A stretch of 64,000 bases of DNA from contig NZ_ACJM01000010.1 of the NCBI RefSeq assembly GCF_000174415.1, positions 62,001 to 126,000 on the forward strand. The letters run 5' to 3'. The notes below the pieces were generated by a model that worked only from the letters and a program-made list of their open reading frames with translations, was not told where the DNA came from and made no database searches. The position numbers and the translations under genes were made by a program. Origin of the DNA: Dethiobacter alkaliphilus AHT 1. GTDB lineage: Bacteria > Bacillota > Dethiobacteria > Dethiobacterales > Dethiobacteraceae. Position 1 is the first letter of the stretch; the number at the start of each line of letters is the position of its first letter. This document shows positions 1 through 64,000 of this stretch, one piece after another.

Positions 1-187
1 GTGCGGGACGGTCCAACCCCATATTCTTTTCTATCCGTTCTCTGTCCGCCCTGCTGATTCTGGGATTATCGGCGTAACGGGAAACGGGAGTCCCCGGCGC
101 CAGTTCCATCAAAAAAAAGGTTAAAGCAGAAATGACTAACAGAGAAAGAATTGACATCGCTATTCTGCGAACAATCTTATTTCTCAT
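1..187 (-). CDS. ABC transporter permease, DppB/OppB family (N-terminal fragment)
   Basis: Only the first 62 codons are inside the window; the gene runs off the left edge. The ATG lies at 185-187. The visible protein opens with basic residues (MRNKIVRRIAMS), one long hydrophobic helix, then a G-T-P-V motif and a short polar stretch ending in a 'MGLDRP'-like segment. This is the standard N-terminus of dipeptide/oligopeptide ABC permeases of the BPD_transp_1 type, where the first membrane helix is followed by a periplasmic loop. It lies directly downstream of a family-5 solute-binding protein on the same strand, so the two probably form a peptide or nickel-type uptake operon. Substrate cannot be decided. 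Confidence 0.8.
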   Translation of the reverse strand, partial: MRNKIVRRIAMSILSLLVISALTFFLMELAPGTPVSRYADNPRISRADRERIEKNMGLDRPA

Positions 188-277
188 GGTTGCTTTAACC
201 CTCCCCATGTAAAAAGCATTTTGTGCAAAAGAAAACGGAGGCAGAAAGCTACCCCCGCTTTCTTCAGTTATTACAGC

Positions 278-1897
278 TTAATTCCATTTCCACTCATACA
301 TGTTCCAGGTATTATTGGCCTGAGTGGGATTAGGTCTAAAGTTTTCCAAATTATCAGGAACTGCTACCACGCTGTTCATAAAGTAAACAAATAGGCTGGG
401 CAGCTCTTCAGCCAGGATTTCCTGTACTTCATGATAAATCTCAATCCGTTCCTGCCGGTCTGAAATTTTAAGCCCTGCTTCCAACAACTCATCTACGCGG
501 TCATTTTTATAGCCTGCATAGTTCTGGCCCGTTCCGTATTCGTCGGGAATCTGAGTGGAATGCCAGATAGGTGTACTGTCCGGATCAAATCCGCTGGACC
601 AGGCAAAAACGATTACATCAAAATTCATACTGGTAAGGGCATCACCGAACATGGGCCCGTCGAAGCTTTCCAGTTCCACTTCTGCACCAATGGCTTCCCA
701 TTCCTGCTTGGCAATTTCCTGGTAACTGGCATAGGCAGGATTTCCCGCTATGGTGGTGATGGTAAAGGCCAGACGTTCACCGTTCTTTTCCCGCACACCG
801 TCATCACCGCGGACCCAACCGGCCTCCTCCAGGAGCTCTTCAGCCTTATCCGGATTATAGCTATACTGTCTTATATCAGGATTATAGGCCCAACTCACTG
901 GCGGTGTGTCGGAGTACGCCGGAGTCCCCACACCTCCCAGAACAGTTGCGATGAACTCTTCCTGGGGAAAGGCATAGTTTAGTGCCTGCCGAACCTCTTT
1001 ATCCTGAAACTTGGCCAGGCGCAGGTTGAAGTCGGCGTGCATATACACAAAACCGGGGTATTGGTATACTTCGATGGCCTGTCCATTTTCCTGTAAGGAG
1101 ACCAGCGCTTCATATTGGCCGGGCTGCGCTCTGTCATAAATATCAATCTCACCGGTTTCAAACTGTGCCAGCAAAGTGTTGGCATCGGGGATAATTTTAA
1201 ATACTACCTGCCCGATTTCCGGTTGACCCCGGTAGTAATCCTCAAAAGCTGCCAAAAGTATATAGTCGCTTGTCTCCCATTCCACCAGCTCGTAGGGGCC
1301 GGATCCTATGGGGTTGCGGGAAAAATCACCGCCTTTGCTCAGTTCCTCGCCATTTGCCAGAAACTCTTCTTCCACCAGATGCTTTGGCACAATGGAAGCA
1401 TCGGCATAAGCCCAATATTCAAGCCAGGTAACATCGGGTTCATACAGGGTAATGGTAAAGCTGTACGGATCGGTCACCGTAAATTCTTTAATTTTATCCC
1501 ACATCATCCGGGAAGGAACCGCATTATTTTCGGCAATCTTCATTTGATATGTAAAGTACACATCTTCTGCGGTAAGTTTCTCGCCGTCATGAAAGAGGAC
1601 ATCGTCACGCAGCTCAAAGCGATATTCCAGCCCGTCTTCGCTTACCTCAGGCAGCTGAACCAGTAAATCGGGTTCAAACTCCATTTCCTCGTTTACCTTA
1701 ATCAGGGTAGAAAAAATACCGTTTAACACGTCGGCTTCATTGGCGGATTCCGTCAGGATTGGATTCAGTGTTTCTATATCTACCTGCATTCCCAACACCA
1801 AAGGATTGTTTGCCTCTTCACCGGACGGTGCACAAGATACAGTGATAGCGGCCACTATTGTCAATATAAACAGGAGAATAAATGCTTTTCTAAACAG
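278..1897 (-). CDS. ABC transporter substrate-binding lipoprotein, family 5 (peptide/nickel type)
   Basis: Extracytoplasmic binding protein of a peptide-type ABC importer. The body shows the SBP_bac_5 pattern: 'LNPILTESANEADV' near the N-terminus, 'FHDGEKLTAEDVYFT' for the family signature, 'NPIGSGPYELVEW', and 'VRQALNYAF'. The shortest frame begins at a TTG at 1864 inside the signal peptide. Reading upstream in frame gives FRKAFILLFILTIVAAITV then SCAPSGEE, a full lipoprotein signal with a modification cysteine. The only codon at a proper distance from the strong GGGGGAGG site (complement of about 1903-1910) is CTG at 1895-1897, used here as the start. The protein is then 539 residues, normal for the family. 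Next gene downstream is the permease. Confidence 0.85.
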   Translation of the reverse strand: MFRKAFILLFILTIVAAITVSCAPSGEEANNPLVLGMQVDIETLNPILTESANEADVLNGIFSTLIKVNEEMEFEPDLLVQLPEVSEDGLEYRFELRDDVLFHDGEKLTAEDVYFTYQMKIAENNAVPSRMMWDKIKEFTVTDPYSFTITLYEPDVTWLEYWAYADASIVPKHLVEEEFLANGEELSKGGDFSRNPIGSGPYELVEWETSDYILLAAFEDYYRGQPEIGQVVFKIIPDANTLLAQFETGEIDIYDRAQPGQYEALVSLQENGQAIEVYQYPGFVYMHADFNLRLAKFQDKEVRQALNYAFPQEEFIATVLGGVGTPAYSDTPPVSWAYNPDIRQYSYNPDKAEELLEEAGWVRGDDGVREKNGERLAFTITTIAGNPAYASYQEIAKQEWEAIGAEVELESFDGPMFGDALTSMNFDVIVFAWSSGFDPDSTPIWHSTQIPDEYGTGQNYAGYKNDRVDELLEAGLKISDRQERIEIYHEVQEILAEELPSLFVYFMNSVVAVPDNLENFRPNPTQANNTWNMYEWKWN

Positions 1898-2146
1898 GTT
1901 GACCTCCCCCTTAATGGTTTTTCTTTAGATTTGCAAATATAATCAGTAATGTTCGCGAATATGTAAGCATTTCCCTGCCAAAAAGGTAAAAAATGTTGAC
2001 CAATGTAGAATATGGTCGCACTTTTCAGTTTTAACCTTGTGTTAAGAAAACCACTTTTTAGCCGGCAGGGATTTAGGGAACAATATTGAATTTTTAGCAT
2101 AGACTTAGCTAGGAAACATGACATCAACCGGAAAGGGGTTATTTCC
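1898..2146. other. Intergenic region between divergent genes
   Basis: About 250 bases separate the minus-strand binding protein from the plus-strand CBS protein. It holds the ribosome site of the former and AT-rich sequence suited to divergent promoters. I see no convincing RNA element or further gene. Confidence 0.4.
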
Positions 2147-2566
2147 ATTAATATCGCATTTTTTCTGATTCCAAAAAAAGAAGTGGTATTCCTCCCCGTA
2201 ACCTGCACAATGCGTCAGGCCATTGAACGGATGGAATACCACCGCTATACTGCCGTACCTCTGGTGGATCCGGACGGTCGCTATGTGGGCACCATTACCG
2301 AAGGTGATTTATTGTGGAAAATGAAAAATACACCGGACCTTACCTTTGAAAATACAGAGAAAATTTCTTTAAAAGACGTTCCACTGCGCATTGAGAACGA
2401 ACCTGTACGAATTGAAGCAAAAATAGATAATCTGCTAAACCTTGCCATTACTCAGAACTTTATCCCTGTGGTGGATGACGAAGGGGTATTCATCGGCATC
2501 ATCCGTCGACGGGAAATCATTGAATATTTTAGCAGACAGTTGCTGGCAAAAAACGGTTCCTGTTAA
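2147..2566 (+). CDS. CBS-domain protein (two CBS repeats)
   Basis: Small stand-alone protein made of two CBS motifs; this family usually binds adenine nucleotides and acts as an energy or ligand sensor. Motifs include 'RQAIERMEYHRYTAVPLVD' and 'GTITEGDLLWKM' in repeat one and 'FIPVVDDEGVFIGIIRRR' in repeat two. A GTG at 2183 is the first ordinary start, but the in-frame sequence upstream reads N-I-A-F-F-L-I-P-K-K-E-V, which I recognise as the usual opening of this family. That makes ATT at 2147 (giving M-N-I-A-F-F-L) the best start, about seven bases after a GAAAGGGG stretch. It converges on the PhoH gene with only four bases between stops. The start remains uncertain; the product class is clear. 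Confidence 0.8.
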   Translation: MNIAFFLIPKKEVVFLPVTCTMRQAIERMEYHRYTAVPLVDPDGRYVGTITEGDLLWKMKNTPDLTFENTEKISLKDVPLRIENEPVRIEAKIDNLLNLAITQNFIPVVDDEGVFIGIIRRREIIEYFSRQLLAKNGSC

Positions 2567-2570
2567 CCAC

Positions 2571-3893
2571 TTATTTCATCAGTTTTCCGGCCTCCATGGC
2601 CAGCGGAGAACGCTTAGTTTCGGTCAGAGTAATATGGGCATGCAAAGCACTGCCCTTCATTTTTTCCACCGCCCAGGACAATCCATTGGTGCGGGAATCT
2701 AAAAACGGATTATTGATCTGTTCCGGGTCACCGACCAGGACAATTTTTGTCCCCTCCCCGGCACGGGTTATAATCCCTTTGGCTTGTTTTGGTGTCAGGT
2801 TCTGTGCTTCATCGATGAGGATATACTGGCCCACGATGGACCGGCCCTGCAAATAAGCAATGGCTTCGGTCACAACTTTACGGCTCATAAACAAATAGGA
2901 GATTTTGCTGTCCAGTTCTTTTTCATGTTCTTCCCGTTCCGCCCGTGAATGAATCAACTGTTCCAGATTATCATAGATGGGCCTCATATAAGGAGCAATT
3001 TTATCTTTTTCATCTCCGGGCAAAAACCCAATGTCCTCGCCCATGGTCACAGACGGACGGCAAATTAGCATACGCCTGTAAACGCTCTCATCCAATGTTT
3101 TTTCCAACCCCACTCCTAAACCCAAAAGTGTTTTGCCGCTGCCGGTGGCTCCCATGATGGTAACCAGGGGGATATTATCGTCCCGCAAAGCCTCCCGGGC
3201 AAACTTCTGCAATAAATTGAGCTTAAAATTATAAAAATCGGGTTTTGTATCCCTTAGCAGGTTTAAACGCCTCTGATCATACCGGGCCAACGCCGTCTTC
3301 TGCTCATTAATATCAGACTTTAAAAGAATAAATTTATTGACAAGCATGTTTTTATCCCAGGCAATACTACCACTGGCATACAGTTCATCCAGCAACCCAT
3401 CCGGCACAATTTCTTCGGCCCACCCCGTATACTGTTCATCTATATCAAACTCAACCTGTTCATTACGGTAGTCCTGAGCCTGAATACCTAACACATCAGC
3501 TTTTATCCGCAGGAAAATATCTTTGGTAACAATTATCACCGGTCGGTTGTGTTTTTGCAGACCTCTGGCCACCGCCAGAATCCTGTTGTCCGTTTTAAAC
3601 TGGGCCCAGGACTGGGGCAGTTCAATTTCTTCCAGACAGTTCATTTCCACTCTCAATTCCCCGCCGTTAGGCAGCGCTACTGCCTGATACAGACTGCCCT
3701 GTTTACGCAATTCATCAAGGAAGCGGGCAATCCAGCGCACATTGGCACGGATTTCATAGTTTACATCTTTTTTCTTATTATCCAGCTCCTCCAGTACCAC
3801 TTCGGGTAAAACCACTTCATTTTCCTGAAACGCCAGTAAAGAGTACGGTGATTGCAATAGTACACTTGTGTCCAGAATGTATGTTTTTTTCAG
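2571..3893 (-). CDS. PIN domain plus PhoH-family ATPase
   Basis: Fusion of an N-terminal PIN nuclease domain and a C-terminal PhoH ATPase, the architecture of the roughly 440-residue YlaK-like PhoH proteins of Firmicutes. The ATPase half has Walker A (GATGSGKT), Walker B/DEAQ (ILIDEAQNLTPKQ) and a 'VLVGDPEQI' motif; the family is thought to act on RNA. The first ordinary start (3857) would remove the catalytic Asp of the PIN domain. In-frame upstream sequence supplies KKTYILDTSVLLQ, including that Asp, and the only suitable codon after the AAAGGAG site (complement of about 3903-3909) is CTG at 3891-3893. I therefore start there, giving 440 residues. Convergent with the CBS gene. Confidence 0.87.
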   Translation of the reverse strand: MKKTYILDTSVLLQSPYSLLAFQENEVVLPEVVLEELDNKKKDVNYEIRANVRWIARFLDELRKQGSLYQAVALPNGGELRVEMNCLEEIELPQSWAQFKTDNRILAVARGLQKHNRPVIIVTKDIFLRIKADVLGIQAQDYRNEQVEFDIDEQYTGWAEEIVPDGLLDELYASGSIAWDKNMLVNKFILLKSDINEQKTALARYDQRRLNLLRDTKPDFYNFKLNLLQKFAREALRDDNIPLVTIMGATGSGKTLLGLGVGLEKTLDESVYRRMLICRPSVTMGEDIGFLPGDEKDKIAPYMRPIYDNLEQLIHSRAEREEHEKELDSKISYLFMSRKVVTEAIAYLQGRSIVGQYILIDEAQNLTPKQAKGIITRAGEGTKIVLVGDPEQINNPFLDSRTNGLSWAVEKMKGSALHAHITLTETKRSPLAMEAGKLMK

Positions 3894-4054
3894 AAAAAGT
3901 CACTCCTTTAACTGAATCCGTTTCGCCCTTTTCTTATTTCATATATATGAAAAGAAAGCGTCTTTCACCTCCCGAGGGAAAAAAAAATAATGGTAAAGTT
4001 TGGCATAGATAGTGAAATGGTTTAATTCGGGCCAAAAGAAAGGAGTGGGAAAAA

Positions 4055-4471
4055 TTGACGTACGAAGAATTACGCAGATTGGCCAAGCAGACCAACTGGG
4101 AAAAATCACGCCTGCTTTTTATTCTGTTAAAAAAAGTAATGGAACTGCTGCGTGAGGATGACTTTAAAAACAGCTATGTCAGGCATCTTTTTAACGACGA
4201 AAATAATGAATTAGAGCTCTACATCCTCAGCACCAAGAACAAACTGTTCGCAGCCAGATACCTCTATAATGCTAAAACCTCCCAAATTACCGTTTATGAC
4301 CTGACAGCCGTTGAAAAAACTGAACTAACCGAGTCTGCCGAAGGTGACAAGGTTTTAACAGTAACATTTACCGATGGAGCCGTCATCCGGCTCAACAGCC
4401 GTGAAAATTATGATAATGAACATAAAAACTTTCTAATAGACTTCACCCGGGATTTAATCGACCTTGCTTAA
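4055..4471 (+). CDS. Hypothetical protein, 138 residues
   Basis: I do not recognise this protein. It starts at TTG, seven bases after an AAAGGAG ribosome site. The sequence is soluble and charged, with an N-terminal helical half (MTYEELRRLAKQTNWEKSRLL) and a C-terminal part that looks like alternating beta strands (KLFAARYLYN, SQITVYDLTAVEK, KVLTVTFTDGAVIRL). No cysteines, no signal peptide and no membrane helix are present. It is divergent from the PhoH gene and separated from the next gene by a perfect hairpin terminator. Function unknown. Confidence 0.75.
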   Translation: MTYEELRRLAKQTNWEKSRLLFILLKKVMELLREDDFKNSYVRHLFNDENNELELYILSTKNKLFAARYLYNAKTSQITVYDLTAVEKTELTESAEGDKVLTVTFTDGAVIRLNSRENYDNEHKNFLIDFTRDLIDLA

Positions 4472-4476
4472 GGGAA

Positions 4477-4508
4477 AAGCCCTGCTTCAAAATTTGAAGC
4501 AGGGCTTT
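4477..4508. terminator. Bidirectional intrinsic terminator
   Basis: Near-perfect inverted repeat AAAGCCCTGCTTCAAA / TTTGAAGCAGGGCTTT between two convergent genes, with a T-rich end on each strand, so it can stop transcription both ways. Confidence 0.9.
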
Positions 4509-5610
4509 ATTCTTTGATAAACAACTGAACCAGCACAACCTTGTAGAGTTTGCCGTCCTCTCCATCAACCACAGCGGCGGCCACCCCTACCCCTATATGG
4601 GTAAAAGCCGGCTCCATCATATTTTTGCGGTGCCCCGGGGAGTTCATTAAGCCACTATGAGCTTTTTGGGCAATATCCGTCATAAAATCGGCGTGAAAAC
4701 TGCCATACTGGGTCCACAGGTTTTCCGCCGTTGATGCTGGAACAGGGCTTATATGCGCTGTAATCATCTCATGCGGCGTACCCAATTCCGCTGAATCATG
4801 GGCCAATTCATTATAGGGGAGATTCTGGAGAATATCTTTAGCTTTTAACTGAGCCAGTGCATCTAATTCTGCATGGGGCTGCAGCACGCCTAAACCCTGG
4901 CCTTCCCGCTCCGTATTGAGAAGGGCAATATTTTCTTTGGCAATGCCCTCAGAGAAAACGGTGCCGGCAGGCGGCGACTCCGGCATAAAGAGCCAGACAA
5001 AAACCATTTTATATTGCTCTGTGCCCTCTTCAACCACCGTTTTACCAACACAAGCCACTCCAACCTTGCGCATCCGGGCATTTAGCAGGTTATTGCGGAC
5101 ATTTTCTGATTCGGTAATATCATCTGTAGTTTTTTGGGCAAACCACTCTACAAAACGCTGATTATTTGCGCCTGTGGCAGAAACCTGATTAAGAGTAAAA
5201 GTGGTAGCCGCCAATTGGGGATACGGCTCCAGTTTCTGTTGTATTTCCCCGGTAGTGACTTCTCCTTCAGCTGCAAGGTAGCGCTGAGCAACCCAATTTG
5301 CCACCTGGGATAATTCTTCGTTGAGAACAAGGGGTGATTGGCCGTTTATGTATCTCTCCTCATTCATTTTTTCTACGTTTTCCGCCGTTATATCATGGTA
5401 CAAGCTAATTTGCCCACCCCCCGCCTCGGATGGCACCCTTTCCGAATCACTGCCCGCAGGCACATCCTCTATGGGATCTGCCGGTTCCGGATCTCCGGTT
5501 ACAGTGTCTTCTTCCGACATAGTCTGCGGCCAGGGAATCCCCGGACAACCGCTTAGAAATATAAGCATAGCAAGCAATACAAATATACTGAAGCCACGCT
5601 GCTTTTTCAT
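4507..5610 (-). CDS. Lipoprotein with two tandem CAP (SCP-like) domains
   Basis: Secreted, lipid-anchored protein of 367 residues. The N-terminus is a lipoprotein signal (FVLLAMLIFLSGC) followed by an acidic, Pro/Glu-rich linker to about residue 65. Two CAP-like modules follow. The first (about 72-210: 'ENVEKMNEERYINGQSPLVL', 'VRNNLLNARMRKVGVA') keeps the overall pattern but has lost the clear His/Glu set. The second (about 225-367) has 'ALLNTEREGQGLGVL', 'GLMNSPGHRKNMM' and 'HIGVGVA', as in YkwD-type proteins. CAP domains of this kind are common in the envelope or spore coat of Firmicutes, but their activity is unclear. A single-domain relative lies at 14676. Confidence 0.85.
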   Translation of the reverse strand: MKKQRGFSIFVLLAMLIFLSGCPGIPWPQTMSEEDTVTGDPEPADPIEDVPAGSDSERVPSEAGGGQISLYHDITAENVEKMNEERYINGQSPLVLNEELSQVANWVAQRYLAAEGEVTTGEIQQKLEPYPQLAATTFTLNQVSATGANNQRFVEWFAQKTTDDITESENVRNNLLNARMRKVGVACVGKTVVEEGTEQYKMVFVWLFMPESPPAGTVFSEGIAKENIALLNTEREGQGLGVLQPHAELDALAQLKAKDILQNLPYNELAHDSAELGTPHEMITAHISPVPASTAENLWTQYGSFHADFMTDIAQKAHSGLMNSPGHRKNMMEPAFTHIGVGVAAAVVDGEDGKLYKVVLVQLFIKE

Positions 5611-5723
5611 CTAGCTATCCCCTTATGCTTTTCTTCAATTATACAGCAAAACAACTTATATCACACCTTATTTAGACTGACCATATAATATTTAATATAC
5701 GATAAATAAAGGAGGTTGATGCC

Positions 5724-6335
5724 ATGGCCCCCAAAAAGATAAAAGGCATTTCCGGTTCCCGTCGTGCCACATATGCCCCCACAACCGACATTATCCCCAG
5801 TCCTCCCCAGACCTGTGACGGCTTCATGTACGTGGTCAGGCCGCGAGATACTCTTTACTCTATAGCCAGAAAGTTTAACTGTTCCGTGATGCAGCTCTTG
5901 CAGGCGAATCCTCAGATTAGCTCTCGCTCCGGCACTCTTTTTATCCGGCAAAGAATCTGTATTCCCGATGTTGTTGATGTTTTGCCCGCTCACAAACTTC
6001 TCCCGGCAGGACCAAAAGTATTATTTGTGGAACTGTTGGATTCCATGGGTAACCCGCTGCGTGTTATGAACGGTTTTGTTAGCCTGGCACCAAGAACATT
6101 CATCCGGGTGGTGTTCTCCGAACCTGTCAATCAGGTTTACTTCTTCTTTGTCCCCAGCAGAAGAAAAATTTTCCGGCCATCTTTTCTCATCGGAGAAAGA
6201 ACATTGGTTCCTCCAAGCCGCTCCGTCCGTTTCGTCTGGGATGTCCCCCGGGGAATTCGCGGTTCGCTGTTTATAGTGGGTTGTACGGAAAGGATTTGCG
6301 GTCCTCCGGAAGAACTTTTGGTCAGACGCCCGTAG
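5724..6335 (+). CDS. LysM-domain protein
   Basis: A 203-residue protein with one LysM domain at about residues 36-80 (YVVRPRDTLYSIARKFNCSV, 'LLQANPQI', 'LFIRQRICIP'). LysM modules bind peptidoglycan or chitin-like glycans and are frequent in spore-coat and wall proteins. There is no obvious signal peptide; the N-terminus is basic (MAPKKIKGISGSRR), a pattern seen in spore-associated LysM proteins of clostridia. The C-terminal half is Phe/Val/Arg-rich and beta-like ('FIRVVFSEPVNQVYFFFVPS', 'SVRFVWDVPRGIRG'), resembling an all-beta accessory domain. The ATG at 5724 follows an AAGGAGG site by eight bases. Confidence 0.85.
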   Translation: MAPKKIKGISGSRRATYAPTTDIIPSPPQTCDGFMYVVRPRDTLYSIARKFNCSVMQLLQANPQISSRSGTLFIRQRICIPDVVDVLPAHKLLPAGPKVLFVELLDSMGNPLRVMNGFVSLAPRTFIRVVFSEPVNQVYFFFVPSRRKIFRPSFLIGERTLVPPSRSVRFVWDVPRGIRGSLFIVGCTERICGPPEELLVRRP

Positions 6336-6376
6336 CATGATACACTGCTTTACCTCGCCCCAACCGGGGCAACAAC

Positions 6377-6414
6377 AAAGCTTGCTCTGTTCGGTTCCCT
6401 CAGAGCAAGCTTTT
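6377..6414. terminator. Bidirectional intrinsic terminator
   Basis: Inverted repeat AAAGCTTGCTCTG / CAGAGCAAGCTTTT between the convergent LysM and UspA genes. Confidence 0.85.
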
Positions 6415-6449
6415 GTGTATAGCACTTCTGCAAAGTTCCATTATTTTAG

Positions 6450-6878
6450 CTATTTTACAACGGTAATATTGGTTTGTGAACAATTAACTACTCTATTGCT
6501 TACACTGCCCAGAAACATGCCTTTCAGACCGCCTAAGCCCCTGCTGCCCAGTACGACTTGGTCGAAATCACCCTCCTGGGCAATCCGGCAAATCACACCA
6601 GCCGGGTCGCCTGTTTCCAGCCTGGTGGTAACAGAAAGTCCGGCTAACATTTTTTCAGCTTCTGCCAAAGCGTTCTCGGCAATTTTTTTCATTGCCTCTG
6701 CAATATTGATATCAAAACTATGCACCTCTGCATAAGCTTCATGGGCACGGAGCTGAGCCAGTTCCTGAGCCACTGACAAAACGGTTACTTCCGCTTTTAG
6801 GGGGGCGGCAATTTCCTTCACATATTGCAAAGCCTTCCTGGATGTATCAGAGCCATCGGTGGCCACCAGTATTTTCAT
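6450..6878 (-). CDS. Universal stress protein (UspA family), copy 1
   Basis: Single-domain UspA protein of 142 residues. It has the N-terminal 'KILVATDGSDTSRKAL' strand-loop and the ATP-binding signature G-2x-G-9x-G-S near the C-terminus (GSRG then LGGLKGMFL then GS), so it probably belongs to the ATP-binding class. The ATG at 6876-6878 follows an AGGGGA site; an ATG six codons upstream overlaps that site and is less likely. It lies 34 bases downstream of a second UspA gene with which it shares most motifs, a recent-looking tandem duplication. Acts in the cytoplasm in general stress physiology; no specific partner can be inferred. Confidence 0.93.
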   Translation of the reverse strand: MKILVATDGSDTSRKALQYVKEIAAPLKAEVTVLSVAQELAQLRAHEAYAEVHSFDINIAEAMKKIAENALAEAEKMLAGLSVTTRLETGDPAGVICRIAQEGDFDQVVLGSRGLGGLKGMFLGSVSNRVVNCSQTNITVVK

Positions 6879-6912
6879 GGGAAATCTTCCCCTCATTTTT
6901 GTATTTGTTGTT

Positions 6913-7356
6913 TTACCTGATAACCGTCACATTGGTTTTTACCGAGTTTACAACCTTGTTGCTTACACTACCCAGCACCATACCTCTAATGCCGCCCAGC
7001 CCGCGGCTGCCGATTATCACCTGGTCAAAGCTTTCTTTCTCCGCCACATCGGTGATAACCCTGGCCGGATCGCCAACTTCCAGTCTGGTATTAACGGCTA
7101 CACCTTTTTGCTCAAACAGCTTTTCCGCTTTGTTTAGGGCTTCCTGAGCACTTTTTTTCATGTTTTCCAACATGTTATCCTTAAATCTGGCTATGTCCGC
7201 ATTGGTTATCCCTTCATGACTCATTGCCATAGGAACTTCCTGCGCCACGGATATGACGGTAATATCTGCCTTCAGGGCCTCCGCCAACTGCAGCGCATAT
7301 CCCAAAGCTTTGTTTGCAGTTTCCGATCCGTCTGTGGCTACTAAAATTTTTTCCAT
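6913..7356 (-). CDS. Universal stress protein (UspA family), copy 2
   Basis: Paralogue of the neighbouring gene, 147 residues. It starts 'MEKILVATDGSETANKALGY' after an AAAGGAGGAG site. The C-terminal nucleotide loop is GSRG-LGGIRGMVL-GS, matching G-2x-G-9x-G-S. The N-terminal strand and the end ('TNVTVIR' versus 'TNITVVK') align closely with copy 1. It is probably the first gene of a two-gene operon; no terminator lies between the copies, and one follows copy 1. Confidence 0.93.
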   Translation of the reverse strand: MEKILVATDGSETANKALGYALQLAEALKADITVISVAQEVPMAMSHEGITNADIARFKDNMLENMKKSAQEALNKAEKLFEQKGVAVNTRLEVGDPARVITDVAEKESFDQVIIGSRGLGGIRGMVLGSVSNKVVNSVKTNVTVIR

Positions 7357-7470
7357 ATAAACTCCTCCTTTATATTCCTGGTTCTCTATGCCATGAACTT
7401 CGGTTATATAAAGGATAATTCCTGCGATTTAGAAAAGCGTTAATCAAATTTTCATAATTTAGGGACAACT

Positions 7471-8781
7471 TCAGGACATGGCTTTCATTCTGTCTAGAAA
7501 CCTGGAGCGGAGAGCATCGCTCATCAGTGCTCTTTTCATTCCTGGCAAGCGCAAAAATCCGCCAAGCATACCCTTCATCAATTTGGGCGTCATACCCTCG
7601 GGGTGCGCAAACAGCAAATCCGGCAGCGTATCCCGTTCCAGAGACTGCAACAGGACCCTTTCAAAGGTGTTTTCCGGATGCAGCACTTTCTGCTTACGTT
7701 TCTTGAGGACAAGGGCCTTAGTGGGACATTGTACAGTACACACCCCGCAACCCAGGCAATACTCAGTATCGATTTGGGCTTTTTTCTCCTCCTTATCTGT
7801 CACCCCAATGGCGTCAACAGGACAGGCCTGTACACACTTGCCGCAACCTGTACAACCCTCCAAAACCGCAGCGATAAAAGAAGAGGTAACCACAGCATTG
7901 GCATAGCCAAAGCGACTGATTCCGGCCAAAGCGTTACAGCAGCATTTGCAGCAATGACAGATAAAGGAAACATTTTTCTGCACATTATCGGCGTTTAAAA
8001 CCAGGCCATATTGCAATGACCGGGCTAAATTTTCCAAAGCGTCTTCTTTGGAAACCTCCCTGGCCAGATTATTCCGGATTAAGTAATCTGCCGACTTACC
8101 CATGGACGAACACATTTCCAGCGGCACATCACATTGCTTCTCTCCCACATGCATTTTTTCATGCCGACAGGAGCAAAGGCCAATGGCAAACTTGTCGGCT
8201 TTTTCAATAATGGCGGTGGCTTTTTCATAATCCAGGATTTCCACATGTTCACCCAGAGCCGATTCATAGGGCAGGGCCCGAAGCGGTGAAATGCGCTGCC
8301 CGTCTTTGTAGTTGGCGGCAATAAAATCCTCATCGCTTAGGTACTGATGAAAGAGTCGGGCCCAATGCTTTGAATCGGTGTTTTCACCCGTTCTCATCAT
8401 TGTAAATTCGAAAACGCCAATGACCATGGGTGAGGGCATATAACGATATTTACCTTTCACCCAGATATCAATAACCAATCCTTTAGAACACAGCGAATAC
8501 AGTGTTTTTTCCAGAAACTCAGTGTCCAAACCACTGACTCTGGCAATCTTATCCAGACTTGATAAAGCATAAGGCATTTTACAGTATACTTCTGCTTCTT
8601 CCGGTGTATAAAGTTCTTTAAGGATTTCATAGAGTTTTTCATTCCACGGCACCCTTACCTGCATGGAATCCATTTTACTGCCCAGCTTCCGATAAACATC
8701 CTTTCCCACTAAATGTCCCATTATTGATACCGCCTTCCGCAGATGAATATAGTTAGCAAATTCAATATTACTATTCTGCAA
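7471..8781 (-). CDS. 4Fe-4S ferredoxin-domain protein with N-terminal winged-helix-like region
   Basis: A 436-residue soluble iron-sulfur protein. Residues about 1-130 are helical and look like a winged-helix or regulator-like segment ('[28 protein letters not shown]', '[13 protein letters not shown]'). The middle has clustered cysteines (GLCSCRH and, further on, [11 protein letters not shown]). Residues about 310-370 hold two ferredoxin motifs ([12 protein letters not shown] and [12 protein letters not shown]), each suited to one [4Fe-4S] cluster. This matches a family of clostridial 4Fe-4S proteins of unknown partner. The TTG at 8781 has a poor ribosome site; ATG at 8721 ([12 protein letters not shown]) after GGAAGG is an alternative start. 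Divergent from the HD gene. Confidence 0.8.
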
Positions 8782-8891
8782 ACATTCTCAATATTCCTAC
8801 TTTGAACCACAAAGTATTAAAATCCCTTGATTATCCATACCAGGATTGGTTAAACTGGAACAGGGTAAAATATCCGGCAGGAGGTAAATAG

Positions 8892-9557
8892 ATGGAAAAG
8901 ATCAGCTACACCGAAATAAAAAACAATGCGGAACTCCGCACTTATATCCAAAAAGGAGACGACCTGTTAAGCGCTCTGGGCTTTACCGAGCATGCCTTTG
9001 TCCACGCCAATAAAGTGGCGGAAACGGTGGGAACAATTCTTTTGGAGTTCGGCTTCAGTGAAAGAGAAGCGGAGTTGGGCAAAATCGCCGGCTATATGCA
9101 CGATATCGGCAACCTCATCAACAGAGACGGACACGCCCAGTCCGGAGCCATTCTGGCCTTTAATATCCTAACCCGAATCGGTATGGATCCGGCGGAAATT
9201 GCGCTGGTTTCAGCAGCCATCGGCAATCACGATGAAGGCAACGGTAAACCCATTAACGCCCTGGCAGCCGCCTTAATTCTGGCTGACAAAAGTGATGTGC
9301 GCCGCACCCGTGTTAGAAACACCGAACTTGTCACCTTTGACATCCATGACCGTGTAAACTACGCCGTGGAAGAATCCACACTGACGGTGGACGGCAAAGA
9401 AAAAAGTGTTTCACTCTATCTGAAGGTGGACACCTCCATCTCTTCAAAGATGGAGTATTTTGAAATATTTCTGACCAGAATGATGATGTGCCGTAAAGCA
9501 GCAGCCTTTTTAGGCGGCAATTTTGAACTGATAATGAATACTACAAAACTATTGTAA
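8892..9557 (+). CDS. HD-domain phosphohydrolase
   Basis: A 221-residue soluble metal-dependent phosphohydrolase candidate. The HD set is visible: 'HAFVHANKV' (His), 'GYMHDIGNLI' (His-Asp), 'GHAQSGA' (His) and a later 'NHDEGNGKP' plus 'ALILADKSDV' (Asp). The C-terminus from about residue 150 is a beta-rich extension ending 'LGGNFELIMNTTKLL'. Substrate unknown; members range from nucleotide to cyclic-nucleotide hydrolases. ATG at 8892 follows a GCAGGAGG site. It is followed by a PPC/DUF296 gene 20 bases downstream and probably forms an operon with it. Confidence 0.88.
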   Translation: MEKISYTEIKNNAELRTYIQKGDDLLSALGFTEHAFVHANKVAETVGTILLEFGFSEREAELGKIAGYMHDIGNLINRDGHAQSGAILAFNILTRIGMDPAEIALVSAAIGNHDEGNGKPINALAAALILADKSDVRRTRVRNTELVTFDIHDRVNYAVEESTLTVDGKEKSVSLYLKVDTSISSKMEYFEIFLTRMMMCRKAAAFLGGNFELIMNTTKLL

Positions 9558-9577
9558 AACAAAGTGGGGTGATTTTC

Positions 9578-10018
9578 ATGAAAGCAACGGAAGGTAAAAT
9601 CGGGCGTGTTTTTGTCATACGCCTGGAAGAGGGTGACGTGGTCCCCGGCTGTATTGAGAACTTCGCAGCAGAAAACAACATCAAAGTGGGGTTTGTAAAC
9701 ATAATCGGTGGTATTGGCTCCGGCGAGGTAGTCACCGGTCCTCGCCGCACATACGAGATGCCTCCAAGCCCAATGGTGCTGCCGGTGGACGGCGCTCATG
9801 AAATCACCGGTACCGGAGTACTGGTCCCCGGTGATGACGGCCGCCCCCAGCTACATCTCCACGCTTCTTTGGGCAGGGCCGGCAAAACCACCACCGGCTG
9901 CCTCAGGCCCGGAGTAAAAACCTGGCTGGTAGGTGAAGTGGTTCTCTGTGAAATTCTGGGCGTAGACAGCAAAAGGGTTCTTGACAATAAAAGCGGCTTT
10001 GCCCTGCTCCAACCCTGA
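9578..10018 (+). CDS. PPC/DUF296 domain protein
   Basis: A 146-residue single-domain protein of the PPC (plants and prokaryotes conserved, DUF296) family. Characteristic parts are 'FVIRLEEGDVVPGCIENFAAE', 'GFVNIIGGIGSGEV', and the metal-binding-like 'LHLHASLGR' followed by GCL and 'EVVLCEILG'. Prokaryotic PPC proteins form trimers; some are described as DNA-binding, most are uncharacterised. The start is taken at 9578 because GGGGTGA lies seven bases upstream, while the earlier ATG at 9569 overlaps that site. A strong terminator overlaps its stop. Confidence 0.9.
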   Translation: MKATEGKIGRVFVIRLEEGDVVPGCIENFAAENNIKVGFVNIIGGIGSGEVVTGPRRTYEMPPSPMVLPVDGAHEITGTGVLVPGDDGRPQLHLHASLGRAGKTTTGCLRPGVKTWLVGEVVLCEILGVDSKRVLDNKSGFALLQP

Positions 10019-10045
10019 ATCAGCAAAAGCTGATTCTTTTTTTTT
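10017..10045 (+). terminator. Intrinsic terminator after the HD-PPC operon
   Basis: GAATCAGC-AAAA-GCTGATTC followed directly by nine T residues. Confidence 0.93.
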
Positions 10046-10157
10046 CTATATTAGGAAGAATTAACACATTTTTAAGCGGTACTAAGAAACACTTAACCCC
10101 TTCCTAACAAACCTGTCATACTATGGGAGTAAAGAGATTGTCGAGGGAGGGGCCAAT

Positions 10158-11120
10158 ATGTCAAACAGAGCACGTCTGATAACAGCTGCAGTAATTGTCG
10201 CCCTGCTTTTGGCCGGCGGCAGTATAGGCATGATACATTACAACAAGCAATTCTCTGCTCTAAAGGATGAAGTAAGAAAGGTCAATCGTCATAACCACAC
10301 ACTGCGCGAACAGAACACTTTTCTGAAAAACCGGGTTAATGAACTGGAAAAGGATTTAGCCGCATATCAATTGCCTGACAAAGAAGAAAAACCCCAGGAA
10401 GAGGAGTCATTTAAAGAAGAGCAGCAACCTAAAGCAAAACAACCTCAAGAAACAAAACAAAAGCCCCAGGAGAACCATTACGGCGGCAGTGGACCCACAG
10501 CATACCTTACCTTCGACGACGGCCCCAGTAAAAACACCCTGGCCATCTTGGAAATTCTAAAACAGGAAAACATCCCGGCCACATTTTTTGTGACCGGCAA
10601 CAATGTTTCCGGAGAGGAATCGGTTTACAAGCGGATTGTAAATGAAGGTCACAGGCTGGCAAACCACACCTACACCCATAACTTTGCAGAAATCTACCAG
10701 TCTACGGAGGCCTTCCTGGCAGACTTTCTGAGGCTTGAAGAATTCCTTTACCAGGAAACCGGTATACGCACCGATATGATGCGGTTTCCCGGGGGAACCC
10801 AAAGCGCCATGGCTCAAAAGACTTCCGGCTACAATATCGTTGGGGAACTAATTGGTGAAATAAAAGCTCTTGATTATGATTATTTTGACTGGAATGTTTA
10901 TTCCGGAGACGGTACCGAAACGCCTCCCAGTGCTGAAATTGTGAAAAACGTCCTCAGTGGGGCTGATGGTATAGCCGGAGATATAGTGGTCCTGTTTCAT
11001 GACAGCCGCACGAAAAAGTCTACCGTGGAAGCGCTGCCGCAAATCATTGCCGAGCTTACGGAAAGAGGCTATAGTTTTTCCGCCCTCAGCCCCGGGGCTA
11101 TCGAAGTAAAACATAGATAA
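10158..11120 (+). CDS. Polysaccharide deacetylase with coiled-coil anchor, paralogue 1
   Basis: Membrane-anchored carbohydrate esterase family 4 (NodB-type) deacetylase, 320 residues. An N-terminal membrane helix (ITAAVIVALLLAGGSIGMI) is followed by a short coiled coil (about 30-75) and a Lys/Glu/Gln/Pro-rich linker (about 75-112). The catalytic domain shows CE4 motif 1 TFDDGPS, motif 2 'RLANHTYTHN' (H-x3-H), motif 3 'RFPGGTQS', motif 4 'DWNVYSGD' and motif 5 'VLFHDS'. It probably deacetylates peptidoglycan or an envelope glycan outside the membrane. A close paralogue with a longer coiled coil is at 22032. Confidence 0.93.
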   Translation: MSNRARLITAAVIVALLLAGGSIGMIHYNKQFSALKDEVRKVNRHNHTLREQNTFLKNRVNELEKDLAAYQLPDKEEKPQEEESFKEEQQPKAKQPQETKQKPQENHYGGSGPTAYLTFDDGPSKNTLAILEILKQENIPATFFVTGNNVSGEESVYKRIVNEGHRLANHTYTHNFAEIYQSTEAFLADFLRLEEFLYQETGIRTDMMRFPGGTQSAMAQKTSGYNIVGELIGEIKALDYDYFDWNVYSGDGTETPPSAEIVKNVLSGADGIAGDIVVLFHDSRTKKSTVEALPQIIAELTERGYSFSALSPGAIEVKHR

Positions 11121-11129
11121 GCAGAAAAA

Positions 11130-11161
11130 TAATCAGCCTTGCTCCGAGTAAGGCTGATTTG
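11130..11161. terminator. Bidirectional intrinsic terminator
   Basis: AATCAGCCTTGC / GTAAGGCTGATT hairpin between the convergent deacetylase and symporter genes; it overlaps the symporter's last codons. Confidence 0.85.
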
Positions 11162-12542
11162 TTTTTCGGTAAGCTTTATGGACAAGCCCGCCAATGATAA
11201 ATGTTATACTGACCACCAGGCCGATATACAGAGGATTTAACTCCCAGGGCATGAAGATCCCCGCCGCAATCACACTTGCCGGACCGGCCACCACCGCCAG
11301 TGTCCCCGCCTGTGGTGAAACTTTCCCACCCAAATAAAGCACACCCAGCAGCGGGAAAAATATGGTAGCTCCACGCAGTCCCAGGGACAGATAACTCCAC
11401 TCCAGGATGATTTCACTGCCGCCGGCCAGATAGATTACGCAAAGACCCACAAAAAGGATCAGGGCAATAAACAGCCTAAAAGCCAACAAAATCCCGCGCT
11501 CCTTTACATTCGGACAAATGGGCTGAAAAATATCGCGGCAAAGCATGGTGCTAACTCCCAAAGTGAGCCCGGCGCCGGTACCCACAGCCGCTAAAAGCAA
11601 AGTAGCCAATACCACTCCCGCCAGCCAGGGGTTCAGATAACCAAGCACAAACAAAGGCAGGGCCTGCGCTGGAATAATATCCGGGTGATTAATACGCATA
11701 AACAACCCTACCATAATCCCTGCAAGGCCTATCAAAGGCCCGATAACGGCGCTAAGCAGTGCGCCCCGCTTTGCTTTGGCCACATCCCCGGCCGCCAGTA
11801 CCGCCTGAAAATAAATCTGGCTGGACAACACCCCCACAAAGAGGGAAAAGGCAGCTGCCAAATCCTGGTTTACCCCGCGTCCAAATAAACTAAACCAGGG
11901 AAACCGGGGAAATGCTGTAGCTATACCGGCCGGCCCTCCCATGTGGTACAGAGCAAAGCCGCCACATAACATCAGAGAAAGTACCGTGAGTATAATCTTT
12001 GCCGTGCCGATTAGACCCGTAGCCCATACACCACCGGACAGCACATAGATGCCCATCAGAATCACCGCTACCATGGGCGCATAACGGACAGACAGCGGCA
12101 GAACAGTGACCAGCAATGCCGAAGAGGACATAATCTGCGGAACAATATTAAAAAAAATTCCCAGGGAAACAAAAATCACGGCAAGAACGCCGGCTGCTCT
12201 GCCATACTCCGTTTGCAAAATTCCTGTTACCGTTTCCTCTGTCCGTTGCCACAAAGGCCTGGCCAGGAAAATGCCCAGAAAAAAACAGGCTATTCCTCCT
12301 CCCAGTGTAAACCACCAGGCGGAAAAACCGTACATAAAGGCCAATTGCGCTGTCCCCACCGTAGAAGCGCCTCCCACCAGCGTTCCCATGATGGTTCCCG
12401 CCACCAGAATGCTGCCCGCCTTTCTCCCGGTTACGGAAAAGTCCTGAGAATTCTGGACCTTTTTACCCGAATAGCTTCCCAGAAAAACAATTAATAATAG
12501 TGTTAATACCATCCCTACTCCATGTTGGCCGGAAAGAGTCAT
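11133..12542 (-). CDS. Sodium:solute symporter (SSS) family protein
   Basis: Integral membrane secondary transporter of 469 residues with about 13 hydrophobic helices. The N-terminus ('LIVFLGSYSGKKVQNSQDFSVTGR') and the following Gly-rich helix with 'GTLVGGASTVGTAQLAFMYG' are typical of the SSSF/PutP fold, where this region forms part of the sodium and substrate site. The substrate cannot be deduced (the family includes amino acids, pantothenate, short acids and sugars). It stands alone between terminators, with about 125 bases of non-coding DNA upstream. No neighbouring catabolic gene helps. Confidence 0.87.
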   Translation of the reverse strand: MTLSGQHGVGMVLTLLLIVFLGSYSGKKVQNSQDFSVTGRKAGSILVAGTIMGTLVGGASTVGTAQLAFMYGFSAWWFTLGGGIACFFLGIFLARPLWQRTEETVTGILQTEYGRAAGVLAVIFVSLGIFFNIVPQIMSSSALLVTVLPLSVRYAPMVAVILMGIYVLSGGVWATGLIGTAKIILTVLSLMLCGGFALYHMGGPAGIATAFPRFPWFSLFGRGVNQDLAAAFSLFVGVLSSQIYFQAVLAAGDVAKAKRGALLSAVIGPLIGLAGIMVGLFMRINHPDIIPAQALPLFVLGYLNPWLAGVVLATLLLAAVGTGAGLTLGVSTMLCRDIFQPICPNVKERGILLAFRLFIALILFVGLCVIYLAGGSEIILEWSYLSLGLRGATIFFPLLGVLYLGGKVSPQAGTLAVVAGPASVIAAGIFMPWELNPLYIGLVVSITFIIGGLVHKAYRKTNQPYSEQG

Positions 12543-12618
12543 GATCTAATCCTTTCTCGTCTGCGAGGTGTATAATTCATAATTATTACAGAAGTAGCCA
12601 TTTAATCCCTGCAAAGTA

Positions 12619-12646
12619 AAAAGGCTATATCACATCATAGCCTTTT
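12619..12646 (-). terminator. Intrinsic terminator after norCB
   Basis: AAAAGGCTAT / ATAGCCTTTT hairpin; on the minus strand it is followed by a T tract just downstream of norB. Confidence 0.85.
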
Positions 12647-12668
12647 GCATCTGCTTTCTTACAATTGT

Positions 12669-14135
12669 TTAGGCCTCGTCATCCACTTTTTTTTCATTTG
12701 TCTCCCTTTTCTGCAGCAAACTCTGTAGTAAATTATGGCGGCGCAGCCAGAGGACATAAAGGACAGCCCCTGCATAAAGCAGACCGCCCACAGCAAAAAC
12801 ACCGCCTCCAAGAGCCCTCATTAACAGATATGGATGAAGCAGTTGGTGGGCCACGGCATAATCCATTCCCACTATTCGCACTAAATAAGTCTGCAGCAAG
12901 CCTGCCACCGCCAGTGCTCCGCCCATGATTATCAGTCCTGCGTTTAGCAGCAGAAATCCCCAGACAGCCCAATTTTTCTGCTGTTTTGGCCAGTGGCTGT
13001 CCCGGGTCAGTATATAAGTACAGCCTGCCAGCACCAGCATACCAACGGCCCCAAATAACGCCAGATGTGCATGGGAAGATGTTAAATATGTGGCCCTGGC
13101 ATAGCGGTTAAAGTGTGGTACCGCCAAAAGCATCCCCAGCATAGCTGCGCCTGCCACATGATAAACTACACTGGCAAAGGTAAATCCAAGAGACAGCCTG
13201 GCACCAAAATTTAAGCTTCCCCAAGGGACTTCCCGGATTCCAAGATAGAAGATGTACGCCAGCAAAAATAGGGCGGCCACCTGAATGACGCTAAATATCC
13301 CTCCTATCCACAGCCACATTGGAGGAGTACCGATCCAATAGTAATGATGGCCGGTAGCAAAGGTTGCTCCCACAATTAACAGGGCAAGCTGCAGAAAAAG
13401 CAATTTCTCCAGTGTTTTTCTCCTGGCTTTGCCGACAGTTAGTAAAAAAGCCACCAAAGCCCCGATTAAGAGCAATTCTTTGCTGAGTTCTTCCCACATG
13501 TGCACTACCCAGAAACGGATTATTTCATCGATGGTTGGATGCACATACTCTATCAGGTTGGGAATAAAAAGGACAATTAGGGATATGGCTCCTGAGAGCA
13601 TCCCCAACATTGTGACCCTGCCACGAACAGCACTTAAAAAATAGGTGCGGGTCAGATTATAAACAAAGATGGCCAGTCCCACAGCAATCCCCAGGTCAAA
13701 TACCAGCGCCGCTTCTCTGTATTCCATCCCGCGCATCAAACCAAAAGCAAGAAAGGTGATGGCTCCCAGTCCGGAAGCGATAAGCACAAAAAACTGCAGC
13801 CACGCCAGCCTAAGGCTGTAGAGCTCTTTTTCCGCCTCCTGGATGAAAAAGTAATAAACCATACCCATAGACCCCAACAGCGGCCAGAAAACAGCTATAT
13901 TCAGATGTACCGCACGGCCCACTTCTGCCCGAACGGGGCTGGGCAGATTGGGAAACACAGCCTCAGTTGCCCCAAAGGTAGCCGCCACGCCCTGGAAAGC
14001 CAACAACAATAACGTCACAAGGGCATAGGGTATGGCTACCGCCTGAGATACATATTCAGGCTCTTTTACCTTTTTTGCCGCCGGCTTGTGACGGTGAAAG
14101 AAGAAATCGCCAATTTGGCGCAGAGCCTTAAACAT
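12669..14135 (-). CDS. norB: Nitric oxide reductase large subunit (NorB-type heme-copper family)
   Basis: Catalytic membrane subunit of a cytochrome-type nitric oxide reductase, reducing 2 NO to N2O. It has 488 residues and about 12-13 helices. Counting residues, His77 and His357 fit the low-spin heme b ligands, His355 the heme b3 ligand, and His212, His263 and His264 the FeB ligands ('VHMWEELSKE', 'TGHHYYWIGTP', 'SSHAHLALFG'). Spacings equal those of Pseudomonas NorB, and Glu216 and Glu220 match its Glu211 and Glu215. The position equivalent to Glu280 is Gln285 ('GGIFSVIQVA'). It follows norC by four bases. The N-terminal 30 residues are a basic cytoplasmic extension. Confidence 0.9.
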   Translation of the reverse strand: MFKALRQIGDFFFHRHKPAAKKVKEPEYVSQAVAIPYALVTLLLLAFQGVAATFGATEAVFPNLPSPVRAEVGRAVHLNIAVFWPLLGSMGMVYYFFIQEAEKELYSLRLAWLQFFVLIASGLGAITFLAFGLMRGMEYREAALVFDLGIAVGLAIFVYNLTRTYFLSAVRGRVTMLGMLSGAISLIVLFIPNLIEYVHPTIDEIIRFWVVHMWEELSKELLLIGALVAFLLTVGKARRKTLEKLLFLQLALLIVGATFATGHHYYWIGTPPMWLWIGGIFSVIQVAALFLLAYIFYLGIREVPWGSLNFGARLSLGFTFASVVYHVAGAAMLGMLLAVPHFNRYARATYLTSSHAHLALFGAVGMLVLAGCTYILTRDSHWPKQQKNWAVWGFLLLNAGLIIMGGALAVAGLLQTYLVRIVGMDYAVAHQLLHPYLLMRALGGGVFAVGGLLYAGAVLYVLWLRRHNLLQSLLQKRETNEKKVDDEA

Positions 14136-14139
14136 GACA

Positions 14140-14559
14140 TCAATCCTTTGTCTCCAAATCTTCAGGCACTGTAATTAGCGGTGCCGGGGGCCAGTCAAGA
14201 TTATCTATCTCATCCACCAGGCGCAAAAACGTCAGCATATGCACAATCTCCGCCCCTGCCAAACCGGGATGGCGCCTATGGGATGGCTCCATTAAAGGTG
14301 GTTCCAGGAAAAACTCTTCCAACCATCCTTCACCCCGCCGTGTTACCACATCAGTCAAATCACTGGCCGAATAACCGCCGCTGCCCATAATGGCATGGCA
14401 CTGCATGCACCCTTGTCTCTCCCAGAGTTCCTTTCCTGCAGCAGCTTCAGGAGGTACTACGGAAGGATTTACCCGCAAGATGGAATAATAAATCAGTACA
14501 GCAAAACCTATAACAGTAGTAAGGGAGATGAGCAGATACCAGATCTCTGTTTTCTTCAT
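14140..14559 (-). CDS. norC: Nitric oxide reductase cytochrome c subunit (NorC-type)
   Basis: Membrane-anchored monoheme cytochrome c of 139 residues that would pass electrons to NorB. One N-terminal helix (about 7-28) precedes a heme c motif CMQCH at residues 51-55 within 'GKELWERQGCMQCHAIMGSGG', the usual NorC context. In typical NorC the sixth heme ligand is Met in an R-x-M-P motif; here the corresponding stretch reads S-H-R-R-H-P-G-L, placing His97 where Met is expected. Met90 is a less likely alternative. The gene begins with ATG after an AGAGGAGAG site and is immediately followed by norB, so the two are co-transcribed. I see no FNR-type half-sites upstream. Confidence 0.88.
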   Translation of the reverse strand: MKKTEIWYLLISLTTVIGFAVLIYYSILRVNPSVVPPEAAAGKELWERQGCMQCHAIMGSGGYSASDLTDVVTRRGEGWLEEFFLEPPLMEPSHRRHPGLAGAEIVHMLTFLRLVDEIDNLDWPPAPLITVPEDLETKD

Positions 14560-14618
14560 TGGCTCTCCTCTTTTAACGCTTTACCTATATTATTGTAAAT
14601 AGTTTCCCGTTCTATGAA

Positions 14619-14655
14619 AAAAGTTAGTGTTCCCGTTTTGGGACACTAACTTTCT
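14619..14655 (-). terminator. Intrinsic terminator after the CAP protein gene
   Basis: AGTTAGTGTCCC / GGGA(A)CACTAACT hairpin with one bulge; on the minus strand a run of six T follows. Confidence 0.85.
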
Positions 14656-14675
14656 TCTGCGGTTTTCTTATTTAG

Positions 14676-15500
14676 TTACTGACTGATAAAAAGCTGTGTA
14701 AAAGTCAAACCATATTTATCACTGGCCTGAATGCCGATGCCTACATGAGTATAGTTTTCATTCAGGATATTTTCTTTATGGCCTGACGATTTCATAAAAT
14801 TATTATGAGCGGAACCTACACTGCCGGCACCGGCAATATTCTCTCCAGCATAACCATAACTGATACCAAAGGATGTTAGCATTTCAAACGGAGTACCGTA
14901 AGTTGGAGAAGTATGGGAAAAATAACCGTTTTCCGCCATATCCCGGCTTTTTAGCCTGGCCACATCCGCCAACAACGAAAAAGTTTTAAGAGGCTCTAAG
15001 TCTCTTTGAATCCTTTCCTGATTCAGCTTGTCCAGCATTTGCGTCTCTCCCTGGGAATGGCTGGCTGCAGGAAAAGGTGGGTCCTCATCCTCCTGAGGTT
15101 TAGGCTCGGGTGCGTTTTCAGCAGTGTCCGGGCTGTTTTGTGGTGAAGCGTCATTTTGCTTTTCAGTTTCTTCTTCAGCTTTAGGTGTGGAATCGGCAGA
15201 GGGTGTCGCCTCGTCTGCCTGCCTTTCTTCTGCAGGCCCTGCCGCGGGCTCCTTGCGGTCTGTATCCTCTGAAGCAGCCTCTCCTGTATCAGCAACAGAT
15301 TGCTTACCGGCAGCTTCTCTTCCCGGGCCCGACTCTACCACCCGCAATGATACCATTTCTGTCCTCTTAAGCGTAATGTCTTCTTCTGTAAATCCGGAAT
15401 CAATCTGCCCTGATCCCGGCATAACATTAAATAAATATGTTGAAACAATAATTACCCCTGCAAACAGAAGTTTTCCGGCTAGCGGTTTTAGTCTAGTCAT
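14676..15500 (-). CDS. Secreted CAP-domain (YkwD-like) protein
   Basis: A 274-residue exported protein. One N-terminal hydrophobic helix (about 10-28) serves as signal or anchor, then a long low-complexity region rich in Glu, Ala, Pro and Ser (about 55-155), then one CAP domain (about 155-274). The CAP motifs are complete: 'LNQERIQRDLEPL', 'ENGYFSHTSPTYGTPFEM', 'GENIA', 'MKSSGHKENILNENYTHVGIGI'. The His and Glu residues of the family site are present, unlike the first module of the protein at 4507. Similar proteins appear in spore coats and envelopes of bacilli and clostridia. GGAGGG lies six bases before the ATG. Single-gene unit. Confidence 0.9.
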   Translation of the reverse strand: MTRLKPLAGKLLFAGVIIVSTYLFNVMPGSGQIDSGFTEEDITLKRTEMVSLRVVESGPGREAAGKQSVADTGEAASEDTDRKEPAAGPAEERQADEATPSADSTPKAEEETEKQNDASPQNSPDTAENAPEPKPQEDEDPPFPAASHSQGETQMLDKLNQERIQRDLEPLKTFSLLADVARLKSRDMAENGYFSHTSPTYGTPFEMLTSFGISYGYAGENIAGAGSVGSAHNNFMKSSGHKENILNENYTHVGIGIQASDKYGLTFTQLFISQ

Positions 15501-15611
15501 GTCTGTCCCTCCGGCAGTTACTTCTGTTCTATTTTACCATCCTCAGCGACAAACTTCACTATAAAATTACATAAATTTTCCTCTGGCGCTAATATTTCCA
15601 GCTAACAAAAA

Positions 15612-15638
15612 AAGTACCTGCATTAATACAGGTACTTC
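15612..15638 (-). terminator. Intrinsic terminator
   Basis: AAGTACCTG-CATTAATA-CAGGTACTT hairpin; on the minus strand it is followed by a run of seven T. It ends the small acidic gene upstream. Confidence 0.9.
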
Positions 15639-15840
15639 AATCTCCAACCAGTTCCAAAGCAGCTTTAATCTCTTCAAGTTTTAATTCTCCGTGGTTTATC
15701 TTGGCGTTTATAATATCCAGCATTTCATCCGGGGTATATTCGTCCCCATTGTCAAATCCCAGTGCATCCCATAGATTAATGGCGCGTTCTTCATTCTCTT
15801 CTGTAGGCAAATAATCTTCGTCTGACCTTCTTTCAGTCAT
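15637..15840 (-). CDS. Small acidic protein, 67 residues
   Basis: Not recognised. A soluble, strongly acidic protein ('SDEDYLPTEENEERAINLW', 'GDEYTPDEMLDIINAKI', 'LEEIKAALELVGD') that is probably all-helical. No cysteines and no membrane segment. ATG with GGAGAA upstream, and a strong terminator directly after the stop, so it looks like a genuine small gene. It lies downstream of the response regulator gene and could be the last gene of that operon. Confidence 0.65.
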   Translation of the reverse strand: MTERRSDEDYLPTEENEERAINLWDALGFDNGDEYTPDEMLDIINAKINHGELKLEEIKAALELVGD

Positions 15841-15905
15841 GGGATTCTCCTTTAGCTTTGTCTGTATCTTTCCCCCTGTTTGGCAGGCTATACCGGCCCC
15901 AGGTG

Positions 15906-16529
15906 CTAAAAATTCTTATGAAAAAAGATGGCCAATTGCGTCCTGTCTCTCAGGTTAAGCTTAACCAATAGATTAGAAATATAATTTCGCACTGTGCCCG
16001 GTGTTAAAAAAAGCTTTTGGGCAATCTCATCATTGGACAACCCCTCACCCACCAACTTTAGCACTTCAAACTCCCGCTTGGTAAGCTGAAAACTGGCGGG
16101 ATCCTTCTTTTTTTCCCCTTTTAAGATTGCATGTAGCGTGCCCGCCACTTCTTTTTGGAAAACGGTGTTCCCTTCCCCCACAACCCGTAAACTGTCCACG
16201 ATACTATCCAGGGACTGGTTTTTCAACAGATATCCTTCCGCCCCGTTTCTTGCCGCCTCTGCAATGTATTCATCATCCTTAAAGGTAGTAAGTATTACCA
16301 CCTTGATGTCCTGGTAATGCTCCTTAATCAGCTTGGTCCCCAGTACTCCGTCCATCACCGGCATTCGCACATCCATAAGCACAATGTCCGGCTTATTCTC
16401 CACACACCGCTCATATGCTTCCCGGCCATTTGCAGCCACGCCGCTTACCTCAAAACCCTCTTCCATTTCCAAAAGCACTTTCAAACCGTCTCTGATTAAG
16501 GCATCATCGTCTACAATTAAAACTTTCAT
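15906..16529 (-). CDS. Response regulator, NarL/LuxR type
   Basis: A 207-residue DNA-binding response regulator. The receiver domain has the acidic pair at 'IVDDDAL' (Asp8-Asp9), the phosphorylatable Asp in 'DIVLMDVRMPVMDG', the conserved Thr in 'VILTTF' and Lys in 'YLLKNQ'. The C-terminal LuxR helix-turn-helix covers about 140-200 ('LTKREFEVLKLVGEGLSNDEIAQKL'). It starts directly after the histidine kinase stop, so it is co-translated with it. The upstream ABC-2 exporter operon, 70 bases before the kinase, is the most likely partner or target, as in LiaRS/DesKR-type systems. Confidence 0.93.
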   Translation of the reverse strand: MKVLIVDDDALIRDGLKVLLEMEEGFEVSGVAANGREAYERCVENKPDIVLMDVRMPVMDGVLGTKLIKEHYQDIKVVILTTFKDDEYIAEAARNGAEGYLLKNQSLDSIVDSLRVVGEGNTVFQKEVAGTLHAILKGEKKKDPASFQLTKREFEVLKLVGEGLSNDEIAQKLFLTPGTVRNYISNLLVKLNLRDRTQLAIFFHKNF

Positions 16530-17615
16530 CTAAGCACCCCCTTGGCGATACAGCATACAGACAATCATAAAACCGTCATCACAACTGATGGACAGGTTCC
16601 CTCCCAGGTTCCGGACCCGCTCCTTCATACCGCTGATACCCATGCCTTCCCGGATAACTTCACACCCAATGCCATTATCTTTAACCATTAACCGGGTGTA
16701 CTTTTCATTGGTTAATAACTCTATTACAACCTGGGTGGCTTTTGAATACCTAACCGTATTGGTCAGCGCTTCTTTAATAATGGCAGCGGTAGTCTCCAGA
16801 TGCTCCGCAGGCATAAGGTCAAAATCTCCCTGGTAGGAAACTTCAACGGGACAAAATGTATAGTCCCCGATTATCCTCTTGATATATTCTATGCCCAGCC
16901 TCTCCCGGGGTTTTAGATTATATACTGTCTGGCGGGCCACCGTCAGAGCGTCGGCCAACTTCTCTGTACATAACTGCAAAGTCTCTTTGGCCTTATTGTC
17001 ATCTTTGCCCACCAAACGCCCGGCCACCTGCATCTGAATCAAAACGCCGGCAATACTGTGCCCGATGCTGTCATGAATTTCCCGGGCGATGCGGTTTCGC
17101 TCTTTTATTTCCGCCAGGTGAGCCGTTTCTTTGGCAGAGGCCATCAACTTGTTCCTGGCTTCCTCCAGCGAATATCTGAGATGCCGCTCATCATCCAGTC
17201 TTTTGCAGTAGTCGGTGTACTGTGCTTCCCATCTCTGCAGAATATAGCCGGCCAGTATACCTGTTGCTGCCAAAAGCAAAATCAGCGGCATTTCCCGCCA
17301 AACGCTAAAGAAAATTATCAGCGCCACGCTCAGGGCCACTCCCATGTAAACCTGGTGGTAGGCAAAATCAAAGGCCAGCAAAGCATACAACACTGACAGC
17401 GGCATTCCCGCATAAACGGCTGCCGTCACAATTACCAGCTGCAGTGCCACCAGAGATACATGCTGCCAAAACCTCTCTTTAACCACATAAACGCCCACCA
17501 GCAACAACACCACCAGCAGTTCTTCCACGCGGAATGATTCTCCGGAAGCCAGCAGATAAACCAGCTGCAGGAGAAACAGTCCCTGCATAATATATCTCAT
17601 AAATACCTCAAACAT
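16530..17615 (-). CDS. Sensor histidine kinase, HisKA_3 (NarL-partner) type
   Basis: A 361-residue kinase. The N-terminal 150 residues contain about five to six short hydrophobic helices with little extracytoplasmic sequence, then a coiled linker, the HisKA_3 dimerisation motif with the phosphoacceptor His ('RNRIAREIHDSIGHSIAG'), and an ATPase domain ('EALTNTVRYSKATQV', 'DNGIGCEVIREGMGISGMKERV'). This is the DesK/LiaS-like arrangement of intramembrane-sensing kinases that often monitor envelope or membrane state. It abuts the response regulator and lies just downstream of three ABC-2 exporter genes. Confidence 0.92.
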   Translation of the reverse strand: MFEVFMRYIMQGLFLLQLVYLLASGESFRVEELLVVLLLVGVYVVKERFWQHVSLVALQLVIVTAAVYAGMPLSVLYALLAFDFAYHQVYMGVALSVALIIFFSVWREMPLILLLAATGILAGYILQRWEAQYTDYCKRLDDERHLRYSLEEARNKLMASAKETAHLAEIKERNRIAREIHDSIGHSIAGVLIQMQVAGRLVGKDDNKAKETLQLCTEKLADALTVARQTVYNLKPRERLGIEYIKRIIGDYTFCPVEVSYQGDFDLMPAEHLETTAAIIKEALTNTVRYSKATQVVIELLTNEKYTRLMVKDNGIGCEVIREGMGISGMKERVRNLGGNLSISCDDGFMIVCMLYRQGGA

Positions 17616-17659
17616 CTTTTTTCTCGATTATATACCAATCGCCCCTCCGAGAAAAGAAC

Positions 17660-17682
17660 AAGCTGCTTTTGATAAGCAGCTT
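17660..17682 (-). terminator. Hairpin between ABC exporter and two-component genes
   Basis: AAGCTGCTT-TTGAT-AAGCAGCTT with a weak T-rich tail on the minus strand; it may end or attenuate the exporter operon before the kinase gene. Confidence 0.65.
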
Positions 17683-17687
17683 ATTCT

Positions 17688-18785
17688 TTATTTGGCCACA
17701 TCGGCTCTGCGCATTGTGCCAACCAGGAAAAATACACCGGCAAAGGCCGTTAAGATCATCAACTCCTGTGTGATGGAGCCTAAGTCACCACCGTAGAGCA
17801 GTTTTTGCACACCCGACATCACCCAGGAGGTGGGCAGGAAATTGCCGATGCTAACCAGGATATCCGGCATATAATCTCTGGGCCAATAGGACCCACCCAA
17901 CATTACCAAAGGCGTGGTCAGCAATAAGATTGTAACGTAGGCATGAACCGGAGTCTTGGCGTAGTTTGAAATAATCATGCCCAGAGCCACTGTGACCACC
18001 GCAAAGAAGAGAAACAGAACTATCATATTCAATACCGAGTTACCGAAGTATAAATTAACACCGAAGTGCAGCAATCCTATAATGGCTATCACCTGCAGAG
18101 CGGCAATCATCATAAAGCTCAACAGGCTTTCGGCCATGTACCTCTTCATACTCACCGGGCCGCTGAAAATCCTAAAAATAGTTTTATTCTGCCGGTCTTC
18201 TGCGATGATGCCCGTGGTCATTACCGACATATACAGCATGAACTGGACCAGAAAACCCATGGCCGTGGTGCTTTTATTTCTGCTGATGTCACTGTTTACA
18301 GTAAAAGACATGAACAGCTGTCCTTCTGAAAACACTTTCATTCCCTGGTAAAACAGTGCTTCATTATAATTGGCCGTTTCTGCCACATCATTTGCACCAT
18401 CCAAATAGCTGTTGATAAAAGCTTCCACAGGCAGTGCCATGTTAGTTCCGCTGATGGAATAGCCTTCTACCTGGGGAGATTCGCCCCGTACTAACTCTTG
18501 AGTAAAGCCGTTGGGCAAAACCACCACATAATCAGCATCCCCTTCAATTAAAGCGGGGACAATCTCACCTTCGGCCACATCAACAATTCTGAAATTCTCC
18601 TCCAGGCTTTGTGCCAACTCCCGGGTAAAGGGAGTCTGATCGGCATCGATTACAGCCAGCTGCAGCGGCTTTTCGTAATCCAGCGATGTAAAGATCAGGA
18701 TAAACAGCAGGGGCACTACCAGGATAATTAACATCCGTACTTTACTGGTCAAAATCCGCTGCATATTTGTTTTAAAGAAAGTCAT
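17688..18785 (-). CDS. ABC-2 type transporter permease (second)
   Basis: A 365-residue export permease. One N-terminal membrane helix ('MLIILVVPLLFILIFTS') is followed by an extracytoplasmic domain of about 150 residues and five to six C-terminal helices, with 'LGGSYWPRDYMP' and 'FLPTSWVMSG' as the usual ABC-2/YhgE-like features. It overlaps the preceding permease gene by four bases (ATGA), indicating translational coupling. With the ATPase at 19905 it would form a heterodimeric exporter; cargo (drug, bacteriocin, lipid) is not evident. Confidence 0.9.
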   Translation of the reverse strand: MTFFKTNMQRILTSKVRMLIILVVPLLFILIFTSLDYEKPLQLAVIDADQTPFTRELAQSLEENFRIVDVAEGEIVPALIEGDADYVVVLPNGFTQELVRGESPQVEGYSISGTNMALPVEAFINSYLDGANDVAETANYNEALFYQGMKVFSEGQLFMSFTVNSDISRNKSTTAMGFLVQFMLYMSVMTTGIIAEDRQNKTIFRIFSGPVSMKRYMAESLLSFMMIAALQVIAIIGLLHFGVNLYFGNSVLNMIVLFLFFAVVTVALGMIISNYAKTPVHAYVTILLLTTPLVMLGGSYWPRDYMPDILVSIGNFLPTSWVMSGVQKLLYGGDLGSITQELMILTAFAGVFFLVGTMRRADVAK

Positions 18786-19897
18786 GCCAATCTTCTCCTT
18801 CCCACTGCCAATGTTAAAGCATAGACCGCCACCGTGCTCAAGAGCAATACGATTATGTTAGAACGTATCACCTGGGGAGAACCGGCAAAGACATTGTTAA
18901 AGATTGCTGTGGCCGCATAATGGTTGGGAGAAAGCTTTGCCAGCGTATCATTTACCGTACCGCCAAAGGCCCCGCCGGTTATGGCAAATACAATCATTAC
19001 CCCCCAAAGCGCCCCGATGGCGCCCACGGAGTTTTTAATCACAGCGCCCAAAAACATCCCCACACCGATGGAAAATACCACAAAAATCAGGATTACGCCC
19101 AGATTAATAAGCTGGTTTCCACCCCAGTTGGCCTGATAAACAAACTTGGAAAAAGCAATTACCACCAGAGCCTGAGCAAACAACACCCCTATATTGGCCA
19201 TGGTCCTGCCCGCCAGAATCTCATAATATTTAACCGGAGCGCTTTTAATTCTAATCAGTGTGTTTTTGTCTTTGTCTTCCCGCATGGCGGCAATGCCAAA
19301 TAGCGCACCAATTATCAGTACCTGTAAAAGTGTCTGCACCGAGTAATAGTCAAGTGCTGTGGGAATTTGCCCGTCTGTGGTAATGGCCTGTGCTCTAACA
19401 TGACTACTCCGCTCTCCCTGGGCGGGAACCCCTCCCAGAACAGTCACCGCCAAAGCACCGTTAACACGGTTGATATAGTTTTCCACCAGACTTTTGGCCA
19501 AAGGATTTTGTACATTGGCCAAAACCTGAATCTCTGCAGCTTCCCCGGATCTCAACGCAGCACCAAAACCGGCCGGGAGATATACAAAGGAATCTGCCTG
19601 GCCGCTGTCCAGGTAAGCCAGGCCCTCCTCGAAGTCGGCCACCCTCTGGACATGGGCCACCTCACCCATATCATCGCTTTGTAAAAACTGCGCAAATTGT
19701 TGTGCAGCTTCACCGTTATCGTCGATAAAATAGGCAACTTCTTCCCGGGGCAGATCCTGTGGCGAATGAAATCCGTCCAGAGCTGTTCCCAGGATAATGA
19801 TTAAGAGGATAGGCAGCACCACCACAAACAGCAGGGTTTTGGTGTCCTTTAGATTTTTAATTGCGGTATAGTAAGCAATACTGAATATTTTCATCAT
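18782..19897 (-). CDS. ABC-2 type transporter permease (first)
   Basis: A 371-residue permease with the same layout as its neighbour: N-terminal helix ('TLLFVVVLPILLIIILG'), an external domain of about 150 residues ('QVLANVQNPLAKSLVENYINRVN'), then five to six helices with 'RIKSAPVKYYEILAGRTMANIG' and 'ALWGVMIVFAITGGAFGGTV'. The two permeases are diverged paralogues. The start at 19897 is seven bases downstream of the ATPase stop. Part of a three-gene ATPase-permease-permease exporter operon. Confidence 0.9.
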   Translation of the reverse strand: MMKIFSIAYYTAIKNLKDTKTLLFVVVLPILLIIILGTALDGFHSPQDLPREEVAYFIDDNGEAAQQFAQFLQSDDMGEVAHVQRVADFEEGLAYLDSGQADSFVYLPAGFGAALRSGEAAEIQVLANVQNPLAKSLVENYINRVNGALAVTVLGGVPAQGERSSHVRAQAITTDGQIPTALDYYSVQTLLQVLIIGALFGIAAMREDKDKNTLIRIKSAPVKYYEILAGRTMANIGVLFAQALVVIAFSKFVYQANWGGNQLINLGVILIFVVFSIGVGMFLGAVIKNSVGAIGALWGVMIVFAITGGAFGGTVNDTLAKLSPNHYAATAIFNNVFAGSPQVIRSNIIVLLLSTVAVYALTLAVGRRRLA

Positions 19898-19904
19898 TGG
19901 CCTC

Positions 19905-20843
19905 CTAATTCCTAAGCGTACGGCCGGTCAGTGTTAAGAACACATCTTCCAGCGTGAGCTTTTCCATATTTATGGCCTCAATAACCGCACCGGTTTGTGT
20001 TATGCACTCAATTATTCTGCTGATGTTGTTGCTCTTTGCCCGGGAGAACACCGTTAATTGATTATGCTCAAGCAAACAGTTGGTGACGCCGGAAATTTTT
20101 TTGACGTTTTCCACCAGAGAATAGTTAACCGAGGAAAGCCGGATATTCACCTTTTCCTCCACGGCCACCATTTCCTCCAGCTCTTCCTTACTGCCCCGGG
20201 CAATGATGCGACCGTGATCCATTATGGCAATATCATTACACAACACTTCAACTTCTTCCATGTAATGCGAAGTGTAGATAACGGTGGACCCCATTTGATT
20301 GAGCTTTTTTACCGACTCCAAAATATGATTTCTGGACTGAGGATCGATACCTACGGTGGGTTCATCCATGATTATCAGTTTAGGATGATGAACCAGGCTG
20401 CAGGCAATATTTAGTCGCCTTTTCATTCCTCCGGAAAATTTGTTGGGAGAATCTTTACGCCTCTCCCACAAATCCACAAAATCCAGGGCCTCCTTTGCTC
20501 TTTCTTGCAACAGGTCCCCCTTGACCCCATAAAGCTTGCCGAAAAACTCTACATTCTGCAGGGCATTTAAATCCCCATAAAGAGCAATTTCCTGTGGTAC
20601 AATGCCGATGTTGGCTTTAATCTCCATTTCAGACCGGCGCAAATTTTTACCGAAGAGATTAATCTCGCCGCCATCTGTTTTTGTCATCCCGATGATGGCG
20701 TTAATTAATGTGGTTTTCCCTGCACCGTTTGGCCCCAGCAGTCCGAACACCTCTCCCTCCGTCACCGCCAGATCCACATTATCTACAGCCAATAAGCCAT
20801 TATAGCGCTTAACTAAATTGTTTATTTCCAGGATCAAAACCAT
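19905..20843 (-). CDS. ABC transporter ATP-binding protein (ABC-2 exporter)
   Basis: ATPase of the exporter, about 312 residues. It has Walker A (GPNGAGKTT), the signature 'SGGMKRRL', Walker B 'LIIMDEPTVGID' and the H-loop 'YTSHYMEEVE'. The last 90 residues form the extra C-terminal domain seen in drug/antibiotic-type ABC-2 ATPases. ATG at 20843 (MVLILEINN) is only two bases after GGGAGGCG; TTG at 20837 has better spacing and may be the real start. A start at 20864 is less likely. First gene of the operon, with a promoter presumably in the roughly 120-base AT-rich gap upstream. Confidence 0.92.
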   Translation of the reverse strand: MVLILEINNLVKRYNGLLAVDNVDLAVTEGEVFGLLGPNGAGKTTLINAIIGMTKTDGGEINLFGKNLRRSEMEIKANIGIVPQEIALYGDLNALQNVEFFGKLYGVKGDLLQERAKEALDFVDLWERRKDSPNKFSGGMKRRLNIACSLVHHPKLIIMDEPTVGIDPQSRNHILESVKKLNQMGSTVIYTSHYMEEVEVLCNDIAIMDHGRIIARGSKEELEEMVAVEEKVNIRLSSVNYSLVENVKKISGVTNCLLEHNQLTVFSRAKSNNISRIIECITQTGAVIEAINMEKLTLEDVFLTLTGRTLRN

Positions 20844-20977
20844 CGCCTCCCATTCTTTTTCCAACCTCTGCCTATATCATAAAACATCCTCCATAATGAC
20901 AACAGTGACCGGAAAAACGAAAATATATATGACATTTGTCATATAACGGCATTTTAATGTGCCGTACAAAAAAACAA

Positions 20978-21002
20978 ACCTCACTCTCATTGAGAGCAAG
21001 GT
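20978..21002 (-). terminator. Intrinsic terminator after the amidase gene
   Basis: ACCT..CTCTCATTGAGAG..AGGT hairpin with a small internal loop, followed on the minus strand by TTTG and seven T. Confidence 0.8.
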
Positions 21003-21018
21003 CATGCTTATTTTTCGG

Positions 21019-21717
21019 CTATTTGGGACAGATTGCATCCAAATTGATAATAAAGGCATCAAAGCCCGCTTCTTTTAACCTTTCTACCTGCCTTTCCGCT
21101 CTTTCCCGGGTAGAGAACGCTCCCGCCTGAACCCGGAATAATTCCTGGACAGGAGCAGCAGGTTTTCGGGGAATATCCAATGCTTCAACGGTTCCCTCTA
21201 CAATGGCCATCAGCAATTCCTCTGTAAAGTCCGGATTTTTTAGTAGCTCAGCATCCCTGGCATTGGTTAAAAAACCATTTTCCAATAGGATGGCCGGCAT
21301 ACTTGTTTCTCGTAGGACATAAAAGTTGGCTCTTTTCTTACCCCGGTTTGCCCTGCCGGCGTTAACCCACACTGCTGCCACATGACGGTGCAGTATATCA
21401 CGGTACCCGATGGTGGACTGGAAGGGTGATGTATAAATATAATCCTCATAACCGTTGGCACTGCTGCTTGCTGCTCCGTTGCAGTGAAGGCTGATGAAAT
21501 AATCAGCATTGTTTCTGTTAGCTATATTTACCCTCTCTGACAGACTAACTCTTCTATCGTCGGTTCTGGTTAAGATTATCTCGCATTCATACGCGGCAAA
21601 CTTATCCCGCAACCTCAGGGCAAAATCCAATACCACTTCTTTTTCCACCAGGCCGTTGCCTACACTGCCCGGTGAACTGCCGCCGTGGCCCGGATCCAGG
21701 ACAATAATCTTACTCAT
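21019..21717 (-). CDS. N-acetylmuramoyl-L-alanine amidase with C-terminal SPOR domain
   Basis: A 232-residue Amidase_3 family zinc enzyme that cleaves the bond between MurNAc and the stem peptide. Zinc ligands appear in order: His in 'VLDPGHGGSSPG', Glu in 'GLVEKEVVL', His in 'YFISLHCNGA', and the catalytic Glu in 'AILLENGFLTN'. The last 40 residues ('LFRVQAGAFSTRERAERQVERLKEAGFDAFII') are a SPOR peptidoglycan-binding domain. There is no signal peptide, so it may act inside a sporangium or be released by another route; CwlC/CwlD-like spore enzymes share this build. The start ATG overlaps the stop of a small upstream gene. Confidence 0.92.
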   Translation of the reverse strand: MSKIIVLDPGHGGSSPGSVGNGLVEKEVVLDFALRLRDKFAAYECEIILTRTDDRRVSLSERVNIANRNNADYFISLHCNGAASSSANGYEDYIYTSPFQSTIGYRDILHRHVAAVWVNAGRANRGKKRANFYVLRETSMPAILLENGFLTNARDAELLKNPDFTEELLMAIVEGTVEALDIPRKPAAPVQELFRVQAGAFSTRERAERQVERLKEAGFDAFIINLDAICPK

Positions 21718-21865
21718 CAACAATCACCTCTTTGTCTTTCGCACAATCAGAGCAAATATACTCACCAAGGCCACCGGAAATAATTGCTTTCTGCAGCTGT
21801 GCCGAATCCTTAAACTCCTCTTCCACACCGCACGAAATACACTCGCCAACATATTTATCAGACAC
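21710..21865 (-). CDS. Small CxxC..CxxC protein coupled to the amidase
   Basis: A 51-residue reading frame with a GTG start at 21863-21865, six bases after GGGGA. The protein contains two cysteine pairs, ECISCG at about residues 8-13 and YICSDCAKD at about 36-44, a pattern expected for a small zinc ribbon or knuckle. Between them is an amphipathic stretch ('EEEFKDSAQLQKAIISGG'). Its stop codon lies inside the amidase start (ATGAGTAA overlap), so the two are translationally coupled. It may regulate the amidase or be a structural zinc protein; nothing in the sequence tells which. Confidence 0.75.
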   Translation of the reverse strand: MSDKYVGECISCGVEEEFKDSAQLQKAIISGGLGEYICSDCAKDKEVIVDE

Positions 21866-22031
21866 ATTAATTCCCCTTTACTTATACTTTATTTATGTTA
21901 TGAGGAGACCCTCTGTTGTGTCACATCCAAGTTTAACTGAATATTAAAGACTGGCAAACTTGGCTCCTGTATAATTAAAGCGCCTAGATTTTTTAGTAAC
22001 GGAGAATAGTACAGCACCAAAGGAGTCATCT

Positions 22032-23186
22032 ATGCCAAAAAACACACAGATTCTGATTACCGTCGCCGCCATAATAATACTGATAGCGGGAGGGATCGGC
22101 CTGGCCTATTACAACGGGCAGATAAGCTCCCTGCGCGAAGAGCTTTCCATGGCCGTAGAACAAAAAGAAGAGCTGCGCCGGGAAACCACAGCTCTTGAGG
22201 AGGAACTAAATGATAAAGAAGCAGAACTTGAGGAAACCAGAGAAAAACTGGCCCGGGCAGAAGACGAGCATGATGACTTGTTTGCCCGCCTAAGCGAAAA
22301 GGAAACAGAGTTGGACGAACTGCATAGTCTGCTAAATGACAGGGAAGACGAGCTGGCTTCTGTGGAAAGCAGACTGGAAAGCAAAGCCAATGACCTGGAT
22401 AGCAAAGCTGCTGAAATTAACAGTCTACAGGACAAAATAGCTGAGCAGGAAACAGAAATCAATGAACTGCGAAGCCGTCTTGATGAAAAAGCTGCCGAAA
22501 TTGAAGAACTGCTAAGCCGCAATGACAACGGCCCTCCTCCCGGAGGCGCAGGCCCCACAGCCTATCTAACCTTTGATGACGGACCCAGCAACAACACCCT
22601 GGCAATATTGGATATCCTGGCTGAAGAAAACATTTTGGCCACTTTTTTTGTCATCGGCAATAACCAATCGGATAACCCGGATGCTTATAGGCTGATAGTT
22701 GAAGCCGGCCATGTCCTGGGTAACCATACTTACAGCCACGATTATGATTATATTTATGACTCGCCGGAGAACTTCATGGATGACCTTCTGAAGCTGGAAG
22801 AGTTCCTATACGCAGAAACCGGGGTGGAAACCAATATCATGCGATTCCCCGGCGGTTCTAGCAGCCAGATGGCACAGGATGTTTCCGGCTATAACATCAT
22901 AGTTGAGGATTTAATACCAGAAGTAATAGAACAGGGCTATGACTATTTTGACTGGAATGTGACTTCAGGAGACGCCGTCTCCCGGACACCTCCAGCCGAA
23001 GATATTGTGGACAATGTTTTAAGCGGAGCAGACAGCGTCTCCGGCGATATTGTGGTTCTCATGCATGACAGCCAACACAAAACAACCACCGTGGAAGCAC
23101 TCCCTCAAATTATTGAAGGCCTCCGCCAAAGGGGTTATCAATTTGAGGTGTTAAGCCCCGGAGCCATCGATGTAAGGCACCGATAA
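22032..23186 (+). CDS. Polysaccharide deacetylase with long coiled coil, paralogue 2
   Basis: Paralogue of the gene at 10158, 384 residues. An N-terminal membrane helix (about 5-25: ILITVAAIIILIAGGIGLAY) is followed by about 140 residues of continuous Glu/Leu-rich coiled coil (about 30-170), much longer than in paralogue 1, then a short Pro/Gly hinge and the CE4 domain. CE4 motifs are TFDDGPS, 'GNHTYSHDYD', 'RFPGGSSS', 'DWNVTSGDA' and 'VLMHDSQ'. The C-termini of both copies match closely ('ALPQII..LSPGAI.V.HR'). Probably an anchored peptidoglycan or glycan deacetylase whose coiled coil sets its distance from the membrane. AAAGGAG precedes the ATG. Confidence 0.93.
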   Translation: MPKNTQILITVAAIIILIAGGIGLAYYNGQISSLREELSMAVEQKEELRRETTALEEELNDKEAELEETREKLARAEDEHDDLFARLSEKETELDELHSLLNDREDELASVESRLESKANDLDSKAAEINSLQDKIAEQETEINELRSRLDEKAAEIEELLSRNDNGPPPGGAGPTAYLTFDDGPSNNTLAILDILAEENILATFFVIGNNQSDNPDAYRLIVEAGHVLGNHTYSHDYDYIYDSPENFMDDLLKLEEFLYAETGVETNIMRFPGGSSSQMAQDVSGYNIIVEDLIPEVIEQGYDYFDWNVTSGDAVSRTPPAEDIVDNVLSGADSVSGDIVVLMHDSQHKTTTVEALPQIIEGLRQRGYQFEVLSPGAIDVRHR

Positions 23187-23219
23187 AACCAAGATGCGAC
23201 GGCATCTTGGTTTTTTTGC
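23187..23219 (+). terminator. Intrinsic terminator
   Basis: AACCAAGATGC-GAC-GGCATCTTGGTT followed by a T7 tract, directly after the deacetylase stop. Confidence 0.93.
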
Positions 23220-23282
23220 CCGATATTCTGGATTTGCCTGAAGTAAATATATATACTATAAGAAAACTTGCAGGAGGACAAC

Positions 23283-24110
23283 ATGCCCCCAAAAATCGCA
23301 GTGGTTACCGGAGCCAATTCCGGTATCGGTTTTGAAACGGCAAAAGAGTTAGCCGCCCAGGACTATTATGTGGTAATGGTGTGCAGAAACCTGAACAAAG
23401 CTGCCCGTAGTGCCCAAATCATTACACAACAAACCGGTGCTGCCGTAGATATCATGCAGGCCGATTTGGCTTCCTTTGCTTCCATACATAATTTCGCCCA
23501 AAACTATCTAAACCGCTATGACCGGTTGGATATCCTCATAAACAATGCCGGCCTGTACTCCGACAGTCCACAGCAAACAGAAGACGGGTATGAGCTGACA
23601 ATGGGTGTTAATTTTCTGGGGACGTATCTGCTCACCCGCTTGCTGCTTCCCGCCTTATTAAAGACAGAGAAATCTCGCATTGTGAATATCGCGTCACGAG
23701 CCGGTTTTTATGGCAAAATCAATCTTGCCAAACCCTTCCATGGGCCTCATGGGTTCAGAGGCTATTCAGCCTCTAAGCTGGCCCAAATCTGGTTCACCAT
23801 TAGCCTGGCAGAGGAACTAAAAGATAAAGGTATCCTGGTAAACGCCGTAAGTCCCGGACGCGGGGCCACAAACATCTGGAGGGGCGAAAGCCTGATGATG
23901 AAAATTGTCCGCCCCTTTATGCTGCGCTCGGCGCAATCTGCTGCAGAATGTGCTAAAACCGGCCTGTATGTAGCCTTGGCGCCGGAGGATGAAATCACAA
24001 CCGGACTGACGTTTGAAAAAAGCAAACCACTGCCCTATAACCAACGCTGCCTGGATTATCAGCCCAGGCAGCAACTCATGCAGCTAGCACAGGACATAAT
24101 CCAAGGATAA
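23283..24110 (+). CDS. Short-chain dehydrogenase/reductase (retinol dehydrogenase-like)
   Basis: A 275-residue NAD(P)-dependent oxidoreductase of the SDR family. It shows the cofactor motif 'VVTGANSGIG', 'NNAGLYS', the catalytic Ser ('IVNIASRAG') and Tyr-x3-Lys ('GYSASKLA'). The Arg in 'MVCRNLNKA' after the second strand favours NADP. The overall pattern resembles retinol dehydrogenase/WW-oxidoreductase-like SDRs; substrate unknown. The ATG at 23283 follows CAGGAGGACAAC; the earlier frame start at 23268 lies before the ribosome site and is rejected. Single-gene unit. Confidence 0.9.
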   Translation: MPPKIAVVTGANSGIGFETAKELAAQDYYVVMVCRNLNKAARSAQIITQQTGAAVDIMQADLASFASIHNFAQNYLNRYDRLDILINNAGLYSDSPQQTEDGYELTMGVNFLGTYLLTRLLLPALLKTEKSRIVNIASRAGFYGKINLAKPFHGPHGFRGYSASKLAQIWFTISLAEELKDKGILVNAVSPGRGATNIWRGESLMMKIVRPFMLRSAQSAAECAKTGLYVALAPEDEITTGLTFEKSKPLPYNQRCLDYQPRQQLMQLAQDIIQG

Positions 24111-24138
24111 GACACGTCAACGTTGGCGTGTCTTATCC
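24105..24138. terminator. Intrinsic terminator-like hairpin
   Basis: GGATAAGACACG / CGTGTCTTATCC, a 12-bp perfect stem starting at the SDR stop; the T tail is weak. Confidence 0.7.
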
Positions 24139-24255
24139 TTACAATTTGTTTACTGCAGTGGCAGCTTGCAAAACCCATGGTCTAGTCAGCCGCTGCAGGA
24201 AATATACATTTATCGGAGAATAATAGCCTGAAAACATTACAAGGGAGGAAAAGAA

Positions 24256-25293
24256 ATGAACATTCCGCCAGTCACCAGGCCTTATTTCTCATCGGATCCG
24301 GCAAAAGAAAAAGCTGCCGTAATTTTATGCTGGGCAGTCACGTTGCTATCTACGCTTATTCTTATTCTCTTCTGGGAGGAAACCAGAAGCCTGCAATTCA
24401 TTGCTAATCTTCAACAATACCGGACTCCTTTCGTAGAGTTTTTATTCCGCTTCTTTACCTTTTTAGGCGATGACCAGTTTTTCATGGTGTTTTTCGGAGT
24501 ACTTATCTGGTGTGTCAGTAAGCCTTTGGGCTTCTGGACAGCCTTTGTTCTGCTAACCTCCGGCACATACAGCGGCCTGATCAAAGATATGACCATCCTG
24601 GAGCGTCCCGCCCTGGCAGGAATCATCCACCCGGATAACTCTGCCTTTCCCAGCGGCCATACTCTAACAGCCATAACAGTGTGGGGTTATTTAGCAGTTC
24701 GCCTGAAAAACAGAAATTTCTGGTTATGGTCTGCTTTGACTATTATCATGATTGCCGTATCTCGCCTGATACTGGGCTATCACTTCCTGGGTGATGTTTT
24801 AGGCGGTATAGCTCTTGGCATTCCATTCCTGCTGTTTTTTCTCTGGCTCAGCACTGCCTTTATTGAGCAAAAATGGATGGACAAAGTTTCTCTGCCTCTG
24901 TTACTGTCCCTGTCCCTGGCGGTCCCGCTATTAATCAGCTCTGTCCTGCCTGGCAGTGATCCCCCCAAACTCATGGGCTACCTGGCCGGAGCATCTTTTG
25001 GCTACATCCTGGAAAAGGAGAAAGTACGTTCAGCTGTAAACGCACCGTTTTTTAAACAAATAATTAAAAGCGTCATCGGACTTGCCGTCCTGTTCGGTAT
25101 CATAATGGGCTTAGGCCCGGTACTCCCTTCCGCTGTAGAGATTCTTGGTTTCATCCGCTATGGTCTGGGAGGACTGTGGGTAACACTTATCGCCCCGGCC
25201 CTGTTTGTAAAGCTGAAGCTATCCGGCACAACAAAAGAACCGGATCAGGAAATTGACCAGCCAACTATTCCGCTCCCAAGTGAATCAGTCTAA
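24256..25293 (+). CDS. PAP2-family membrane phosphatase
   Basis: A 345-residue integral membrane phosphatase with about eight to nine helices. The three phosphatase motifs are present: 'KDMTILERP' (K-x6-RP), 'FPSGHTL' (PSGH) and 'SRLILGYHFLGDVLGG' (SR-x5-H-x3-D). This family dephosphorylates lipid phosphates such as undecaprenyl pyrophosphate or phosphatidic acid on the outer membrane face. The C-terminal 150 residues are additional hydrophobic helices beyond the core PAP2 fold. AAGGGAGG lies upstream of the ATG. Cargo specificity unknown. Confidence 0.9.
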   Translation: MNIPPVTRPYFSSDPAKEKAAVILCWAVTLLSTLILILFWEETRSLQFIANLQQYRTPFVEFLFRFFTFLGDDQFFMVFFGVLIWCVSKPLGFWTAFVLLTSGTYSGLIKDMTILERPALAGIIHPDNSAFPSGHTLTAITVWGYLAVRLKNRNFWLWSALTIIMIAVSRLILGYHFLGDVLGGIALGIPFLLFFLWLSTAFIEQKWMDKVSLPLLLSLSLAVPLLISSVLPGSDPPKLMGYLAGASFGYILEKEKVRSAVNAPFFKQIIKSVIGLAVLFGIIMGLGPVLPSAVEILGFIRYGLGGLWVTLIAPALFVKLKLSGTTKEPDQEIDQPTIPLPSESV

Positions 25294-25297
25294 ACCA

Positions 25298-25330
25298 GAA
25301 AAACCACAGCGTTCTACCGCTGTGGTTTTC
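25298..25330. terminator. Bidirectional intrinsic terminator
   Basis: GAAAACCACAGCG / CGCTGTGGTTTTC stem between the convergent PAP2 and lipoprotein genes. Confidence 0.9.
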
Positions 25331-25336
25331 TTATAC

Positions 25337-25942
25337 CTACTCTATTTCAATTCTCACATCGTGGTCCGTTGCCCACTTATCAAAATCCACATCTTCTGCT
25401 TCATCATAACTGTTCCACTTTAGCCGTACCCAACTGATATCAAAAGGCGCACCGCGTTCCAGCACCCAAAATACAATGCCGTCTTTGATTACACCTTCAT
25501 ACAAATCACCGCCGATATTGTCGCTTTCAAACATGTCCGCTTCCAGCTGCTCCCCGGTACTGGTAATCAGGGTGGCCTGGTCGGGATAAGTGGTGAAGTG
25601 CCCCGCTCCGTCGTCCCTGGTATTTTCTATGCGAAACTTTACGTACACAACATCTGAGTTATCCTCCTCCTGCCAGGCACTTTCCACTCCACTGGCAATA
25701 CCAAGGCCCAGAATTTCGGTTTTCAGGCCATTCCACTCTTCCACTATATCCAAGTCATATTCCACCTGCTCAATGTCACCATCTGGAGAAGTTGTGTCTG
25801 CTGCAGGCTCTATCGGCTGCTGTTCGGTCTTTGGATCAGGCTGCTCTCTCATGCCCTCGCCTACGGCATCCTGTGCCCCGCCGCATCCGGAAACCAGCAC
25901 TAACAGAACTACCAACACAACCCCAATAAACCATTTTTTCAT
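25337..25942 (-). CDS. Lipoprotein with DUF4352-like immunoglobulin-type domain
   Basis: A 201-residue exported lipoprotein. The signal ends in a lipobox 'VLVSGCGG'. After an acidic linker (about 25-65) comes a beta-rich domain: 'GLKTEILGLGIA', 'VVYVKFRIENT', 'YPDQATLITSTGEQL', 'KDGIVFWVLERG', which has the layout of DUF4352/telomeric-repeat-binding-like extracellular domains. Starts upstream of 25942 lack a ribosome site; this ATG (MKKWFIGVV) follows GTGAGG by nine bases. Function unknown. A perfect 8-2-8 inverted repeat lies about 55 bases upstream. Confidence 0.75.
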   Translation of the reverse strand: MKKWFIGVVLVVLLVLVSGCGGAQDAVGEGMREQPDPKTEQQPIEPAADTTSPDGDIEQVEYDLDIVEEWNGLKTEILGLGIASGVESAWQEEDNSDVVYVKFRIENTRDDGAGHFTTYPDQATLITSTGEQLEADMFESDNIGGDLYEGVIKDGIVFWVLERGAPFDISWVRLKWNSYDEAEDVDFDKWATDHDVRIEIE

Positions 25943-25996
25943 ACCTTTGTTCCTCACTTTCATATTATTGAGACAAAGATATTGTACAAAACCCCC

Positions 25997-26014
25997 AGGA
26001 CACAAGTGTGTCCT
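25997..26014. promoter_or_regulatory. Perfect inverted repeat upstream of the lipoprotein gene
   Basis: AGGACACA-AG-TGTGTCCT, an 18-base palindrome about 55 bases before the start at 25942. Its size and position suit a dimeric regulator. No regulator is known to me for it. Confidence 0.45.
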
Positions 26015-26023
26015 ATTTAGAAA

Positions 26024-26048
26024 AAACCACGGTTTTTAACCGTGGTTT
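26024..26048 (-). terminator. Intrinsic terminator after the U32 gene
   Basis: AAACCACGGTT-TTT-AACCGTGGTTT, followed by T-rich sequence on the minus strand. Confidence 0.85.
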
Positions 26049-26098
26049 GCATAGAAATCGTTGTTGGTGGTCAAGGGGTTAAATTGACACAAGCAAGT

Positions 26099-28501
26099 CT
26101 AGCTTATACCCCTGCTTAAATGACCGCTTGTCATTCCGGTTTTCTTTAATTTGTCTATTAATTTATGCTCCTGAGGTGTTAATTTGGAAGGAAAATATTT
26201 TCGATGTAAATCCACAACCAGTTCAATTTCATCCGGCGTTTCATCTACAAAGTTCAGCCTGAAATAACCTACTCCTTCACTTTCCAGTGTCCTCAAATAC
26301 TCAAGTAGCATAAGTTTTTTTGAATTATGGATCTCTGTGCCGCACTGGTATCTTCTTATTATCTTAAAGCTCTCATTCATCTTGTCTATGATGCTATAAG
26401 AATCTTGCAAACATAGCCCGCAGTTCTTGTGTTTATTTAGCGTAGTGGAAATCACACAATGCTTCATTACCATGACTGGAAGATAACCATATCCCAAAAT
26501 CTCTGTTTTATCCGGCACTATATTCATAGCTGAGATTTGCGATAAGTTTAACTCAGGAGAAAGCGATACCCTTGCAAAATTATTGTGCAGATAGAAATTA
26601 TAAGCTAAATCATTTACTACGTTCAGGTTATAATCGGCTATCACTTCTAACCCGGCAAATGCGTTTATATGGCCATAGCTCTGTATTAAAACGGTGTCCA
26701 GCTCTAATTTTCTCAGTAAACTCTTGTATCTTATTAAATCATCGTCTGAGGTAAGTCTGAATATCTCCGGGATAATCTTTCCCTTAAAACCTCTTTTTTT
26801 TGCAGACTGTACTGCTGCCTCCAGAGTCTCTAAGTCTTTATAGTATATTATTGTGGCGCCTAGCTCAATTAGCTTTGCCAGTTGAGATACATTGCCTGCC
26901 GAATATGTCAGTTCTATTTTCCTGGCTTCCTTTTGACGGTTAATTCTGCCATCTGCTTTTGGCTGCTTAGACTTCCGGCTGTACTTAACAGACCTCTTGA
27001 AGTCCAGCTTTTCAATAAGTGACCTTCTTATGGCATTGATTTCCTTTAAGGGCACCGACAACCCCTCATCCAAATCAACCTCAATATTCTCCAGTCGATA
27101 GGGGGAGCCGCCCAGCTTTGCAAGCTGATTTTTTACATCTTCAAATGTTATAGCTCTCTTCATTGCTTCCTGGGGTATGATATCGGTTTCCTCAGTCACA
27201 CTGTTCTTACCGTCTGATAAGCTGGCCACTATATTTGTGCCTCTTTTAATAGTGATTTCTATACTAACAGGGATTTCCAGAGTCTCCCCGCCGAATGTCT
27301 GCCTGGAGAGCTTCATAAATTCCTCATCATATGTTTTGTAGACCTCTTCCCCTGCATTGCAAACATGCTTGAAGTTTACCTCACATACCTGGCCCTTAGG
27401 ACATTTTTTTACCACTTTCCCTTTATGCTCTAACTTCTCTACTCTACCGCCAATAGTCTCATCTTTTCTTCTGATCTGAATTTCATCATTATGGTTAAGA
27501 TCAGCGGCCAGGGATAAGGTCGCTTTCCTTCGCTTCTGATCATACTTTACCACTTTACCCAGATAATACCCCTGATTGGCCGGGGTAAACATACTCATGA
27601 GCTTTGAACCACTTTCTTTAAGCAAGTGGCCCTTTGTAAAACCACGGTTAAATATTTTTAGCTCTTTTTCCAAAGCCGGAACATCAACGGCTTTGTTTTC
27701 CTCTAACATCAATCGATAAGCTCTGACAACCGTAGCCACATACTCCGGCCTTTTCATCCGGCCTTCTATCTTCAGGGAAAAGGCGCCCGCCTCAATTACT
27801 GTCTTTATTTCATCCAGGGTATATAAATCTTTGGGGCTTAACAGATAGTTACCTTTAACAGACTCATACTTTTCCTTTTTAGCGGTGTTATACAGCGTAT
27901 ATTTCTGTCTGCACGGCTGGGCACAGCTACCCCGGTTGCCGCTTCTACCTCCAATCATACTGCTCATCAGGCATTGGCCCGATACAGAAATACAAAGTGC
28001 TCCATGCACAAACACCTCTAACTGCACACTGGTTTCCTTTTGGGCCCTTCTTATATCTTCTATAGTCATTTCCCTGCCCAGGACTACTCTGCTTACTCCC
28101 AGGGACTCCAAATATTTAATGTCTTCTACCGTCTGCACAGACATCTGCGTTGAGCAGTGTATTTCCAGATCGCTATACGTCTTTCTTATATAATCCAAAA
28201 CCCCCATATCCTGGACAATAACGGCATCCACGCCGATTATGTACAAAAAATCTATGTAACGGCGCAGCCTTTCAAATTCATGATTTAGCACTAGAGTATT
28301 AACGGTGACATACACCTCGACATCACGAATATGACAGTATTTTATCGCTTCTCTGAGCTCTTCATCTGTAAAATTATTTGCGAATTTGCGTGCACCAAAG
28401 TCCTTTCCGGACAGGTACACCGCATCTGCTCCATTTTGCACCGCCGCCTGCAGTGCTTCAAAACTGCCAGCCGGCGCTAAAATTTCATAATTCTTATTCA
28501 T
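26099..28501 (-). CDS. Peptidase U32 family protein with DUF3656-like extension
   Basis: An 800-residue cytoplasmic protein. The N-terminal half is the U32 domain: 'EILAPAGSFEALQAAVQNGADAVYL', 'VIVQDMGVLDYIRKTY', 'HCSTQMSV', 'VFVHGALCISVSGQCLMSSM', with cysteines in 'GNRGSCAQPCR' that bind an iron-sulfur cluster in this family. The C-terminal half (about 400-800) carries the DUF3656-type extension and a third Cys cluster (KNCGLCLQD). E. coli RlhA, of the same architecture, is needed for 5-hydroxycytidine formation in 23S rRNA, so an RNA hydroxylation role is more likely than proteolysis. Single-gene unit. Confidence 0.9.
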   Translation of the reverse strand: MNKNYEILAPAGSFEALQAAVQNGADAVYLSGKDFGARKFANNFTDEELREAIKYCHIRDVEVYVTVNTLVLNHEFERLRRYIDFLYIIGVDAVIVQDMGVLDYIRKTYSDLEIHCSTQMSVQTVEDIKYLESLGVSRVVLGREMTIEDIRRAQKETSVQLEVFVHGALCISVSGQCLMSSMIGGRSGNRGSCAQPCRQKYTLYNTAKKEKYESVKGNYLLSPKDLYTLDEIKTVIEAGAFSLKIEGRMKRPEYVATVVRAYRLMLEENKAVDVPALEKELKIFNRGFTKGHLLKESGSKLMSMFTPANQGYYLGKVVKYDQKRRKATLSLAADLNHNDEIQIRRKDETIGGRVEKLEHKGKVVKKCPKGQVCEVNFKHVCNAGEEVYKTYDEEFMKLSRQTFGGETLEIPVSIEITIKRGTNIVASLSDGKNSVTEETDIIPQEAMKRAITFEDVKNQLAKLGGSPYRLENIEVDLDEGLSVPLKEINAIRRSLIEKLDFKRSVKYSRKSKQPKADGRINRQKEARKIELTYSAGNVSQLAKLIELGATIIYYKDLETLEAAVQSAKKRGFKGKIIPEIFRLTSDDDLIRYKSLLRKLELDTVLIQSYGHINAFAGLEVIADYNLNVVNDLAYNFYLHNNFARVSLSPELNLSQISAMNIVPDKTEILGYGYLPVMVMKHCVISTTLNKHKNCGLCLQDSYSIIDKMNESFKIIRRYQCGTEIHNSKKLMLLEYLRTLESEGVGYFRLNFVDETPDEIELVVDLHRKYFPSKLTPQEHKLIDKLKKTGMTSGHLSRGIS

Positions 28502-28827
28502 CTTATAGTGCTACTTACGTAGCCTCTCCTTCCTATTTATGCTCTTCATTTTAGTTTCTCAGTTAAATATCTTTTATCAAAACCTTCAGCTTAATTACCC
28601 CATAGTCCGAGGTAACCCAGCTTGAGTTATAATGTTACCATAAATGATTCTTCTATTATTTTCTGTTTCCTTTACCCATTGGAAATATGTACGTTTCCAA
28701 CGTAATTTTTCCCCTTCCTCCAACGCGTTATCTCCCGCTACGAAGCCAAGCGCTAAATATAAAGCATGCTTAACAAACAACAGTATTTAAGCATGATATA
28801 ATATTGCCAAAGGAGGATGAAACTGTA
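28502..28827. other. Intergenic region between divergent genes
   Basis: About 325 bases holding the promoters of the U32 gene (minus) and the membrane protein gene (plus). A 61-codon TTG frame at 28595-28780 on the minus strand has no ribosome site and is not accepted as a gene. No RNA element recognised. Confidence 0.4.
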
Positions 28828-29889
28828 ATGAATCCTGTACCTCCCAGATTTCTTGTTTTAGCAGTATTATTAATTACTTTTTTCTACCCCTCACAGGCTC
28901 TGGCAAACGGCATGCCCGTACTATGGTGGCCCGGCAGTTTTCATGGACCTGTATTACCTGCCGATGATACACCCATTGGTATTCAGTCAGAAGTGCTGGA
29001 TATTACTTATGAGAAAGGCTCGAGGGATGCTGATGTGGCTGTCAGCTATGAACTGCTTAATCCCACAGATGAGGTGCAACATGTAGCTGTGCTTTTCCTC
29101 GGTGATATTCTCGGAGAAGGGGTCATAACACTTAACGAAGAAAGAGTCACTGCCCACACCGGCAGCATTAATATGGATACGGTGTACCCATCGTTTACAG
29201 ATGATGCCCAATTCATCTGGTACGATCCCTTCACGTCGGAGCAATACCAAAAACCGGAGGACTACCGCGGCTATCAACAATCAATAACAGGAGTCCCCTT
29301 CGAACTGGAATTACAACCGGGCACGCATTTACTGGAGGTTCGTTATCAAAATCCACTGGGCTATGATGAAACCCGTTTTCCCCATGGTACGCATCACTTA
29401 ACTTACCTGCTCCAACCAGCCTCCTATTGGCAATCCTTTAACAATTTGCAGATAAATGTCACCCTGCCCTCGGCCAGCTATCGGTTAGCAAGTTCACTGC
29501 CTCTGGAGAAAACCGGCTCCAGAACATGGTCGGCTACATTCTCCCAACTACCCGCAGAAGACTTACACATCTCCTTTATTAATACTGCAAACATGTGGCT
29601 CGGACCTTATTCAACCAGGGGAAATCTCTGGCTTTTGCTCCCAATTCTTACTTTAACTGTTTATTTGCTTTCAAAAAAGGTCCATACAATAAATACCAAA
29701 CCCGGACTGATTTTTCTTGCCCTTCTATCTGTTTTTACCGGCTGGATTGTCTGGTCCATTCTAACTTTGCCAATGCTCCCCTACCCCTTTACATTTTTAC
29801 AATACCCACTCCTGGCAATCTTTTTAATCTGGCTGTTTGCTATCCTGAAAAAAGCATATCTAAATTTAAATATCAGCATAACCTCTTAA
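28828..29889 (+). CDS. Exported/membrane protein of unknown function, 353 residues
   Basis: Not assigned to a family. An N-terminal signal-like helix ends in 'PSQALANGMP'. A large extracytoplasmic beta-rich region follows (about 30-260), with patterns such as 'VAVSYELLNPTDEVQHVAVLFLGD' and 'LLEVRYQNPLGYDE' that look like immunoglobulin-type domains. Three to four C-terminal membrane helices (about 270-350) end with a basic tail. It resembles bacterial surface proteins in which an external beta domain is held by C-terminal helices. ATG at 28828 follows AAAGGAGG by eleven bases; an upstream TTG precedes that site. Single-gene unit with its own terminator. Confidence 0.75.
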   Translation: MNPVPPRFLVLAVLLITFFYPSQALANGMPVLWWPGSFHGPVLPADDTPIGIQSEVLDITYEKGSRDADVAVSYELLNPTDEVQHVAVLFLGDILGEGVITLNEERVTAHTGSINMDTVYPSFTDDAQFIWYDPFTSEQYQKPEDYRGYQQSITGVPFELELQPGTHLLEVRYQNPLGYDETRFPHGTHHLTYLLQPASYWQSFNNLQINVTLPSASYRLASSLPLEKTGSRTWSATFSQLPAEDLHISFINTANMWLGPYSTRGNLWLLLPILTLTVYLLSKKVHTINTKPGLIFLALLSVFTGWIVWSILTLPMLPYPFTFLQYPLLAIFLIWLFAILKKAYLNLNISITS

Positions 29890-29940
29890 CCATACAGCTA
29901 TCTTCCAACAAAAACGGCAACAATAAAAATAATTTCATTA

Positions 29941-29972
29941 AAAAAACCGATTACACGCCTCTAATCGGTTTT
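29941..29972. terminator. Bidirectional intrinsic terminator
   Basis: AAAAACCGATTA / TAATCGGTTTTT between the convergent membrane protein and chemoreceptor genes. Confidence 0.9.
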
Positions 29973-31172
29973 TCATTGCGCAACTATATGTATTTTGCTA
30001 ATATTAAAGCCAGATATCATACTTGTCAGTTTATTGACCATGTTTTGCAGTTCTGTTGTGGCTGTGGCCACTTCCTGCATTGTTGCAGTCTGTTCCTCAA
30101 CAGCTGCAGATACTTCCTGACTGCCCACTCCGATTTGTTCAGACGCATTACTTACTTCTTCAATCTGAGCGACTATTTCCTCAATGTTTTTAATTATCAG
30201 CTTTAGATCAGATCCCATAGAATTTATTGATTCGAGACCACTGTCAACTTCTACAACACTCTCATCTATGGTTTTTACAACATCCTTTGTTTCAAGCTGC
30301 ACATCGTTGATTAAACTTTCTATTTCAAAAGCAGACTTGGAAGACTGGTCGGCTAATTTACGTATTTCTTCGGCAACAACTCCAAAACCTCTGCCGTGCT
30401 CTCCTGCCCTGGCTGCCTCTATGGCAGCATTTAAGGAGAGCAGGTTTGTTTGTTCGGCGATATTTTTAATGGTTTCGGTAATACCGCTGATGTTTTGAGC
30501 ATTACCATCCAAAGAAGTTACCGAACTCTTAAGATCTTTTACCTTATCAGATATGGTCTGCATTTGTGCTTCTGCGTCGTTTAGCGTTTTATCACTTTCT
30601 TTAGAGCGTTTTGCGATATTGCCTCCGGCCTCGTTCATCGCCTTGGCGTTTTCACTGACATCAGTGGCATTATTTGCGAAATCATTGGATAAGGCCGCTA
30701 CTTCTTCAAAAGAAGCATTGATTTCCTCTGCAGAAGATGCAAGGGACATGGTAGATTCATTGACTTTATCAGTTAGTGAGTTTATCTCTTTAATTAACGA
30801 ACTTACAAAGCCGGCGCTTTCATTAAAAACAGCACCTAACAGCTCAAACTCATCCCCCGTCTTAATCTCGACCTTTTTACTAAAGTCGTTTTGGGCCAAA
30901 TCTTGCGCAAAGGTTTTTAAAGAATCAATAGGTTTTTTAATAAACAGGCGGATTATTAAATAAGCTCCAAACGCACTGAAAATGACAGACGCTGCAATTG
31001 ATACTAATTGTATAATCCGTTCCGGAAAGTCAAATGCTTCTATATTGCTTAAAACAAATCCCTGTCCTACTGAAATAAGAGAAGTTAAAACAATTATACT
31101 GATGGTTAACTTCAATTGGAGACCGGCTCTACCCTTAGTAACGTTATTAAGTGAAAAATTCAAATTAGCCAT
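29973..31172 (-). CDS. Methyl-accepting chemotaxis protein, minimal sensor
   Basis: A 399-residue chemoreceptor. Two hydrophobic helices (about 20-42 and 53-76) are separated by only about ten residues, so there is no ligand-binding domain outside the membrane. A HAMP domain follows (about 75-128), then a long MCP signalling coiled coil with the conserved hairpin tip '[20 protein letters not shown]' and '[13 protein letters not shown]'. It would couple to CheA/CheW and may sense a membrane or cytoplasmic cue, as aerotaxis-type receptors do. The gene follows a cyclic-di-GMP-I riboswitch by about 100 bases. ATG after GGGGGAG. Confidence 0.93.
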
Positions 31173-31269
31173 ATGCTCCCCCTAGTATGCTATAGTTTGT
31201 TTCACAACACAGCTGTCAGCATCACTTCCGTAACCCATCACCCCCGCTTATTAATTAGCCCCATAAAAA

Positions 31270-31376
31270 AAATACACTTTCGATAACCAGGCTGTCATGA
31301 CACAAAATGTGCCGTAGACCCTTAGCTTTGCGTCCCTGCTTTTCAACAGGTTTGCCATTATCCAGTGTGATATCAA
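31270..31376 (-). ncRNA. Cyclic-di-GMP-I (GEMM) riboswitch upstream of the chemoreceptor gene
   Basis: On the minus strand the RNA shows the class I c-di-GMP aptamer in order: 'GATAATGGCAAACC', a P2 hairpin with a GAAA-type loop, 'GGGACGCAAAGC', the tetraloop-receptor segment 'TAAGGGTCTACGGC', a P3 hairpin, then 'AGCCTGGTTATC', which pairs back to GATAA. The outer P1 stem extends with ACACT/AGTGT and AT/AT and is followed at once by eight T. P1 with that T tract resembles an intrinsic terminator, so ligand binding may turn the downstream gene off. The next gene on this strand is the chemoreceptor. Boundaries are approximate. Confidence 0.93.
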
Positions 31377-31494
31377 AAATTTCTATCTGTAAAGTAGGGC
31401 ATATATACCTTGTTAAAGTATAATTCCTCTTCCATATTTGGACAATATATCTCAAGACTTATTTTCACATATAAAAAGAGCACAAATTAAGCCT

Positions 31495-31512
31495 TCAGCC
31501 TTAGGGCTGAAT
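31495..31512. repeat. Short palindrome
   Basis: TTCAGCC-TTAG-GGCTGAA in the gap between the riboswitch and the 31631 gene; probably part of a transcript end or processing site, role unknown. Confidence 0.35.
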
Positions 31513-31542
31513 CAGCTGGCCAATGAACCAGCAAAAAATAAA

Positions 31543-31569
31543 AACCACAGTGCTTAAACCACTGTGGTT
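31543..31569 (-). terminator. Intrinsic terminator
   Basis: AACCACAGTG / CACTGTGGTT with a T-rich tail on the minus strand, about 60 bases after the stop of the 31631 gene. Confidence 0.85.
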
Positions 31570-31630
31570 ACTAGTTTTCTGTGTTACTTTATCAGCTTAC
31601 CGTTTATCTGCTGTATCAATGTTTATGAGT

Positions 31631-32056
31631 CTAGTTTTTACAAACGTCTGAATGTAAAAGATGTCGTGAGAAGAGTATTTCGTAGCTTCGAATTAAATGT
31701 TTAGTCTCTGCTTTGTCATGACTTATCTCTATTAAATACAAATAACATTTACGTGCCAGATCAACTTTATTATTTTCGTACTGCAACAGAGCAAAATTTC
31801 TTAGTTCATTGCAGAATTCATAATAGTCTGTAACAGCTTGCCGATACCCGTCTATCTTGCCTGTGTAATCAGGTGTTTTCCTATTTGCACAAGAGCAGTG
31901 GTTAATCAGGGTTTTATTATGATATGAACGAAGACCCTTAGTAATAATCTCATTTGGGATAAAAGATAAGTCTGCCTTAAAATACTCAATATTTAACTGT
32001 TGTGATTCTGATTCCGATCTCTCAAAGAACACCTTTTTGAATGTCCCAATAAACAT
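31631..32056 (-). CDS. Hypothetical protein, 141 residues
   Basis: Not recognised. A soluble, mostly helical protein. The C-terminal 70 residues ('VTDYYEFCNELRNFALLQYENNKVDLARKCYLYLIEISHDKAETKHLI') look like one TPR-type helical repeat pair. ATG after GGGGGTGGG and a clear terminator downstream support a real gene. It is AT-rich compared with the genes on either side and could be acquired. It lies between the chemoreceptor and an oxidoreductase, with no operon partner. Confidence 0.65.
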   Translation of the reverse strand: MFIGTFKKVFFERSESESQQLNIEYFKADLSFIPNEIITKGLRSYHNKTLINHCSCANRKTPDYTGKIDGYRQAVTDYYEFCNELRNFALLQYENNKVDLARKCYLYLIEISHDKAETKHLIRSYEILFSRHLLHSDVCKN

Positions 32057-32375
32057 CGAAACCCACCCCCATATACAGAAGTTTAATCTCCTTTAGGGGA
32101 TTAGCCATTTATTATATCGTATTTTTCATATGGACATTGTTTTTTATAACCCCACTATCAAGATTAAATCACCCCTAAAATAATTAACGAAGACAATTAT
32201 ACAAACACCTCCCTCTGTGATTGTTATTTTTTTAACAAGCATGTTCTACTTATTTTATATCATGATGTGTGGCTAGATGTCTATAGCAAATAAAAACTTA
32301 ATAACTTCTTTTTCCTGCAAATTACAAGTGTTTTTGACATTGTTTTTTCCTGGTTGCCAAACTGTTTGGCACCGG
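32057..32375. other. AT-rich intergenic region
   Basis: About 320 bases without a supportable gene. A TGCCAAA-CTG-TTTGGCA hairpin near 32354-32370 lies just after the FAD oxidoreductase stop and may mark its transcript end, though no T run follows. The rest probably contains the promoter of the 31631 gene. No RNA family recognised. Confidence 0.45.
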
Positions 32376-33503
32376 TTAAAAACTTATTAGATTAACTACC
32401 ATTCGCGCGATACTCAAACAGCAGGTAAGCCCTGGGGAGTCTATGCCAACCAGGTTAATAACCCCTCTGAGGCCGCGCTTGTTTTCGTGGCGAATAATAA
32501 AATCGCGGAAAGGATCTCCAGGACCCTGCAACTTCGGCCTTATCCCCGCCATATCAGGCTCCAGATCCTCTATGTTTAAAAAGGGCAAATAGTCTTTAAC
32601 TGCATCATAAAAATCGCCAACGTTATTTTCGTCAACCGAATAATCAATTTCATCCACATAAAAAGCACTGGGACCCAACCTTACACCTCCATCAAGATTT
32701 CTGGTAAGGTGAATTCCCAAACTCTTAAGTTTTTTATCAGGTGGTGGGTAGATCAAATGATTTGTAACCAATCCCTTACCGGAGCGGATGGTAAAGTATT
32801 CTCCTTTACAAGGATGTATTTTATAGCCTTCTTTTTCTACGTCAATACCCAGTAAAGTAGCGATGTAGTCCGAGTTAAGGCCGGCACAATTAATAAGCCA
32901 GGAACACTTGACAGCACCACTGCTTCCATCAGGATTAGTAAACTCTACAACATAACAGTCCCCCTGCGGCGACACGCCTTTCACATTGTGACCGTAGACT
33001 GCCATTGTGCCACCCTGAAGAGCCTGCCACTCAAGCTTCTTCATTAAGCTGTGAGTATCAATGATACCGGTAGACGGGGAAAGAAGTGCTCCTTTGCAGG
33101 CAATATGGGGCTCGATATTTTTAACTTCACTCTCACTTAGGAAACATAGATCTTCTACCCCGTTGGCCCGGGCATTCTCCTGCAAAGTGTGCAAATAGGG
33201 TAGATCCTCATCCTTGATGGCAATTACCAACTTACCCAAACGGTTATGAGGAACTCCATGCTTCCGGCAAAAATCATATAAAAGCTCTTTGCCCTCAACA
33301 CAGAGACGAGCCTTTAAGCTGTTTTGGGGATAATAAATGCCCGCATGTATAACTTCACTGTTGCGGCTGGAAGTTTCCTGCCCAAATTGACCGTGGCGCT
33401 CCACTAAAACCACCTGCCGGTCAGGCAATCTGGAAGTAACTTCCGCAGCAACGGCCAACCCCACTACCCCTGCTCCAATTACAATCACATCTACATGCTC
33501 CAA
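32376..33503 (-). CDS. FAD-dependent oxidoreductase, L-2-hydroxyglutarate oxidase-like
   Basis: A 375-residue DAO-superfamily flavoprotein. It opens with the dinucleotide motif 'VIVIGAGVVGLAVA' and the acidic strand end 'VVLVERHGQFGQETSSRNSEVIHAGIYY', which is characteristic of the LhgO/L2HGDH branch ('SRNSEVIHAGIYY'). Further motifs: 'LINCAGLNSDYIA', 'PCKGEYFTIRSG', 'GVRLGPSAFYV', 'LVGIDSPGLT'. The likely reaction is oxidation of a 2-hydroxy acid such as L-2-hydroxyglutarate, feeding electrons to an unknown acceptor. Single gene with GGAGG upstream of the ATG. Exact substrate is inference from the family. Confidence 0.87.
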   Translation of the reverse strand: MEHVDVIVIGAGVVGLAVAAEVTSRLPDRQVVLVERHGQFGQETSSRNSEVIHAGIYYPQNSLKARLCVEGKELLYDFCRKHGVPHNRLGKLVIAIKDEDLPYLHTLQENARANGVEDLCFLSESEVKNIEPHIACKGALLSPSTGIIDTHSLMKKLEWQALQGGTMAVYGHNVKGVSPQGDCYVVEFTNPDGSSGAVKCSWLINCAGLNSDYIATLLGIDVEKEGYKIHPCKGEYFTIRSGKGLVTNHLIYPPPDKKLKSLGIHLTRNLDGGVRLGPSAFYVDEIDYSVDENNVGDFYDAVKDYLPFLNIEDLEPDMAGIRPKLQGPGDPFRDFIIRHENKRGLRGVINLVGIDSPGLTCCLSIARMVVNLISF

Positions 33504-33585
33504 GGCGTCTTCCTCCTTCCAGACTTATATATATAGATATGTCTTTTTCACTGGTAATATAAAGGCGCTCAGCAATTCGGCCAGG

Positions 33586-34494
33586 CTACCTGGTCTTGCT
33601 TATATCAGGCTCGAGGTGAATGGTAATAATACTGTCCTCAGTAAAGTATGATTTTAGTTTATTTTCAATTGCTGTTGCTACTTCATGTGCAGATGTTAAC
33701 TCTTTTTCGGCGTCCAGGACCAAATGAAATTCTATAGCTGCTTTAGTGCCGATTCTTCTGGTTCTCAGTTGGTGAAAGTCTATAACTCCGGGGTGATTGG
33801 AAATAGTTTTTTCGATCCTGTCTATTTCATCTTCATTAAGGGAAGTTTCTACCAACTCTTCCAGAGCAGGACGAATGGTATCAATGGCTACCTTAAAAAT
33901 CAGCAGGCTGACCATCACTGAGGCAATGGGGTCAAGGATTATCCACCTTTGGCCTAAAAAAAATGCTCCACCAACGCCCAGTAGAACGCCAAATGAAGAA
34001 TAAGTATCGGATCTGTGATGCCAGGCATTTGCTATTACTACAGAACTTTTTATTTTTTTGCCCACATTGAGCGTGTATCTGAAAAGAAATTCCTTGATAA
34101 TTATTGAAATGACCGCAGCCGCCAGCGCAATTCCTCCCGGCCTTGGCAATACCTCACCCTGGGCTGCGCTAACAATATTAGCAAGGCCATTTCTTAACAA
34201 TTGAAAACCAACCACTACAAGAAACAGGCTTATTGCCACTGCAGCTAAAGACTCGTATTTGCCATGACCATAGTTGTGGCAGTCATCTTCCGGCCTTTCG
34301 GTTATTTTAAAACCCACTATCACAACGATATCTGTAAAAAAGTCTGAGATTGAATGAACACCATCAGCAAGCACTGCCCCGCTGCTTCCGATAATTCCGG
34401 CTAATATTTTAAAAGCCGCCAACACCGAATTAAGCAAAAAACCAACTAACGCAACTTTTCTGGCTTTGCGACCCCTGTATATTTCCTTGTGCAC
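33586..34494 (-). CDS. Cation diffusion facilitator family transporter
   Basis: A 302-residue metal-proton antiporter of the CDF family (Zn, Fe, Mn, Cd or Co export). Six membrane helices are followed by a cytoplasmic C-terminal domain. Metal-site motifs are 'LADGVHSISDFFTDIVV' in helix 2 and 'NAWHHRSDTYSS' in helix 5. The frame could start 69 codons upstream, but that extension has no family match. The GTG at 34492-34494 (VHKEIYRGRKARKV) follows AGCAGGGGG and gives the standard CDF length. It lies downstream of a ZIP-family gene on the same strand, with a terminator-like hairpin between them. Confidence 0.92.
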   Translation of the reverse strand: MHKEIYRGRKARKVALVGFLLNSVLAAFKILAGIIGSSGAVLADGVHSISDFFTDIVVIVGFKITERPEDDCHNYGHGKYESLAAVAISLFLVVVGFQLLRNGLANIVSAAQGEVLPRPGGIALAAAVISIIIKEFLFRYTLNVGKKIKSSVVIANAWHHRSDTYSSFGVLLGVGGAFFLGQRWIILDPIASVMVSLLIFKVAIDTIRPALEELVETSLNEDEIDRIEKTISNHPGVIDFHQLRTRRIGTKAAIEFHLVLDAEKELTSAHEVATAIENKLKSYFTEDSIITIHLEPDISKTR

Positions 34495-34537
34495 ATTCCC
34501 ACCCCCTGCTGCACTATTTACCAGATTAAAACAAAAC

Positions 34538-34567
34538 CCTGTGGAACCATAATTTAGTTTCACAGGG
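34538..34567 (-). terminator. Terminator-like hairpin between ZIP and CDF genes
   Basis: CCCTGTG / CACAGGG stem extended by AAC/GTT, followed on the minus strand by TTTTGTTTT. It lies 40 bases before the CDF start, so it either ends ZIP transcripts or attenuates CDF expression. Confidence 0.7.
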
Positions 34568-34738
34568 AATGCACATGCATAGTATGCTTTTGACCAAATC
34601 AAAGGTATTTCACCATTCTTACTCAATAAGCTATCGTTTATTAACTCTTGTTTAATAATAACAAAAAATTGCAGGTAATATCTTGCAAGGTTATTAAACA
34701 CATTACGCAGGGACGGTTTGCTTTTCTAATTCGTGTTT

Positions 34739-35485
34739 TTAAAGCAAGCCAAAAGCCAGCATCAGTCCGAAAATCAGGCCGGCATTTGCCATGTGGCTGT
34801 TTAGGTCGTTTGCCTGTGGGATAAGTTCGTCGTTAACAATATACACCATGGCACCTGCTGCAAAAGCCAACGCTCCGCCTACCATTACCGGCGAGATATG
34901 AATTACAAGAAGCCCTATGGCAGTCCCCAATGGAGCCATCAGCCCGGCCAGCAGAGCCAGGAGAAGCACCTTGCCAACCGGCAGCCCTCCCGCTTTCAGT
35001 GGGCCGGCTATGGCCAGTCCCTCCGGCACGTTGTGCAGGCCAATGGCTATTGCTATCATCATTCCCAGTTCCGGACTGGCTTCCAGCCCGGCCCCGATAG
35101 CCAGACCTTCCGGAAGATTGTGCAGAGCAATTCCAAACAAAATCAAATAACCGAGCCGCAGCATGGGAGCTCTTTCTAAACCAATTTTTTCCGGATTCTC
35201 CACTACTAAAACATCACCGCTTGACATATGGGAGTGAGGCAAAAGCCGATCTATTGCATACATCATTCCACAGCCCAAAAGAAACCCTATAATTGCCGTA
35301 GCCATATTACCAAAATCCACTGCTTCCGGCAAGAGTTCAAACACAGATATCCCCAGCATAATTCCGCCGGCAAATCCCAACAAAACAGAGAGTGAGTTCT
35401 TTCCCGGTCGTCCAACAATAAAGAGCAGTAAAGCTCCTACGGCCGTGCCTGTTCCGGCCAGAAAACTGTAAAGTAGTCCCTCCAT
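34739..35485 (-). CDS. ZIP-family metal transporter
   Basis: A 248-residue divalent metal transporter of the ZIP family with about eight helices. The duplicated metal-site motif is clear: 'ALHNLPEGLAIGAG' in helix 4 and 'GLHNVPEGLAIAGP' in helix 5. A short loop between helices 3 and 4 carries 'PHSHMSSGD', a small His-containing segment. Most ZIPs import Zn, Fe or Mn to the cytoplasm. The ATG at 35483-35485 follows AAGGGGACG; the upstream extension with HHYSQHE is rejected as outside the ribosome site. Together with the CDF it forms an import/export metal pair. Confidence 0.92.
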   Translation of the reverse strand: MEGLLYSFLAGTGTAVGALLLFIVGRPGKNSLSVLLGFAGGIMLGISVFELLPEAVDFGNMATAIIGFLLGCGMMYAIDRLLPHSHMSSGDVLVVENPEKIGLERAPMLRLGYLILFGIALHNLPEGLAIGAGLEASPELGMMIAIAIGLHNVPEGLAIAGPLKAGGLPVGKVLLLALLAGLMAPLGTAIGLLVIHISPVMVGGALAFAAGAMVYIVNDELIPQANDLNSHMANAGLIFGLMLAFGLL

Positions 35486-35602
35486 CAATTCGTCCCCTTC
35501 GTGTTGTGAATAGTGGTGCATTGTGGTTAAAGAATTCTTGATACCACTGCGATTTCCTTTTTTCTTTTCCTAATTTTATTGATCACCGCGGCGTATTTTA
35601 AG

Positions 35603-36001
35603 CTATCTGTTAATTGCCCTAATTATGTCCCGTGCCGTTTTTCTGGGGATGCTGTCAACTGCAATTACTGCACCGCCGTTGGTGGCAGCCTTGATAATCT
35701 CAGCTTTATATATCTGCTTATTGTAATGGACTCCGGTAATACTGTCTGCCACCTCAATTAAAAAATCGGTATCCCGAAATAAGACTTCAATCACTGCATT
35801 GTCGTTTACTGTATCTCGAAGCTGAGCAGACCCGGGAATTATATCTCCCTGAGTAGCCACAATATTGGGTTCTGCGTCAACAAACACCACCACAACTGGC
35901 TGCCCCACATCAATCCTGGGACCTGACAGAAACTGAAACCAAATTACCACAAAAATAAAGATCATCACTGACGCAAGTATTATTGCTAGTTTTTTATTCA
36001 C
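35603..36001 (-). CDS. Membrane-anchored 'SGPRI' family protein, copy 1
   Basis: A 132-residue protein of unknown function. One N-terminal membrane helix (IILASVMIFIFVVIW) ends in 'QFLSGPRI', then an extracytoplasmic domain rich in Val and Ile, ending 'AVDSIPRKTARDIIRAINR'. The same two ends occur in the protein at 44268 ('RFFSGPRI' and 'IEDIPKNTVRDIIRTINR'), so they are paralogues; this copy has about 35 extra residues in the middle. GTG start after AAGGAGAG. Gene neighbours are a ZIP transporter and a KinB-like kinase; no functional link is evident. Confidence 0.72.
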   Translation of the reverse strand: MNKKLAIILASVMIFIFVVIWFQFLSGPRIDVGQPVVVVFVDAEPNIVATQGDIIPGSAQLRDTVNDNAVIEVLFRDTDFLIEVADSITGVHYNKQIYKAEIIKAATNGGAVIAVDSIPRKTARDIIRAINR

Positions 36002-36140
36002 GAAATAACTCTCCTTCTTAAATTAGAGAGAACCGTTTAAAATGATTTACTACGTTATCCAAGTAAAATAGTAGCCGGTGACATAGGATAGATTAAGATT
36101 AAGCGAAGGTTCTTCATACCAATACCACAGATACTTTAAC

Positions 36141-37412
36141 TTACACTTGATCAATAATTGGAAATTGAATTGTAAATTGGGTCCCCTTGCCAACTTCACT
36201 TTGAACTCCTATTTTTCCTCTAAATGATTTAATGATACTGTATGCAACCATTGTTCCAAGCCCAGTACCCTTCGATTTTGTTGAATAATATAATGTACCT
36301 AATTTACTTATTTGCTCTTCATCCATACCCTCTCCAGTATCAGATATAATCACTAAGGCATTTTCACCACTTTTATTTATCGTGACTTCAAGTGTCCCGC
36401 CTTGTGACATAGATTCTATTCCATTTTTCAACAGATTTATAAGACATTGATGGAGCTTTTGTGATTCGCCGAGTACATGCATGCTATCTAACTGGCTTAA
36501 TTTTACTTCCACACCATTAAGGGTTGCATATGGCTCAATTACAGATATAACATACTCAATTTCCTTATTTAATTCCAACACTTTCATATTATCTAACGAT
36601 GGCTTGGCAAGCGACAGGTAATTTGTAATTATATTTGTTGCTCTATCTAATTCTTCTAAACAAAGTTCAATATATGTTTGCCTTTTTTCCTCTGGTAGCT
36701 TAGAATCCTTTAACAGTTGTAGAAATCCTCCTATGGTGGTTAGCGGATTTCTTACCTCGTGTGAAATACTAGCTGCAATTTCACTCACTGTTTCTAATCT
36801 CTCAAGTTTTTTTAACTCTTTGTTAATAGACGTGTCTAGCTTGTTTTTTTCAAAAAAATAAACTGATATTGCAGTGGCCAGGCACTGGATAATTAAAAAT
36901 ATAAGTAAAAAAATAATAAATGGCTCAACCATTCTTTCTCCGTATAAAATAGCTATAACTATAGTCATCCAGATTATTCCTAAACTACCTGCTATGATAG
37001 ATAGTTTAACCCTCTGTTCTATAGACTTCAATTTATTGAAATAATGCCGTATATACAATAATGAGGCAAATAATAAAACATTGGTTAATACAGCGCCGTA
37101 AAAACCCTCTCCTCCAATATAGAATCTATAAGAAGTAAAAACTCCCAATAACAATAACGCTACTTTCGGTCCTCCATACAACATACCTGTAACTATAGGA
37201 ACTTGTCGCAAATCAAAAATATGACCATCAAAGAAAGGTATTGGAAATGTCATACACAATATTATTAAGACCGTAGAGATAGCACAGATTAGTAGTTCCT
37301 TGGGTATATTAGAAACTCTTTTTTCTATATATCTATTGTGAATATAAATAAAAGCCATAATAAAAAAGATATTTAGCAATAAATACTGAAAAGAGCTCAT
37401 AATTAAATCCAA
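36141..37412 (-). CDS. Sensor histidine kinase, KinB/LytS-type 5TM sensor
   Basis: A 423-residue kinase. The N-terminal ~190 residues hold about six helices with a '5TMR-LYT'-like pattern ('IPFFDGHIFDLRQVPIVTGMLYGGPKVAL'), the sensor type of B. subtilis KinB. The catalytic part has the H-box 'ASISHEVRNPLTTIGGFLQLL', N-box 'CLINLLKNGIESM', G1 'ISDTGEGMD' and G2 'KGTGLGTMVAYSI'. It is likely an orphan kinase (no response regulator next to it), which fits a sporulation phosphorelay input acting on Spo0F or Spo0A. TTG start after AAGGGGGAG. That it is a sporulation kinase is inference. Confidence 0.88.
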   Translation of the reverse strand: MDLIMSSFQYLLLNIFFIMAFIYIHNRYIEKRVSNIPKELLICAISTVLIILCMTFPIPFFDGHIFDLRQVPIVTGMLYGGPKVALLLLGVFTSYRFYIGGEGFYGAVLTNVLLFASLLYIRHYFNKLKSIEQRVKLSIIAGSLGIIWMTIVIAILYGERMVEPFIIFLLIFLIIQCLATAISVYFFEKNKLDTSINKELKKLERLETVSEIAASISHEVRNPLTTIGGFLQLLKDSKLPEEKRQTYIELCLEELDRATNIITNYLSLAKPSLDNMKVLELNKEIEYVISVIEPYATLNGVEVKLSQLDSMHVLGESQKLHQCLINLLKNGIESMSQGGTLEVTINKSGENALVIISDTGEGMDEEQISKLGTLYYSTKSKGTGLGTMVAYSIIKSFRGKIGVQSEVGKGTQFTIQFPIIDQV

Positions 37413-37792
37413 AGCTTCTCCCCCTTTAAGTTGGATAAAGCAACTCGTTTCAGCATTATTCTACAGATTTACAACAATTCCTTTATTTACTAAATAGCCA
37501 GTGCAATTAAAGGACAAACACTACTAGATTTGGAGAAAAATTGGAGAAAAAATAACTGCAATACCCAAAACCACAGTTGCAAGAAGACGATAGTTCTGCA
37601 TCTCTTAAAATAGTTGCCATAACAAAGTACATTAATGTAGCTATCAGACCTATACGTTTCAGATCTTCAAAAGCAACCAGACCATTCGCCTCCTGGATCA
37701 TTTATCCATAGCAATGTAAAAACTTCTTGACATTACACCCCTGATCCATCCATAATAAATGTAAAGATGTCTTTACAATTTTAATAAACGGG
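37413..37792. other. Intergenic region with a possible Cys-rich small gene
   Basis: About 380 AT-rich bases between the divergent KinB-like kinase and the plus-strand DUF/HTH operon. It contains the small frame listed at 37507-37701. A TTTACA-like element near 37770 may be the plus-strand promoter. Nothing else is supported. Confidence 0.4.
37507..37701 (-). CDS. Possible small Cys-containing membrane peptide (uncertain)
   Basis: A 64-codon frame ('KRIGLIATLMYFVMATI' hydrophobic helix, then 'SSCNCGFGYCSYFF'). A GGAGG lies inside its first codons, so a start about seven codons later (a CTG) would fit spacing better than the ATG at 37701, which has no ribosome site. The helix followed by a Cys cluster is reminiscent of secreted signalling peptides, but there is no AgrB-like processing enzyme nearby and I recognise no family. 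Low confidence that it is expressed. Confidence 0.3.
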   Translation of the reverse strand: MIQEANGLVAFEDLKRIGLIATLMYFVMATILRDAELSSSCNCGFGYCSYFFSNFSPNLVVFVL

Positions 37793-38014
37793 GTGATTTA
37801 TATTAAACTCACTAAGCCCGATGAAATGGAGATGCACATTAACTTTAAATCAATGAGGCTTGCTTATATTTTTGTGGTTATCGCATTAATTGTATGGCTT
37901 GCACTTGATTTCACAAAGAGTGGGGCGTTTCCAATTGTGCCGTCTATAATTATTTCTGTTCAGAACCTTATTTTCTTTGGCAGTAAAATATATATGGCGC
38001 GAAAGATGTCTTGA
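37793..38014 (+). CDS. Small two-helix membrane protein, copy 1 of tandem pair
   Basis: About 70 residues with two hydrophobic helices and a conserved opening 'DEMEMHINFKSMRLAYIFVV'. It is clearly paralogous to the next gene ('DEMEHHIALRSMRIAYSFTV'). The GTG at 37793 is part of the GGGGTGA ribosome site; translation may actually begin at the in-frame ATT at 37802, giving M-K-L-T-K-P-D-E. First gene of a three-gene operon ending in an XRE regulator. Function unknown; similar small membrane proteins accompany such regulators in many Firmicutes. Confidence 0.7.
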   Translation: MIYIKLTKPDEMEMHINFKSMRLAYIFVVIALIVWLALDFTKSGAFPIVPSIIISVQNLIFFGSKIYMARKMS

Positions 38015-38036
38015 CTATAAAGGAGGTGCCAATTTG

Positions 38037-38252
38037 ATGAGAAAAATGGATGAAATGGAGCACCACATTGCCCTTCGGAGTATGCGTATTGCCTATTCTT
38101 TTACAGTAGTCTTTTTGTTTGTTTGGATGACAATTGATTTTATTAATACATCAGAACTTGGCCTGCCATTCATATTGCTGATTTCACAAAACATTATCCT
38201 TCTTTCAAGCCAGCTTATCATGCAAAACAGGATGGGAAGAAATGAAGAATAA
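38037..38252 (+). CDS. Small two-helix membrane protein, copy 2 of tandem pair
   Basis: 71 residues: 'MRKMDEMEHHIALRSMRIAY' then two hydrophobic helices separated by 'NTSELGLP', ending in a polar tail. ATG at 38037 after AAAGGAGGTG with eight-base spacing; the longer frame from 37977 lies within the previous gene. Its end overlaps the start of the XRE regulator by 11 bases, so the regulator is probably translationally coupled. Confidence 0.75.
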   Translation: MRKMDEMEHHIALRSMRIAYSFTVVFLFVWMTIDFINTSELGLPFILLISQNIILLSSQLIMQNRMGRNEE

Positions 38253-38436
38253 GATAAAGGATCTGCGGAAGCAAAAGAATCTTCGACAAGAAGATTTAGC
38301 ACTTAAACTTGGTGTAACCCGTCAAACAATCAATGCAGTGGAAAACAATAAATATAACCCTACTCTTGAATTGGCTATGAAACTTGCAAAATTGCTGGAA
38401 ACACCCGTTGAAGACATCTTCCAATTGGAAGACTGA
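38242..38436 (+). CDS. XRE-family transcriptional regulator (64 residues)
   Basis: Minimal Cro/CI-type DNA-binding protein consisting of little more than a helix-turn-helix: 'IKDLRKQKNLRQEDLALKLGVTRQTINAVENNKYNPTLELAMKLAKLL'. This short YozG/HTH_3 type often represses its own operon. It overlaps the preceding membrane protein gene and ends convergent with a minus-strand gene 12 bases away. It may control the two small membrane proteins. Confidence 0.9.
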   Translation: MKNKIKDLRKQKNLRQEDLALKLGVTRQTINAVENNKYNPTLELAMKLAKLLETPVEDIFQLED

Positions 38437-38448
38437 ACTCCCTGGCTT

Positions 38449-38778
38449 CTATTTTTTGTTATGTTTATAAGGTTCTCCAACCCACTCTCCAACTTTAAGC
38501 ACAATGCCACGATATGATGCTGGTTTTTTAAGTTTAATGTACTGTGGAACCCACAGCAGCAAGGCGAGCGGGGATATAACAAAGTATGATGCCACAACTG
38601 CAAAGTGAAATAATATACTCGCTTCTTCAAAACCTAGCCAAGCAATTAATCTTATAGCAATAACCGTATTGAGCCACAAAAGAAACCAGTAGCGAAAGTT
38701 GACCTTTCTTCTAAATAATCGCCAGCCCTGTTTATTAAACTCCCAACTTTCCTTCCACTGCCGTTTGTATTCCTTCAT
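38449..38778 (-). CDS. Small membrane protein, 109 residues
   Basis: Not recognised. A basic aromatic-rich N-terminus ('KEYKRQWKESWEFNKQGWRLF') precedes two hydrophobic helices ('YWFLLWLNTVIAIRLIAWLG', 'FAVVASYFVISPLALLLWV') and a basic C-terminus. The ATG at 38776-38778 follows GAGGAGGTG by six bases. Last gene of a long minus-strand run of small envelope genes. Function unknown. Confidence 0.65.
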   Translation of the reverse strand: MKEYKRQWKESWEFNKQGWRLFRRKVNFRYWFLLWLNTVIAIRLIAWLGFEEASILFHFAVVASYFVISPLALLLWVPQYIKLKKPASYRGIVLKVGEWVGEPYKHNKK

Positions 38779-38835
38779 TAAGTTCACCTCCTCAACGAAG
38801 CGGTGGGATTGAAAGGGACAATGTTAAATTACATA

Positions 38836-39405
38836 TTAGGCAGCTCCCCTGATTATTAATACCACAGAAACAAACAAAACGATTCCCAGCCCACAAAGCA
38901 TCATCGAATAGTTTTTTACATATGAAGTTAAATCCGGATTATTATAAATCTTCTTTGTATCCTCAACTAATCGCCTGTTATCAGCAATTAGCCCTGCGGA
39001 AAGCAGAAATACTAAATAATAGGGCATAGAGCTTACGACATAGAGAAGATCAGTTAAATAGATGACCAATATTATGATGGGAATAACAGCCCATTGCCAA
39101 AGGGGTCTTTGGGCATCTATTTCTCTATTGCCATCATCGAAATGCTTTTTTTCATAATCCTGCAGTTCTCGCAAAGCGGGCCAAGGATAAGTTTCATGAT
39201 AAAAAACTTCTGAAATAAATATTGGCAGAGAAAATAATACCATCGTTATAGCAATTGCATTTTTATTGTTAAGTAAAATGCTGACGAGAAGCAAGCTGCT
39301 AAACGAAATAAGATAGACATTCGATAACAACATAAGCTTCCTGTTCAGTATTTTTATTCTTTCCACCCAACCACCGCCGTCCGTTTTATCGTAATATTTA
39401 GGCAC
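38836..39405 (-). CDS. Integral membrane protein, 189 residues
   Basis: Not recognised. About five helices with a central cytoplasmic or external loop rich in charged residues ('HETYPWPALRELQDYEKKHFDDGNREIDAQRP'). Starts at GTG after AGGGAAAT. It lies 25 bases downstream of the 39431 gene and is likely co-transcribed with it. Confidence 0.65.
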   Translation of the reverse strand: MPKYYDKTDGGGWVERIKILNRKLMLLSNVYLISFSSLLLVSILLNNKNAIAITMVLFSLPIFISEVFYHETYPWPALRELQDYEKKHFDDGNREIDAQRPLWQWAVIPIIILVIYLTDLLYVVSSMPYYLVFLLSAGLIADNRRLVEDTKKIYNNPDLTSYVKNYSMMLCGLGIVLFVSVVLIIRGAA

Positions 39406-39430
39406 ATTTCCCTGCTATTAAAATACTTGC

Positions 39431-40120
39431 TTAATCATCATACCAAGGTACATCCCATATCTTACCACCCACTAGCTCTCCTTGCTTATCGAAAGCAATA
39501 ATGCCAGGAGTTCGTTGCCACTTATCTTCTATACGGAGCACTTCATAATCATCATTTGACTCTATAATAATATACTCATTGCCTCCATCCTTAGCTTCCT
39601 GCAATGAGTACTTTTTTTGTTCAAAATCCCCAATGATAATATACTTAATTTCTCTTTTTTTAGGTTCAATGTATATAAACCATTCATCGCCAATTCTCTT
39701 GCTATAAGCAACAAAAGGTTTATTATAGTCTTGTAGAAGAGGTGCTTCACGAAACCAGCCTGTGTACCACGAGCTTCTATAAAGTATACCTAGCGGCCTC
39801 GAAATTTCGTCGATTATATAGCCCTCATCATACCCGCCATACTCAAAATTAACACGATATACTTTGACATGCCGTGTCACAAGGGATTTAAAGGTTTCCG
39901 AATGAATTAACTCCACATCATCAACGAACACCCCATCTTCTATAATCAACCTATCAAAAGATAACGACACGCCTGGAAGCCATAGAGTTATTACTATAAA
40001 TAATACGACCATAATTGCAATTGTACTTTCTCTTGTTAAATTTCTTTTTCGTAGAAGAAAAACCCAAATGCTTAAGTATATAAAGAATAGGATTATAGCT
40101 ACATAAAAATCTATAAACAC
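39431..40120 (-). CDS. Membrane-anchored protein with external beta-rich domain, 229 residues
   Basis: Not recognised. Two N-terminal hydrophobic helices ('FIDFYVAIILFFIYLSIWVF', 'IAIMVVLFIVITLWLPG') precede a roughly 170-residue domain with short strands ('HVKVYRVNFEYGG', 'EWFIYIEPKKREIKYIIIG', 'NEYIIIESNDDYEVLRI'). GTG at 40120 follows GAGGAGGGGG; the longer frame with MVGYCFRGGG includes the ribosome site and is rejected. Part of the minus-strand array. Confidence 0.65.
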   Translation of the reverse strand: MFIDFYVAIILFFIYLSIWVFLLRKRNLTRESTIAIMVVLFIVITLWLPGVSLSFDRLIIEDGVFVDDVELIHSETFKSLVTRHVKVYRVNFEYGGYDEGYIIDEISRPLGILYRSSWYTGWFREAPLLQDYNKPFVAYSKRIGDEWFIYIEPKKREIKYIIIGDFEQKKYSLQEAKDGGNEYIIIESNDDYEVLRIEDKWQRTPGIIAFDKQGELVGGKIWDVPWYDD

Positions 40121-40177
40121 ATAACCCCCTCCTCTAAAACAATAACCCACCAATCAGAGCCCTGGTATCATAATGAT

Positions 40178-40324
40178 CTATGAATTATTTTTAATATAGA
40201 TATTTAAAGCTCTAATTACCAAAGTCAAAGTATAGACGCCCAGGCCCAATAAACCTAATAAAAGTATCCAAGTGAAAAGTGGAAGAAAATAAGTGACGGG
40301 ATTTATCCTAAACACCTCCCTCAT
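40178..40324 (-). CDS. Tiny membrane protein, 48 residues, 'YIKxNS' family
   Basis: A short frame with one hydrophobic helix and the tail 'VIRALNIYIKNNS'. ATG at 40322-40324 is in frame. However a GGAGGTG lies inside codons 3-4 and spaces well to an ATA codon at 40306, so the true N-terminus may be N-P-V-T-Y-F-L-P. It shares its C-terminal pattern (helix, then Y-I-K-x-N-S at the stop) with the 49-residue frame at 50522. It lies just after the 40340 lipoprotein stop. Function unknown. Confidence 0.6.
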   Translation of the reverse strand: MREVFRINPVTYFLPLFTWILLLGLLGLGVYTLTLVIRALNIYIKNNS

Positions 40325-40339
40325 TTTAATTCAATGGTA

Positions 40340-40942
40340 TTAACGCCTTGCTTCTTCTTTAATAATCTCAACAAGGCTGTTGATGACATCTGTTTGCTTC
40401 TCCCTGGAAATATAAAAAGCTATATCTTCAATTTTTTGTGGTTCTTCAGATATTATTTTTGGCTCTAAATAAATTAGTCTCTCTTCACTCAGAACATAGA
40501 TTAGCCCTTTAACCGAATCAACCCATTCTTCGCTGCTTACATATAATTTAATTTCGTAATTTGCTTGTTGAGCCAAAACCTTACCATCATAGAATATTTT
40601 CTTTGCTTGGTCTGAGGGCAAAACTTCCAGCTCTATGTCTTTGAGAAGGTCTACAACCGCCTCTACCTGCTCTTTGTTATAAACACTGAAATTGTGCATA
40701 ACAATCTCACCATAGATTTCCCCCATCTCCTCCAACGAGTCCCGTTCTTCGGCACCAAAGATTTCTTCCCATTTACGAGCTACTACACCAATGTCCATTC
40801 TGTCAATCGTTTCTGAATCTATAAGAAGCTCATTGGAGTAGATGCTTGAATCTAAGAGAGGTTCATTGTAATTAGTGTCCGAAGAACAACCAGAAGCAGA
40901 CAGAATTAACAACAACACTAATAAAATAATTATTTTTTTCAT
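40340..40942 (-). CDS. Lipoprotein, 200 residues
   Basis: Not recognised beyond its class. The signal peptide ends in a lipobox 'ILSASGC'. The mature part is acidic and mixed alpha/beta ('SETIDRMDIGVVARKWEEIFG', 'GKVLAQQANYEIKLYVSSEEWV', 'GLIYVLSEERLIYLEP'). This layout recalls small clostridial lipoproteins that accompany anti-sigma or sensor systems, but I can assign no function. Two Met codons begin the frame; the second at 40942 is preferred. Confidence 0.68.
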   Translation of the reverse strand: MKKIIILLVLLLILSASGCSSDTNYNEPLLDSSIYSNELLIDSETIDRMDIGVVARKWEEIFGAEERDSLEEMGEIYGEIVMHNFSVYNKEQVEAVVDLLKDIELEVLPSDQAKKIFYDGKVLAQQANYEIKLYVSSEEWVDSVKGLIYVLSEERLIYLEPKIISEEPQKIEDIAFYISREKQTDVINSLVEIIKEEARR

Positions 40943-40977
40943 CACTTCACCTTTCAGTAGTTTAATAAATGCTGCTA

Positions 40978-41091
40978 TTAAAGTATTTCGGATTCATTTT
41001 TCTGCTGCAATAGCAATTTCTCAATCCTTTCAAAACCTGTTTTGACATTCCAGGCAATGATAATCAGCAGCACGATTATAATAAGTTGCAA
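40978..41091 (-). CDS. Tiny membrane protein, 37 residues
   Basis: TTG start at 41089-41091 after AAGGGGGA with seven-base spacing. The peptide is a single hydrophobic helix ('LIIIVLLIIIAWNV') followed by a short amphipathic helix ('GFERIEKLLLQQKNESEIL'). It sits between two larger genes of the same strand with short gaps. Strong ribosome site and position support expression; function unknown. Confidence 0.55.
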   Translation of the reverse strand: MQLIIIVLLIIIAWNVKTGFERIEKLLLQQKNESEIL

Positions 41092-41161
41092 TGCTTTATC
41101 CCCCTTAAAGATTTATTTATTATTCATTCCCGACAATAGAGATCCGAAAAAAACATTCTCC

Positions 41162-41500
41162 TTAAAACTGATACTCCACATCACTTGAGAAAGCCATATA
41201 CAATAGAATGAGTATATATACTGGAGGAAACAAGCTCGGGATGACAAGAAAACCACTCAATCCAAAGGCATTAAATAATCTCACTGACCAATAGAAGATA
41301 AAAACTATATTAACTATTGGTATTAAAATCAACAATAATAGTAGAGGGCTCTCTTTAATTATCCAAAAATACAATATCAGATTAACAAGAGGAACAAATG
41401 CAATCCAAGCCATTTCTATGTCTGCTTTTTTCGCTAACATATAAAAAGATAAAGATATTAGAACATAGCCAAGAATTCCAAGTTCATTATGTATGATCAA
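41162..41500 (-). CDS. Small integral membrane protein, DUF5684-like
   Basis: 112 residues with three to four hydrophobic helices. The pattern 'MAWIAFVPLVNLILYFWI' resembles the W-x-A-x-I-P-x-x-N motif of DUF5684-type membrane proteins. The TTG start at 41500 overlaps the stop of the short upstream frame (TTGA), suggesting translational coupling, with AAAAGGGG nine bases upstream. Function unknown. Confidence 0.65.
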   Translation of the reverse strand: MIIHNELGILGYVLISLSFYMLAKKADIEMAWIAFVPLVNLILYFWIIKESPLLLLLILIPIVNIVFIFYWSVRLFNAFGLSGFLVIPSLFPPVYILILLYMAFSSDVEYQF

Positions 41501-41619
41501 GTAGACAAACCCCTTTTAGTTATTTGTTGACTCAATTTCTGAAGTAACTTGATTGTCAGTTTATTTATACCTTTTAGTGATTCGTTTATTGCTTGGAGTT
41601 GCTCTGTAATTTCTTTTAT
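41497..41619 (-). CDS. Possible 40-residue coiled-coil peptide bridging two genes
   Basis: Frame reading KEITEQLQAINESLKGINK then LTIKLLQKLSQQ, a clear amphipathic helix with heptad spacing. It fills the gap exactly: its first codon ATA overlaps the TAA stop of the 41616 gene (ATAA), and its TGA stop overlaps the TTG start of the 41162 gene. No ordinary start codon is available, so translation would need ATA initiation or reinitiation. Codon content and fit support it; the missing start keeps confidence low. Confidence 0.4.
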   Translation of the reverse strand: MKEITEQLQAINESLKGINKLTIKLLQKLSQQITKRGLST

Positions 41620-42173
41620 CTGTTGACAGTGGTTACCTGTTCTAGCCTCTCACGATAATTATCACGCACATCAAAGGGTTCCCATCTGACTTTCCAATTA
41701 CCATAAGAGTTTTTTTGCATCCAGAATAAAAATTCACTACCATCCTTTTGTTCAAAAGCAATTTTCATATTATTTTCATCACCGAGGGTTGTATCTTCTT
41801 GGACTGAGATGACTTCATTAAAATGCCTTAAGAACATATCAACAGGCCTATTTTTCCGAAGCTGTAAAAATTCTTGTTCACCTAATGGTTCAATCATCCA
41901 AGCACTCTGCATTTTATCTGTATTGAACAAATAGTATTGGGTGTTGTAGTCCTGATTTCTATCTGCATGGAGCCATAACTTGAATACCTGTAATGGGGCA
42001 AGCCCTGCAAGGAGACGCTCTTCTCTTGTTTCGGAAAACTCCTGATAGATGCCAATTTCATCTTGTGTCAATTCAAGAGATAAATACTGAGTTGAGTTGC
42101 CAATACAACCCTGTACCCAAAATAGTGTCAGTGCTGCCAAAATACAAGCTATAATCATATTTCTGTTCTGCAT
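41616..42173 (-). CDS. Lipoprotein, 185 residues
   Basis: Not recognised. Signal peptide with lipobox 'LFWVQGC'. The mature domain looks like an NTF2-like or DUF4829-type fold: 'LAPLQVFKLWLHADRNQDYNTQYYLF' then 'FLFWMQKNSYGNWKVRWEPFDV'. The ATG at 42173 follows AAAGGAG by eight bases. The frame extends upstream through a GC-rich stretch (to 42278) that is probably non-coding. Member of the minus-strand array. Confidence 0.7.
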   Translation of the reverse strand: MQNRNMIIACILAALTLFWVQGCIGNSTQYLSLELTQDEIGIYQEFSETREERLLAGLAPLQVFKLWLHADRNQDYNTQYYLFNTDKMQSAWMIEPLGEQEFLQLRKNRPVDMFLRHFNEVISVQEDTTLGDENNMKIAFEQKDGSEFLFWMQKNSYGNWKVRWEPFDVRDNYRERLEQVTTVNR

Positions 42174-42290
42174 GTAGAATTCTCCTTTAAGAAGGTTACG
42201 TAGATGTCCTCGGAGTTCTGCGATACTGGCACACGGGCCAGGTGCACCCCTCAACGTCATCGAGAGATTGGCGCGCAAGTCATCTTTTTG
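42174..42290. other. Short GC-rich patch between two AT-rich genes
   Basis: Roughly 85 bases (about 42195-42285) are clearly richer in G and C than the sequence on both sides and contain no ribosome site or gene start until the AAAGGAG at about 42181-42187. I cannot match it to a known element; it may be a remnant of an inserted sequence. Confidence 0.35.
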
Positions 42291-42786
42291 CCTTTAAGTC
42301 ACTATCATAATCCCATAAATAATAAATGTTTGTACCAGCTACCTCTCTCGACCAAATAACTTCATTACCGCTAGAATCTTCTTTTATGATTTTTTGTATT
42401 TCATCATCCTGAACAAGCCCTACGCCTAATATTTTTCCTGCAATAGTTATTCCTTTGTGACTAAAACCTAGATGCCCAGAACCTAAACCCATATGAGGAA
42501 CCTCTCTAACCCATCTGTATCCTTCACTTACTTGTCTAATTGTTGATATTCCTACAGCTTTACCTGGTTTTTCAAATATAACTATTTTTAATCCTCTGAA
42601 ATCTACTACATGGCCAATATTGTCATAGCTTATATTCTCTACTTCTATACCATACTCCAAAGCATCCTCTATCGTAGGAAACATGTTTTCAAAATTATAA
42701 ACTGGAGGCTTATTAAAAAGTGATAAGTATACGGCAGTTGCAAACGTTAGTATAAAAATTGAAAAACCTACTCTTTTTATTAACAA
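42280..42786 (-). CDS. Membrane-anchored protein, 168 residues
   Basis: Not recognised. One N-terminal helix ('VGFSIFILTFATAVYLSLF') and an external domain with strands ('IEVENISYDNIGHVVDFRGLKIVIFEK', 'GLGSGHLGFSHKGITIAGKI'). TTG at 42786 follows GGAGGTAGATGTAA. No catalytic motif seen. Part of the minus-strand array. Confidence 0.65.
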   Translation of the reverse strand: MLIKRVGFSIFILTFATAVYLSLFNKPPVYNFENMFPTIEDALEYGIEVENISYDNIGHVVDFRGLKIVIFEKPGKAVGISTIRQVSEGYRWVREVPHMGLGSGHLGFSHKGITIAGKILGVGLVQDDEIQKIIKEDSSGNEVIWSREVAGTNIYYLWDYDSDLKAKR

Positions 42787-42818
42787 TTACATCTACCTCC
42801 TTCACGATAAAGATCTTT

Positions 42819-42995
42819 CTATGTAGCACTTAATAGGGTTTTGTTGATGATATTTCTTGGCTTTGTCAACATTCTGTCCTTTTCATCAATTTCTTGAATT
42901 GTTATTTTGAAGCCTTCTTTGTTTAAAATACGTAGTGAACCAAACAAGGCTATACGATATCCCTGTAATGAAAAGAAGTTTTGTTTTGAATTCAT
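42819..42995 (-). CDS. Possible small protein, 58 residues (uncertain)
   Basis: An ATG frame of 58 residues ('NSKQNFFSLQGYRIALFGSLRILNKEGFKITIQEIDEKD') that fills an otherwise empty 220-base gap. Codon use looks coding-like, but there is no ribosome site before the ATG, so it could be a fragment of a former gene. No family recognised. Confidence 0.3.
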   Translation of the reverse strand: MNSKQNFFSLQGYRIALFGSLRILNKEGFKITIQEIDEKDRMLTKPRNIINKTLLSAT

Positions 42996-43009
42996 GATTT
43001 TATGCTAAT

Positions 43010-43393
43010 TTATGCATTCGGGCATCTTTCTTTAAGTAGCTGTAAGAATTGTTGTTTATTTCTTGGTGATACGAGAACGGAACCTTTTTTGTGGTGGATT
43101 TCCAGTCTGTCTACTGAGGATGCGGGGGCGCTTAGAGGGTTGCGTGTCGGTCTGACGGATGTTATTTCAGAAAGGATTACAGTCCATTGCAATGGACCGC
43201 ACTTGATCATAATCCTGTCTTCCAGGAGCCAGTATCCTGTTCCGAAAAATATCCAACCCATAAGAATGCTGATACCAATCAATACATATGAAAGTACTGA
43301 CGGGAAATTTTCTACAGCTGATAAGATCAACGCTATAATCGCAGCAACAATTATAATGATAAGCCACCAATCATATTTTGAACGGAAATACAT
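43010..43393 (-). CDS. PH-domain-like membrane protein (bacterial PH type)
   Basis: 127 residues: two N-terminal hydrophobic helices ('WLIIIIVAAIIALILSAV', 'VLSYVLIGISILMGWIFFGTGYW') then a compact beta domain 'YWLLEDRIMIKCGPLQWTVILSEITSVRPTRNPL' and 'RLEIHHKKGSVLVSPRNKQQFLQLLKE'. This is the layout of DUF1200/bPH membrane proteins such as YokE or YvbH-like PH proteins. Acts at the membrane; role unknown. Confidence 0.75.
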   Translation of the reverse strand: MYFRSKYDWWLIIIIVAAIIALILSAVENFPSVLSYVLIGISILMGWIFFGTGYWLLEDRIMIKCGPLQWTVILSEITSVRPTRNPLSAPASSVDRLEIHHKKGSVLVSPRNKQQFLQLLKERCPNA

Positions 43394-43479
43394 CGGGAAC
43401 CCTCCACTAGAGTAATTTTGTTTACAATATGAAGGCGGCTGTTGGATTTTATCGGTTTAGTTACTGACAAAAAGGTTAG

Positions 43480-44169
43480 TCAAAAAATATTCTTAACATC
43501 TGCTTCAAATATCTTTGATTCTCTTTGTTTCTGTTCTAACATATCGACCCAATCTTTATTTTTTATGAAGTTTTTTCTATATGTATCCCAGTACTCATCG
43601 GTTGTAATTTCTGGACCGTCACCTACAACACCGCCATCCTTTACATTTGCAGCAGAAGGGATATGGATACCGTTTATATGTGTTGTAATAGCATCTACCC
43701 AAACATCATTTATTTCTTTCATTAACTCAAATTTCTTAAGCATATCTTCATCTAACTGGTATGTTTCTTCTTCTTCAAATACGCCGTCCCATTCCGGCCT
43801 GTTCAGATGATATGAAAAATCAGTTGCCATATAATAGGGGTAAGGACTATTGCTGTAATCAGAAGAGCCCAATAATTTCAGATAGTAGTTTGCTAATAAG
43901 GCTACTTTATATCCTCGACTTGATATATCACGAACCTTAGACTGTATGTTTAAAACTTGTTCATGTGTGATTTGCTGTTCATTGACAACTTCATCAAGTA
44001 AAAAGCCATGTAAGATGGTAGCCCATGCCAGTTTAGACAAATCATTTTGCAATTCGTGAGACAGATATCTTCTGTATCTTTGATTTTCTCGAAATTGCAT
44101 AAATCCAAAAGAAACTAATCCTAAAATGATAAGTATGAGAGATATTTTTTTAACTGATGCGTTATTCAA
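43480..44169 (-). CDS. Membrane-anchored protein, 229 residues
   Basis: Not recognised. One N-terminal helix ('SLILIILGLVSFGFMQF') and a helical, charged domain ('RYRRYLSHELQNDLSKLAWATILHGFLLDEVVNEQQITHEQVLNIQ'). TTG at 44169 follows AAAGGAG with nine-base spacing; upstream codons contain that site, so the longer frame (to 44238) is rejected. Part of the array. Confidence 0.65.
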   Translation of the reverse strand: MNNASVKKISLILIILGLVSFGFMQFRENQRYRRYLSHELQNDLSKLAWATILHGFLLDEVVNEQQITHEQVLNIQSKVRDISSRGYKVALLANYYLKLLGSSDYSNSPYPYYMATDFSYHLNRPEWDGVFEEEETYQLDEDMLKKFELMKEINDVWVDAITTHINGIHIPSAANVKDGGVVGDGPEITTDEYWDTYRKNFIKNKDWVDMLEQKQRESKIFEADVKNIF

Positions 44170-44267
44170 TAACAGCAACTCCTTTACAGGTTCGTAAAGA
44201 AAATAGTATTTTAATAAAAATAACGAGGCACTACACATGATACTTAGTTAGTAGTTTTCTGCTCACC

Positions 44268-44561
44268 TTACCACCCGTATCTATTAATTGTTCGGATGAT
44301 ATCCCGTACAGTATTCTTTGGAATATCTTCAATGACAACAACCGCAGCTCCGTCTTCGCCAGTTTCTCTACGCAACTTAGCAGATTCAGAAACCAAAAAT
44401 TCGTGAGTAGCCAATAACTCGGGTCCTTTGCCTACAAACCAAACAGAAGGTAGTTGTTGCGGCGGCCGAATCCTTGGCCCCGAAAAAAAGCGAGACCAGA
44501 CGATTGCTGAAATAACCATTATTGTTATTGATACAAGAACTATTGCCGACCTTTTATTCAC
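44268..44561 (-). CDS. Membrane-anchored 'SGPRI' family protein, copy 2
   Basis: 97 residues with an N-terminal helix ('IVLVSITIMVISAIVW'), then 'SRFFSGPRI', and ending 'IEDIPKNTVRDIIRTINRYGW'. Both ends match the protein at 35603; the middle is shorter. GTG at 44559-44561 follows GGAGGA by nine bases; the longer frame is an upstream overrun. Duplicated family of unknown function. Confidence 0.72.
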   Translation of the reverse strand: MNKRSAIVLVSITIMVISAIVWSRFFSGPRIRPPQQLPSVWFVGKGPELLATHEFLVSESAKLRRETGEDGAAVVVIEDIPKNTVRDIIRTINRYGW

Positions 44562-44658
44562 TACAAGTACTCCTCCTGGATGGTGGCCTTTTTCATTAAA
44601 TAACTTCACCATATAAAGCGAAAAGAGCTTTTATAATTGTGCTGCTGGGGGGAGAGCA

Positions 44659-44904
44659 TCATCTAATTCTAAATTGCTTATCTAATGCAGCACCTACTCC
44701 GCGTAAATGACCTAGAGCAAGCCAGGGGCTAAAGACTTCTTCCCAGGGGTTTTGCTCATTAAGATTACTGAAAGCTTCAATGTACTCATTTTTTAAATAG
44801 TCCCTTAACGACAATGTATTGTGGATAAGCACAGCATTTAAAATCAAACTTACCACAAAACAACCTATTAATAATGTTGAAGCTTTCTTAGATATCAAGA
44901 ACAT
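44659..44904 (-). CDS. Small membrane-anchored protein, about 80 residues
   Basis: One N-terminal helix ('TLLIGCFVVSLILNAVLI') and a short polar tail ending 'HLRGVGAALDKQFRIR'. The ATG at 44904 directly abuts GAGGCG; a TTG two codons later (44898) has better spacing. Not recognised. Confidence 0.55.
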   Translation of the reverse strand: MFLISKKASTLLIGCFVVSLILNAVLIHNTLSLRDYLKNEYIEAFSNLNEQNPWEEVFSPWLALGHLRGVGAALDKQFRIR

Positions 44905-45064
44905 CGCCTCATTTCTTGTAAAGCTAATTGGCAGCCAGTATCTTTTATGTGAAGCATCTTATGGCAATGGTTCAATCATTCCATAATATTTAAAGTAATC
45001 GAATTTACCGGTTTAACTTGTAAGCCTTGGCTATCTGCTTTCTTCAAGAGAAAGTTCTGCAGGT

Positions 45065-45604
45065 TCATACTTCCCCTGTTGGGTTAAAAATCTTTAAATT
45101 CAGTTGCACATCCTGTGGGCCATCAGCCCCACCAACCGTACTTACAGAGCTGCTTTCCGTTTGCACTTTCTGTTGCTCTGTCACGATAACGACTAGTGAG
45201 GAAGCTTCCATTTCCACACCATCAATGCTCACATATTCAACGGGCTTGATGGTGGCTTGGAATATATGAAAATAATCTTCATTAATTTCCTCAGGGACTT
45301 CATTGGCTTTCAGAGGGGTTGTTTCTATTCTTAACGTATCACCATCACTTACATCAATGGACATCCCACTGATCTTTGTTCTGTTCATATAAACATAATA
45401 TATTTCTTCTGATGAAGACAAAGGCTTTCTGGCCAATGACACTACAACATCCTCACCCAGTGATTGTGCCCACTCTAAAACAGGGTCGCTTAGACTTTCA
45501 GTCTCAAGCAACCTGAAATGCGTATCAGATGCAACAGGCCGCTGGCAGCCTGATAAAAGCAAAGCAATACAAAAGATTGCAATTATAATAACCTTTTGCT
45601 TCAT
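45065..45604 (-). CDS. Lipoprotein with C-terminal GGADGP motif, 179 residues
   Basis: Signal peptide with lipobox 'ALLLSGC'. The mature part is beta-rich, with 'SSEEIYYVYMNRTKISGM' and 'GDTLRIETTPL'. Near the C-terminus it has S-T-V-G-G-A-D-G-P, a short motif also known from sodium-pumping decarboxylase beta subunits; here it is in a small soluble lipoprotein and gives no evidence of that enzyme. It follows the anti-sigma gene by 24 bases and is probably in its operon. GAGGAGGG-like site before the ATG. Function unknown. Confidence 0.7.
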   Translation of the reverse strand: MKQKVIIIAIFCIALLLSGCQRPVASDTHFRLLETESLSDPVLEWAQSLGEDVVVSLARKPLSSSEEIYYVYMNRTKISGMSIDVSDGDTLRIETTPLKANEVPEEINEDYFHIFQATIKPVEYVSIDGVEMEASSLVVIVTEQQKVQTESSSVSTVGGADGPQDVQLNLKIFNPTGEV

Positions 45605-45628
45605 AATAACCCTCCTCGGAATCAGCGA

Positions 45629-46336
45629 CTAGTTTAATAACCCCTGAGACAAAACAATATCCAACAACTCTTCTGCATCCTTATTGCCTGAAAGCTCATG
45701 TAGATAATACCCGTCATGCCACTCTATCAAAGTCCATCCCTGATTATGACTAAAAGTCAACACCTCGATATCATGAACCATCACTGTTTCCATTTCAACT
45801 GATGTACCAAAAGTTCGGGCATGCGTAGTAGTGGGTAGCACCATATACAGCAATTCTTCTTGAGAATACACAAATTCCACTTCAAAACTAGATAATCTAT
45901 TAGAGGAATATACCACTTCTGCAAAAACAAAATTGTCTTCATCCAGATCACTTGGTAAAAACATACTGACGTCCTGTTCCTTTTTTAGCTCTGAAAGAGT
46001 ATCAATTTCCTTAATCTTAAAATCATCAATAACCTCTACAACCCCATTTTCAGAACTGGGAGAACGCTGAAAAAGTTGTGAAGTTTCTGTAAGCATTGTA
46101 GATGTTGTTTCCATGACCAACCCTCTGAATGCCTGTGTCGGACCAGAGGCAGTGCCAACAATAAAAAACATAAGTATAGCCGCAGCCACGGCTACACCGT
46201 AGTGCCAAGTCTTCTTTTCCCGTCTGCGTTTATGTCTATCAAAAGCTTTCACAACATCAGGAACAGGGACTTCACTGGCAAGGGCATCCAAGCCTTCTTT
46301 TATCTTTTTATCGTAATTATAGCAATTGGGGTCCAC
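45629..46336 (-). CDS. Anti-sigma factor-like membrane protein with DUF4367-like domain
   Basis: 235 residues. The cytoplasmic N-terminus ('KKIKEGLDALASEVPVPDVVKAFDRHKRRREK') is the type that binds ECF sigma factors in clostridia. One helix ('VAVAAAILMFFIVGTASG') is followed by an external domain ('VSMFLPSDLDEDNFVFAEV', 'LTFSHNQGWTLIEWHDGYYLHEL') resembling DUF4367. GTG start after AAGGAGGGG. The probable partner sigma gene lies at 47057, separated by a terminator and a membrane protein gene. A decayed copy of this N-terminus sits directly after the sigma gene. Confidence 0.83.
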   Translation of the reverse strand: MDPNCYNYDKKIKEGLDALASEVPVPDVVKAFDRHKRRREKKTWHYGVAVAAAILMFFIVGTASGPTQAFRGLVMETTSTMLTETSQLFQRSPSSENGVVEVIDDFKIKEIDTLSELKKEQDVSMFLPSDLDEDNFVFAEVVYSSNRLSSFEVEFVYSQEELLYMVLPTTTHARTFGTSVEMETVMVHDIEVLTFSHNQGWTLIEWHDGYYLHELSGNKDAEELLDIVLSQGLLN

Positions 46337-46390
46337 CGTTCAGCCCCTCCTTTTAAACCATTAATAAATCAGAATATGTTACTTCGCTTC

Positions 46391-46843
46391 TTATACCTGG
46401 CTTTTAAAAGCATCACTTATCTCCTTAACCCTATAAAAAGAAGTTAACACTAAATATCCAAATACCAACCCACCTAAAGAGAATAATATCTGTGAATTTA
46501 ACAATCCAAACCTTATGGGGTAAATATAGTGGGAAAACGGAACAACGTAATAGAAAGGATAAAAAAGAGTTAAATACAACGATGGTATTCCAATAGCGAT
46601 AAACTTTATCCAATCAAATTTCCATTTACCTTTCTTTCTCATTTCATGAATAAAATACGGCACAGCAATTAATAGCCCCATAAAAATCGGGAAAAGAGAA
46701 ATATAAACCATTACAGGAAGCATATTAAATTCTGCAATTGCCCTTTGCCTTAAAGCTGAACCATAGCTTTCTCCCTGAATAAATATGAAAATAATGAAAA
46801 TCGTGTAAGCCAATAAAGCGAAAAACCGCTTTGATTTATTCAT
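46391..46843 (-). CDS. Integral membrane protein, 150 residues
   Basis: Not recognised. Four hydrophobic helices with a basic loop ('HEMRKKGKWKFDW'). ATG after GGAGGTGCAGAT. It lies between the sigma gene and the anti-sigma gene, downstream of the sigma terminator, and may be first gene of the anti-sigma operon. The N-terminus ('NKSKRFFALLAYTIFIIFI') loosely resembles that at 50053. Confidence 0.65.
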   Translation of the reverse strand: MNKSKRFFALLAYTIFIIFIFIQGESYGSALRQRAIAEFNMLPVMVYISLFPIFMGLLIAVPYFIHEMRKKGKWKFDWIKFIAIGIPSLYLTLFYPFYYVVPFSHYIYPIRFGLLNSQILFSLGGLVFGYLVLTSFYRVKEISDAFKSQV

Positions 46844-46923
46844 ATCTGCACCTCCGAAAAATAATTCCCTTACTGTATAGAGTATTTTTTATTAAGAAAG
46901 GTTCAATGAAAATGAATTTAAAT

Positions 46924-46957
46924 AAAATGCCAGAAGCATAAACGCTCCTGGCATTTT
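46924..46957. terminator. Intrinsic terminator after the sigma factor gene
   Basis: AAAATGCCAG / CTGGCATTTT stem with A/T flanks. It overlaps the end of the decayed anti-sigma frame. Confidence 0.85.
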
Positions 46958-47060
46958 ATTTACAAACCACTAATAAAGCAGGTACAGGGATTTCTATGGC
47001 CATTGCTTCCAAACCATCTTTAATTCTTGTATCATTTTAATCAAAGTAACTGGGTTTCAT
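46956..47060 (-). pseudogene. Remnant of an anti-sigma factor N-terminus
   Basis: The ATG overlaps the sigma factor stop (ATGA). The frame reads M-K-P-S-Y-F-D, a TAA stop, then in the same frame NDTRIKDGLEAMAIEIPVP and a stop soon after. This matches the start of the intact anti-sigma at 45629 (M-D-P-N-C-Y-N-Y then DKKIKEGLDALASEVPVP). The copy has an early stop and is cut off where the membrane helix should begin, with a terminator in its place. Confidence 0.8.
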
Positions 47061-47569
47061 TGTTTAGCTCCTCCCCCAGCCGTAGCAAACTTGCGCAGCT
47101 TTTCTCGGGCACGAAAAAGCCTGGACTTCACTGTCCCTGTGCTTAAGTCTTTCATGTCAGATATCTCGCTAAGAGAAAGCCCAAACATATAGCGAAGAAT
47201 TAAAACCTCTCTGTGACTGTCATCCAGGGAATTTAACATTTGCCGCACTTCATCTTTTAGCTCAACGGTCTCGTAATCATTGCTGCTGCATGCTATTTCA
47301 TGAGTTACCTTCTCAAAGTCCGCATAGCTTACTTTTTTCTGATTGTTAAATTCCTTTTTGATCACATTTATTGCAATGGAGGTTACCCAGGCTGGAAACG
47401 ATGATTTATTACGAAGCTGATGCAGGTTTTTACAGGCCAGATAAAACGCTTCCTGCGTAGCCTCTTCTGCCAAGCTATATGAATTACAGTATAAATATAC
47501 TGAGCGAAATACGCGGGGATAATTCGCTTCAAATAGAACCTGTTCACTGTGGTGAATTTTTGTAGCCAT
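47057..47569 (-). CDS. ECF-type RNA polymerase sigma factor
   Basis: 170 residues. Sigma region 2 ('ANYPRVFRSVYLYCNSYSLAEEATQEAFYLACKNLHQL') and region 4 ('LDDSHREVLILRYMFGLSLSEISDMKDLSTGTVKSRLFRAREKL') are clear, with no region 3. The ATG at 47569 follows GGGAGG by five bases; upstream codons lie before that site. It likely directs transcription of envelope genes under control of the anti-sigma factor at 45629. The coupled anti-sigma position directly downstream is occupied by a broken copy. Confidence 0.92.
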   Translation of the reverse strand: MATKIHHSEQVLFEANYPRVFRSVYLYCNSYSLAEEATQEAFYLACKNLHQLRNKSSFPAWVTSIAINVIKKEFNNQKKVSYADFEKVTHEIACSSNDYETVELKDEVRQMLNSLDDSHREVLILRYMFGLSLSEISDMKDLSTGTVKSRLFRAREKLRKFATAGGGAKQ

Positions 47570-47679
47570 AAGGACCTCCCAGTCTTGGTGCCTAACAATA
47601 ATGTTAACACGAAGCCATTGCACAATTTGTCGTTATGGCACGATTCTTCAAGTTCGGTTGTCCTGCATCGAAATAACGC

Positions 47680-47976
47680 TCATTCCTTTGAAGAGCTTCT
47701 GACTATACTCTCTAACAATGCAACATACTCTTCTAATTTGCTCAGGCCAAATTGTGTAATTGAATATACTGTCTGTTTCTTGCCATCAATAAGCCTTTTT
47801 CTTGATTCTACATAACCCCATTTCTGCAATTTTGATAACTGTACACTTATATTACCGTCAGTGGCTTTTGTAATGTTTTTTATTTCAGTGAAAGTCTTTT
47901 CTCTGTTAACTAAACAGCTTATTAAAGACAACCTTAAAGGAAGCGTAAATGCTTCCGGGATATTAATTGGGTTCAT
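47680..47976 (-). CDS. Winged-helix transcriptional regulator (98 residues)
   Basis: A small ArsR/MarR-like winged helix: 'LRLSLISCLVNREKTFTEIKNITKATDGNISVQLSKLQKWGYVESRKRLIDGKKQTVYSITQFGLSKLEEYVALLE'. This is the 'HTH_27/YdfF-like' type with a strand wing around 'KKQTVY'. It overlaps the preceding membrane protein gene by 14 bases, so they are coupled. The 21-bp inverted repeat before the operon is a strong candidate for its own operator. Confidence 0.88.
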   Translation of the reverse strand: MNPINIPEAFTLPLRLSLISCLVNREKTFTEIKNITKATDGNISVQLSKLQKWGYVESRKRLIDGKKQTVYSITQFGLSKLEEYVALLESIVRSSSKE

Positions 47977-48658
47977 TTACATTCACTGCTTTACATTTGT
48001 TCTTTAAAACAGTTGCTATAAATATATACCCAACGGATATTATCAAACTGTAATATGTGGTAAACAACGCAATGGATCCGCCTTGGGAAAAGCTATACAA
48101 GATTACTTCACTATAGTGAGTTAAAATGATCAGGAATATAAAGAAGATAGCTACGGAAACAAAAAACAGAATTTGCTTCCTCAAGATAAAACCAGCTAAA
48201 ACAACAATGAAACAGAAAAGAACAATACTGGTAGTATGATTAATCACTGAAAGTTGCCTTAAAGACTCTCCGCTTATGTTTGGATTAATAAAGATAGACA
48301 TAATTCTTGTTAGAAACATTAACAACGGCACAAAGAGAATGGTGCCGGCAACTATACTTAGAAAACTGAGGTAATATTTATTTGGATTCTTAATTTCATC
48401 TTTATAAATCCTTATAAAATATATTAGTAACAAAAGATACATAATTGCCTCTAAGGGGGTTAGAATCATAATTACATACCTCGAAAACAGTGCAATATCC
48501 AATGTGATTACCCCCATAGTAAATGCAACATAATGTATTAAATTAATGATTCCTACAAGCAACAAAAATTTAGATAGCTTAATACAGGGGTTCTTGTTCT
48601 CCCCAATAGAACTTTTAATAATCCTTATATCTTCCAATGCACCATCAAAGGACTTCAT
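47963..48658 (-). CDS. Integral membrane protein, 231 residues, partner of the winged-helix regulator
   Basis: About six hydrophobic helices, first cytoplasmic segment 'GALEDIRIIKSSIGENKNP'. No family recognised with certainty. It is the first gene of a two-gene operon with the regulator, an arrangement common for small regulator/membrane-protein pairs in Firmicutes in which the membrane protein may sense or respond to envelope state. GGAGTG precedes the ATG, and a 48-base perfect inverted-repeat element lies 15 bases upstream. Confidence 0.7.
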   Translation of the reverse strand: MKSFDGALEDIRIIKSSIGENKNPCIKLSKFLLLVGIINLIHYVAFTMGVITLDIALFSRYVIMILTPLEAIMYLLLLIYFIRIYKDEIKNPNKYYLSFLSIVAGTILFVPLLMFLTRIMSIFINPNISGESLRQLSVINHTTSIVLFCFIVVLAGFILRKQILFFVSVAIFFIFLIILTHYSEVILYSFSQGGSIALFTTYYSLIISVGYIFIATVLKNKCKAVNVNEPN

Positions 48659-48672
48659 AAAACAATCACTCC

Positions 48673-48720
48673 ATTCACTTTATATTATAAAGCTGATACT
48701 TTATAATATAAAGTGAATGT
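48673..48720. promoter_or_regulatory. Perfect 21-bp inverted repeat before the regulator operon
   Basis: Arms of 21 bases (starting CATTCACTTTATATTATAAA) separated by CTGATA, with no mismatch. It ends 15 bases from the start codon at 48658. AT-rich core (TTATAATATAAA) could overlap the -10 region. Suits a dimeric operator, or a strong RNA hairpin over the ribosome site. Confidence 0.75.
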
Positions 48721-48784
48721 GAAGTTTTGTCAATGTTGCTTTCTTGCACTTCATGATTACTCACTTTATTTCTCCCTCTATGTT

Positions 48785-49057
48785 TTAGTAAAAAGTCCGC
48801 CATACAGTAACAATATTTGTAATTGATAAAAGCAAATACAGAACACCTAATACTCTGGAAAAAGGTTTCTCCGATTGAGCATTAAAATAATTTGGCTTAA
48901 AAATAAGTATTATTCCAGCAAGAAAGATTGCACTGAAAGCCACAGTTGCCCACACAGCTCTTTCTATGGCAAACATATCATATTGCCTAGATACAAGGAA
49001 AGATGTAGCTACCATTACCACAACAACAATATGGACTAAATTTGATTTGATTTTAAT
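48785..49057 (-). CDS. Small membrane protein, about 90 residues
   Basis: Three hydrophobic helices ('LVHIVVVVMVATSFLV', 'VWATVAFSAIFLAGIILIF', 'VLGVLYLLLSITNIVTVW'). The open frame reaches 49129 with a TTG lacking a ribosome site and would overlap the tiny gene at 49101. A good AAAGGGGTG site lies instead before an ATT codon at 49055-49057 (then KIKSNLVHI), leaving no overlap. ATT start is therefore preferred but unproven. Function unknown. Confidence 0.6.
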   Translation of the reverse strand: MKIKSNLVHIVVVVMVATSFLVSRQYDMFAIERAVWATVAFSAIFLAGIILIFKPNYFNAQSEKPFSRVLGVLYLLLSITNIVTVWRTFY

Positions 49058-49100
49058 TGCAGCCACCCCTTTTAGGTAATGAAACAGATATGCTTTATAT

Positions 49101-49202
49101 TTAATGCTTTTTAAGTGCGCTTGTACCAAGGTATAGAAGGTATCCCCCTACCGCCAGCACCAACAACTGAGAAATAATCCTGGAAATATCACCAATCGGC
49201 AA
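49101..49202 (-). CDS. Tiny membrane protein, 33 residues
   Basis: TTG at 49200-49202 follows AGGAG by eight bases. One hydrophobic helix ('IISQLLVLAVGGYLLYLG') and a basic tail ('TSALKKH'). The pattern G-x-Y-L-x-Y-L then a Ser/Ala-Leu-basic tail resembles the 49-residue protein at 50522. Followed closely by the 48785 gene. Confidence 0.55.
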   Translation of the reverse strand: MPIGDISRIISQLLVLAVGGYLLYLGTSALKKH

Positions 49203-49417
49203 CCTATTCACTCCTATCTCTTTCTTCGAGGACCCGAAATTTATCTCTTGGCATCTTCATTTTTCCTGTATTCTGAAAACATCGGAAAAATCAGCAAAAT
49301 GCAATTTATTATAACTATAGCCTTGCTGTGTTTTCGTACGGTATTATACCCGTTAGTGAAGGCGGAAGAGTTCATTATTAGTCGGGCCTTTTGTTTTGCA
49401 TTTGCTGTGCCCTGCAC
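49203..49417. other. Intergenic stretch
   Basis: About 215 bases; the ribosome site of the 33-residue gene lies at its left end. A part near 49320-49360 is somewhat richer in G and C. No gene or RNA recognised. Confidence 0.35.
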
Positions 49418-49666
49418 CTAGGGTAGCAGCATCGGTCTGATAATATAATGGTACAATTGAAATATGATTACTGCAGAAAATACAAAGGAAAGTATAACTG
49501 CATATACCTTAAGCATCTTATCCCAGAATGTTTTTGACTCCTTGGCCATATTTATGCCCCAAGACCCAAGATTAAGCAAGTAACGGGCATTTATTATCAC
49601 AAGAATGTGAAGAATTATAAGGATAAAAGGGTTTGTAGCTTGCAAAAACTCGATATACCATTTCAT
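49418..49666 (-). CDS. Small membrane protein, 82 residues
   Basis: Two hydrophobic helices ('PFILIILHILVIINARYLLNL' and 'VYAVILSFVFSAVIIFQLYHY') with a charged loop ('MAKESKTFWDKM'). ATG after GGGGTGGAG. Not recognised. Part of the minus-strand array of small membrane proteins. Confidence 0.62.
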   Translation of the reverse strand: MKWYIEFLQATNPFILIILHILVIINARYLLNLGSWGINMAKESKTFWDKMLKVYAVILSFVFSAVIIFQLYHYIIRPMLLP

Positions 49667-49779
49667 TATTTCTCCACCCCAATATTATATTTTTAGTGTT
49701 ACGTTAACTATCAAATTAACATACCACTCATTGCTGTGCTCTATTTAAAGGATGCACATTTTATGACATTCTTTTATGA

Positions 49780-50031
49780 TTAAGAGAGAGAAAAAAACAG
49801 AGTTACAATAAATGCTCCTGCGAAAAATATGCTCAGAACTGCCCATACTGTTCCTGCTCTGGTGTTTCCCATTGCCCTCATGTTTATTGTTTCTCCAATG
49901 CTGAGCAAGAAAATATGCAGTGGCATTAAAATCATAGCGAGTTCTTGGTATTGAAACATCAAAAGCAAAAAGATAATAAAGGCAAAGATGGCCACAAAAA
50001 CTTTAAACGTAAAGTAGACCCAACTACTCAA
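49780..50031 (-). CDS. Small membrane protein, 83 residues
   Basis: Three short hydrophobic helices ('FTFKVFVAIFAFIIFLLLMF', 'LAMILMPLHIFLLSIG', 'VWAVLSIFFAGAFIVTLFF'). TTG start at 50031 after GGGGGTG. Not recognised. Lies 21 bases downstream of the 50053 gene and is probably co-transcribed with it. Confidence 0.62.
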   Translation of the reverse strand: MSSWVYFTFKVFVAIFAFIIFLLLMFQYQELAMILMPLHIFLLSIGETINMRAMGNTRAGTVWAVLSIFFAGAFIVTLFFSLS

Positions 50032-50052
50032 TTAATACACCCCCGCTTACTT

Positions 50053-50379
50053 TCATTGTTTTACAAGCGCTCTAATGGCAAAAGAAACAACAAGAACTAC
50101 AGCCACTAAACTCCAAACACCTAATTCTATAAAGCTTTCAAAACCACGCACATTTGCGTACAAATCAAGAATTAAAATAGCTGAGAGAAATATTAAAAAT
50201 TGCAAAATTATATTCTTCATTTTAAATTCCAAAGATGCAAGCGAGGTTATCGCTGTAAAACTACCGACAGCTAACAATGTAGGGACTATGCCCCAATCTA
50301 TTGCCCGTGCATACATGCTTATGACTACAACTACAAAGGTTACACTTAGCGCATGCAAAAACCGCTTTGTATTCGTCAT
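50053..50379 (-). CDS. Small membrane protein, 108 residues
   Basis: Four hydrophobic helices starting 'TKRFLHALSVTFVVVVISMYA'. ATG at 50379 follows AAGGAGGAG by six bases; earlier Met codons lie on or before that site. The N-terminus is loosely like that of the protein at 46391. Not recognised. Confidence 0.63.
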   Translation of the reverse strand: MTNTKRFLHALSVTFVVVVISMYARAIDWGIVPTLLAVGSFTAITSLASLEFKMKNIILQFLIFLSAILILDLYANVRGFESFIELGVWSLVAVVLVVSFAIRALVKQ

Positions 50380-50521
50380 CTGCATCTCCTCCTTATGTTC
50401 AGTGGAAGAAACCAATTTATAATAAATACTCCCAAAATGCTCGGAAGAGTTTTAGTGTCGGGTTCATCACACACTACTAACCCTTATAAATCTTATTCGG
50501 TACAAAACTAGGCTACAACAA

Positions 50522-50671
50522 TTAGGAATTCTTTTTTATATAAAGTCTTAAAGATTTTATCGCAAGGTAATAAAGGTATACTCCTGCTCCAAAAAGTAAG
50601 AATCTAAAAATAATGCTGCCCAATATTAAGTACTCGATAGATGTTTGCAGGTGAATAGGTTGAATGTCCAT
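50522..50671 (-). CDS. Tiny membrane protein, 49 residues, 'YIKxNS' family
   Basis: ATG at 50669-50671 with GAGGGA six bases upstream. Hydrophobic helix 'YLILGSIIFRFLLFGAGVYL' then 'YYLAIKSLRLYIKKNS'. The tail aligns with that of the 48-residue protein at 40178 ('VIRALNIYIKNNS') and more loosely with the 33-residue protein at 49101. Probable single-pass membrane peptide; function unknown. Confidence 0.62.
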   Translation of the reverse strand: MDIQPIHLQTSIEYLILGSIIFRFLLFGAGVYLYYLAIKSLRLYIKKNS

Positions 50672-50673
50672 AT

Positions 50674-50784
50674 TTATCCCTCAATTTCTTTCCCTAAATT
50701 TATCCCTAACGCTCTATTACAAAGCCGCACCAAGTATCTGCATACTGCAATAGCAGCGTTAATGGCCTCTCGCGTGTTGCACAT
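50674..50784 (-). CDS. Possible 36-residue peptide upstream of the 50522 gene (uncertain)
   Basis: ATG frame 'CNTREAINAAIAVCRYLVRL' then CNRALGINLGKEIEG, amphipathic with three Cys. Its stop lies in the ribosome site of the next gene, suggesting coupling, but it has no ribosome site of its own and may be a fragment of a longer, lost gene. No family recognised. Confidence 0.3.
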   Translation of the reverse strand: MCNTREAINAAIAVCRYLVRLCNRALGINLGKEIEG

Positions 50785-50965
50785 GATCGGTTGTTGTCAT
50801 CAACATACTGCATTACTATCCTTCGCCAGACCTTTTTAAATTTCCTTTTGTTTCCTTTACTTTTTGTTTCTGTAGAGGAATATACTGGAAAGGAACATAT
50901 TTACTATACAACATGTTCTCTGATAGTAGTAGTAATACAATCTCTAACTTCTCCCTCAATAACAA
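50785..50965. other. Leader region between divergent genes
   Basis: About 180 T-rich bases upstream of the hisS promoter. I looked for a T-box leader (GGTGGNACCGCG-type antiterminator) before hisS and found none. No gene supported. Confidence 0.4.
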
Positions 50966-50994
50966 TTGACAATCTCTGCCTTAACTACTAGAAT
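50966..50994 (+). promoter_or_regulatory. SigA-type promoter for hisS
   Basis: TTGACA at 50966-50971 and TAGAAT at 50989-50994 with an exact 17-base spacer, about 40 bases before the hisS start codon. Confidence 0.8.
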
Positions 50995-51034
50995 AGGCTT
51001 ATTACTCAAATACAGGGGAGAAGGAGGACTTCAA

Positions 51035-52285
51035 ATGCAGGCACCTCGCGGTACAAATGATATCTTGCCAGATGAAATCAAAACTTGGAGGCAACTTGAA
51101 CACAAGGCGGTAGAGATCTGCCATCGCTTTGGCTATGAAGAAATCCGGACCCCTATCTTCGAACATACCGAACTGTTCTTAAGAGGCGTCGGAGATGTTA
51201 CCGACATTGTTTCCAAAGAGATGTATACATTTAAAGACCGGAGCGAGCGTTCTTTAACGCTGCGACCTGAAGGAACAGCGCCCGTTGCCCGTGCTTATAT
51301 GGAAAGCAATCTAAAAGGTATTCCACAGCCTGTGAAACTCTTTTATATTGGACCGATGTTTCGATATGACAGGCCTGGAGCCGGCCGCTACAGACAGTTC
51401 TATCAGTTTGGCGTAGAGGTCTTCGGCACTAATGCTCCTGCTATTGATGCAGAAGTGATAGTTCTTGCTTTAGATTTCTTTCGCTCTCTGGGGTTGTCTG
51501 ACTTTGCTTTACACTTAAATAGTGTGGGCTGTCCCGATTGCCGCCAGGAGTATCGCTCTGCTCTCCAAAACGAATTAAAAGACATAGTGTCTACTCTTTG
51601 CTCGGACTGTTCAGAGCGCTTTGATAAGAATCCCATGCGCATTTTGGACTGCAAGATTGATAAATGCAAAGAAGCCACAAAAAACCTGCCCTCGATTCTG
51701 GATTATCTGTGCTCTGATTGCTCAGCACACTTTGAGCAGGTTAAGTTACTTTTAAACAAACTGGGTGAAGAGTATGTAATAAATCCTCGCCTGGTACGCG
51801 GCCTTGATTATTATACAAAAACGGCCTTCGAAATTATCTCCACAGTAGGCGATACAGAGCAAGCAATAGGCGGCGGAGGCAGGTATGATAACCTGGTTTC
51901 AACAATAGGAGGGCCGGATACTCCAGGCATTGGTTTTGCTGTTGGCATTGAAAGAGTGCTTTTGGCTATTAAAGAAAGTGATGCTTATCCTATAAAGGGT
52001 CCGACACTCGATGTATTTGTGGCTAAAGCAGGCAATGTGCCTGATTATGAAGTAATGCCCATTATTATGGACCTGAGGAATGCCGGTTTCTCTGTAGATA
52101 TGGATTATATGGGCAAGAGTTTAAAGGCACAATTTAAAACTGCCAATAAAAAAGATGCTCGTTATGTTGTTGTTCTGGGTGAAGAGGAAATGCAATCAAA
52201 AGAGGTTACTCTCCGGAATATGACGACCGGCAGCCAGGAGACTGTGGGGCTTAAACAGCTAGCAGAAAGGCTGGAAACAACATAA
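51035..52285 (+). CDS. hisS: Histidyl-tRNA synthetase
   Basis: Class II aminoacyl-tRNA synthetase of 416 residues that charges tRNA-His. It starts 'QAPRGTNDILPDE' after GAAGGAGGACTTCAA. Class II motifs are visible: motif 2 'LFYIGPMFRYDRPGAGRYRQFYQFGVEVFG', the histidine-A loops 'LRPEGTAPVARAY' and 'RGLDYYTKTAFEI', and motif 3 'GIGFAVGIERVLLAI'. The C-terminal anticodon-binding domain covers about 330-416. A Cys-containing insert ('CPDCRQE', 'LCSDCSERF', 'LCSDCSAHF') lies between motifs, typical of many Firmicute HisRS. Unlike the usual arrangement it is not followed by aspS. Essential gene. Confidence 0.96.
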   Translation: MQAPRGTNDILPDEIKTWRQLEHKAVEICHRFGYEEIRTPIFEHTELFLRGVGDVTDIVSKEMYTFKDRSERSLTLRPEGTAPVARAYMESNLKGIPQPVKLFYIGPMFRYDRPGAGRYRQFYQFGVEVFGTNAPAIDAEVIVLALDFFRSLGLSDFALHLNSVGCPDCRQEYRSALQNELKDIVSTLCSDCSERFDKNPMRILDCKIDKCKEATKNLPSILDYLCSDCSAHFEQVKLLLNKLGEEYVINPRLVRGLDYYTKTAFEIISTVGDTEQAIGGGGRYDNLVSTIGGPDTPGIGFAVGIERVLLAIKESDAYPIKGPTLDVFVAKAGNVPDYEVMPIIMDLRNAGFSVDMDYMGKSLKAQFKTANKKDARYVVVLGEEEMQSKEVTLRNMTTGSQETVGLKQLAERLETT

Positions 52286-52323
52286 CCCCTCCCGATTACA
52301 AATTAGTACCAAGTTAATGTGCA

Positions 52324-52358
52324 AAAAGGCCTGGAACTCTTAGAGTCCCAGGCCTTTT
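52324..52358 (+). terminator. Intrinsic terminator after hisS
   Basis: AAAAGGCCTGG / CCAGGCCTTTT stem about 40 bases after the stop. Confidence 0.9.
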
Positions 52359-52442
52359 GTGGTCAGGTCCATATAGATATACCCAGGTTCCACCGCCCCA
52401 AGGGTTATTGCGACTCAATACTCAATAACTGATAAAAAAAAT

Positions 52443-52494
52443 AGCGATCCGCATGTTTGAGAAGTCTTTGGCAGGACATCCTCATGCGATCGCT
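52443..52494. repeat. Imperfect inverted repeat between hisS and tRNA-Pro
   Basis: AGCGATC(C)GCATG and CATGCGATCGCT, 12-bp arms with a one-base bulge around a 27-base loop. It could form a stable RNA or DNA hairpin. I cannot assign it to an RNA family. Confidence 0.55.
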
Positions 52495-52535
52495 GGTGAC
52501 ACACTTGTGACATGATGAAGTTTTAGGTAATTAAC

Positions 52536-52559
52536 AAAACAGCCCCAAAGGGCTGTTTT
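52536..52559 (-). terminator. Hairpin downstream of tRNA-Pro
   Basis: AAAACAGCCC-CAAA-GGGCTGTTTT, 12 bases past the 3' end of the tRNA on the minus strand, with T-rich ends. Confidence 0.8.
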
Positions 52560-52571
52560 CTTGTTGTTTAA

Positions 52572-52648
52572 TGGTCGGAGCGACAGGATTTGAACCTGCG
52601 ACCTCTTGACCCCCAGTCAAGCGCGCTACCAAGCTGCGCCACGCCCCG
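52572..52648 (-). tRNA. tRNA-Pro (anticodon GGG)
   Basis: On the minus strand a full cloverleaf: acceptor CGGGGCG pairs with CGCTCCG (one G-T), D-loop 'AGCTTGGTAGC', anticodon stem CTTGA/TCAAG enclosing CTGGGGG with GGG as anticodon, T-loop 'GGTTCAAATCC', discriminator A and encoded CCA. 77 bases including CCA. Confidence 0.95.
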
Positions 52649-52713
52649 ACACAAATGTTATTATATTATATTATTTAAGAGATTGCAAGTGTCAGTTTGT
52701 GGTTATTTTGGAT

Positions 52714-53910
52714 TTAGATTAAGAAGGCATAGAATATGGTGGTGAAGACCGCCAGTGGTAGGGTGTAGTAGTTAATGTGTTTTACGGCGTCTGTGAGGGG
52801 TACTTTGAAGTGTTCGGCGGTGAAGACTGTACAGAGGTGGATGGGTGAGCCAAGGTAGCCGGCGAGACCGGCAATAAAAGCTGTGGAAAGGTAATACAGG
52901 ATTAGTTCAGGTTGTACTGAAAGAAACAAAGGTGCTGAGATGCCGATGGCGGCGGTATGGTTTCCGGTGATAAAGCCGACAAGGTACGGGATTATCAGAG
53001 CCAGGGCCAACAGTGGAATTCCCTGGGCGGTAAGGCTTTCAACAAAACCGTTGATGGCCTGTGTTTGTTCCAGGAAGTCTTTGAAGATAATCACAGATAC
53101 TATGGAGGCGGCCATGCGCCAGTTGATGCCTTTAACCAGGGCAGACAAGCGTGATTTAAGTGTGGCTGTGGAAGGCTTACCCATGGAGAGGGCTATGATG
53201 ATACCCACCAGCACCGCCAGAGGCAAATAGAGGTCAAAGGCTATAGCTAAAAGCAAAACAATTACTAAGGGTGACAGGTGATAAAAAAGGGCCGGCAGAG
53301 CACGGAGATCTCTTTTGGGGCTTTGGGACTGGCCGACACCGCGAAATATGGTTACGGACAGTATGATGAGAAAAACTATGAAAATTGGTACGTTGGCAGT
53401 GATGAAACGGGTTACGCTTATTTGGGATATTTCGCCCAGCAAGATCAGGGTGGCGTATAGTGGAAAAATGATATAGAGTACGTGGCGAAAAAGGATATTT
53501 ATTACTACCAGGCGGTTATTGTCCAGCTCGGCTTTTAAGCCGGCTTCTTCCACCAGTGGTGCGGAGAACACGGCGCCGCCGGGAAACATCAGCATGCCCA
53601 TCAGGGCCGGTAGGACGGCCAGTTGGACGCGCAGGTCGCGGAGTACCAGAGAGAGTTTTTCCACCATGGCGGTGAGGGTACCCATTTCTTTGAGCAGATT
53701 GCCAAAGGCGGTAAAGAGCAGAACGATTAAACCCAGGAGGATGGCCATGGGGCTTGTCAGGGATTCTATAAAAAGAGAAAAGGCAGCGCCTGGTGTGATG
53801 GGGTTAAAGAGTACGATAATTAGCAGGCCCGCCAGGATTGCGGTATAGAGTTGTTGGCGAAAGTAAAGCAGGACATTAATAATAAGAAAAGCGATGAGTA
53901 CAGCTAACAT
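52714..53910 (-). CDS. DUF401-family membrane permease-like protein
   Basis: A 398-residue integral membrane protein with about ten helices. The motif '[25 protein letters not shown]' early in the chain is the signature of the DUF401 family, and the second half repeats a similar layout ('[36 protein letters not shown]'). The family is related to ion-transporter/anion permeases (GntT/arsenite-type fold) but its substrate is not known. Spaced 17 bases from the VanZ gene upstream; likely co-transcribed. Confidence 0.85.
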
Positions 53911-53927
53911 TTGAACCTCCGTTGTAT

Positions 53928-54473
53928 CTATGAAGAGATGGTTTTGTTGGTTGAACTGCGGTACTGGCTGGTTAGCCAGAAGGAAAAGATGAGTAAAAAC
54001 GTGGCGGCGAGTACGCCGATCATATCGATGCCTACGTCCACCAGGGTACCGTGGCGTCCGTCCACCAGGCTTTGGTGGTACTCGTCTAGGAAAGCCATGA
54101 GGGTACCGGCGGCAAATGAGGCCAGAATGGCCTGCCAGGGCTTGTGCAGGTAGTGGCGGAGTAGGAGAAAAAAGGCTATGGTGATGACAAAAAAGACAAA
54201 GACATGGGCTGCTTTACGGAGCATGAATTCGATAATTACCGGGTTTCTTTGGGCATAGGCATAGAAATCGCTGCTTAAGGTTTGGGCGTGGCCAAGCTCG
54301 GAGGGCAGGCGGGCGGCGATGGCGGTGGCCAGACGGGTAATACCCATGTCAAAGGTCCTGAGGATGGCGTTTATTTGACTGAGAACCGGGAGTACACGCA
54401 GCCCCGGAATTGATGACAGGTAATAAAGGGTGGCAAGTATTGCTAAGACAAAAAACCAGGCTTTCTTTTTCAT
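53928..54473 (-). CDS. VanZ-family membrane protein
   Basis: 181 residues. An N-terminal signal-like helix precedes a polar region, then three to four helices with the VanZ pattern 'FMLRKAAHVFVFFVITIAFFLLLRHY' and 'LMAFLDEYHQSLVDGRHGTLVDVGIDMIG', whose conserved Asp-Glu-x-H-Q residues mark the family. VanZ contributes to teicoplanin resistance in vanA operons, but most chromosomal relatives are uncharacterised. ATG after GAAGGGAAGAGG. First gene of a likely two-gene unit with DUF401. Confidence 0.9.
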   Translation of the reverse strand: MKKKAWFFVLAILATLYYLSSIPGLRVLPVLSQINAILRTFDMGITRLATAIAARLPSELGHAQTLSSDFYAYAQRNPVIIEFMLRKAAHVFVFFVITIAFFLLLRHYLHKPWQAILASFAAGTLMAFLDEYHQSLVDGRHGTLVDVGIDMIGVLAATFLLIFSFWLTSQYRSSTNKTISS

Positions 54474-54573
54474 TGGCCTCTTCCCTTCTGTGTATTAGAG
54501 AATGATTCACGGTTTAAGAGTACATATCCTGCTGGAAATGCTTTTGATTTATCATAGCATAAATGATAAAAAA

Positions 54574-54601
54574 AATAATGCGTGGATAGCCACGCATTAT
54601 T
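54574..54601 (-). terminator. Intrinsic terminator after spoIVA
   Basis: AATAATGCGTGG-ATAG-CCACGCATTATT stem followed on the minus strand by a T-rich run; a few bases past the spoIVA stop. Confidence 0.9.
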
Positions 54602-54607
54602 GAGTAT

Positions 54608-56083
54608 TTAGAGGATAATGGCGATTAGACCGCCGCTACCTTCATTAATGATTTTTTCCAGTGTTTCCTGGAGTTTATCCTGGGCATTTGGCGGCATGTT
54701 GCCGAGTTTGGTACCGATGCCGTCTTTAACCACTGCATGCAGTGATTTGCCGAAGATATCCGACTGCCAAATCTTTTCCGGATTCTCTTCGAACTCGCCC
54801 ATGATGTAGTTTACCAGTTCCTCGCTCTGCTTTTCCGTGCCCACGATGGGGGCAAATTCGGATTTCACATCAACGCGGATAACATGGAGAGACGGGGCAC
54901 TGGCCTTAAGGCGTACACCAAAGCGGCCGCCCTGCCGGATAATTTCCGGCTCTTCCAGGGACATCTCATCCAGCTGCGGCGGGACGATACCGTAGCCCGT
55001 TTCTTTTACCTGCTCCATGGCATCGGCCAGTTTGTCGTACTCTTTTTTGGCTGCCACGCTTTCCTTGAGGATTTTTAACAGGTCTGCCTGGTCTTCGATT
55101 TCAATACCGCAGATTTCGGAGAGTACCTGTTCAAAGAGTTCTTCCGGGGCCTTGATTTCGATGACCGCTTTACCGGTCCCCAGGTCCATCTCTTTGAGCA
55201 TAATATTTTCCACGATATCTTTGGTGCTCAGGCACTCAACCATGCTATCCACATCGCGCAGGCGGGTGACACCGTCGACGCTTTCACGGATGGTCTGGTT
55301 GTAGTCGGTGCGCAGCCAGTGGTCTCCGTCCAACACTTCCACCCAGCTGGGCAGGTTAATGTTAACTTCGCGGACCGGGAATTCATAGAGTACTTCCTGG
55401 AAGATGACGTTTACATCTTCCTCCATCATTTGCAGAGCGTTAAAGGGAATTACCGGCACGTTGTAGGCTTCGGCCAGCTCTTCTTTTAAGGCCAGCGCTT
55501 CCTGGGAGTAGGGACGTGCCGAGTTTAAAAGCATGACAAAGGGCTTGCCCAGTTCCTTCAGCTCATCTACTACCCGTTGTTCGGCATCCACATATTCAGC
55601 CCGGGGAATATCGGAGATGGAACCGTCTGTTGTCACCACCACACCAATGGTGGAGTGGTCGGTGATTACTTTCCTTGTCCCCACCTCAGCCGCTTCTTCA
55701 AAGGGGATGTCGTAATCGAACCAGGGGGTGGTCACCATCCGCGGGGCTCCTTCGTCCTCGTAGCCTAAGGCGCCGGATACAGTATACCCTACGCAATCCA
55801 CAAGGCGAACGCGCATGGAAATGTTATCACGAACCTTGATTTCAATGGCTTCATCAGGAATGAACTTTGGCTCGGTGGTCATGATGGTCTTGCCGGCACT
55901 GCTTTGCGGCAGTTCGTCACGAGCCCGTTCCTGATCGTTTTCGTCAGCGATATTTGGGATTACAACCAATTCCATAAATTTCTTTATGAAAGTTGATTTT
56001 CCTGTGCGAACAGGACCCACAACGCCAAGGTAAATATCCCCGCCTGTTCTTTCTACAATGTGTTGGATCAGGTCAAACTTCAC
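54608..56083 (-). CDS. spoIVA: Stage IV sporulation protein A (spore coat assembly ATPase)
   Basis: A 491-residue protein that polymerises on the forespore surface, using ATP, to form the basement layer of the spore coat. It opens 'KFDLIQHIVERTGGDIYLGVVGPVRTGKST', with Walker A GPVRTGKS, and shows 'IRVRL.DCVGYTVSGALGYEDEG'-type features ('VRLVDCVGYTVSGA') and the middle and C-terminal segments ending in the hydrophobic 'GLIAIIL' that anchors SpoIVA in Bacillus. GTG start after AAAGGAGGGAG. Presence of this gene is strong evidence that the organism makes endospores. Expression by sigma E is expected from the family; a TACATAT-like -10 is present upstream but I cannot confirm a full promoter. 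Confidence 0.96.
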   Translation of the reverse strand: MKFDLIQHIVERTGGDIYLGVVGPVRTGKSTFIKKFMELVVIPNIADENDQERARDELPQSSAGKTIMTTEPKFIPDEAIEIKVRDNISMRVRLVDCVGYTVSGALGYEDEGAPRMVTTPWFDYDIPFEEAAEVGTRKVITDHSTIGVVVTTDGSISDIPRAEYVDAEQRVVDELKELGKPFVMLLNSARPYSQEALALKEELAEAYNVPVIPFNALQMMEEDVNVIFQEVLYEFPVREVNINLPSWVEVLDGDHWLRTDYNQTIRESVDGVTRLRDVDSMVECLSTKDIVENIMLKEMDLGTGKAVIEIKAPEELFEQVLSEICGIEIEDQADLLKILKESVAAKKEYDKLADAMEQVKETGYGIVPPQLDEMSLEEPEIIRQGGRFGVRLKASAPSLHVIRVDVKSEFAPIVGTEKQSEELVNYIMGEFEENPEKIWQSDIFGKSLHAVVKDGIGTKLGNMPPNAQDKLQETLEKIINEGSGGLIAIIL

Positions 56084-56285
56084 GAAATTTCTCCCTCCTT
56101 TTTACTATATATGTATCAACAATGTGATCTAAGACAGTATCCCTCCCCTTCTAAACTTTTTGAAAGTGATAAAAGTTGTTATCACAACGGTAAAAACTAA
56201 AATACATACAGGTATTAACATTACATTTATATGAGGACATCCTACATTTATTACTTTAATAAAGGGAAATAACGGTAAAATATAA

Positions 56286-56311
56286 AAAAACACTCTGCAA
56301 GAGAGTGTTTT
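56286..56311. terminator. Intrinsic terminator at the gpsA end
   Basis: ACACTCT-GCAAG-AGAGTGT stem flanked by A/T runs, overlapping the last codon of gpsA; seven T follow on the minus strand. Confidence 0.88.
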
Positions 56312-57335
56312 ACCATGTTTCATATTTATCTGAGACAATGTCTTCCGTTTCATGAGTCCGGCCGCGGCGCATCAAATCCACCACTGCAGCCCGTGGATCT
56401 TTTTCTTCAAAGAGGACATTATAGGCTTGGTTGGTGATGGGCATTTCTACGCCGTACTGCTGGGCAAGTTCCCAGGCGGTGCGGGTGGTGCGCACCCCTT
56501 CTGCCACCATGTGCATGCCGGCCAGGACCTCGGAGAGTTTTTTGCCCTTGCCCAATTCGACTCCCAGGCTGCGGTTTCTGCTGTGCCGGGAGGTGCAGGT
56601 TACCATCAGATCGCCGATGCCTGAGAGGCCGGCAAAGGTGAGAGGGTCGGCCCCCATGGCAATACCCAGGCGGGCGATTTCGGAAATCCCCCGGGTCATG
56701 AGAGCGGCTATGGTATTATCGCCAAAGCCCAGGCCGTCGGCGATGCCGGCGCCTAGGGCGATAATATTCTTTAGGGCACCGCCCAGTTCAACCCCCACCA
56801 CATCCGGGTTGGTATACACACGTAAGAATCGGGTCATGAATAAGTCCTGCGCTGCTTCGGCTACCTGCCGCTTCTGGGCGGAGACCACAGTGGCGGAAGG
56901 AATGTTTCTGCCCACTTCTTCGGCGTGGTTGGGGCCGGAGAGTACTGCGGCGTGGCAGTGAGGCAGCTCTTCCTGCAGAATTTGCGTCATCCGTTGATAA
57001 GTTTTTTCTTCCAAACCCTTGGCACAGCTGATGACAATGGTTTCTTTTTTTGTATAGGGGGCAATTTGCCTGGCCATATCCCGTACGGTATGGGATGGTA
57101 CCACCAGAGCCAGCATATCTTTTTGCTGGACCGCTTCTTCCAGGTCGGCGGTGAGGGTAACGTTTGACGGAATGGTTACTCCCGGCAGGTAGTCCTGGTT
57201 TACTCTGGTCTCATTGATAGTGCGGCACAATTCTTTGCGGCGTGACCAGAGCAGAACATTCGGACAGTTTTCTGCAAGGGTGACCGCCAGTGCAGTTCCC
57301 CAGCTTCCGGCCCCGATTATTGCTGTTTTATTCAT
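56310..57335 (-). CDS. gpsA: Glycerol-3-phosphate dehydrogenase [NAD(P)+]
   Basis: A 341-residue soluble enzyme that reduces dihydroxyacetone phosphate to sn-glycerol 3-phosphate for phospholipid synthesis. NAD(P)-binding motif 'AIIGAGSWGTALAVTLAENC', substrate-site motifs 'SGPNHAEEVGRNIPSATVV', 'GGALKNIIALGAGIADGLGFGDNT' and 'GIGDLMVTCTSRHSRNR' fit GpsA. It follows plsY immediately, and PlsY uses its product, so the pair makes the first acylated glycerol phosphate. The order der-plsY-gpsA-spoIVA is the classic clostridial/bacillar arrangement. Confidence 0.97.
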   Translation of the reverse strand: MNKTAIIGAGSWGTALAVTLAENCPNVLLWSRRKELCRTINETRVNQDYLPGVTIPSNVTLTADLEEAVQQKDMLALVVPSHTVRDMARQIAPYTKKETIVISCAKGLEEKTYQRMTQILQEELPHCHAAVLSGPNHAEEVGRNIPSATVVSAQKRQVAEAAQDLFMTRFLRVYTNPDVVGVELGGALKNIIALGAGIADGLGFGDNTIAALMTRGISEIARLGIAMGADPLTFAGLSGIGDLMVTCTSRHSRNRSLGVELGKGKKLSEVLAGMHMVAEGVRTTRTAWELAQQYGVEMPITNQAYNVLFEEKDPRAAVVDLMRRGRTHETEDIVSDKYETW

Positions 57336-57959
57336 TTACTTCTCCACCTTTTTCTCCTTAGCAGACACATTCACCTTGGCTCCCAACTTGTTTTCCGTTC
57401 CGTTTAGCAGGCGCGTAATATTCTCTTTATGGCGCCAGACTGCCAGTGCTGCCAATGCCGTTCCAAAGATAACGTATGAAAAATCATGGCCAAAAATAAT
57501 CATCAGCATGGGAATCAGCACAGCGCCGGTAACAGAACCCAGGGACACATAGCGGGTTGTGGCAATAAGTATTACTCCAACAGCTGTGGCAATGAGAATA
57601 ACCCCGGGGGTGAGCCCCAAGATTACACCCACACTGGTGGCAATGCCACGGCCTCCCTTAAAGCCAAAAAATACAGGCCAGTTGTGGCCAAGCACCGCTG
57701 CAACCCCCGCCAGCATCATCACCGGCGGGTTTCCGGTCAGCGCCTGGGCAATAAGCACCGCAACAAGACCTTTGGCGGCATCAAGGATTAAGACCGCTAT
57801 GGCCGGGCCGGTGCCCAGTGTGCGCTGGATATTTGTGGTTCCTGCGTTACCACTGCCAAACTGGCGGATATCAATGCCCTTAAGCAGCTTTCCCGCCAGG
57901 TAGCCAAATGAAACAGATCCCAGAAGATAAGCGGCTAAAAGCGCCAGGACATTGTTCAT
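57336..57959 (-). CDS. plsY: Acyl-phosphate:glycerol-3-phosphate acyltransferase
   Basis: A 207-residue integral membrane enzyme with about five to seven helices that acylates glycerol-3-phosphate with acyl-phosphate, giving lysophosphatidic acid. Signatures: 'LLGSVSFGYLAGKLLKGIDIRQFGSGNAGTTNIQRTLG', 'GHNWPVFFGFKGGRGIATSVGV' and 'WRHKENITRLLNGTENKL'. Its start overlaps the der stop by four bases and its stop is adjacent to the gpsA start, so all three are in one operon. Confidence 0.97.
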   Translation of the reverse strand: MNNVLALLAAYLLGSVSFGYLAGKLLKGIDIRQFGSGNAGTTNIQRTLGTGPAIAVLILDAAKGLVAVLIAQALTGNPPVMMLAGVAAVLGHNWPVFFGFKGGRGIATSVGVILGLTPGVILIATAVGVILIATTRYVSLGSVTGAVLIPMLMIIFGHDFSYVIFGTALAALAVWRHKENITRLLNGTENKLGAKVNVSAKEKKVEK

Positions 57960-59278
57960 AGCTTATCACCTTTCTTACTTCTTTTTCTTACATATATGCG
58001 AATGGGAGTCCCTTCAAAACCGTATGTTTCCCGCAATTTGTTTTCCAGAAAACGAATATAGGAGAAATGGGCCAGCTCCGGGTCATTGACAAAAATACTG
58101 AACGTGGGTGGTTTTACCCGCACCTGGGTGAGATAATAAATTTTAAGCTGCTTGCCCTTTTTGCTGGGGGGCGGCACCACGGCGGTGGCATCTTCCAGCA
58201 GTTCGTTTAAGCGGGATGTTTTAACCCGCAGGGCATGCTGCTCCGCAACATAGTCAATGAGCTCATAGACGCGCTGAACACGTTGGCCGGTTAACGCGGA
58301 GATAAACAGGATGGGAGCATAGGTAATATAGGCCAACTCATCCCGGAGGTTATCCCGGTAAGCGTCCATTGTTTTGTCATCCTTTTCCACCTTATCCCAT
58401 TTATTAACCACAATAACCAATGCACGTCCGGCTTCATGGGCAATGCCGGCAATGCGTTTGTCCTGTTCGGTAACGCCTTCGGCGGCATCTATCAGCATCA
58501 GCACCACATCGGCGCTTTCGGCGGCACGGATGGAACGGAGTACCGAATAATATTCCACCGCTTCGTCTACCTTACTTTTGCGCCGGATTCCTGCGGTATC
58601 TACAAACAGGTATTTACGGTTGTCACGCTCGATTAACAGGTCGATGGCATCCCGGGTGGTGCCGGGCATATCGCTGACAATGACCCTTTCGGTGCCGGAA
58701 AGCTTGTTGGTCAGGGATGACTTGCCTACGTTGGGGCGGCCGATAATGGCTACCCGCAGTATTTCTTCATCCTCGGGAAATTCTTCAGTTTCCGGTAAGT
58801 GTTTGGCCACTTCGTCCAACAAATCGCCGGTGCCCAGTCCGTGTGCACCGGAGGTAAGGGTTGGCTCACCAAGGCCCAGGGCATAAAATTCAGACATATC
58901 AAAGTTTGGCGATTCCGCTTTATTTGCCGCCAGAATCACCGGCTTGGTGGTTTTGCGCAGCATGGCCGCCACTTCATAGTCTAAAGTCACCGGGCCGCTG
59001 CGTACATCCACCACAAAGATAATGACATTGGCTTCTTCCATGGCCAGCTTCACCTGGCGGTGGATTTCGCGGGAAATTTTATCTTCCTCAAAGGTCAGGC
59101 CACCGGTATCAATGAGCCAGAATTCATGGCCGGTCCAATCTGCACGGCCGTAAATGCGGTCCCGGGTTACGCCGGCGGTGGGTTCCTCAATGGCCAGGCG
59201 TCGTTGGATCAGGCGGTTAAAGAGAGTGGACTTACCCACATTGGGGCGGCCCACAATTGCTACCACAGGATGAGACAT
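57956..59278 (-). CDS. der: Ribosome biogenesis GTPase Der (EngA)
   Basis: A 440-residue essential GTPase with two tandem G domains followed by a KH-like domain; it acts in 50S subunit maturation. First domain: 'AIVGRPNVGKSTLFNRL', 'DTGGLTF', 'ANKAES'. Second domain: 'AIIGRPNVGKSSLTNKL', 'DTAGIRRK', 'VNKWD'. The C-terminal domain from about 350 ends in a basic tail (RKRSKKGDKL). First gene of the der-plsY-gpsA operon; ATG after GAGGTGACC. Confidence 0.97.
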   Translation of the reverse strand: MSHPVVAIVGRPNVGKSTLFNRLIQRRLAIEEPTAGVTRDRIYGRADWTGHEFWLIDTGGLTFEEDKISREIHRQVKLAMEEANVIIFVVDVRSGPVTLDYEVAAMLRKTTKPVILAANKAESPNFDMSEFYALGLGEPTLTSGAHGLGTGDLLDEVAKHLPETEEFPEDEEILRVAIIGRPNVGKSSLTNKLSGTERVIVSDMPGTTRDAIDLLIERDNRKYLFVDTAGIRRKSKVDEAVEYYSVLRSIRAAESADVVLMLIDAAEGVTEQDKRIAGIAHEAGRALVIVVNKWDKVEKDDKTMDAYRDNLRDELAYITYAPILFISALTGQRVQRVYELIDYVAEQHALRVKTSRLNELLEDATAVVPPPSKKGKQLKIYYLTQVRVKPPTFSIFVNDPELAHFSYIRFLENKLRETYGFEGTPIRIYVRKRSKKGDKL

Positions 59279-59298
59279 TTAAGGTCACCTCATTTCAA

Positions 59299-60600
59299 TT
59301 AGAGCAAATCTGTCAAAAAGTTATCCAGGTCGTTTACTACCCGTAGATCTGTGTTCAGTTCTTGGGCTAAATCATTAATAGTATATCCATCTAAAAAGAG
59401 CTCTTTTCCCTCTTTTAGCATTACGGCGGGCAAATAAATCCGGTCTGCTTTTTCTTTGTCTTTTAAGCCGGCAATGATATCGCTGGCGGTTAACAGACCG
59501 GTCACCGTCACATGGCCGCCAAAGAAGCGGTTTTGTAAACCAATCAGGCGGATGTTAAGCCCCTCTATTTTGTTTAATTGATCCATGATGGGCTCCAGGT
59601 AGCGCACAGCAGATGAGCCGGTAACCACCGCCACATTTTTTTCTGCTGTAATTTTTTCAGGCAGGGTTTGCCGGAGTTTTTCCCAGTCGTTTAATAGCAG
59701 CCGCAAAAGACCTACACCGTTTTCCAGCTGCGGATAGCCTTCGTACCAGTGGTGGTCGGGCACCTCCTTATCAGCCATGTTGTAGAACTCATCGGCGGCA
59801 AACACAAAGCGGGTTTTGCTCTCCTGCAGGCATTTTTTCTGCCAGGCGGTTAGCTGCTCCAGTACCTCTTGGGCGTGGCTTTTATCGCAGGGAGACAGGG
59901 GATAGAGTTTTTCCCGGTGTCCGGTGAGGCCAACGGGCACCACCGCCAGGCTCTTTATCCCGGGATACAGGCCATAGAGGTCCGTTATGGTTTGGTCCAG
60001 GGCCTCTTTGTCGTTTAGGCCGGGACAGAGCACAACCTGGGTATGAAATTCAATGCCGGCCTCGGTGAGGCGTTTTAGCAGGAGGAGGACTTCACCGGCA
60101 CGTTTATGGTTCATCATGCGGCGGCGCAATTGAGAATCGGTGGTATGTACCGATACATAAAGCGGACTCAGGTGCAGCTTTTCTATTCTGGCCACATCTT
60201 CTTCCCGTAGGTTGGTGAGGGTGATATAGCTGCCGGATAAAAAAGAAAGACGGTAGTCGTCATCCTTAATATAGAGAGTGCTGCGCATGGCCGGCGGCAT
60301 CTGATCCACAAAGCAGAACACGCAGCGGTTCTGGCAGGAACGGATATCATCCAGAGTGGGAGAAGCAAACACGATTCCCAGCGGCTCATCAAAGTCTTTT
60401 TCAATTTCATACTCCACCAGCTCACCGTCGGCATGCTGGACCACAAGCAGGATATCTTCGCTGCTTTCGGCCAGACGCCAGTCCAGAATGTCTGAGGGAT
60501 TTTCGCCGTTTATTGCTACGATGGTGTCACCGGTAGCGATCTCCAATTCTTCTGCAATGGAGCCCGGCTCCACCCGCTCCACCTCATTACCGCGTGTCAT
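59299..60600 (-). CDS. DUF512/PDZ radical-SAM-like protein
   Basis: About 433 residues. An N-terminal PDZ-like domain ('VERVEPGSIAEELEIATGDTIVAINGE') precedes a domain with C-x3-C-x2-C ('CQNRCVFCFVDQ'), the iron-sulfur ligand pattern seen in TIGR03279/DUF512 proteins, which have a radical-SAM-like barrel ('DYRLSFLSGSYITLTNL', 'STDSQLRRRMMNHKRAGEV', 'VVLCPGLNDKE'). These proteins usually lie next to der, as here. Biochemical role unknown. Start ATG at 60600; GTG codons just upstream are alternatives. Confidence 0.88.
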   Translation of the reverse strand: MTRGNEVERVEPGSIAEELEIATGDTIVAINGENPSDILDWRLAESSEDILLVVQHADGELVEYEIEKDFDEPLGIVFASPTLDDIRSCQNRCVFCFVDQMPPAMRSTLYIKDDDYRLSFLSGSYITLTNLREEDVARIEKLHLSPLYVSVHTTDSQLRRRMMNHKRAGEVLLLLKRLTEAGIEFHTQVVLCPGLNDKEALDQTITDLYGLYPGIKSLAVVPVGLTGHREKLYPLSPCDKSHAQEVLEQLTAWQKKCLQESKTRFVFAADEFYNMADKEVPDHHWYEGYPQLENGVGLLRLLLNDWEKLRQTLPEKITAEKNVAVVTGSSAVRYLEPIMDQLNKIEGLNIRLIGLQNRFFGGHVTVTGLLTASDIIAGLKDKEKADRIYLPAVMLKEGKELFLDGYTINDLAQELNTDLRVVNDLDNFLTDLL

Positions 60601-60663
60601 GTGCACACCCACTTTTCCTGTACTTTCCTAATTATCCTATACGCCGCTGAGTGTGTCAAATAA

Positions 60664-60702
60664 AAAAGCACGTTTATTTCAGTTCCCTCAACACGTGCTT
60701 TT
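60664..60702. terminator. Hairpin downstream of the P-type ATPase region
   Basis: AAAAGCACGT / ACGTGCTTTT in the gap between the ATPase gene and the DUF512 gene. Confidence 0.7.
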
Positions 60703-60762
60703 GATACCGGTTTCCCTAGTAGCTTCGCAAACTGCGAAGCGTTATAATTTCCGGTATGAAAA

Positions 60763-60793
60763 AAAGCAGAGCGGTTAAATACCACTCTGCTTT
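60763..60793. terminator. Intrinsic terminator after the metal ATPase gene
   Basis: AAAGCAGAG / CTCTGCTTT stem about 100 bases after the ATPase stop on the minus strand, with a run of T beyond. A further palindrome GCTTCGCA-AAC-TGCGAAGC lies at about 60722-60740. Confidence 0.8.
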
Positions 60794-60883
60794 AGTATTG
60801 TACTATTGTCAGTTTCTACTCAGCAATCATGACATGATCAACTTTCTAAGCTGTTAATTCAACCTCTTCTACCGTTGTGTTTG

Positions 60884-62926
60884 TTATCTTAACAGGCGCA
60901 TGCCGTTGGCGGTGACCAGAATTGAGGCACCCATATCGGCTAAGATTGCCAGCCAGAGGGTTAACCAGCCGGGAAACACCAGCATAATGGCCAGGCCTTT
61001 GATAAGCAGGGCAAAAGCGATGTTTTGGCGGATAATGCCCATGGTGCGGCGGGAAAGGGTAATCAAAAACGGTAGTTTATCCAGCTCATCGCCCATCAGT
61101 GCGATATCGGCGGTTTCCAAAGCGGTGGGGCTGCCGGCAGCACCCATGGCAATGCCCACATCGGCGGAGGCTAAAGCGGGAGCGTCATTTATACCGTCAC
61201 CTACCATGGCCACACTGCCAAACTTAGTGCGGAAACGGCGCACCGCCTGCTCCTTTTGTTCCGGCAGCAGACCGGCGGCCACATCGTCCAGTCCCAGGGA
61301 TAAGGCCAACGGCCGGGCCGCCTCTTCTCTGTCTCCGGTGAGCATGGCGATTTTTTCTATACCCAGGTTTCGCAGGTTATCCAAAGTGCTTCTGCTTTCC
61401 TGACGAATGGTATCACTGATAAGCAGGGCGCCGTGAATAGTTTGTTCTGAAGCCAACATTACAGGGGTTTCGTTCCCTTGCGCCTCCATCTCCAGATTGG
61501 AAGTGGCATAGCCGTGTTGGGCCAGAAATGCCGGGGAGCCCAGATAATAGCGGGTGCCGTCCACCGTGCCCGTTACACCTTTGCCCGGATAGGCGGTAAA
61601 ATCACTTACCTGCTGCGGCGAAAGTTCCTGTTCTTTGGCCAGCTTACGGATTGCTTCTGCCAAAACATGCTCTGAGTGCGCTTCCAGGCTGGCGGCAATC
61701 TGCAGCAGTTTTTCCTGCGGGTAATTAGTACTTAAAATACGGGTGACCATGGGAGTTCCCTTGGTAAGGGTACCGGTTTTGTCAAAAATAATGGCATTTA
61801 CATCTCTCATTTGTTCCAGGTACACGCCGCCTTTAACCAGAATGCCCTGCCGGGCTGCGTTGGTCAAAGAGGCCACAATGGACACCGGGGTAGAGACCAC
61901 CAAGGCGCAGGGACAGGCCACAATTAATAGCGCCAGTCCGCGGTAGACCCATTGCTGCCAGCCGCCCCCGGCTATGACCGGTCCCAGAATGGCAATGGCA
62001 GCGGCCAAAGCGATAACCACCGGTGTATAGATTTGGGCAAAGCGGTCGATAAACTGCTGGGCGGGGGCACGGCGGGCCTGGGCTTCTTCCACCAGACGCA
62101 CAATATTGGCCAGGGTGGAATCCTTGGCGCTGCCTTTTACGCGAACAGTGAGGGAGCCGTTACCGTTAAGTGTGCCGGCATAAACGTTGCCACCCCTCTC
62201 CTTACTGACAGGCAAGGATTCTCCCGTTACCGCTGCTTCTGTTACATAGGAGGACCCGGAGACGATTGTACCGTCCAGGGGGATACGCTCCCCCGGCCGC
62301 ACCAGAATTTCTTCTTCCGGCAAGACAGCCTCCACCGGCACCGTTTCCGGCACGCCGTCCTTTAACCGGTGGGCCTCTTCGGGCACCGTATCCATCAGGG
62401 CGCGAATGGAACGGCGGTTCTTTTCCGCTGTATATGTTTCCAGCGCATGGCTGGCAGCAAAGAGAAAAGCTACGGTGGCCGCTTCCCACCATTCGTTGAT
62501 AAACAAAGCTCCGGCCACCGCCACCGTCATCAGCGTATTCATATCCAGGCGGCCGGCACGGATGGCTGCTATGCCGCGGCGAAAGGTGAGATGGCCGCCG
62601 GTTAAAATGGCCACCAACAGCAGTGTTGCGGAAACATTTGTATTAAAGGGAGTAGCAATAATAGCAAACAGGATGGCCATGGCAGAAACCACAGCGTAAG
62701 CTGTCCGTTTCCGCGCCAAGTCGCTACCCTGTTCTCCCTCAGCTTCTTCCAGCAGGCGGTAGCCGTGAGATTCCATCATCTTGCGGACCTCGCCCAACTG
62801 ACGGCGGTAGCGCAGGTGTAACTTCCCGGAGGCATACGACAGCACAGCCTCATCCACACCTTCCAGACGACGGATTCCTTCTTCCAGCTGTCTGGCACAG
62901 TCGGCGCAGTCCAGCCCTTCCACCAA
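60884..62926 (-). CDS. Heavy-metal-transporting P-type ATPase (Cd/Zn/Pb type), N-terminus disrupted
   Basis: A 680-residue P1B-type ATPase that exports divalent soft metals. The N-terminal heavy-metal domain has 'EGLDCADCARQLEEGI' (CxxC), then eight helices with the transmembrane CPC motif ('IVACPCALVVSTPVS'), the phosphorylation site 'IFDKTGTLTKGTPMV', and 'VGDGINDAPALASADVGIAMG'. CPC followed by this pattern fits CadA/ZntA. The frame lacks a good start: a TAA closes it 27 bases upstream and only TTG at 62926 is available. A perfect start (ATG at 62973-62975 after AAAGGGGAAG) is one base out of frame. Removing one G in the CCGGAGG stretch restores M-S-E-A-R-A-L-T-E-E-V. It follows the ArsR gene. 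Confidence 0.9.
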   Translation of the reverse strand: MVEGLDCADCARQLEEGIRRLEGVDEAVLSYASGKLHLRYRRQLGEVRKMMESHGYRLLEEAEGEQGSDLARKRTAYAVVSAMAILFAIIATPFNTNVSATLLLVAILTGGHLTFRRGIAAIRAGRLDMNTLMTVAVAGALFINEWWEAATVAFLFAASHALETYTAEKNRRSIRALMDTVPEEAHRLKDGVPETVPVEAVLPEEEILVRPGERIPLDGTIVSGSSYVTEAAVTGESLPVSKERGGNVYAGTLNGNGSLTVRVKGSAKDSTLANIVRLVEEAQARRAPAQQFIDRFAQIYTPVVIALAAAIAILGPVIAGGGWQQWVYRGLALLIVACPCALVVSTPVSIVASLTNAARQGILVKGGVYLEQMRDVNAIIFDKTGTLTKGTPMVTRILSTNYPQEKLLQIAASLEAHSEHVLAEAIRKLAKEQELSPQQVSDFTAYPGKGVTGTVDGTRYYLGSPAFLAQHGYATSNLEMEAQGNETPVMLASEQTIHGALLISDTIRQESRSTLDNLRNLGIEKIAMLTGDREEAARPLALSLGLDDVAAGLLPEQKEQAVRRFRTKFGSVAMVGDGINDAPALASADVGIAMGAAGSPTALETADIALMGDELDKLPFLITLSRRTMGIIRQNIAFALLIKGLAIMLVFPGWLTLWLAILADMGASILVTANGMRLLR

Positions 62927-62997
62927 AATGTTTTTCCCGTAAACTTCCTCCGGTTAAAGCTCTTGCTTCTGACATCTTATCTTCCCCTTTATCTGTG

Positions 62998-63360
62998 TTA
63001 TGAACTATGTTGTAGGTGGGCCTGGCCTATAACCAGCAAATCGCGGATATGTTGATCATCCAGGGAATAATAGACCAGCTTTCCCTGACGGCGGGTTTTT
63101 ACCAAACTTAAATCTTTTAGCCTGCGCAAATGATGAGAGACGGCCGGCGCACTCATCCCCAAAAGCTCTCCCAACTCACAGACACACAAATCCTGGTCCG
63201 CCACAGCCAGCATAATTTTTAGCCGATTGGCGTCGCCAAAGGCCCCAAACATGCGGGACAGCCGGTTTAGGGTGGCCTGGTCCGGCATTTTTTTCTCTGC
63301 CGCAGCCAAGGCTTTGGCATCTACACAAAACTCCTGGCAACGATCATGCTCATTGGACAT
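62998..63360 (-). CDS. ArsR/SmtB-family metal-responsive repressor
   Basis: A 120-residue winged-helix repressor ('FGDANRLKIMLAVADQDLCVCELGELLGMSAPAVSHHLRRLKDLSLVKTRRQGKLVYYSLDDQHI'). The Cys pair in 'DLCVCELG' lies in the helix that forms the metal site of CadC/ArsR-type members. Other Cys/His residues near the N-terminus ('CQEFCVDAK') could add ligands. It would repress its own operon with the ATPase until Cd, Zn or Pb binds. ATG at 63360 after GAGAGGTG. A matching operator lies 13 bases upstream. Confidence 0.93.
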   Translation of the reverse strand: MSNEHDRCQEFCVDAKALAAAEKKMPDQATLNRLSRMFGAFGDANRLKIMLAVADQDLCVCELGELLGMSAPAVSHHLRRLKDLSLVKTRRQGKLVYYSLDDQHIRDLLVIGQAHLQHSS

Positions 63361-63372
63361 TTTAACACCTCT

Positions 63373-63394
63373 CAATTAAACATTTGCTTAATTG
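63373..63394. promoter_or_regulatory. Probable ArsR/CadC operator
   Basis: CAATTAA-ACATTTGC-TTAATTG, a perfect 7-bp inverted repeat with eight-base spacer just before the repressor start, in the style of SmtB/CadC operators (AT-rich arms around a TTTG core). Confidence 0.7.
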
Positions 63395-63461
63395 TTTACA
63401 TTATATGCAGTTGGTATCAAAATGTCAATAGATATTATTAAGAGGAAGCAAATTCACCGCC

Positions 63462-63496
63462 AAAAAGGCGGCACCCCGTAGGGGAGCCGCCTTTTT
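63462..63496. terminator. Intrinsic terminator
   Basis: AAAAAGGCGGC / GCCGCCTTTTT with a G/C-rich stem, ending the DUF3189 gene unit on the minus strand. Confidence 0.92.
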
Positions 63497-63511
63497 AGTG
63501 CAGGTCCCAAC

Positions 63512-63955
63512 TCAGACAGGTTCCCTGCGAACAGATTTTACAATTGCGGTAAAACGATTGTTCACCAGTTTATAGCCCACATAGTCTGCCACATTCTGCA
63601 GGCCCAGTTGTTTAAACACACTGCAGACCAAACTAATCTGCGGATTCTCCGGCAAGCAGGGGATAACCTGCACTTCACTGAGAGACATTTGATACAGCCC
63701 CAGCAGGCTCTGCACCGCCCGCACCGCCACATCGGGATGTCCTTTGATGCTGGCGATATAGACTTCATTGTCGTTATTATCCCGACCTGCAAAATAAAGT
63801 TTGCCGTCATCTTCTTTGCCCACGGTGCGGAAATAGGACAGGCTTTTTAGTTTCTGCTGGGTGGGGCCGTGTAAGCTATCCAGCTGTTCCAAATGAATGG
63901 CTGCGGTGGTGGCGGGCAGGTAAAGGTCTGATACGCCCAGGTAGATATATTTCAT
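63512..63955 (-). CDS. DUF3189-family protein
   Basis: 147 residues. 'KYIYLGVSDLYLPATTAAIHLEQL' at the start and 'SVFKQLGLQNVADYVGYKLV' near the end fit DUF3189, a family found in spore-forming Firmicutes and often present as tandem copies. The start ATG overlaps the stop of the upstream gene (ATGA). Soluble; function unknown. Confidence 0.75.
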   Translation of the reverse strand: MKYIYLGVSDLYLPATTAAIHLEQLDSLHGPTQQKLKSLSYFRTVGKEDDGKLYFAGRDNNDNEVYIASIKGHPDVAVRAVQSLLGLYQMSLSEVQVIPCLPENPQISLVCSVFKQLGLQNVADYVGYKLVNNRFTAIVKSVRREPV

Positions 63956-64000
63956 GCGCCTGCTTCCTTTCGCACCTTATTTACCAACTCCACCAGTTTG
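63952..64000 (-). CDS. C-terminal end of an upstream gene (partial)
   Basis: Only about 15 codons are in the window ('KLVELVNKVRKEAGA' then stop). The stop overlaps the DUF3189 start by four bases, showing translational coupling. Tandem DUF3189 genes are common, so it may be a second copy, but the visible part is too short to tell. Confidence 0.5.
   Translation of the reverse strand, partial: KLVELVNKVRKEAGA

Follow-up and report, generated by a model that had tools for sequence, protein, structure and literature searches.

Expression platforms vary among c-di-GMP-I riboswitches and, to our knowledge, are poorly catalogued. In the Vc2 aptamer, C92 pairs with one guanine of c-di-GMP. The location of such an aptamer upstream of an mcp gene is already known from Bc1 of the Bacillus cereus group, an ON switch for transcription, in which two separate downstream terminators of Bc1-mcpE are unfolded by c-di-GMP (PMC11218506). 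Therefore, a chemoreceptor gene under a c-di-GMP-I aptamer need not be turned OFF by the ligand. Cd1 of C. difficile is an OFF switch of this class, in which aptamer and terminator coexist; its terminator hairpin is separate from the aptamer, and its antiterminator unfolds the ligand pocket (PMC9262584). The HMP-PP (thiS) riboswitch, which has another ligand and another aptamer, carries its aptamer inside the terminator hairpin, and its ligand prevents termination (PMC6478431). The aptamer class, its place before mcp genes and the embedding of aptamers in terminators are known already. No description of a c-di-GMP-I P1 stem serving as the terminator was found in the literature searched, the original GEMM papers lying outside its scope.

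The window, which is the whole 64,000-nucleotide stretch of Dethiobacter alkaliphilus AHT 1 that was analysed, contains a c-di-GMP-I aptamer on the minus strand, upstream of a motility-related gene for a chemoreceptor (MCP) on the same strand (Table 1). The earlier note had read a complete GEMM-I aptamer here, and the Infernal search (cmscan) with RF01051 bears this out, because the match covers model positions 1-87 of 87 and lies well above the gathering score of 35 bits (E 2e-14). Every Rfam pair of P2 and P3 is standard in the cmscan alignment, and P2 has a GAAA tetraloop. Among the ligand contacts (Vc2 numbering), G20 and A47 are kept and C92 is replaced by U. A cGAMP (GEMM-Ib) riboswitch was rejected, because it needs A at position 20, where the window aptamer has G. 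Judged by its sequence, the element is a c-di-GMP-I riboswitch aptamer, presumably with c-di-GMP as its ligand. It resembles the Vc2/RF01051 type in its full-length covariance match, GAAA-looped P2, P3, core and motility-related target, but differs from it in the U at the position of C92, a 1x3 internal loop in P1 and a P1 that abuts a T-run.

The order of the elements on the minus strand is ACACU-G-GAUAAUGGCAAACC ... GGUUAUC-GAA-AGUGU-A-UUUUUUUU. The outer P1 stem, ACACU/AGUGU, is short, with G-C at two of its five pairs, and is parted from the window aptamer by the 1x3 internal loop (G31363 versus GAA). The T8 tract had been described as following the aptamer without a gap; it does lie next to P1, but a single A (31273) intervenes between the AGUGU strand and T8. 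Outer P1, one base before T8 and with a pair probability of about 0.55, has the form of an intrinsic terminator whose release is predicted. Unlike several paralogues, the window aptamer has no separate hairpin with a T-run on its 3' side. When the flanks were replaced by 20,000 pairs of dinucleotide-shuffled flanks, T8 appeared at the same place in 0.1% of the trials, and T8 together with a stem of 5 bp or more in 0.045%. This result indicates that the layout of P1 and T8 exceeds chance. The view that the terminator is built from the aptamer itself is likely to be right, given the stem, the T8 tract and the recurrence of the arrangement in relatives. Like Bc1-mcpE, this locus has a c-di-GMP-I aptamer before an mcp gene and putative terminator control, but it lacks a separate terminator (PMC11218506). 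It shares with Cd1 a terminator that can coexist with the bound aptamer and, as a prediction, the OFF logic, but P1 would take the place of the hairpin and no antiterminator stands above chance (PMC9262584). The aptamer inside a terminator hairpin is the feature shared with the HMP-PP riboswitch (PMC6478431).

Table 1. Features of the riboswitch locus in the window
Feature	Position	Strand	Basis
c-di-GMP-I (GEMM-I) aptamer	31279..31366	-	RF01051, 81.2 bits
Outer P1 5' strand ACACU	31364..31368	-	sequence; same ACACU/AGUGU in relative L118
GAUAA, can pair with UUAUC 31286-31282	31358..31362	-	folding, pair probability about 0.78-0.87
U at position of Vc2 C92	31283	-	cmscan alignment
Outer P1 3' strand AGUGU	31274..31278	-	sequence; folding, pair probability about 0.5-0.6
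T8 tract, predicted intrinsic-terminator release point	31265..31272	-	sequence; shuffled flanks
Shine-Dalgarno AGGGGGAG	31176..31183	-	sequence
MCP, 399 aa	29973..31172	-	Pfam HAMP + MCPsignal; membrane segments read from sequence
Candidate promoter TTGTCC-17-TATACT	31417..31445	-	weak; such sites no commoner than in shuffles
Terminator of upstream unit	31543..31569	-	10-pair stem, then T-rich tail

The genome contains ten c-di-GMP-I aptamers (72-88 bits), eight MCP-domain genes and 11 GGDEF matches. The window aptamer is the only one of the ten aptamer loci examined that precedes an MCP gene. Several of the paralogues (L001, L003, L005, L006 and L010) have a separate hairpin with a T-run on their 3' side. 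In L004 (1461-1620, contig C1), a P1 of CACC/GGUG is directly followed by T5, and this switch stands before a Tll0287-GGDEF protein; in L002, CUCC/GGAG followed by T5, as read by eye, precedes a transglutaminase-like protein. A further c-di-GMP-I aptamer, L008, has an unusual target, a UvrB-like gene that begins about 350 nt after it. Similar layouts are present in members of the same family: in L118, a stem identical to that of the window (ACACU/AGUGU) precedes T6; in L128, AACAC/GUGUU precedes T7; and in L126 and L139, the stems are similar and the T-run is looser. Genes for GGDEF proteins lie downstream of L004, L128 and L139, and the P1-plus-T-run switches of the latter two stand before PAS-GGDEF proteins.

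When 84,980 species were scanned for aptamers with T7 within 8-24 nt after them, 68 loci were obtained, in Paenibacillus, Cohnella, Desulfotomaculum relatives, Chloroflexi MAGs and others. When the bases before T7 were paired with the 5' flank in 53 de-duplicated aptamers, the mean was 8.75, as compared with 7.64 (sd 0.40) for swapped partners, and only 3 of 1000 swaps reached 8.75. The flank-pairing effect across the T7 loci is real and modest. Some of the 68 loci are without a P1-type stem, and L109 and L110 (Anaerospora, Sporomusa) carry an ordinary local hairpin. In these two, GCCAGGUUGC of the aptamer is itself part of the terminator hairpin, an arrangement that resembles an ON switch. 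One of the 68 loci, L073, also precedes an MCP gene, and its P1 pairs poorly. Tandem c-di-GMP-I aptamers stand before a flgB-like gene at L115, and tandems are also present at G026:C56 and G055:C45.

The chemoreceptor had been placed about 95 bases downstream and described as having no external sensor domain, and both statements agree with our results: 92 nt separate T8 from its ATG (31172), and HAMP and MCPsignal alone exceed the Pfam cut-offs. As read from its sequence, the protein probably crosses the membrane twice, with a short loop between the two segments. Because the upstream unit ends at a terminator, the leader is probably part of a separate transcript, and the MCP gene looks monocistronic, because the next gene is on the opposite strand. 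The neighbouring ORFs at 31631-32056 (141 aa) and 28804-29889 (361 aa) have no Pfam match. An orthologue of the mcp gene with the same leader was found in none of 60 relatives, three of which gave partial matches of 39-52% identity. The claim that the switch links a sessile state to loss of taxis is an overreach for a genome in which eight genes encode MCP domains and one of ten aptamers precedes one.

In the cmscan alignment, U31283 takes the place of the leading C in the conserved CC, which, mapped onto Vc2, we take to be position 92. The other nine aptamers of this genome have C at this position. A pattern search for both forms gave one site with U versus 73 with C in 98 genomes of the class, and the U form in three genomes versus the C form in 118 among 348 genomes of the phylum. 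By this count of sequences, a natural U92 is rare, yet not unique. Two more natural U92 aptamers are L155 and L156, in both of which the U extends the possible P1 pairing (GAUAA/UUGUC and CUGA/UCAG, respectively). The window aptamer also lacks a C-G pair beside the pocket (G31363) that is present in relatives. Natural variants at these contact positions reportedly retain useful affinity for c-di-GMP. U92 probably lowers the affinity of the window aptamer, which would then need more c-di-GMP than its paralogues do before it responds. C92 is less conserved than A47 (PMC9049102), and a G20A/C92U double mutant binds c-di-AMP (PMC7288161). The engineered C92U mutant of Vc2 has been crystallised (3MUR, 3UD3 and 3UD4 in the PDB, as listed in PMC10671752); the window aptamer is like it in having U at 92 with G20 kept, and differs from it in that its U92 is natural and able to pair within GAUAA/UUAUC.

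Because U92 lets GAUAA pair with UUAUC, P1 can continue through the pocket when no ligand is bound, and folding predicts this pairing as the favoured ligand-free structure once P1 is transcribed. With a transcript assumed to begin at 31410, nearest-neighbour folding gives outer P1 a probability of 0.55-0.6 when unconstrained and of 0.54 under the bound-form constraint; other starts move these values either way. Opening of the pocket costs about 4 kcal/mol in the window RNA, as compared with 0.2-1.8 when L118 and L128 are folded with short 5' leads. This comparison, which covers L007, L118 and L128, is soft, because with a longer 5' lead L118 pays 3 kcal/mol too, and L118 and L128 fold otherwise. 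The model thus predicts no gain of outer P1 upon binding and gives an OFF switch no support. It does not exclude one either, because it has no term for stacking of the ligand on P1. A leader antiterminator, AUUUUUGAUA (31380-31371) with UAUCGAAAGU (31285-31276), was rejected, because its ten pairs are equalled in 548 of 1000 shuffled leaders.

We propose, tentatively and with a probability of about 0.48, that P1 of the c-di-GMP-I aptamer is the terminator hairpin and is closed by c-di-GMP (OFF); termination, ligand and direction are all what we infer. Transcription would begin at a promoter between 31543 and 31366, and P2 and P3 would fold. c-di-GMP would then bind at the P1/P2/P3 junction and hold the 3' strand in the register of the bound form. 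As a result, ACACU/AGUGU would close during synthesis of the T8 tract, and the polymerase would stop before the chemoreceptor gene. OFF is favoured because the layout is common to C92 relatives before GGDEF genes, and because the terminator of Cd1 is known to coexist with its bound aptamer. The short stem, U92, the lost C-G pair, the cost of opening the pocket and the lack of an orthologue of the mcp leader count against it. Therefore, the claim that c-di-GMP lowers expression of the chemoreceptor stands in part: the architecture and the three GGDEF targets agree with it, but the equal outer-P1 probabilities, the longer ligand-free hairpin made by U92 and the ON direction of Bc1, the known mcp case, do not. 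The opposite direction is unlikely, but it draws on this very hairpin: the long ligand-free P1 would terminate, and the ligand would open GAUAA/UUAUC to permit read-through, as in HMP-PP riboswitches (PMC6478431) and with the outcome known for Bc1 (PMC11218506). The full pairing, which needs U at position 92 and is the favoured ligand-free fold, speaks for this reading. Against it, the P1-plus-T relatives with C92 cannot make the long hairpin, so that the group does not share this ON mechanism; furthermore, ACACU/AGUGU still lies beside T8 in the bound form.

It is similarly improbable that the aptamer, through the change to U92 and the loss of the C-G pair, has become a relic that binds little ligand and acts as a mostly ligand-independent attenuator, keeping the receptor level low. 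The rarity of U92 and the cost of pocket opening are consistent with such a relic, as is the lack, among the 60 relatives, of an orthologue that could reveal selection on the leader. The intact P2, P3 and remaining core, and a score of 81 bits within the paralogue range, are unlike free decay. More doubtful still is that the natural C92U change both alters the pocket, for weaker binding of c-di-GMP or for an A-containing dinucleotide, and makes the longer ligand-free hairpin, thereby reversing the OFF direction that the P1-terminator switch has in relatives. Least probable is that T8 is not a working terminator and that control, if any, is translational, through the 92 nt before the start codon. 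The stem is indeed short for a loop that is a whole aptamer, and a simple terminator scan, confined to short loops, does not list P1 with T8. Nevertheless, the 108 nt after T8 contain no structure beyond that of shuffles (z 0.78), and pairing of the 5' leader with the Shine-Dalgarno sequence (-15.0 kcal/mol) was rejected, because 109 of 1000 shuffled leaders do as well.

If P1 is the terminator and c-di-GMP closes it, the layout without a separate terminator, which recurs across several groups of bacteria, would amount to a highly compact switch that is easily read from sequence. Its OFF direction before the GGDEF genes of L004, L128 and L139 would give simple negative feedback. In the window copy, the change at a ligand contact also alters the stem, and this copy may thus serve as a natural test of the coupling between aptamer and terminator.
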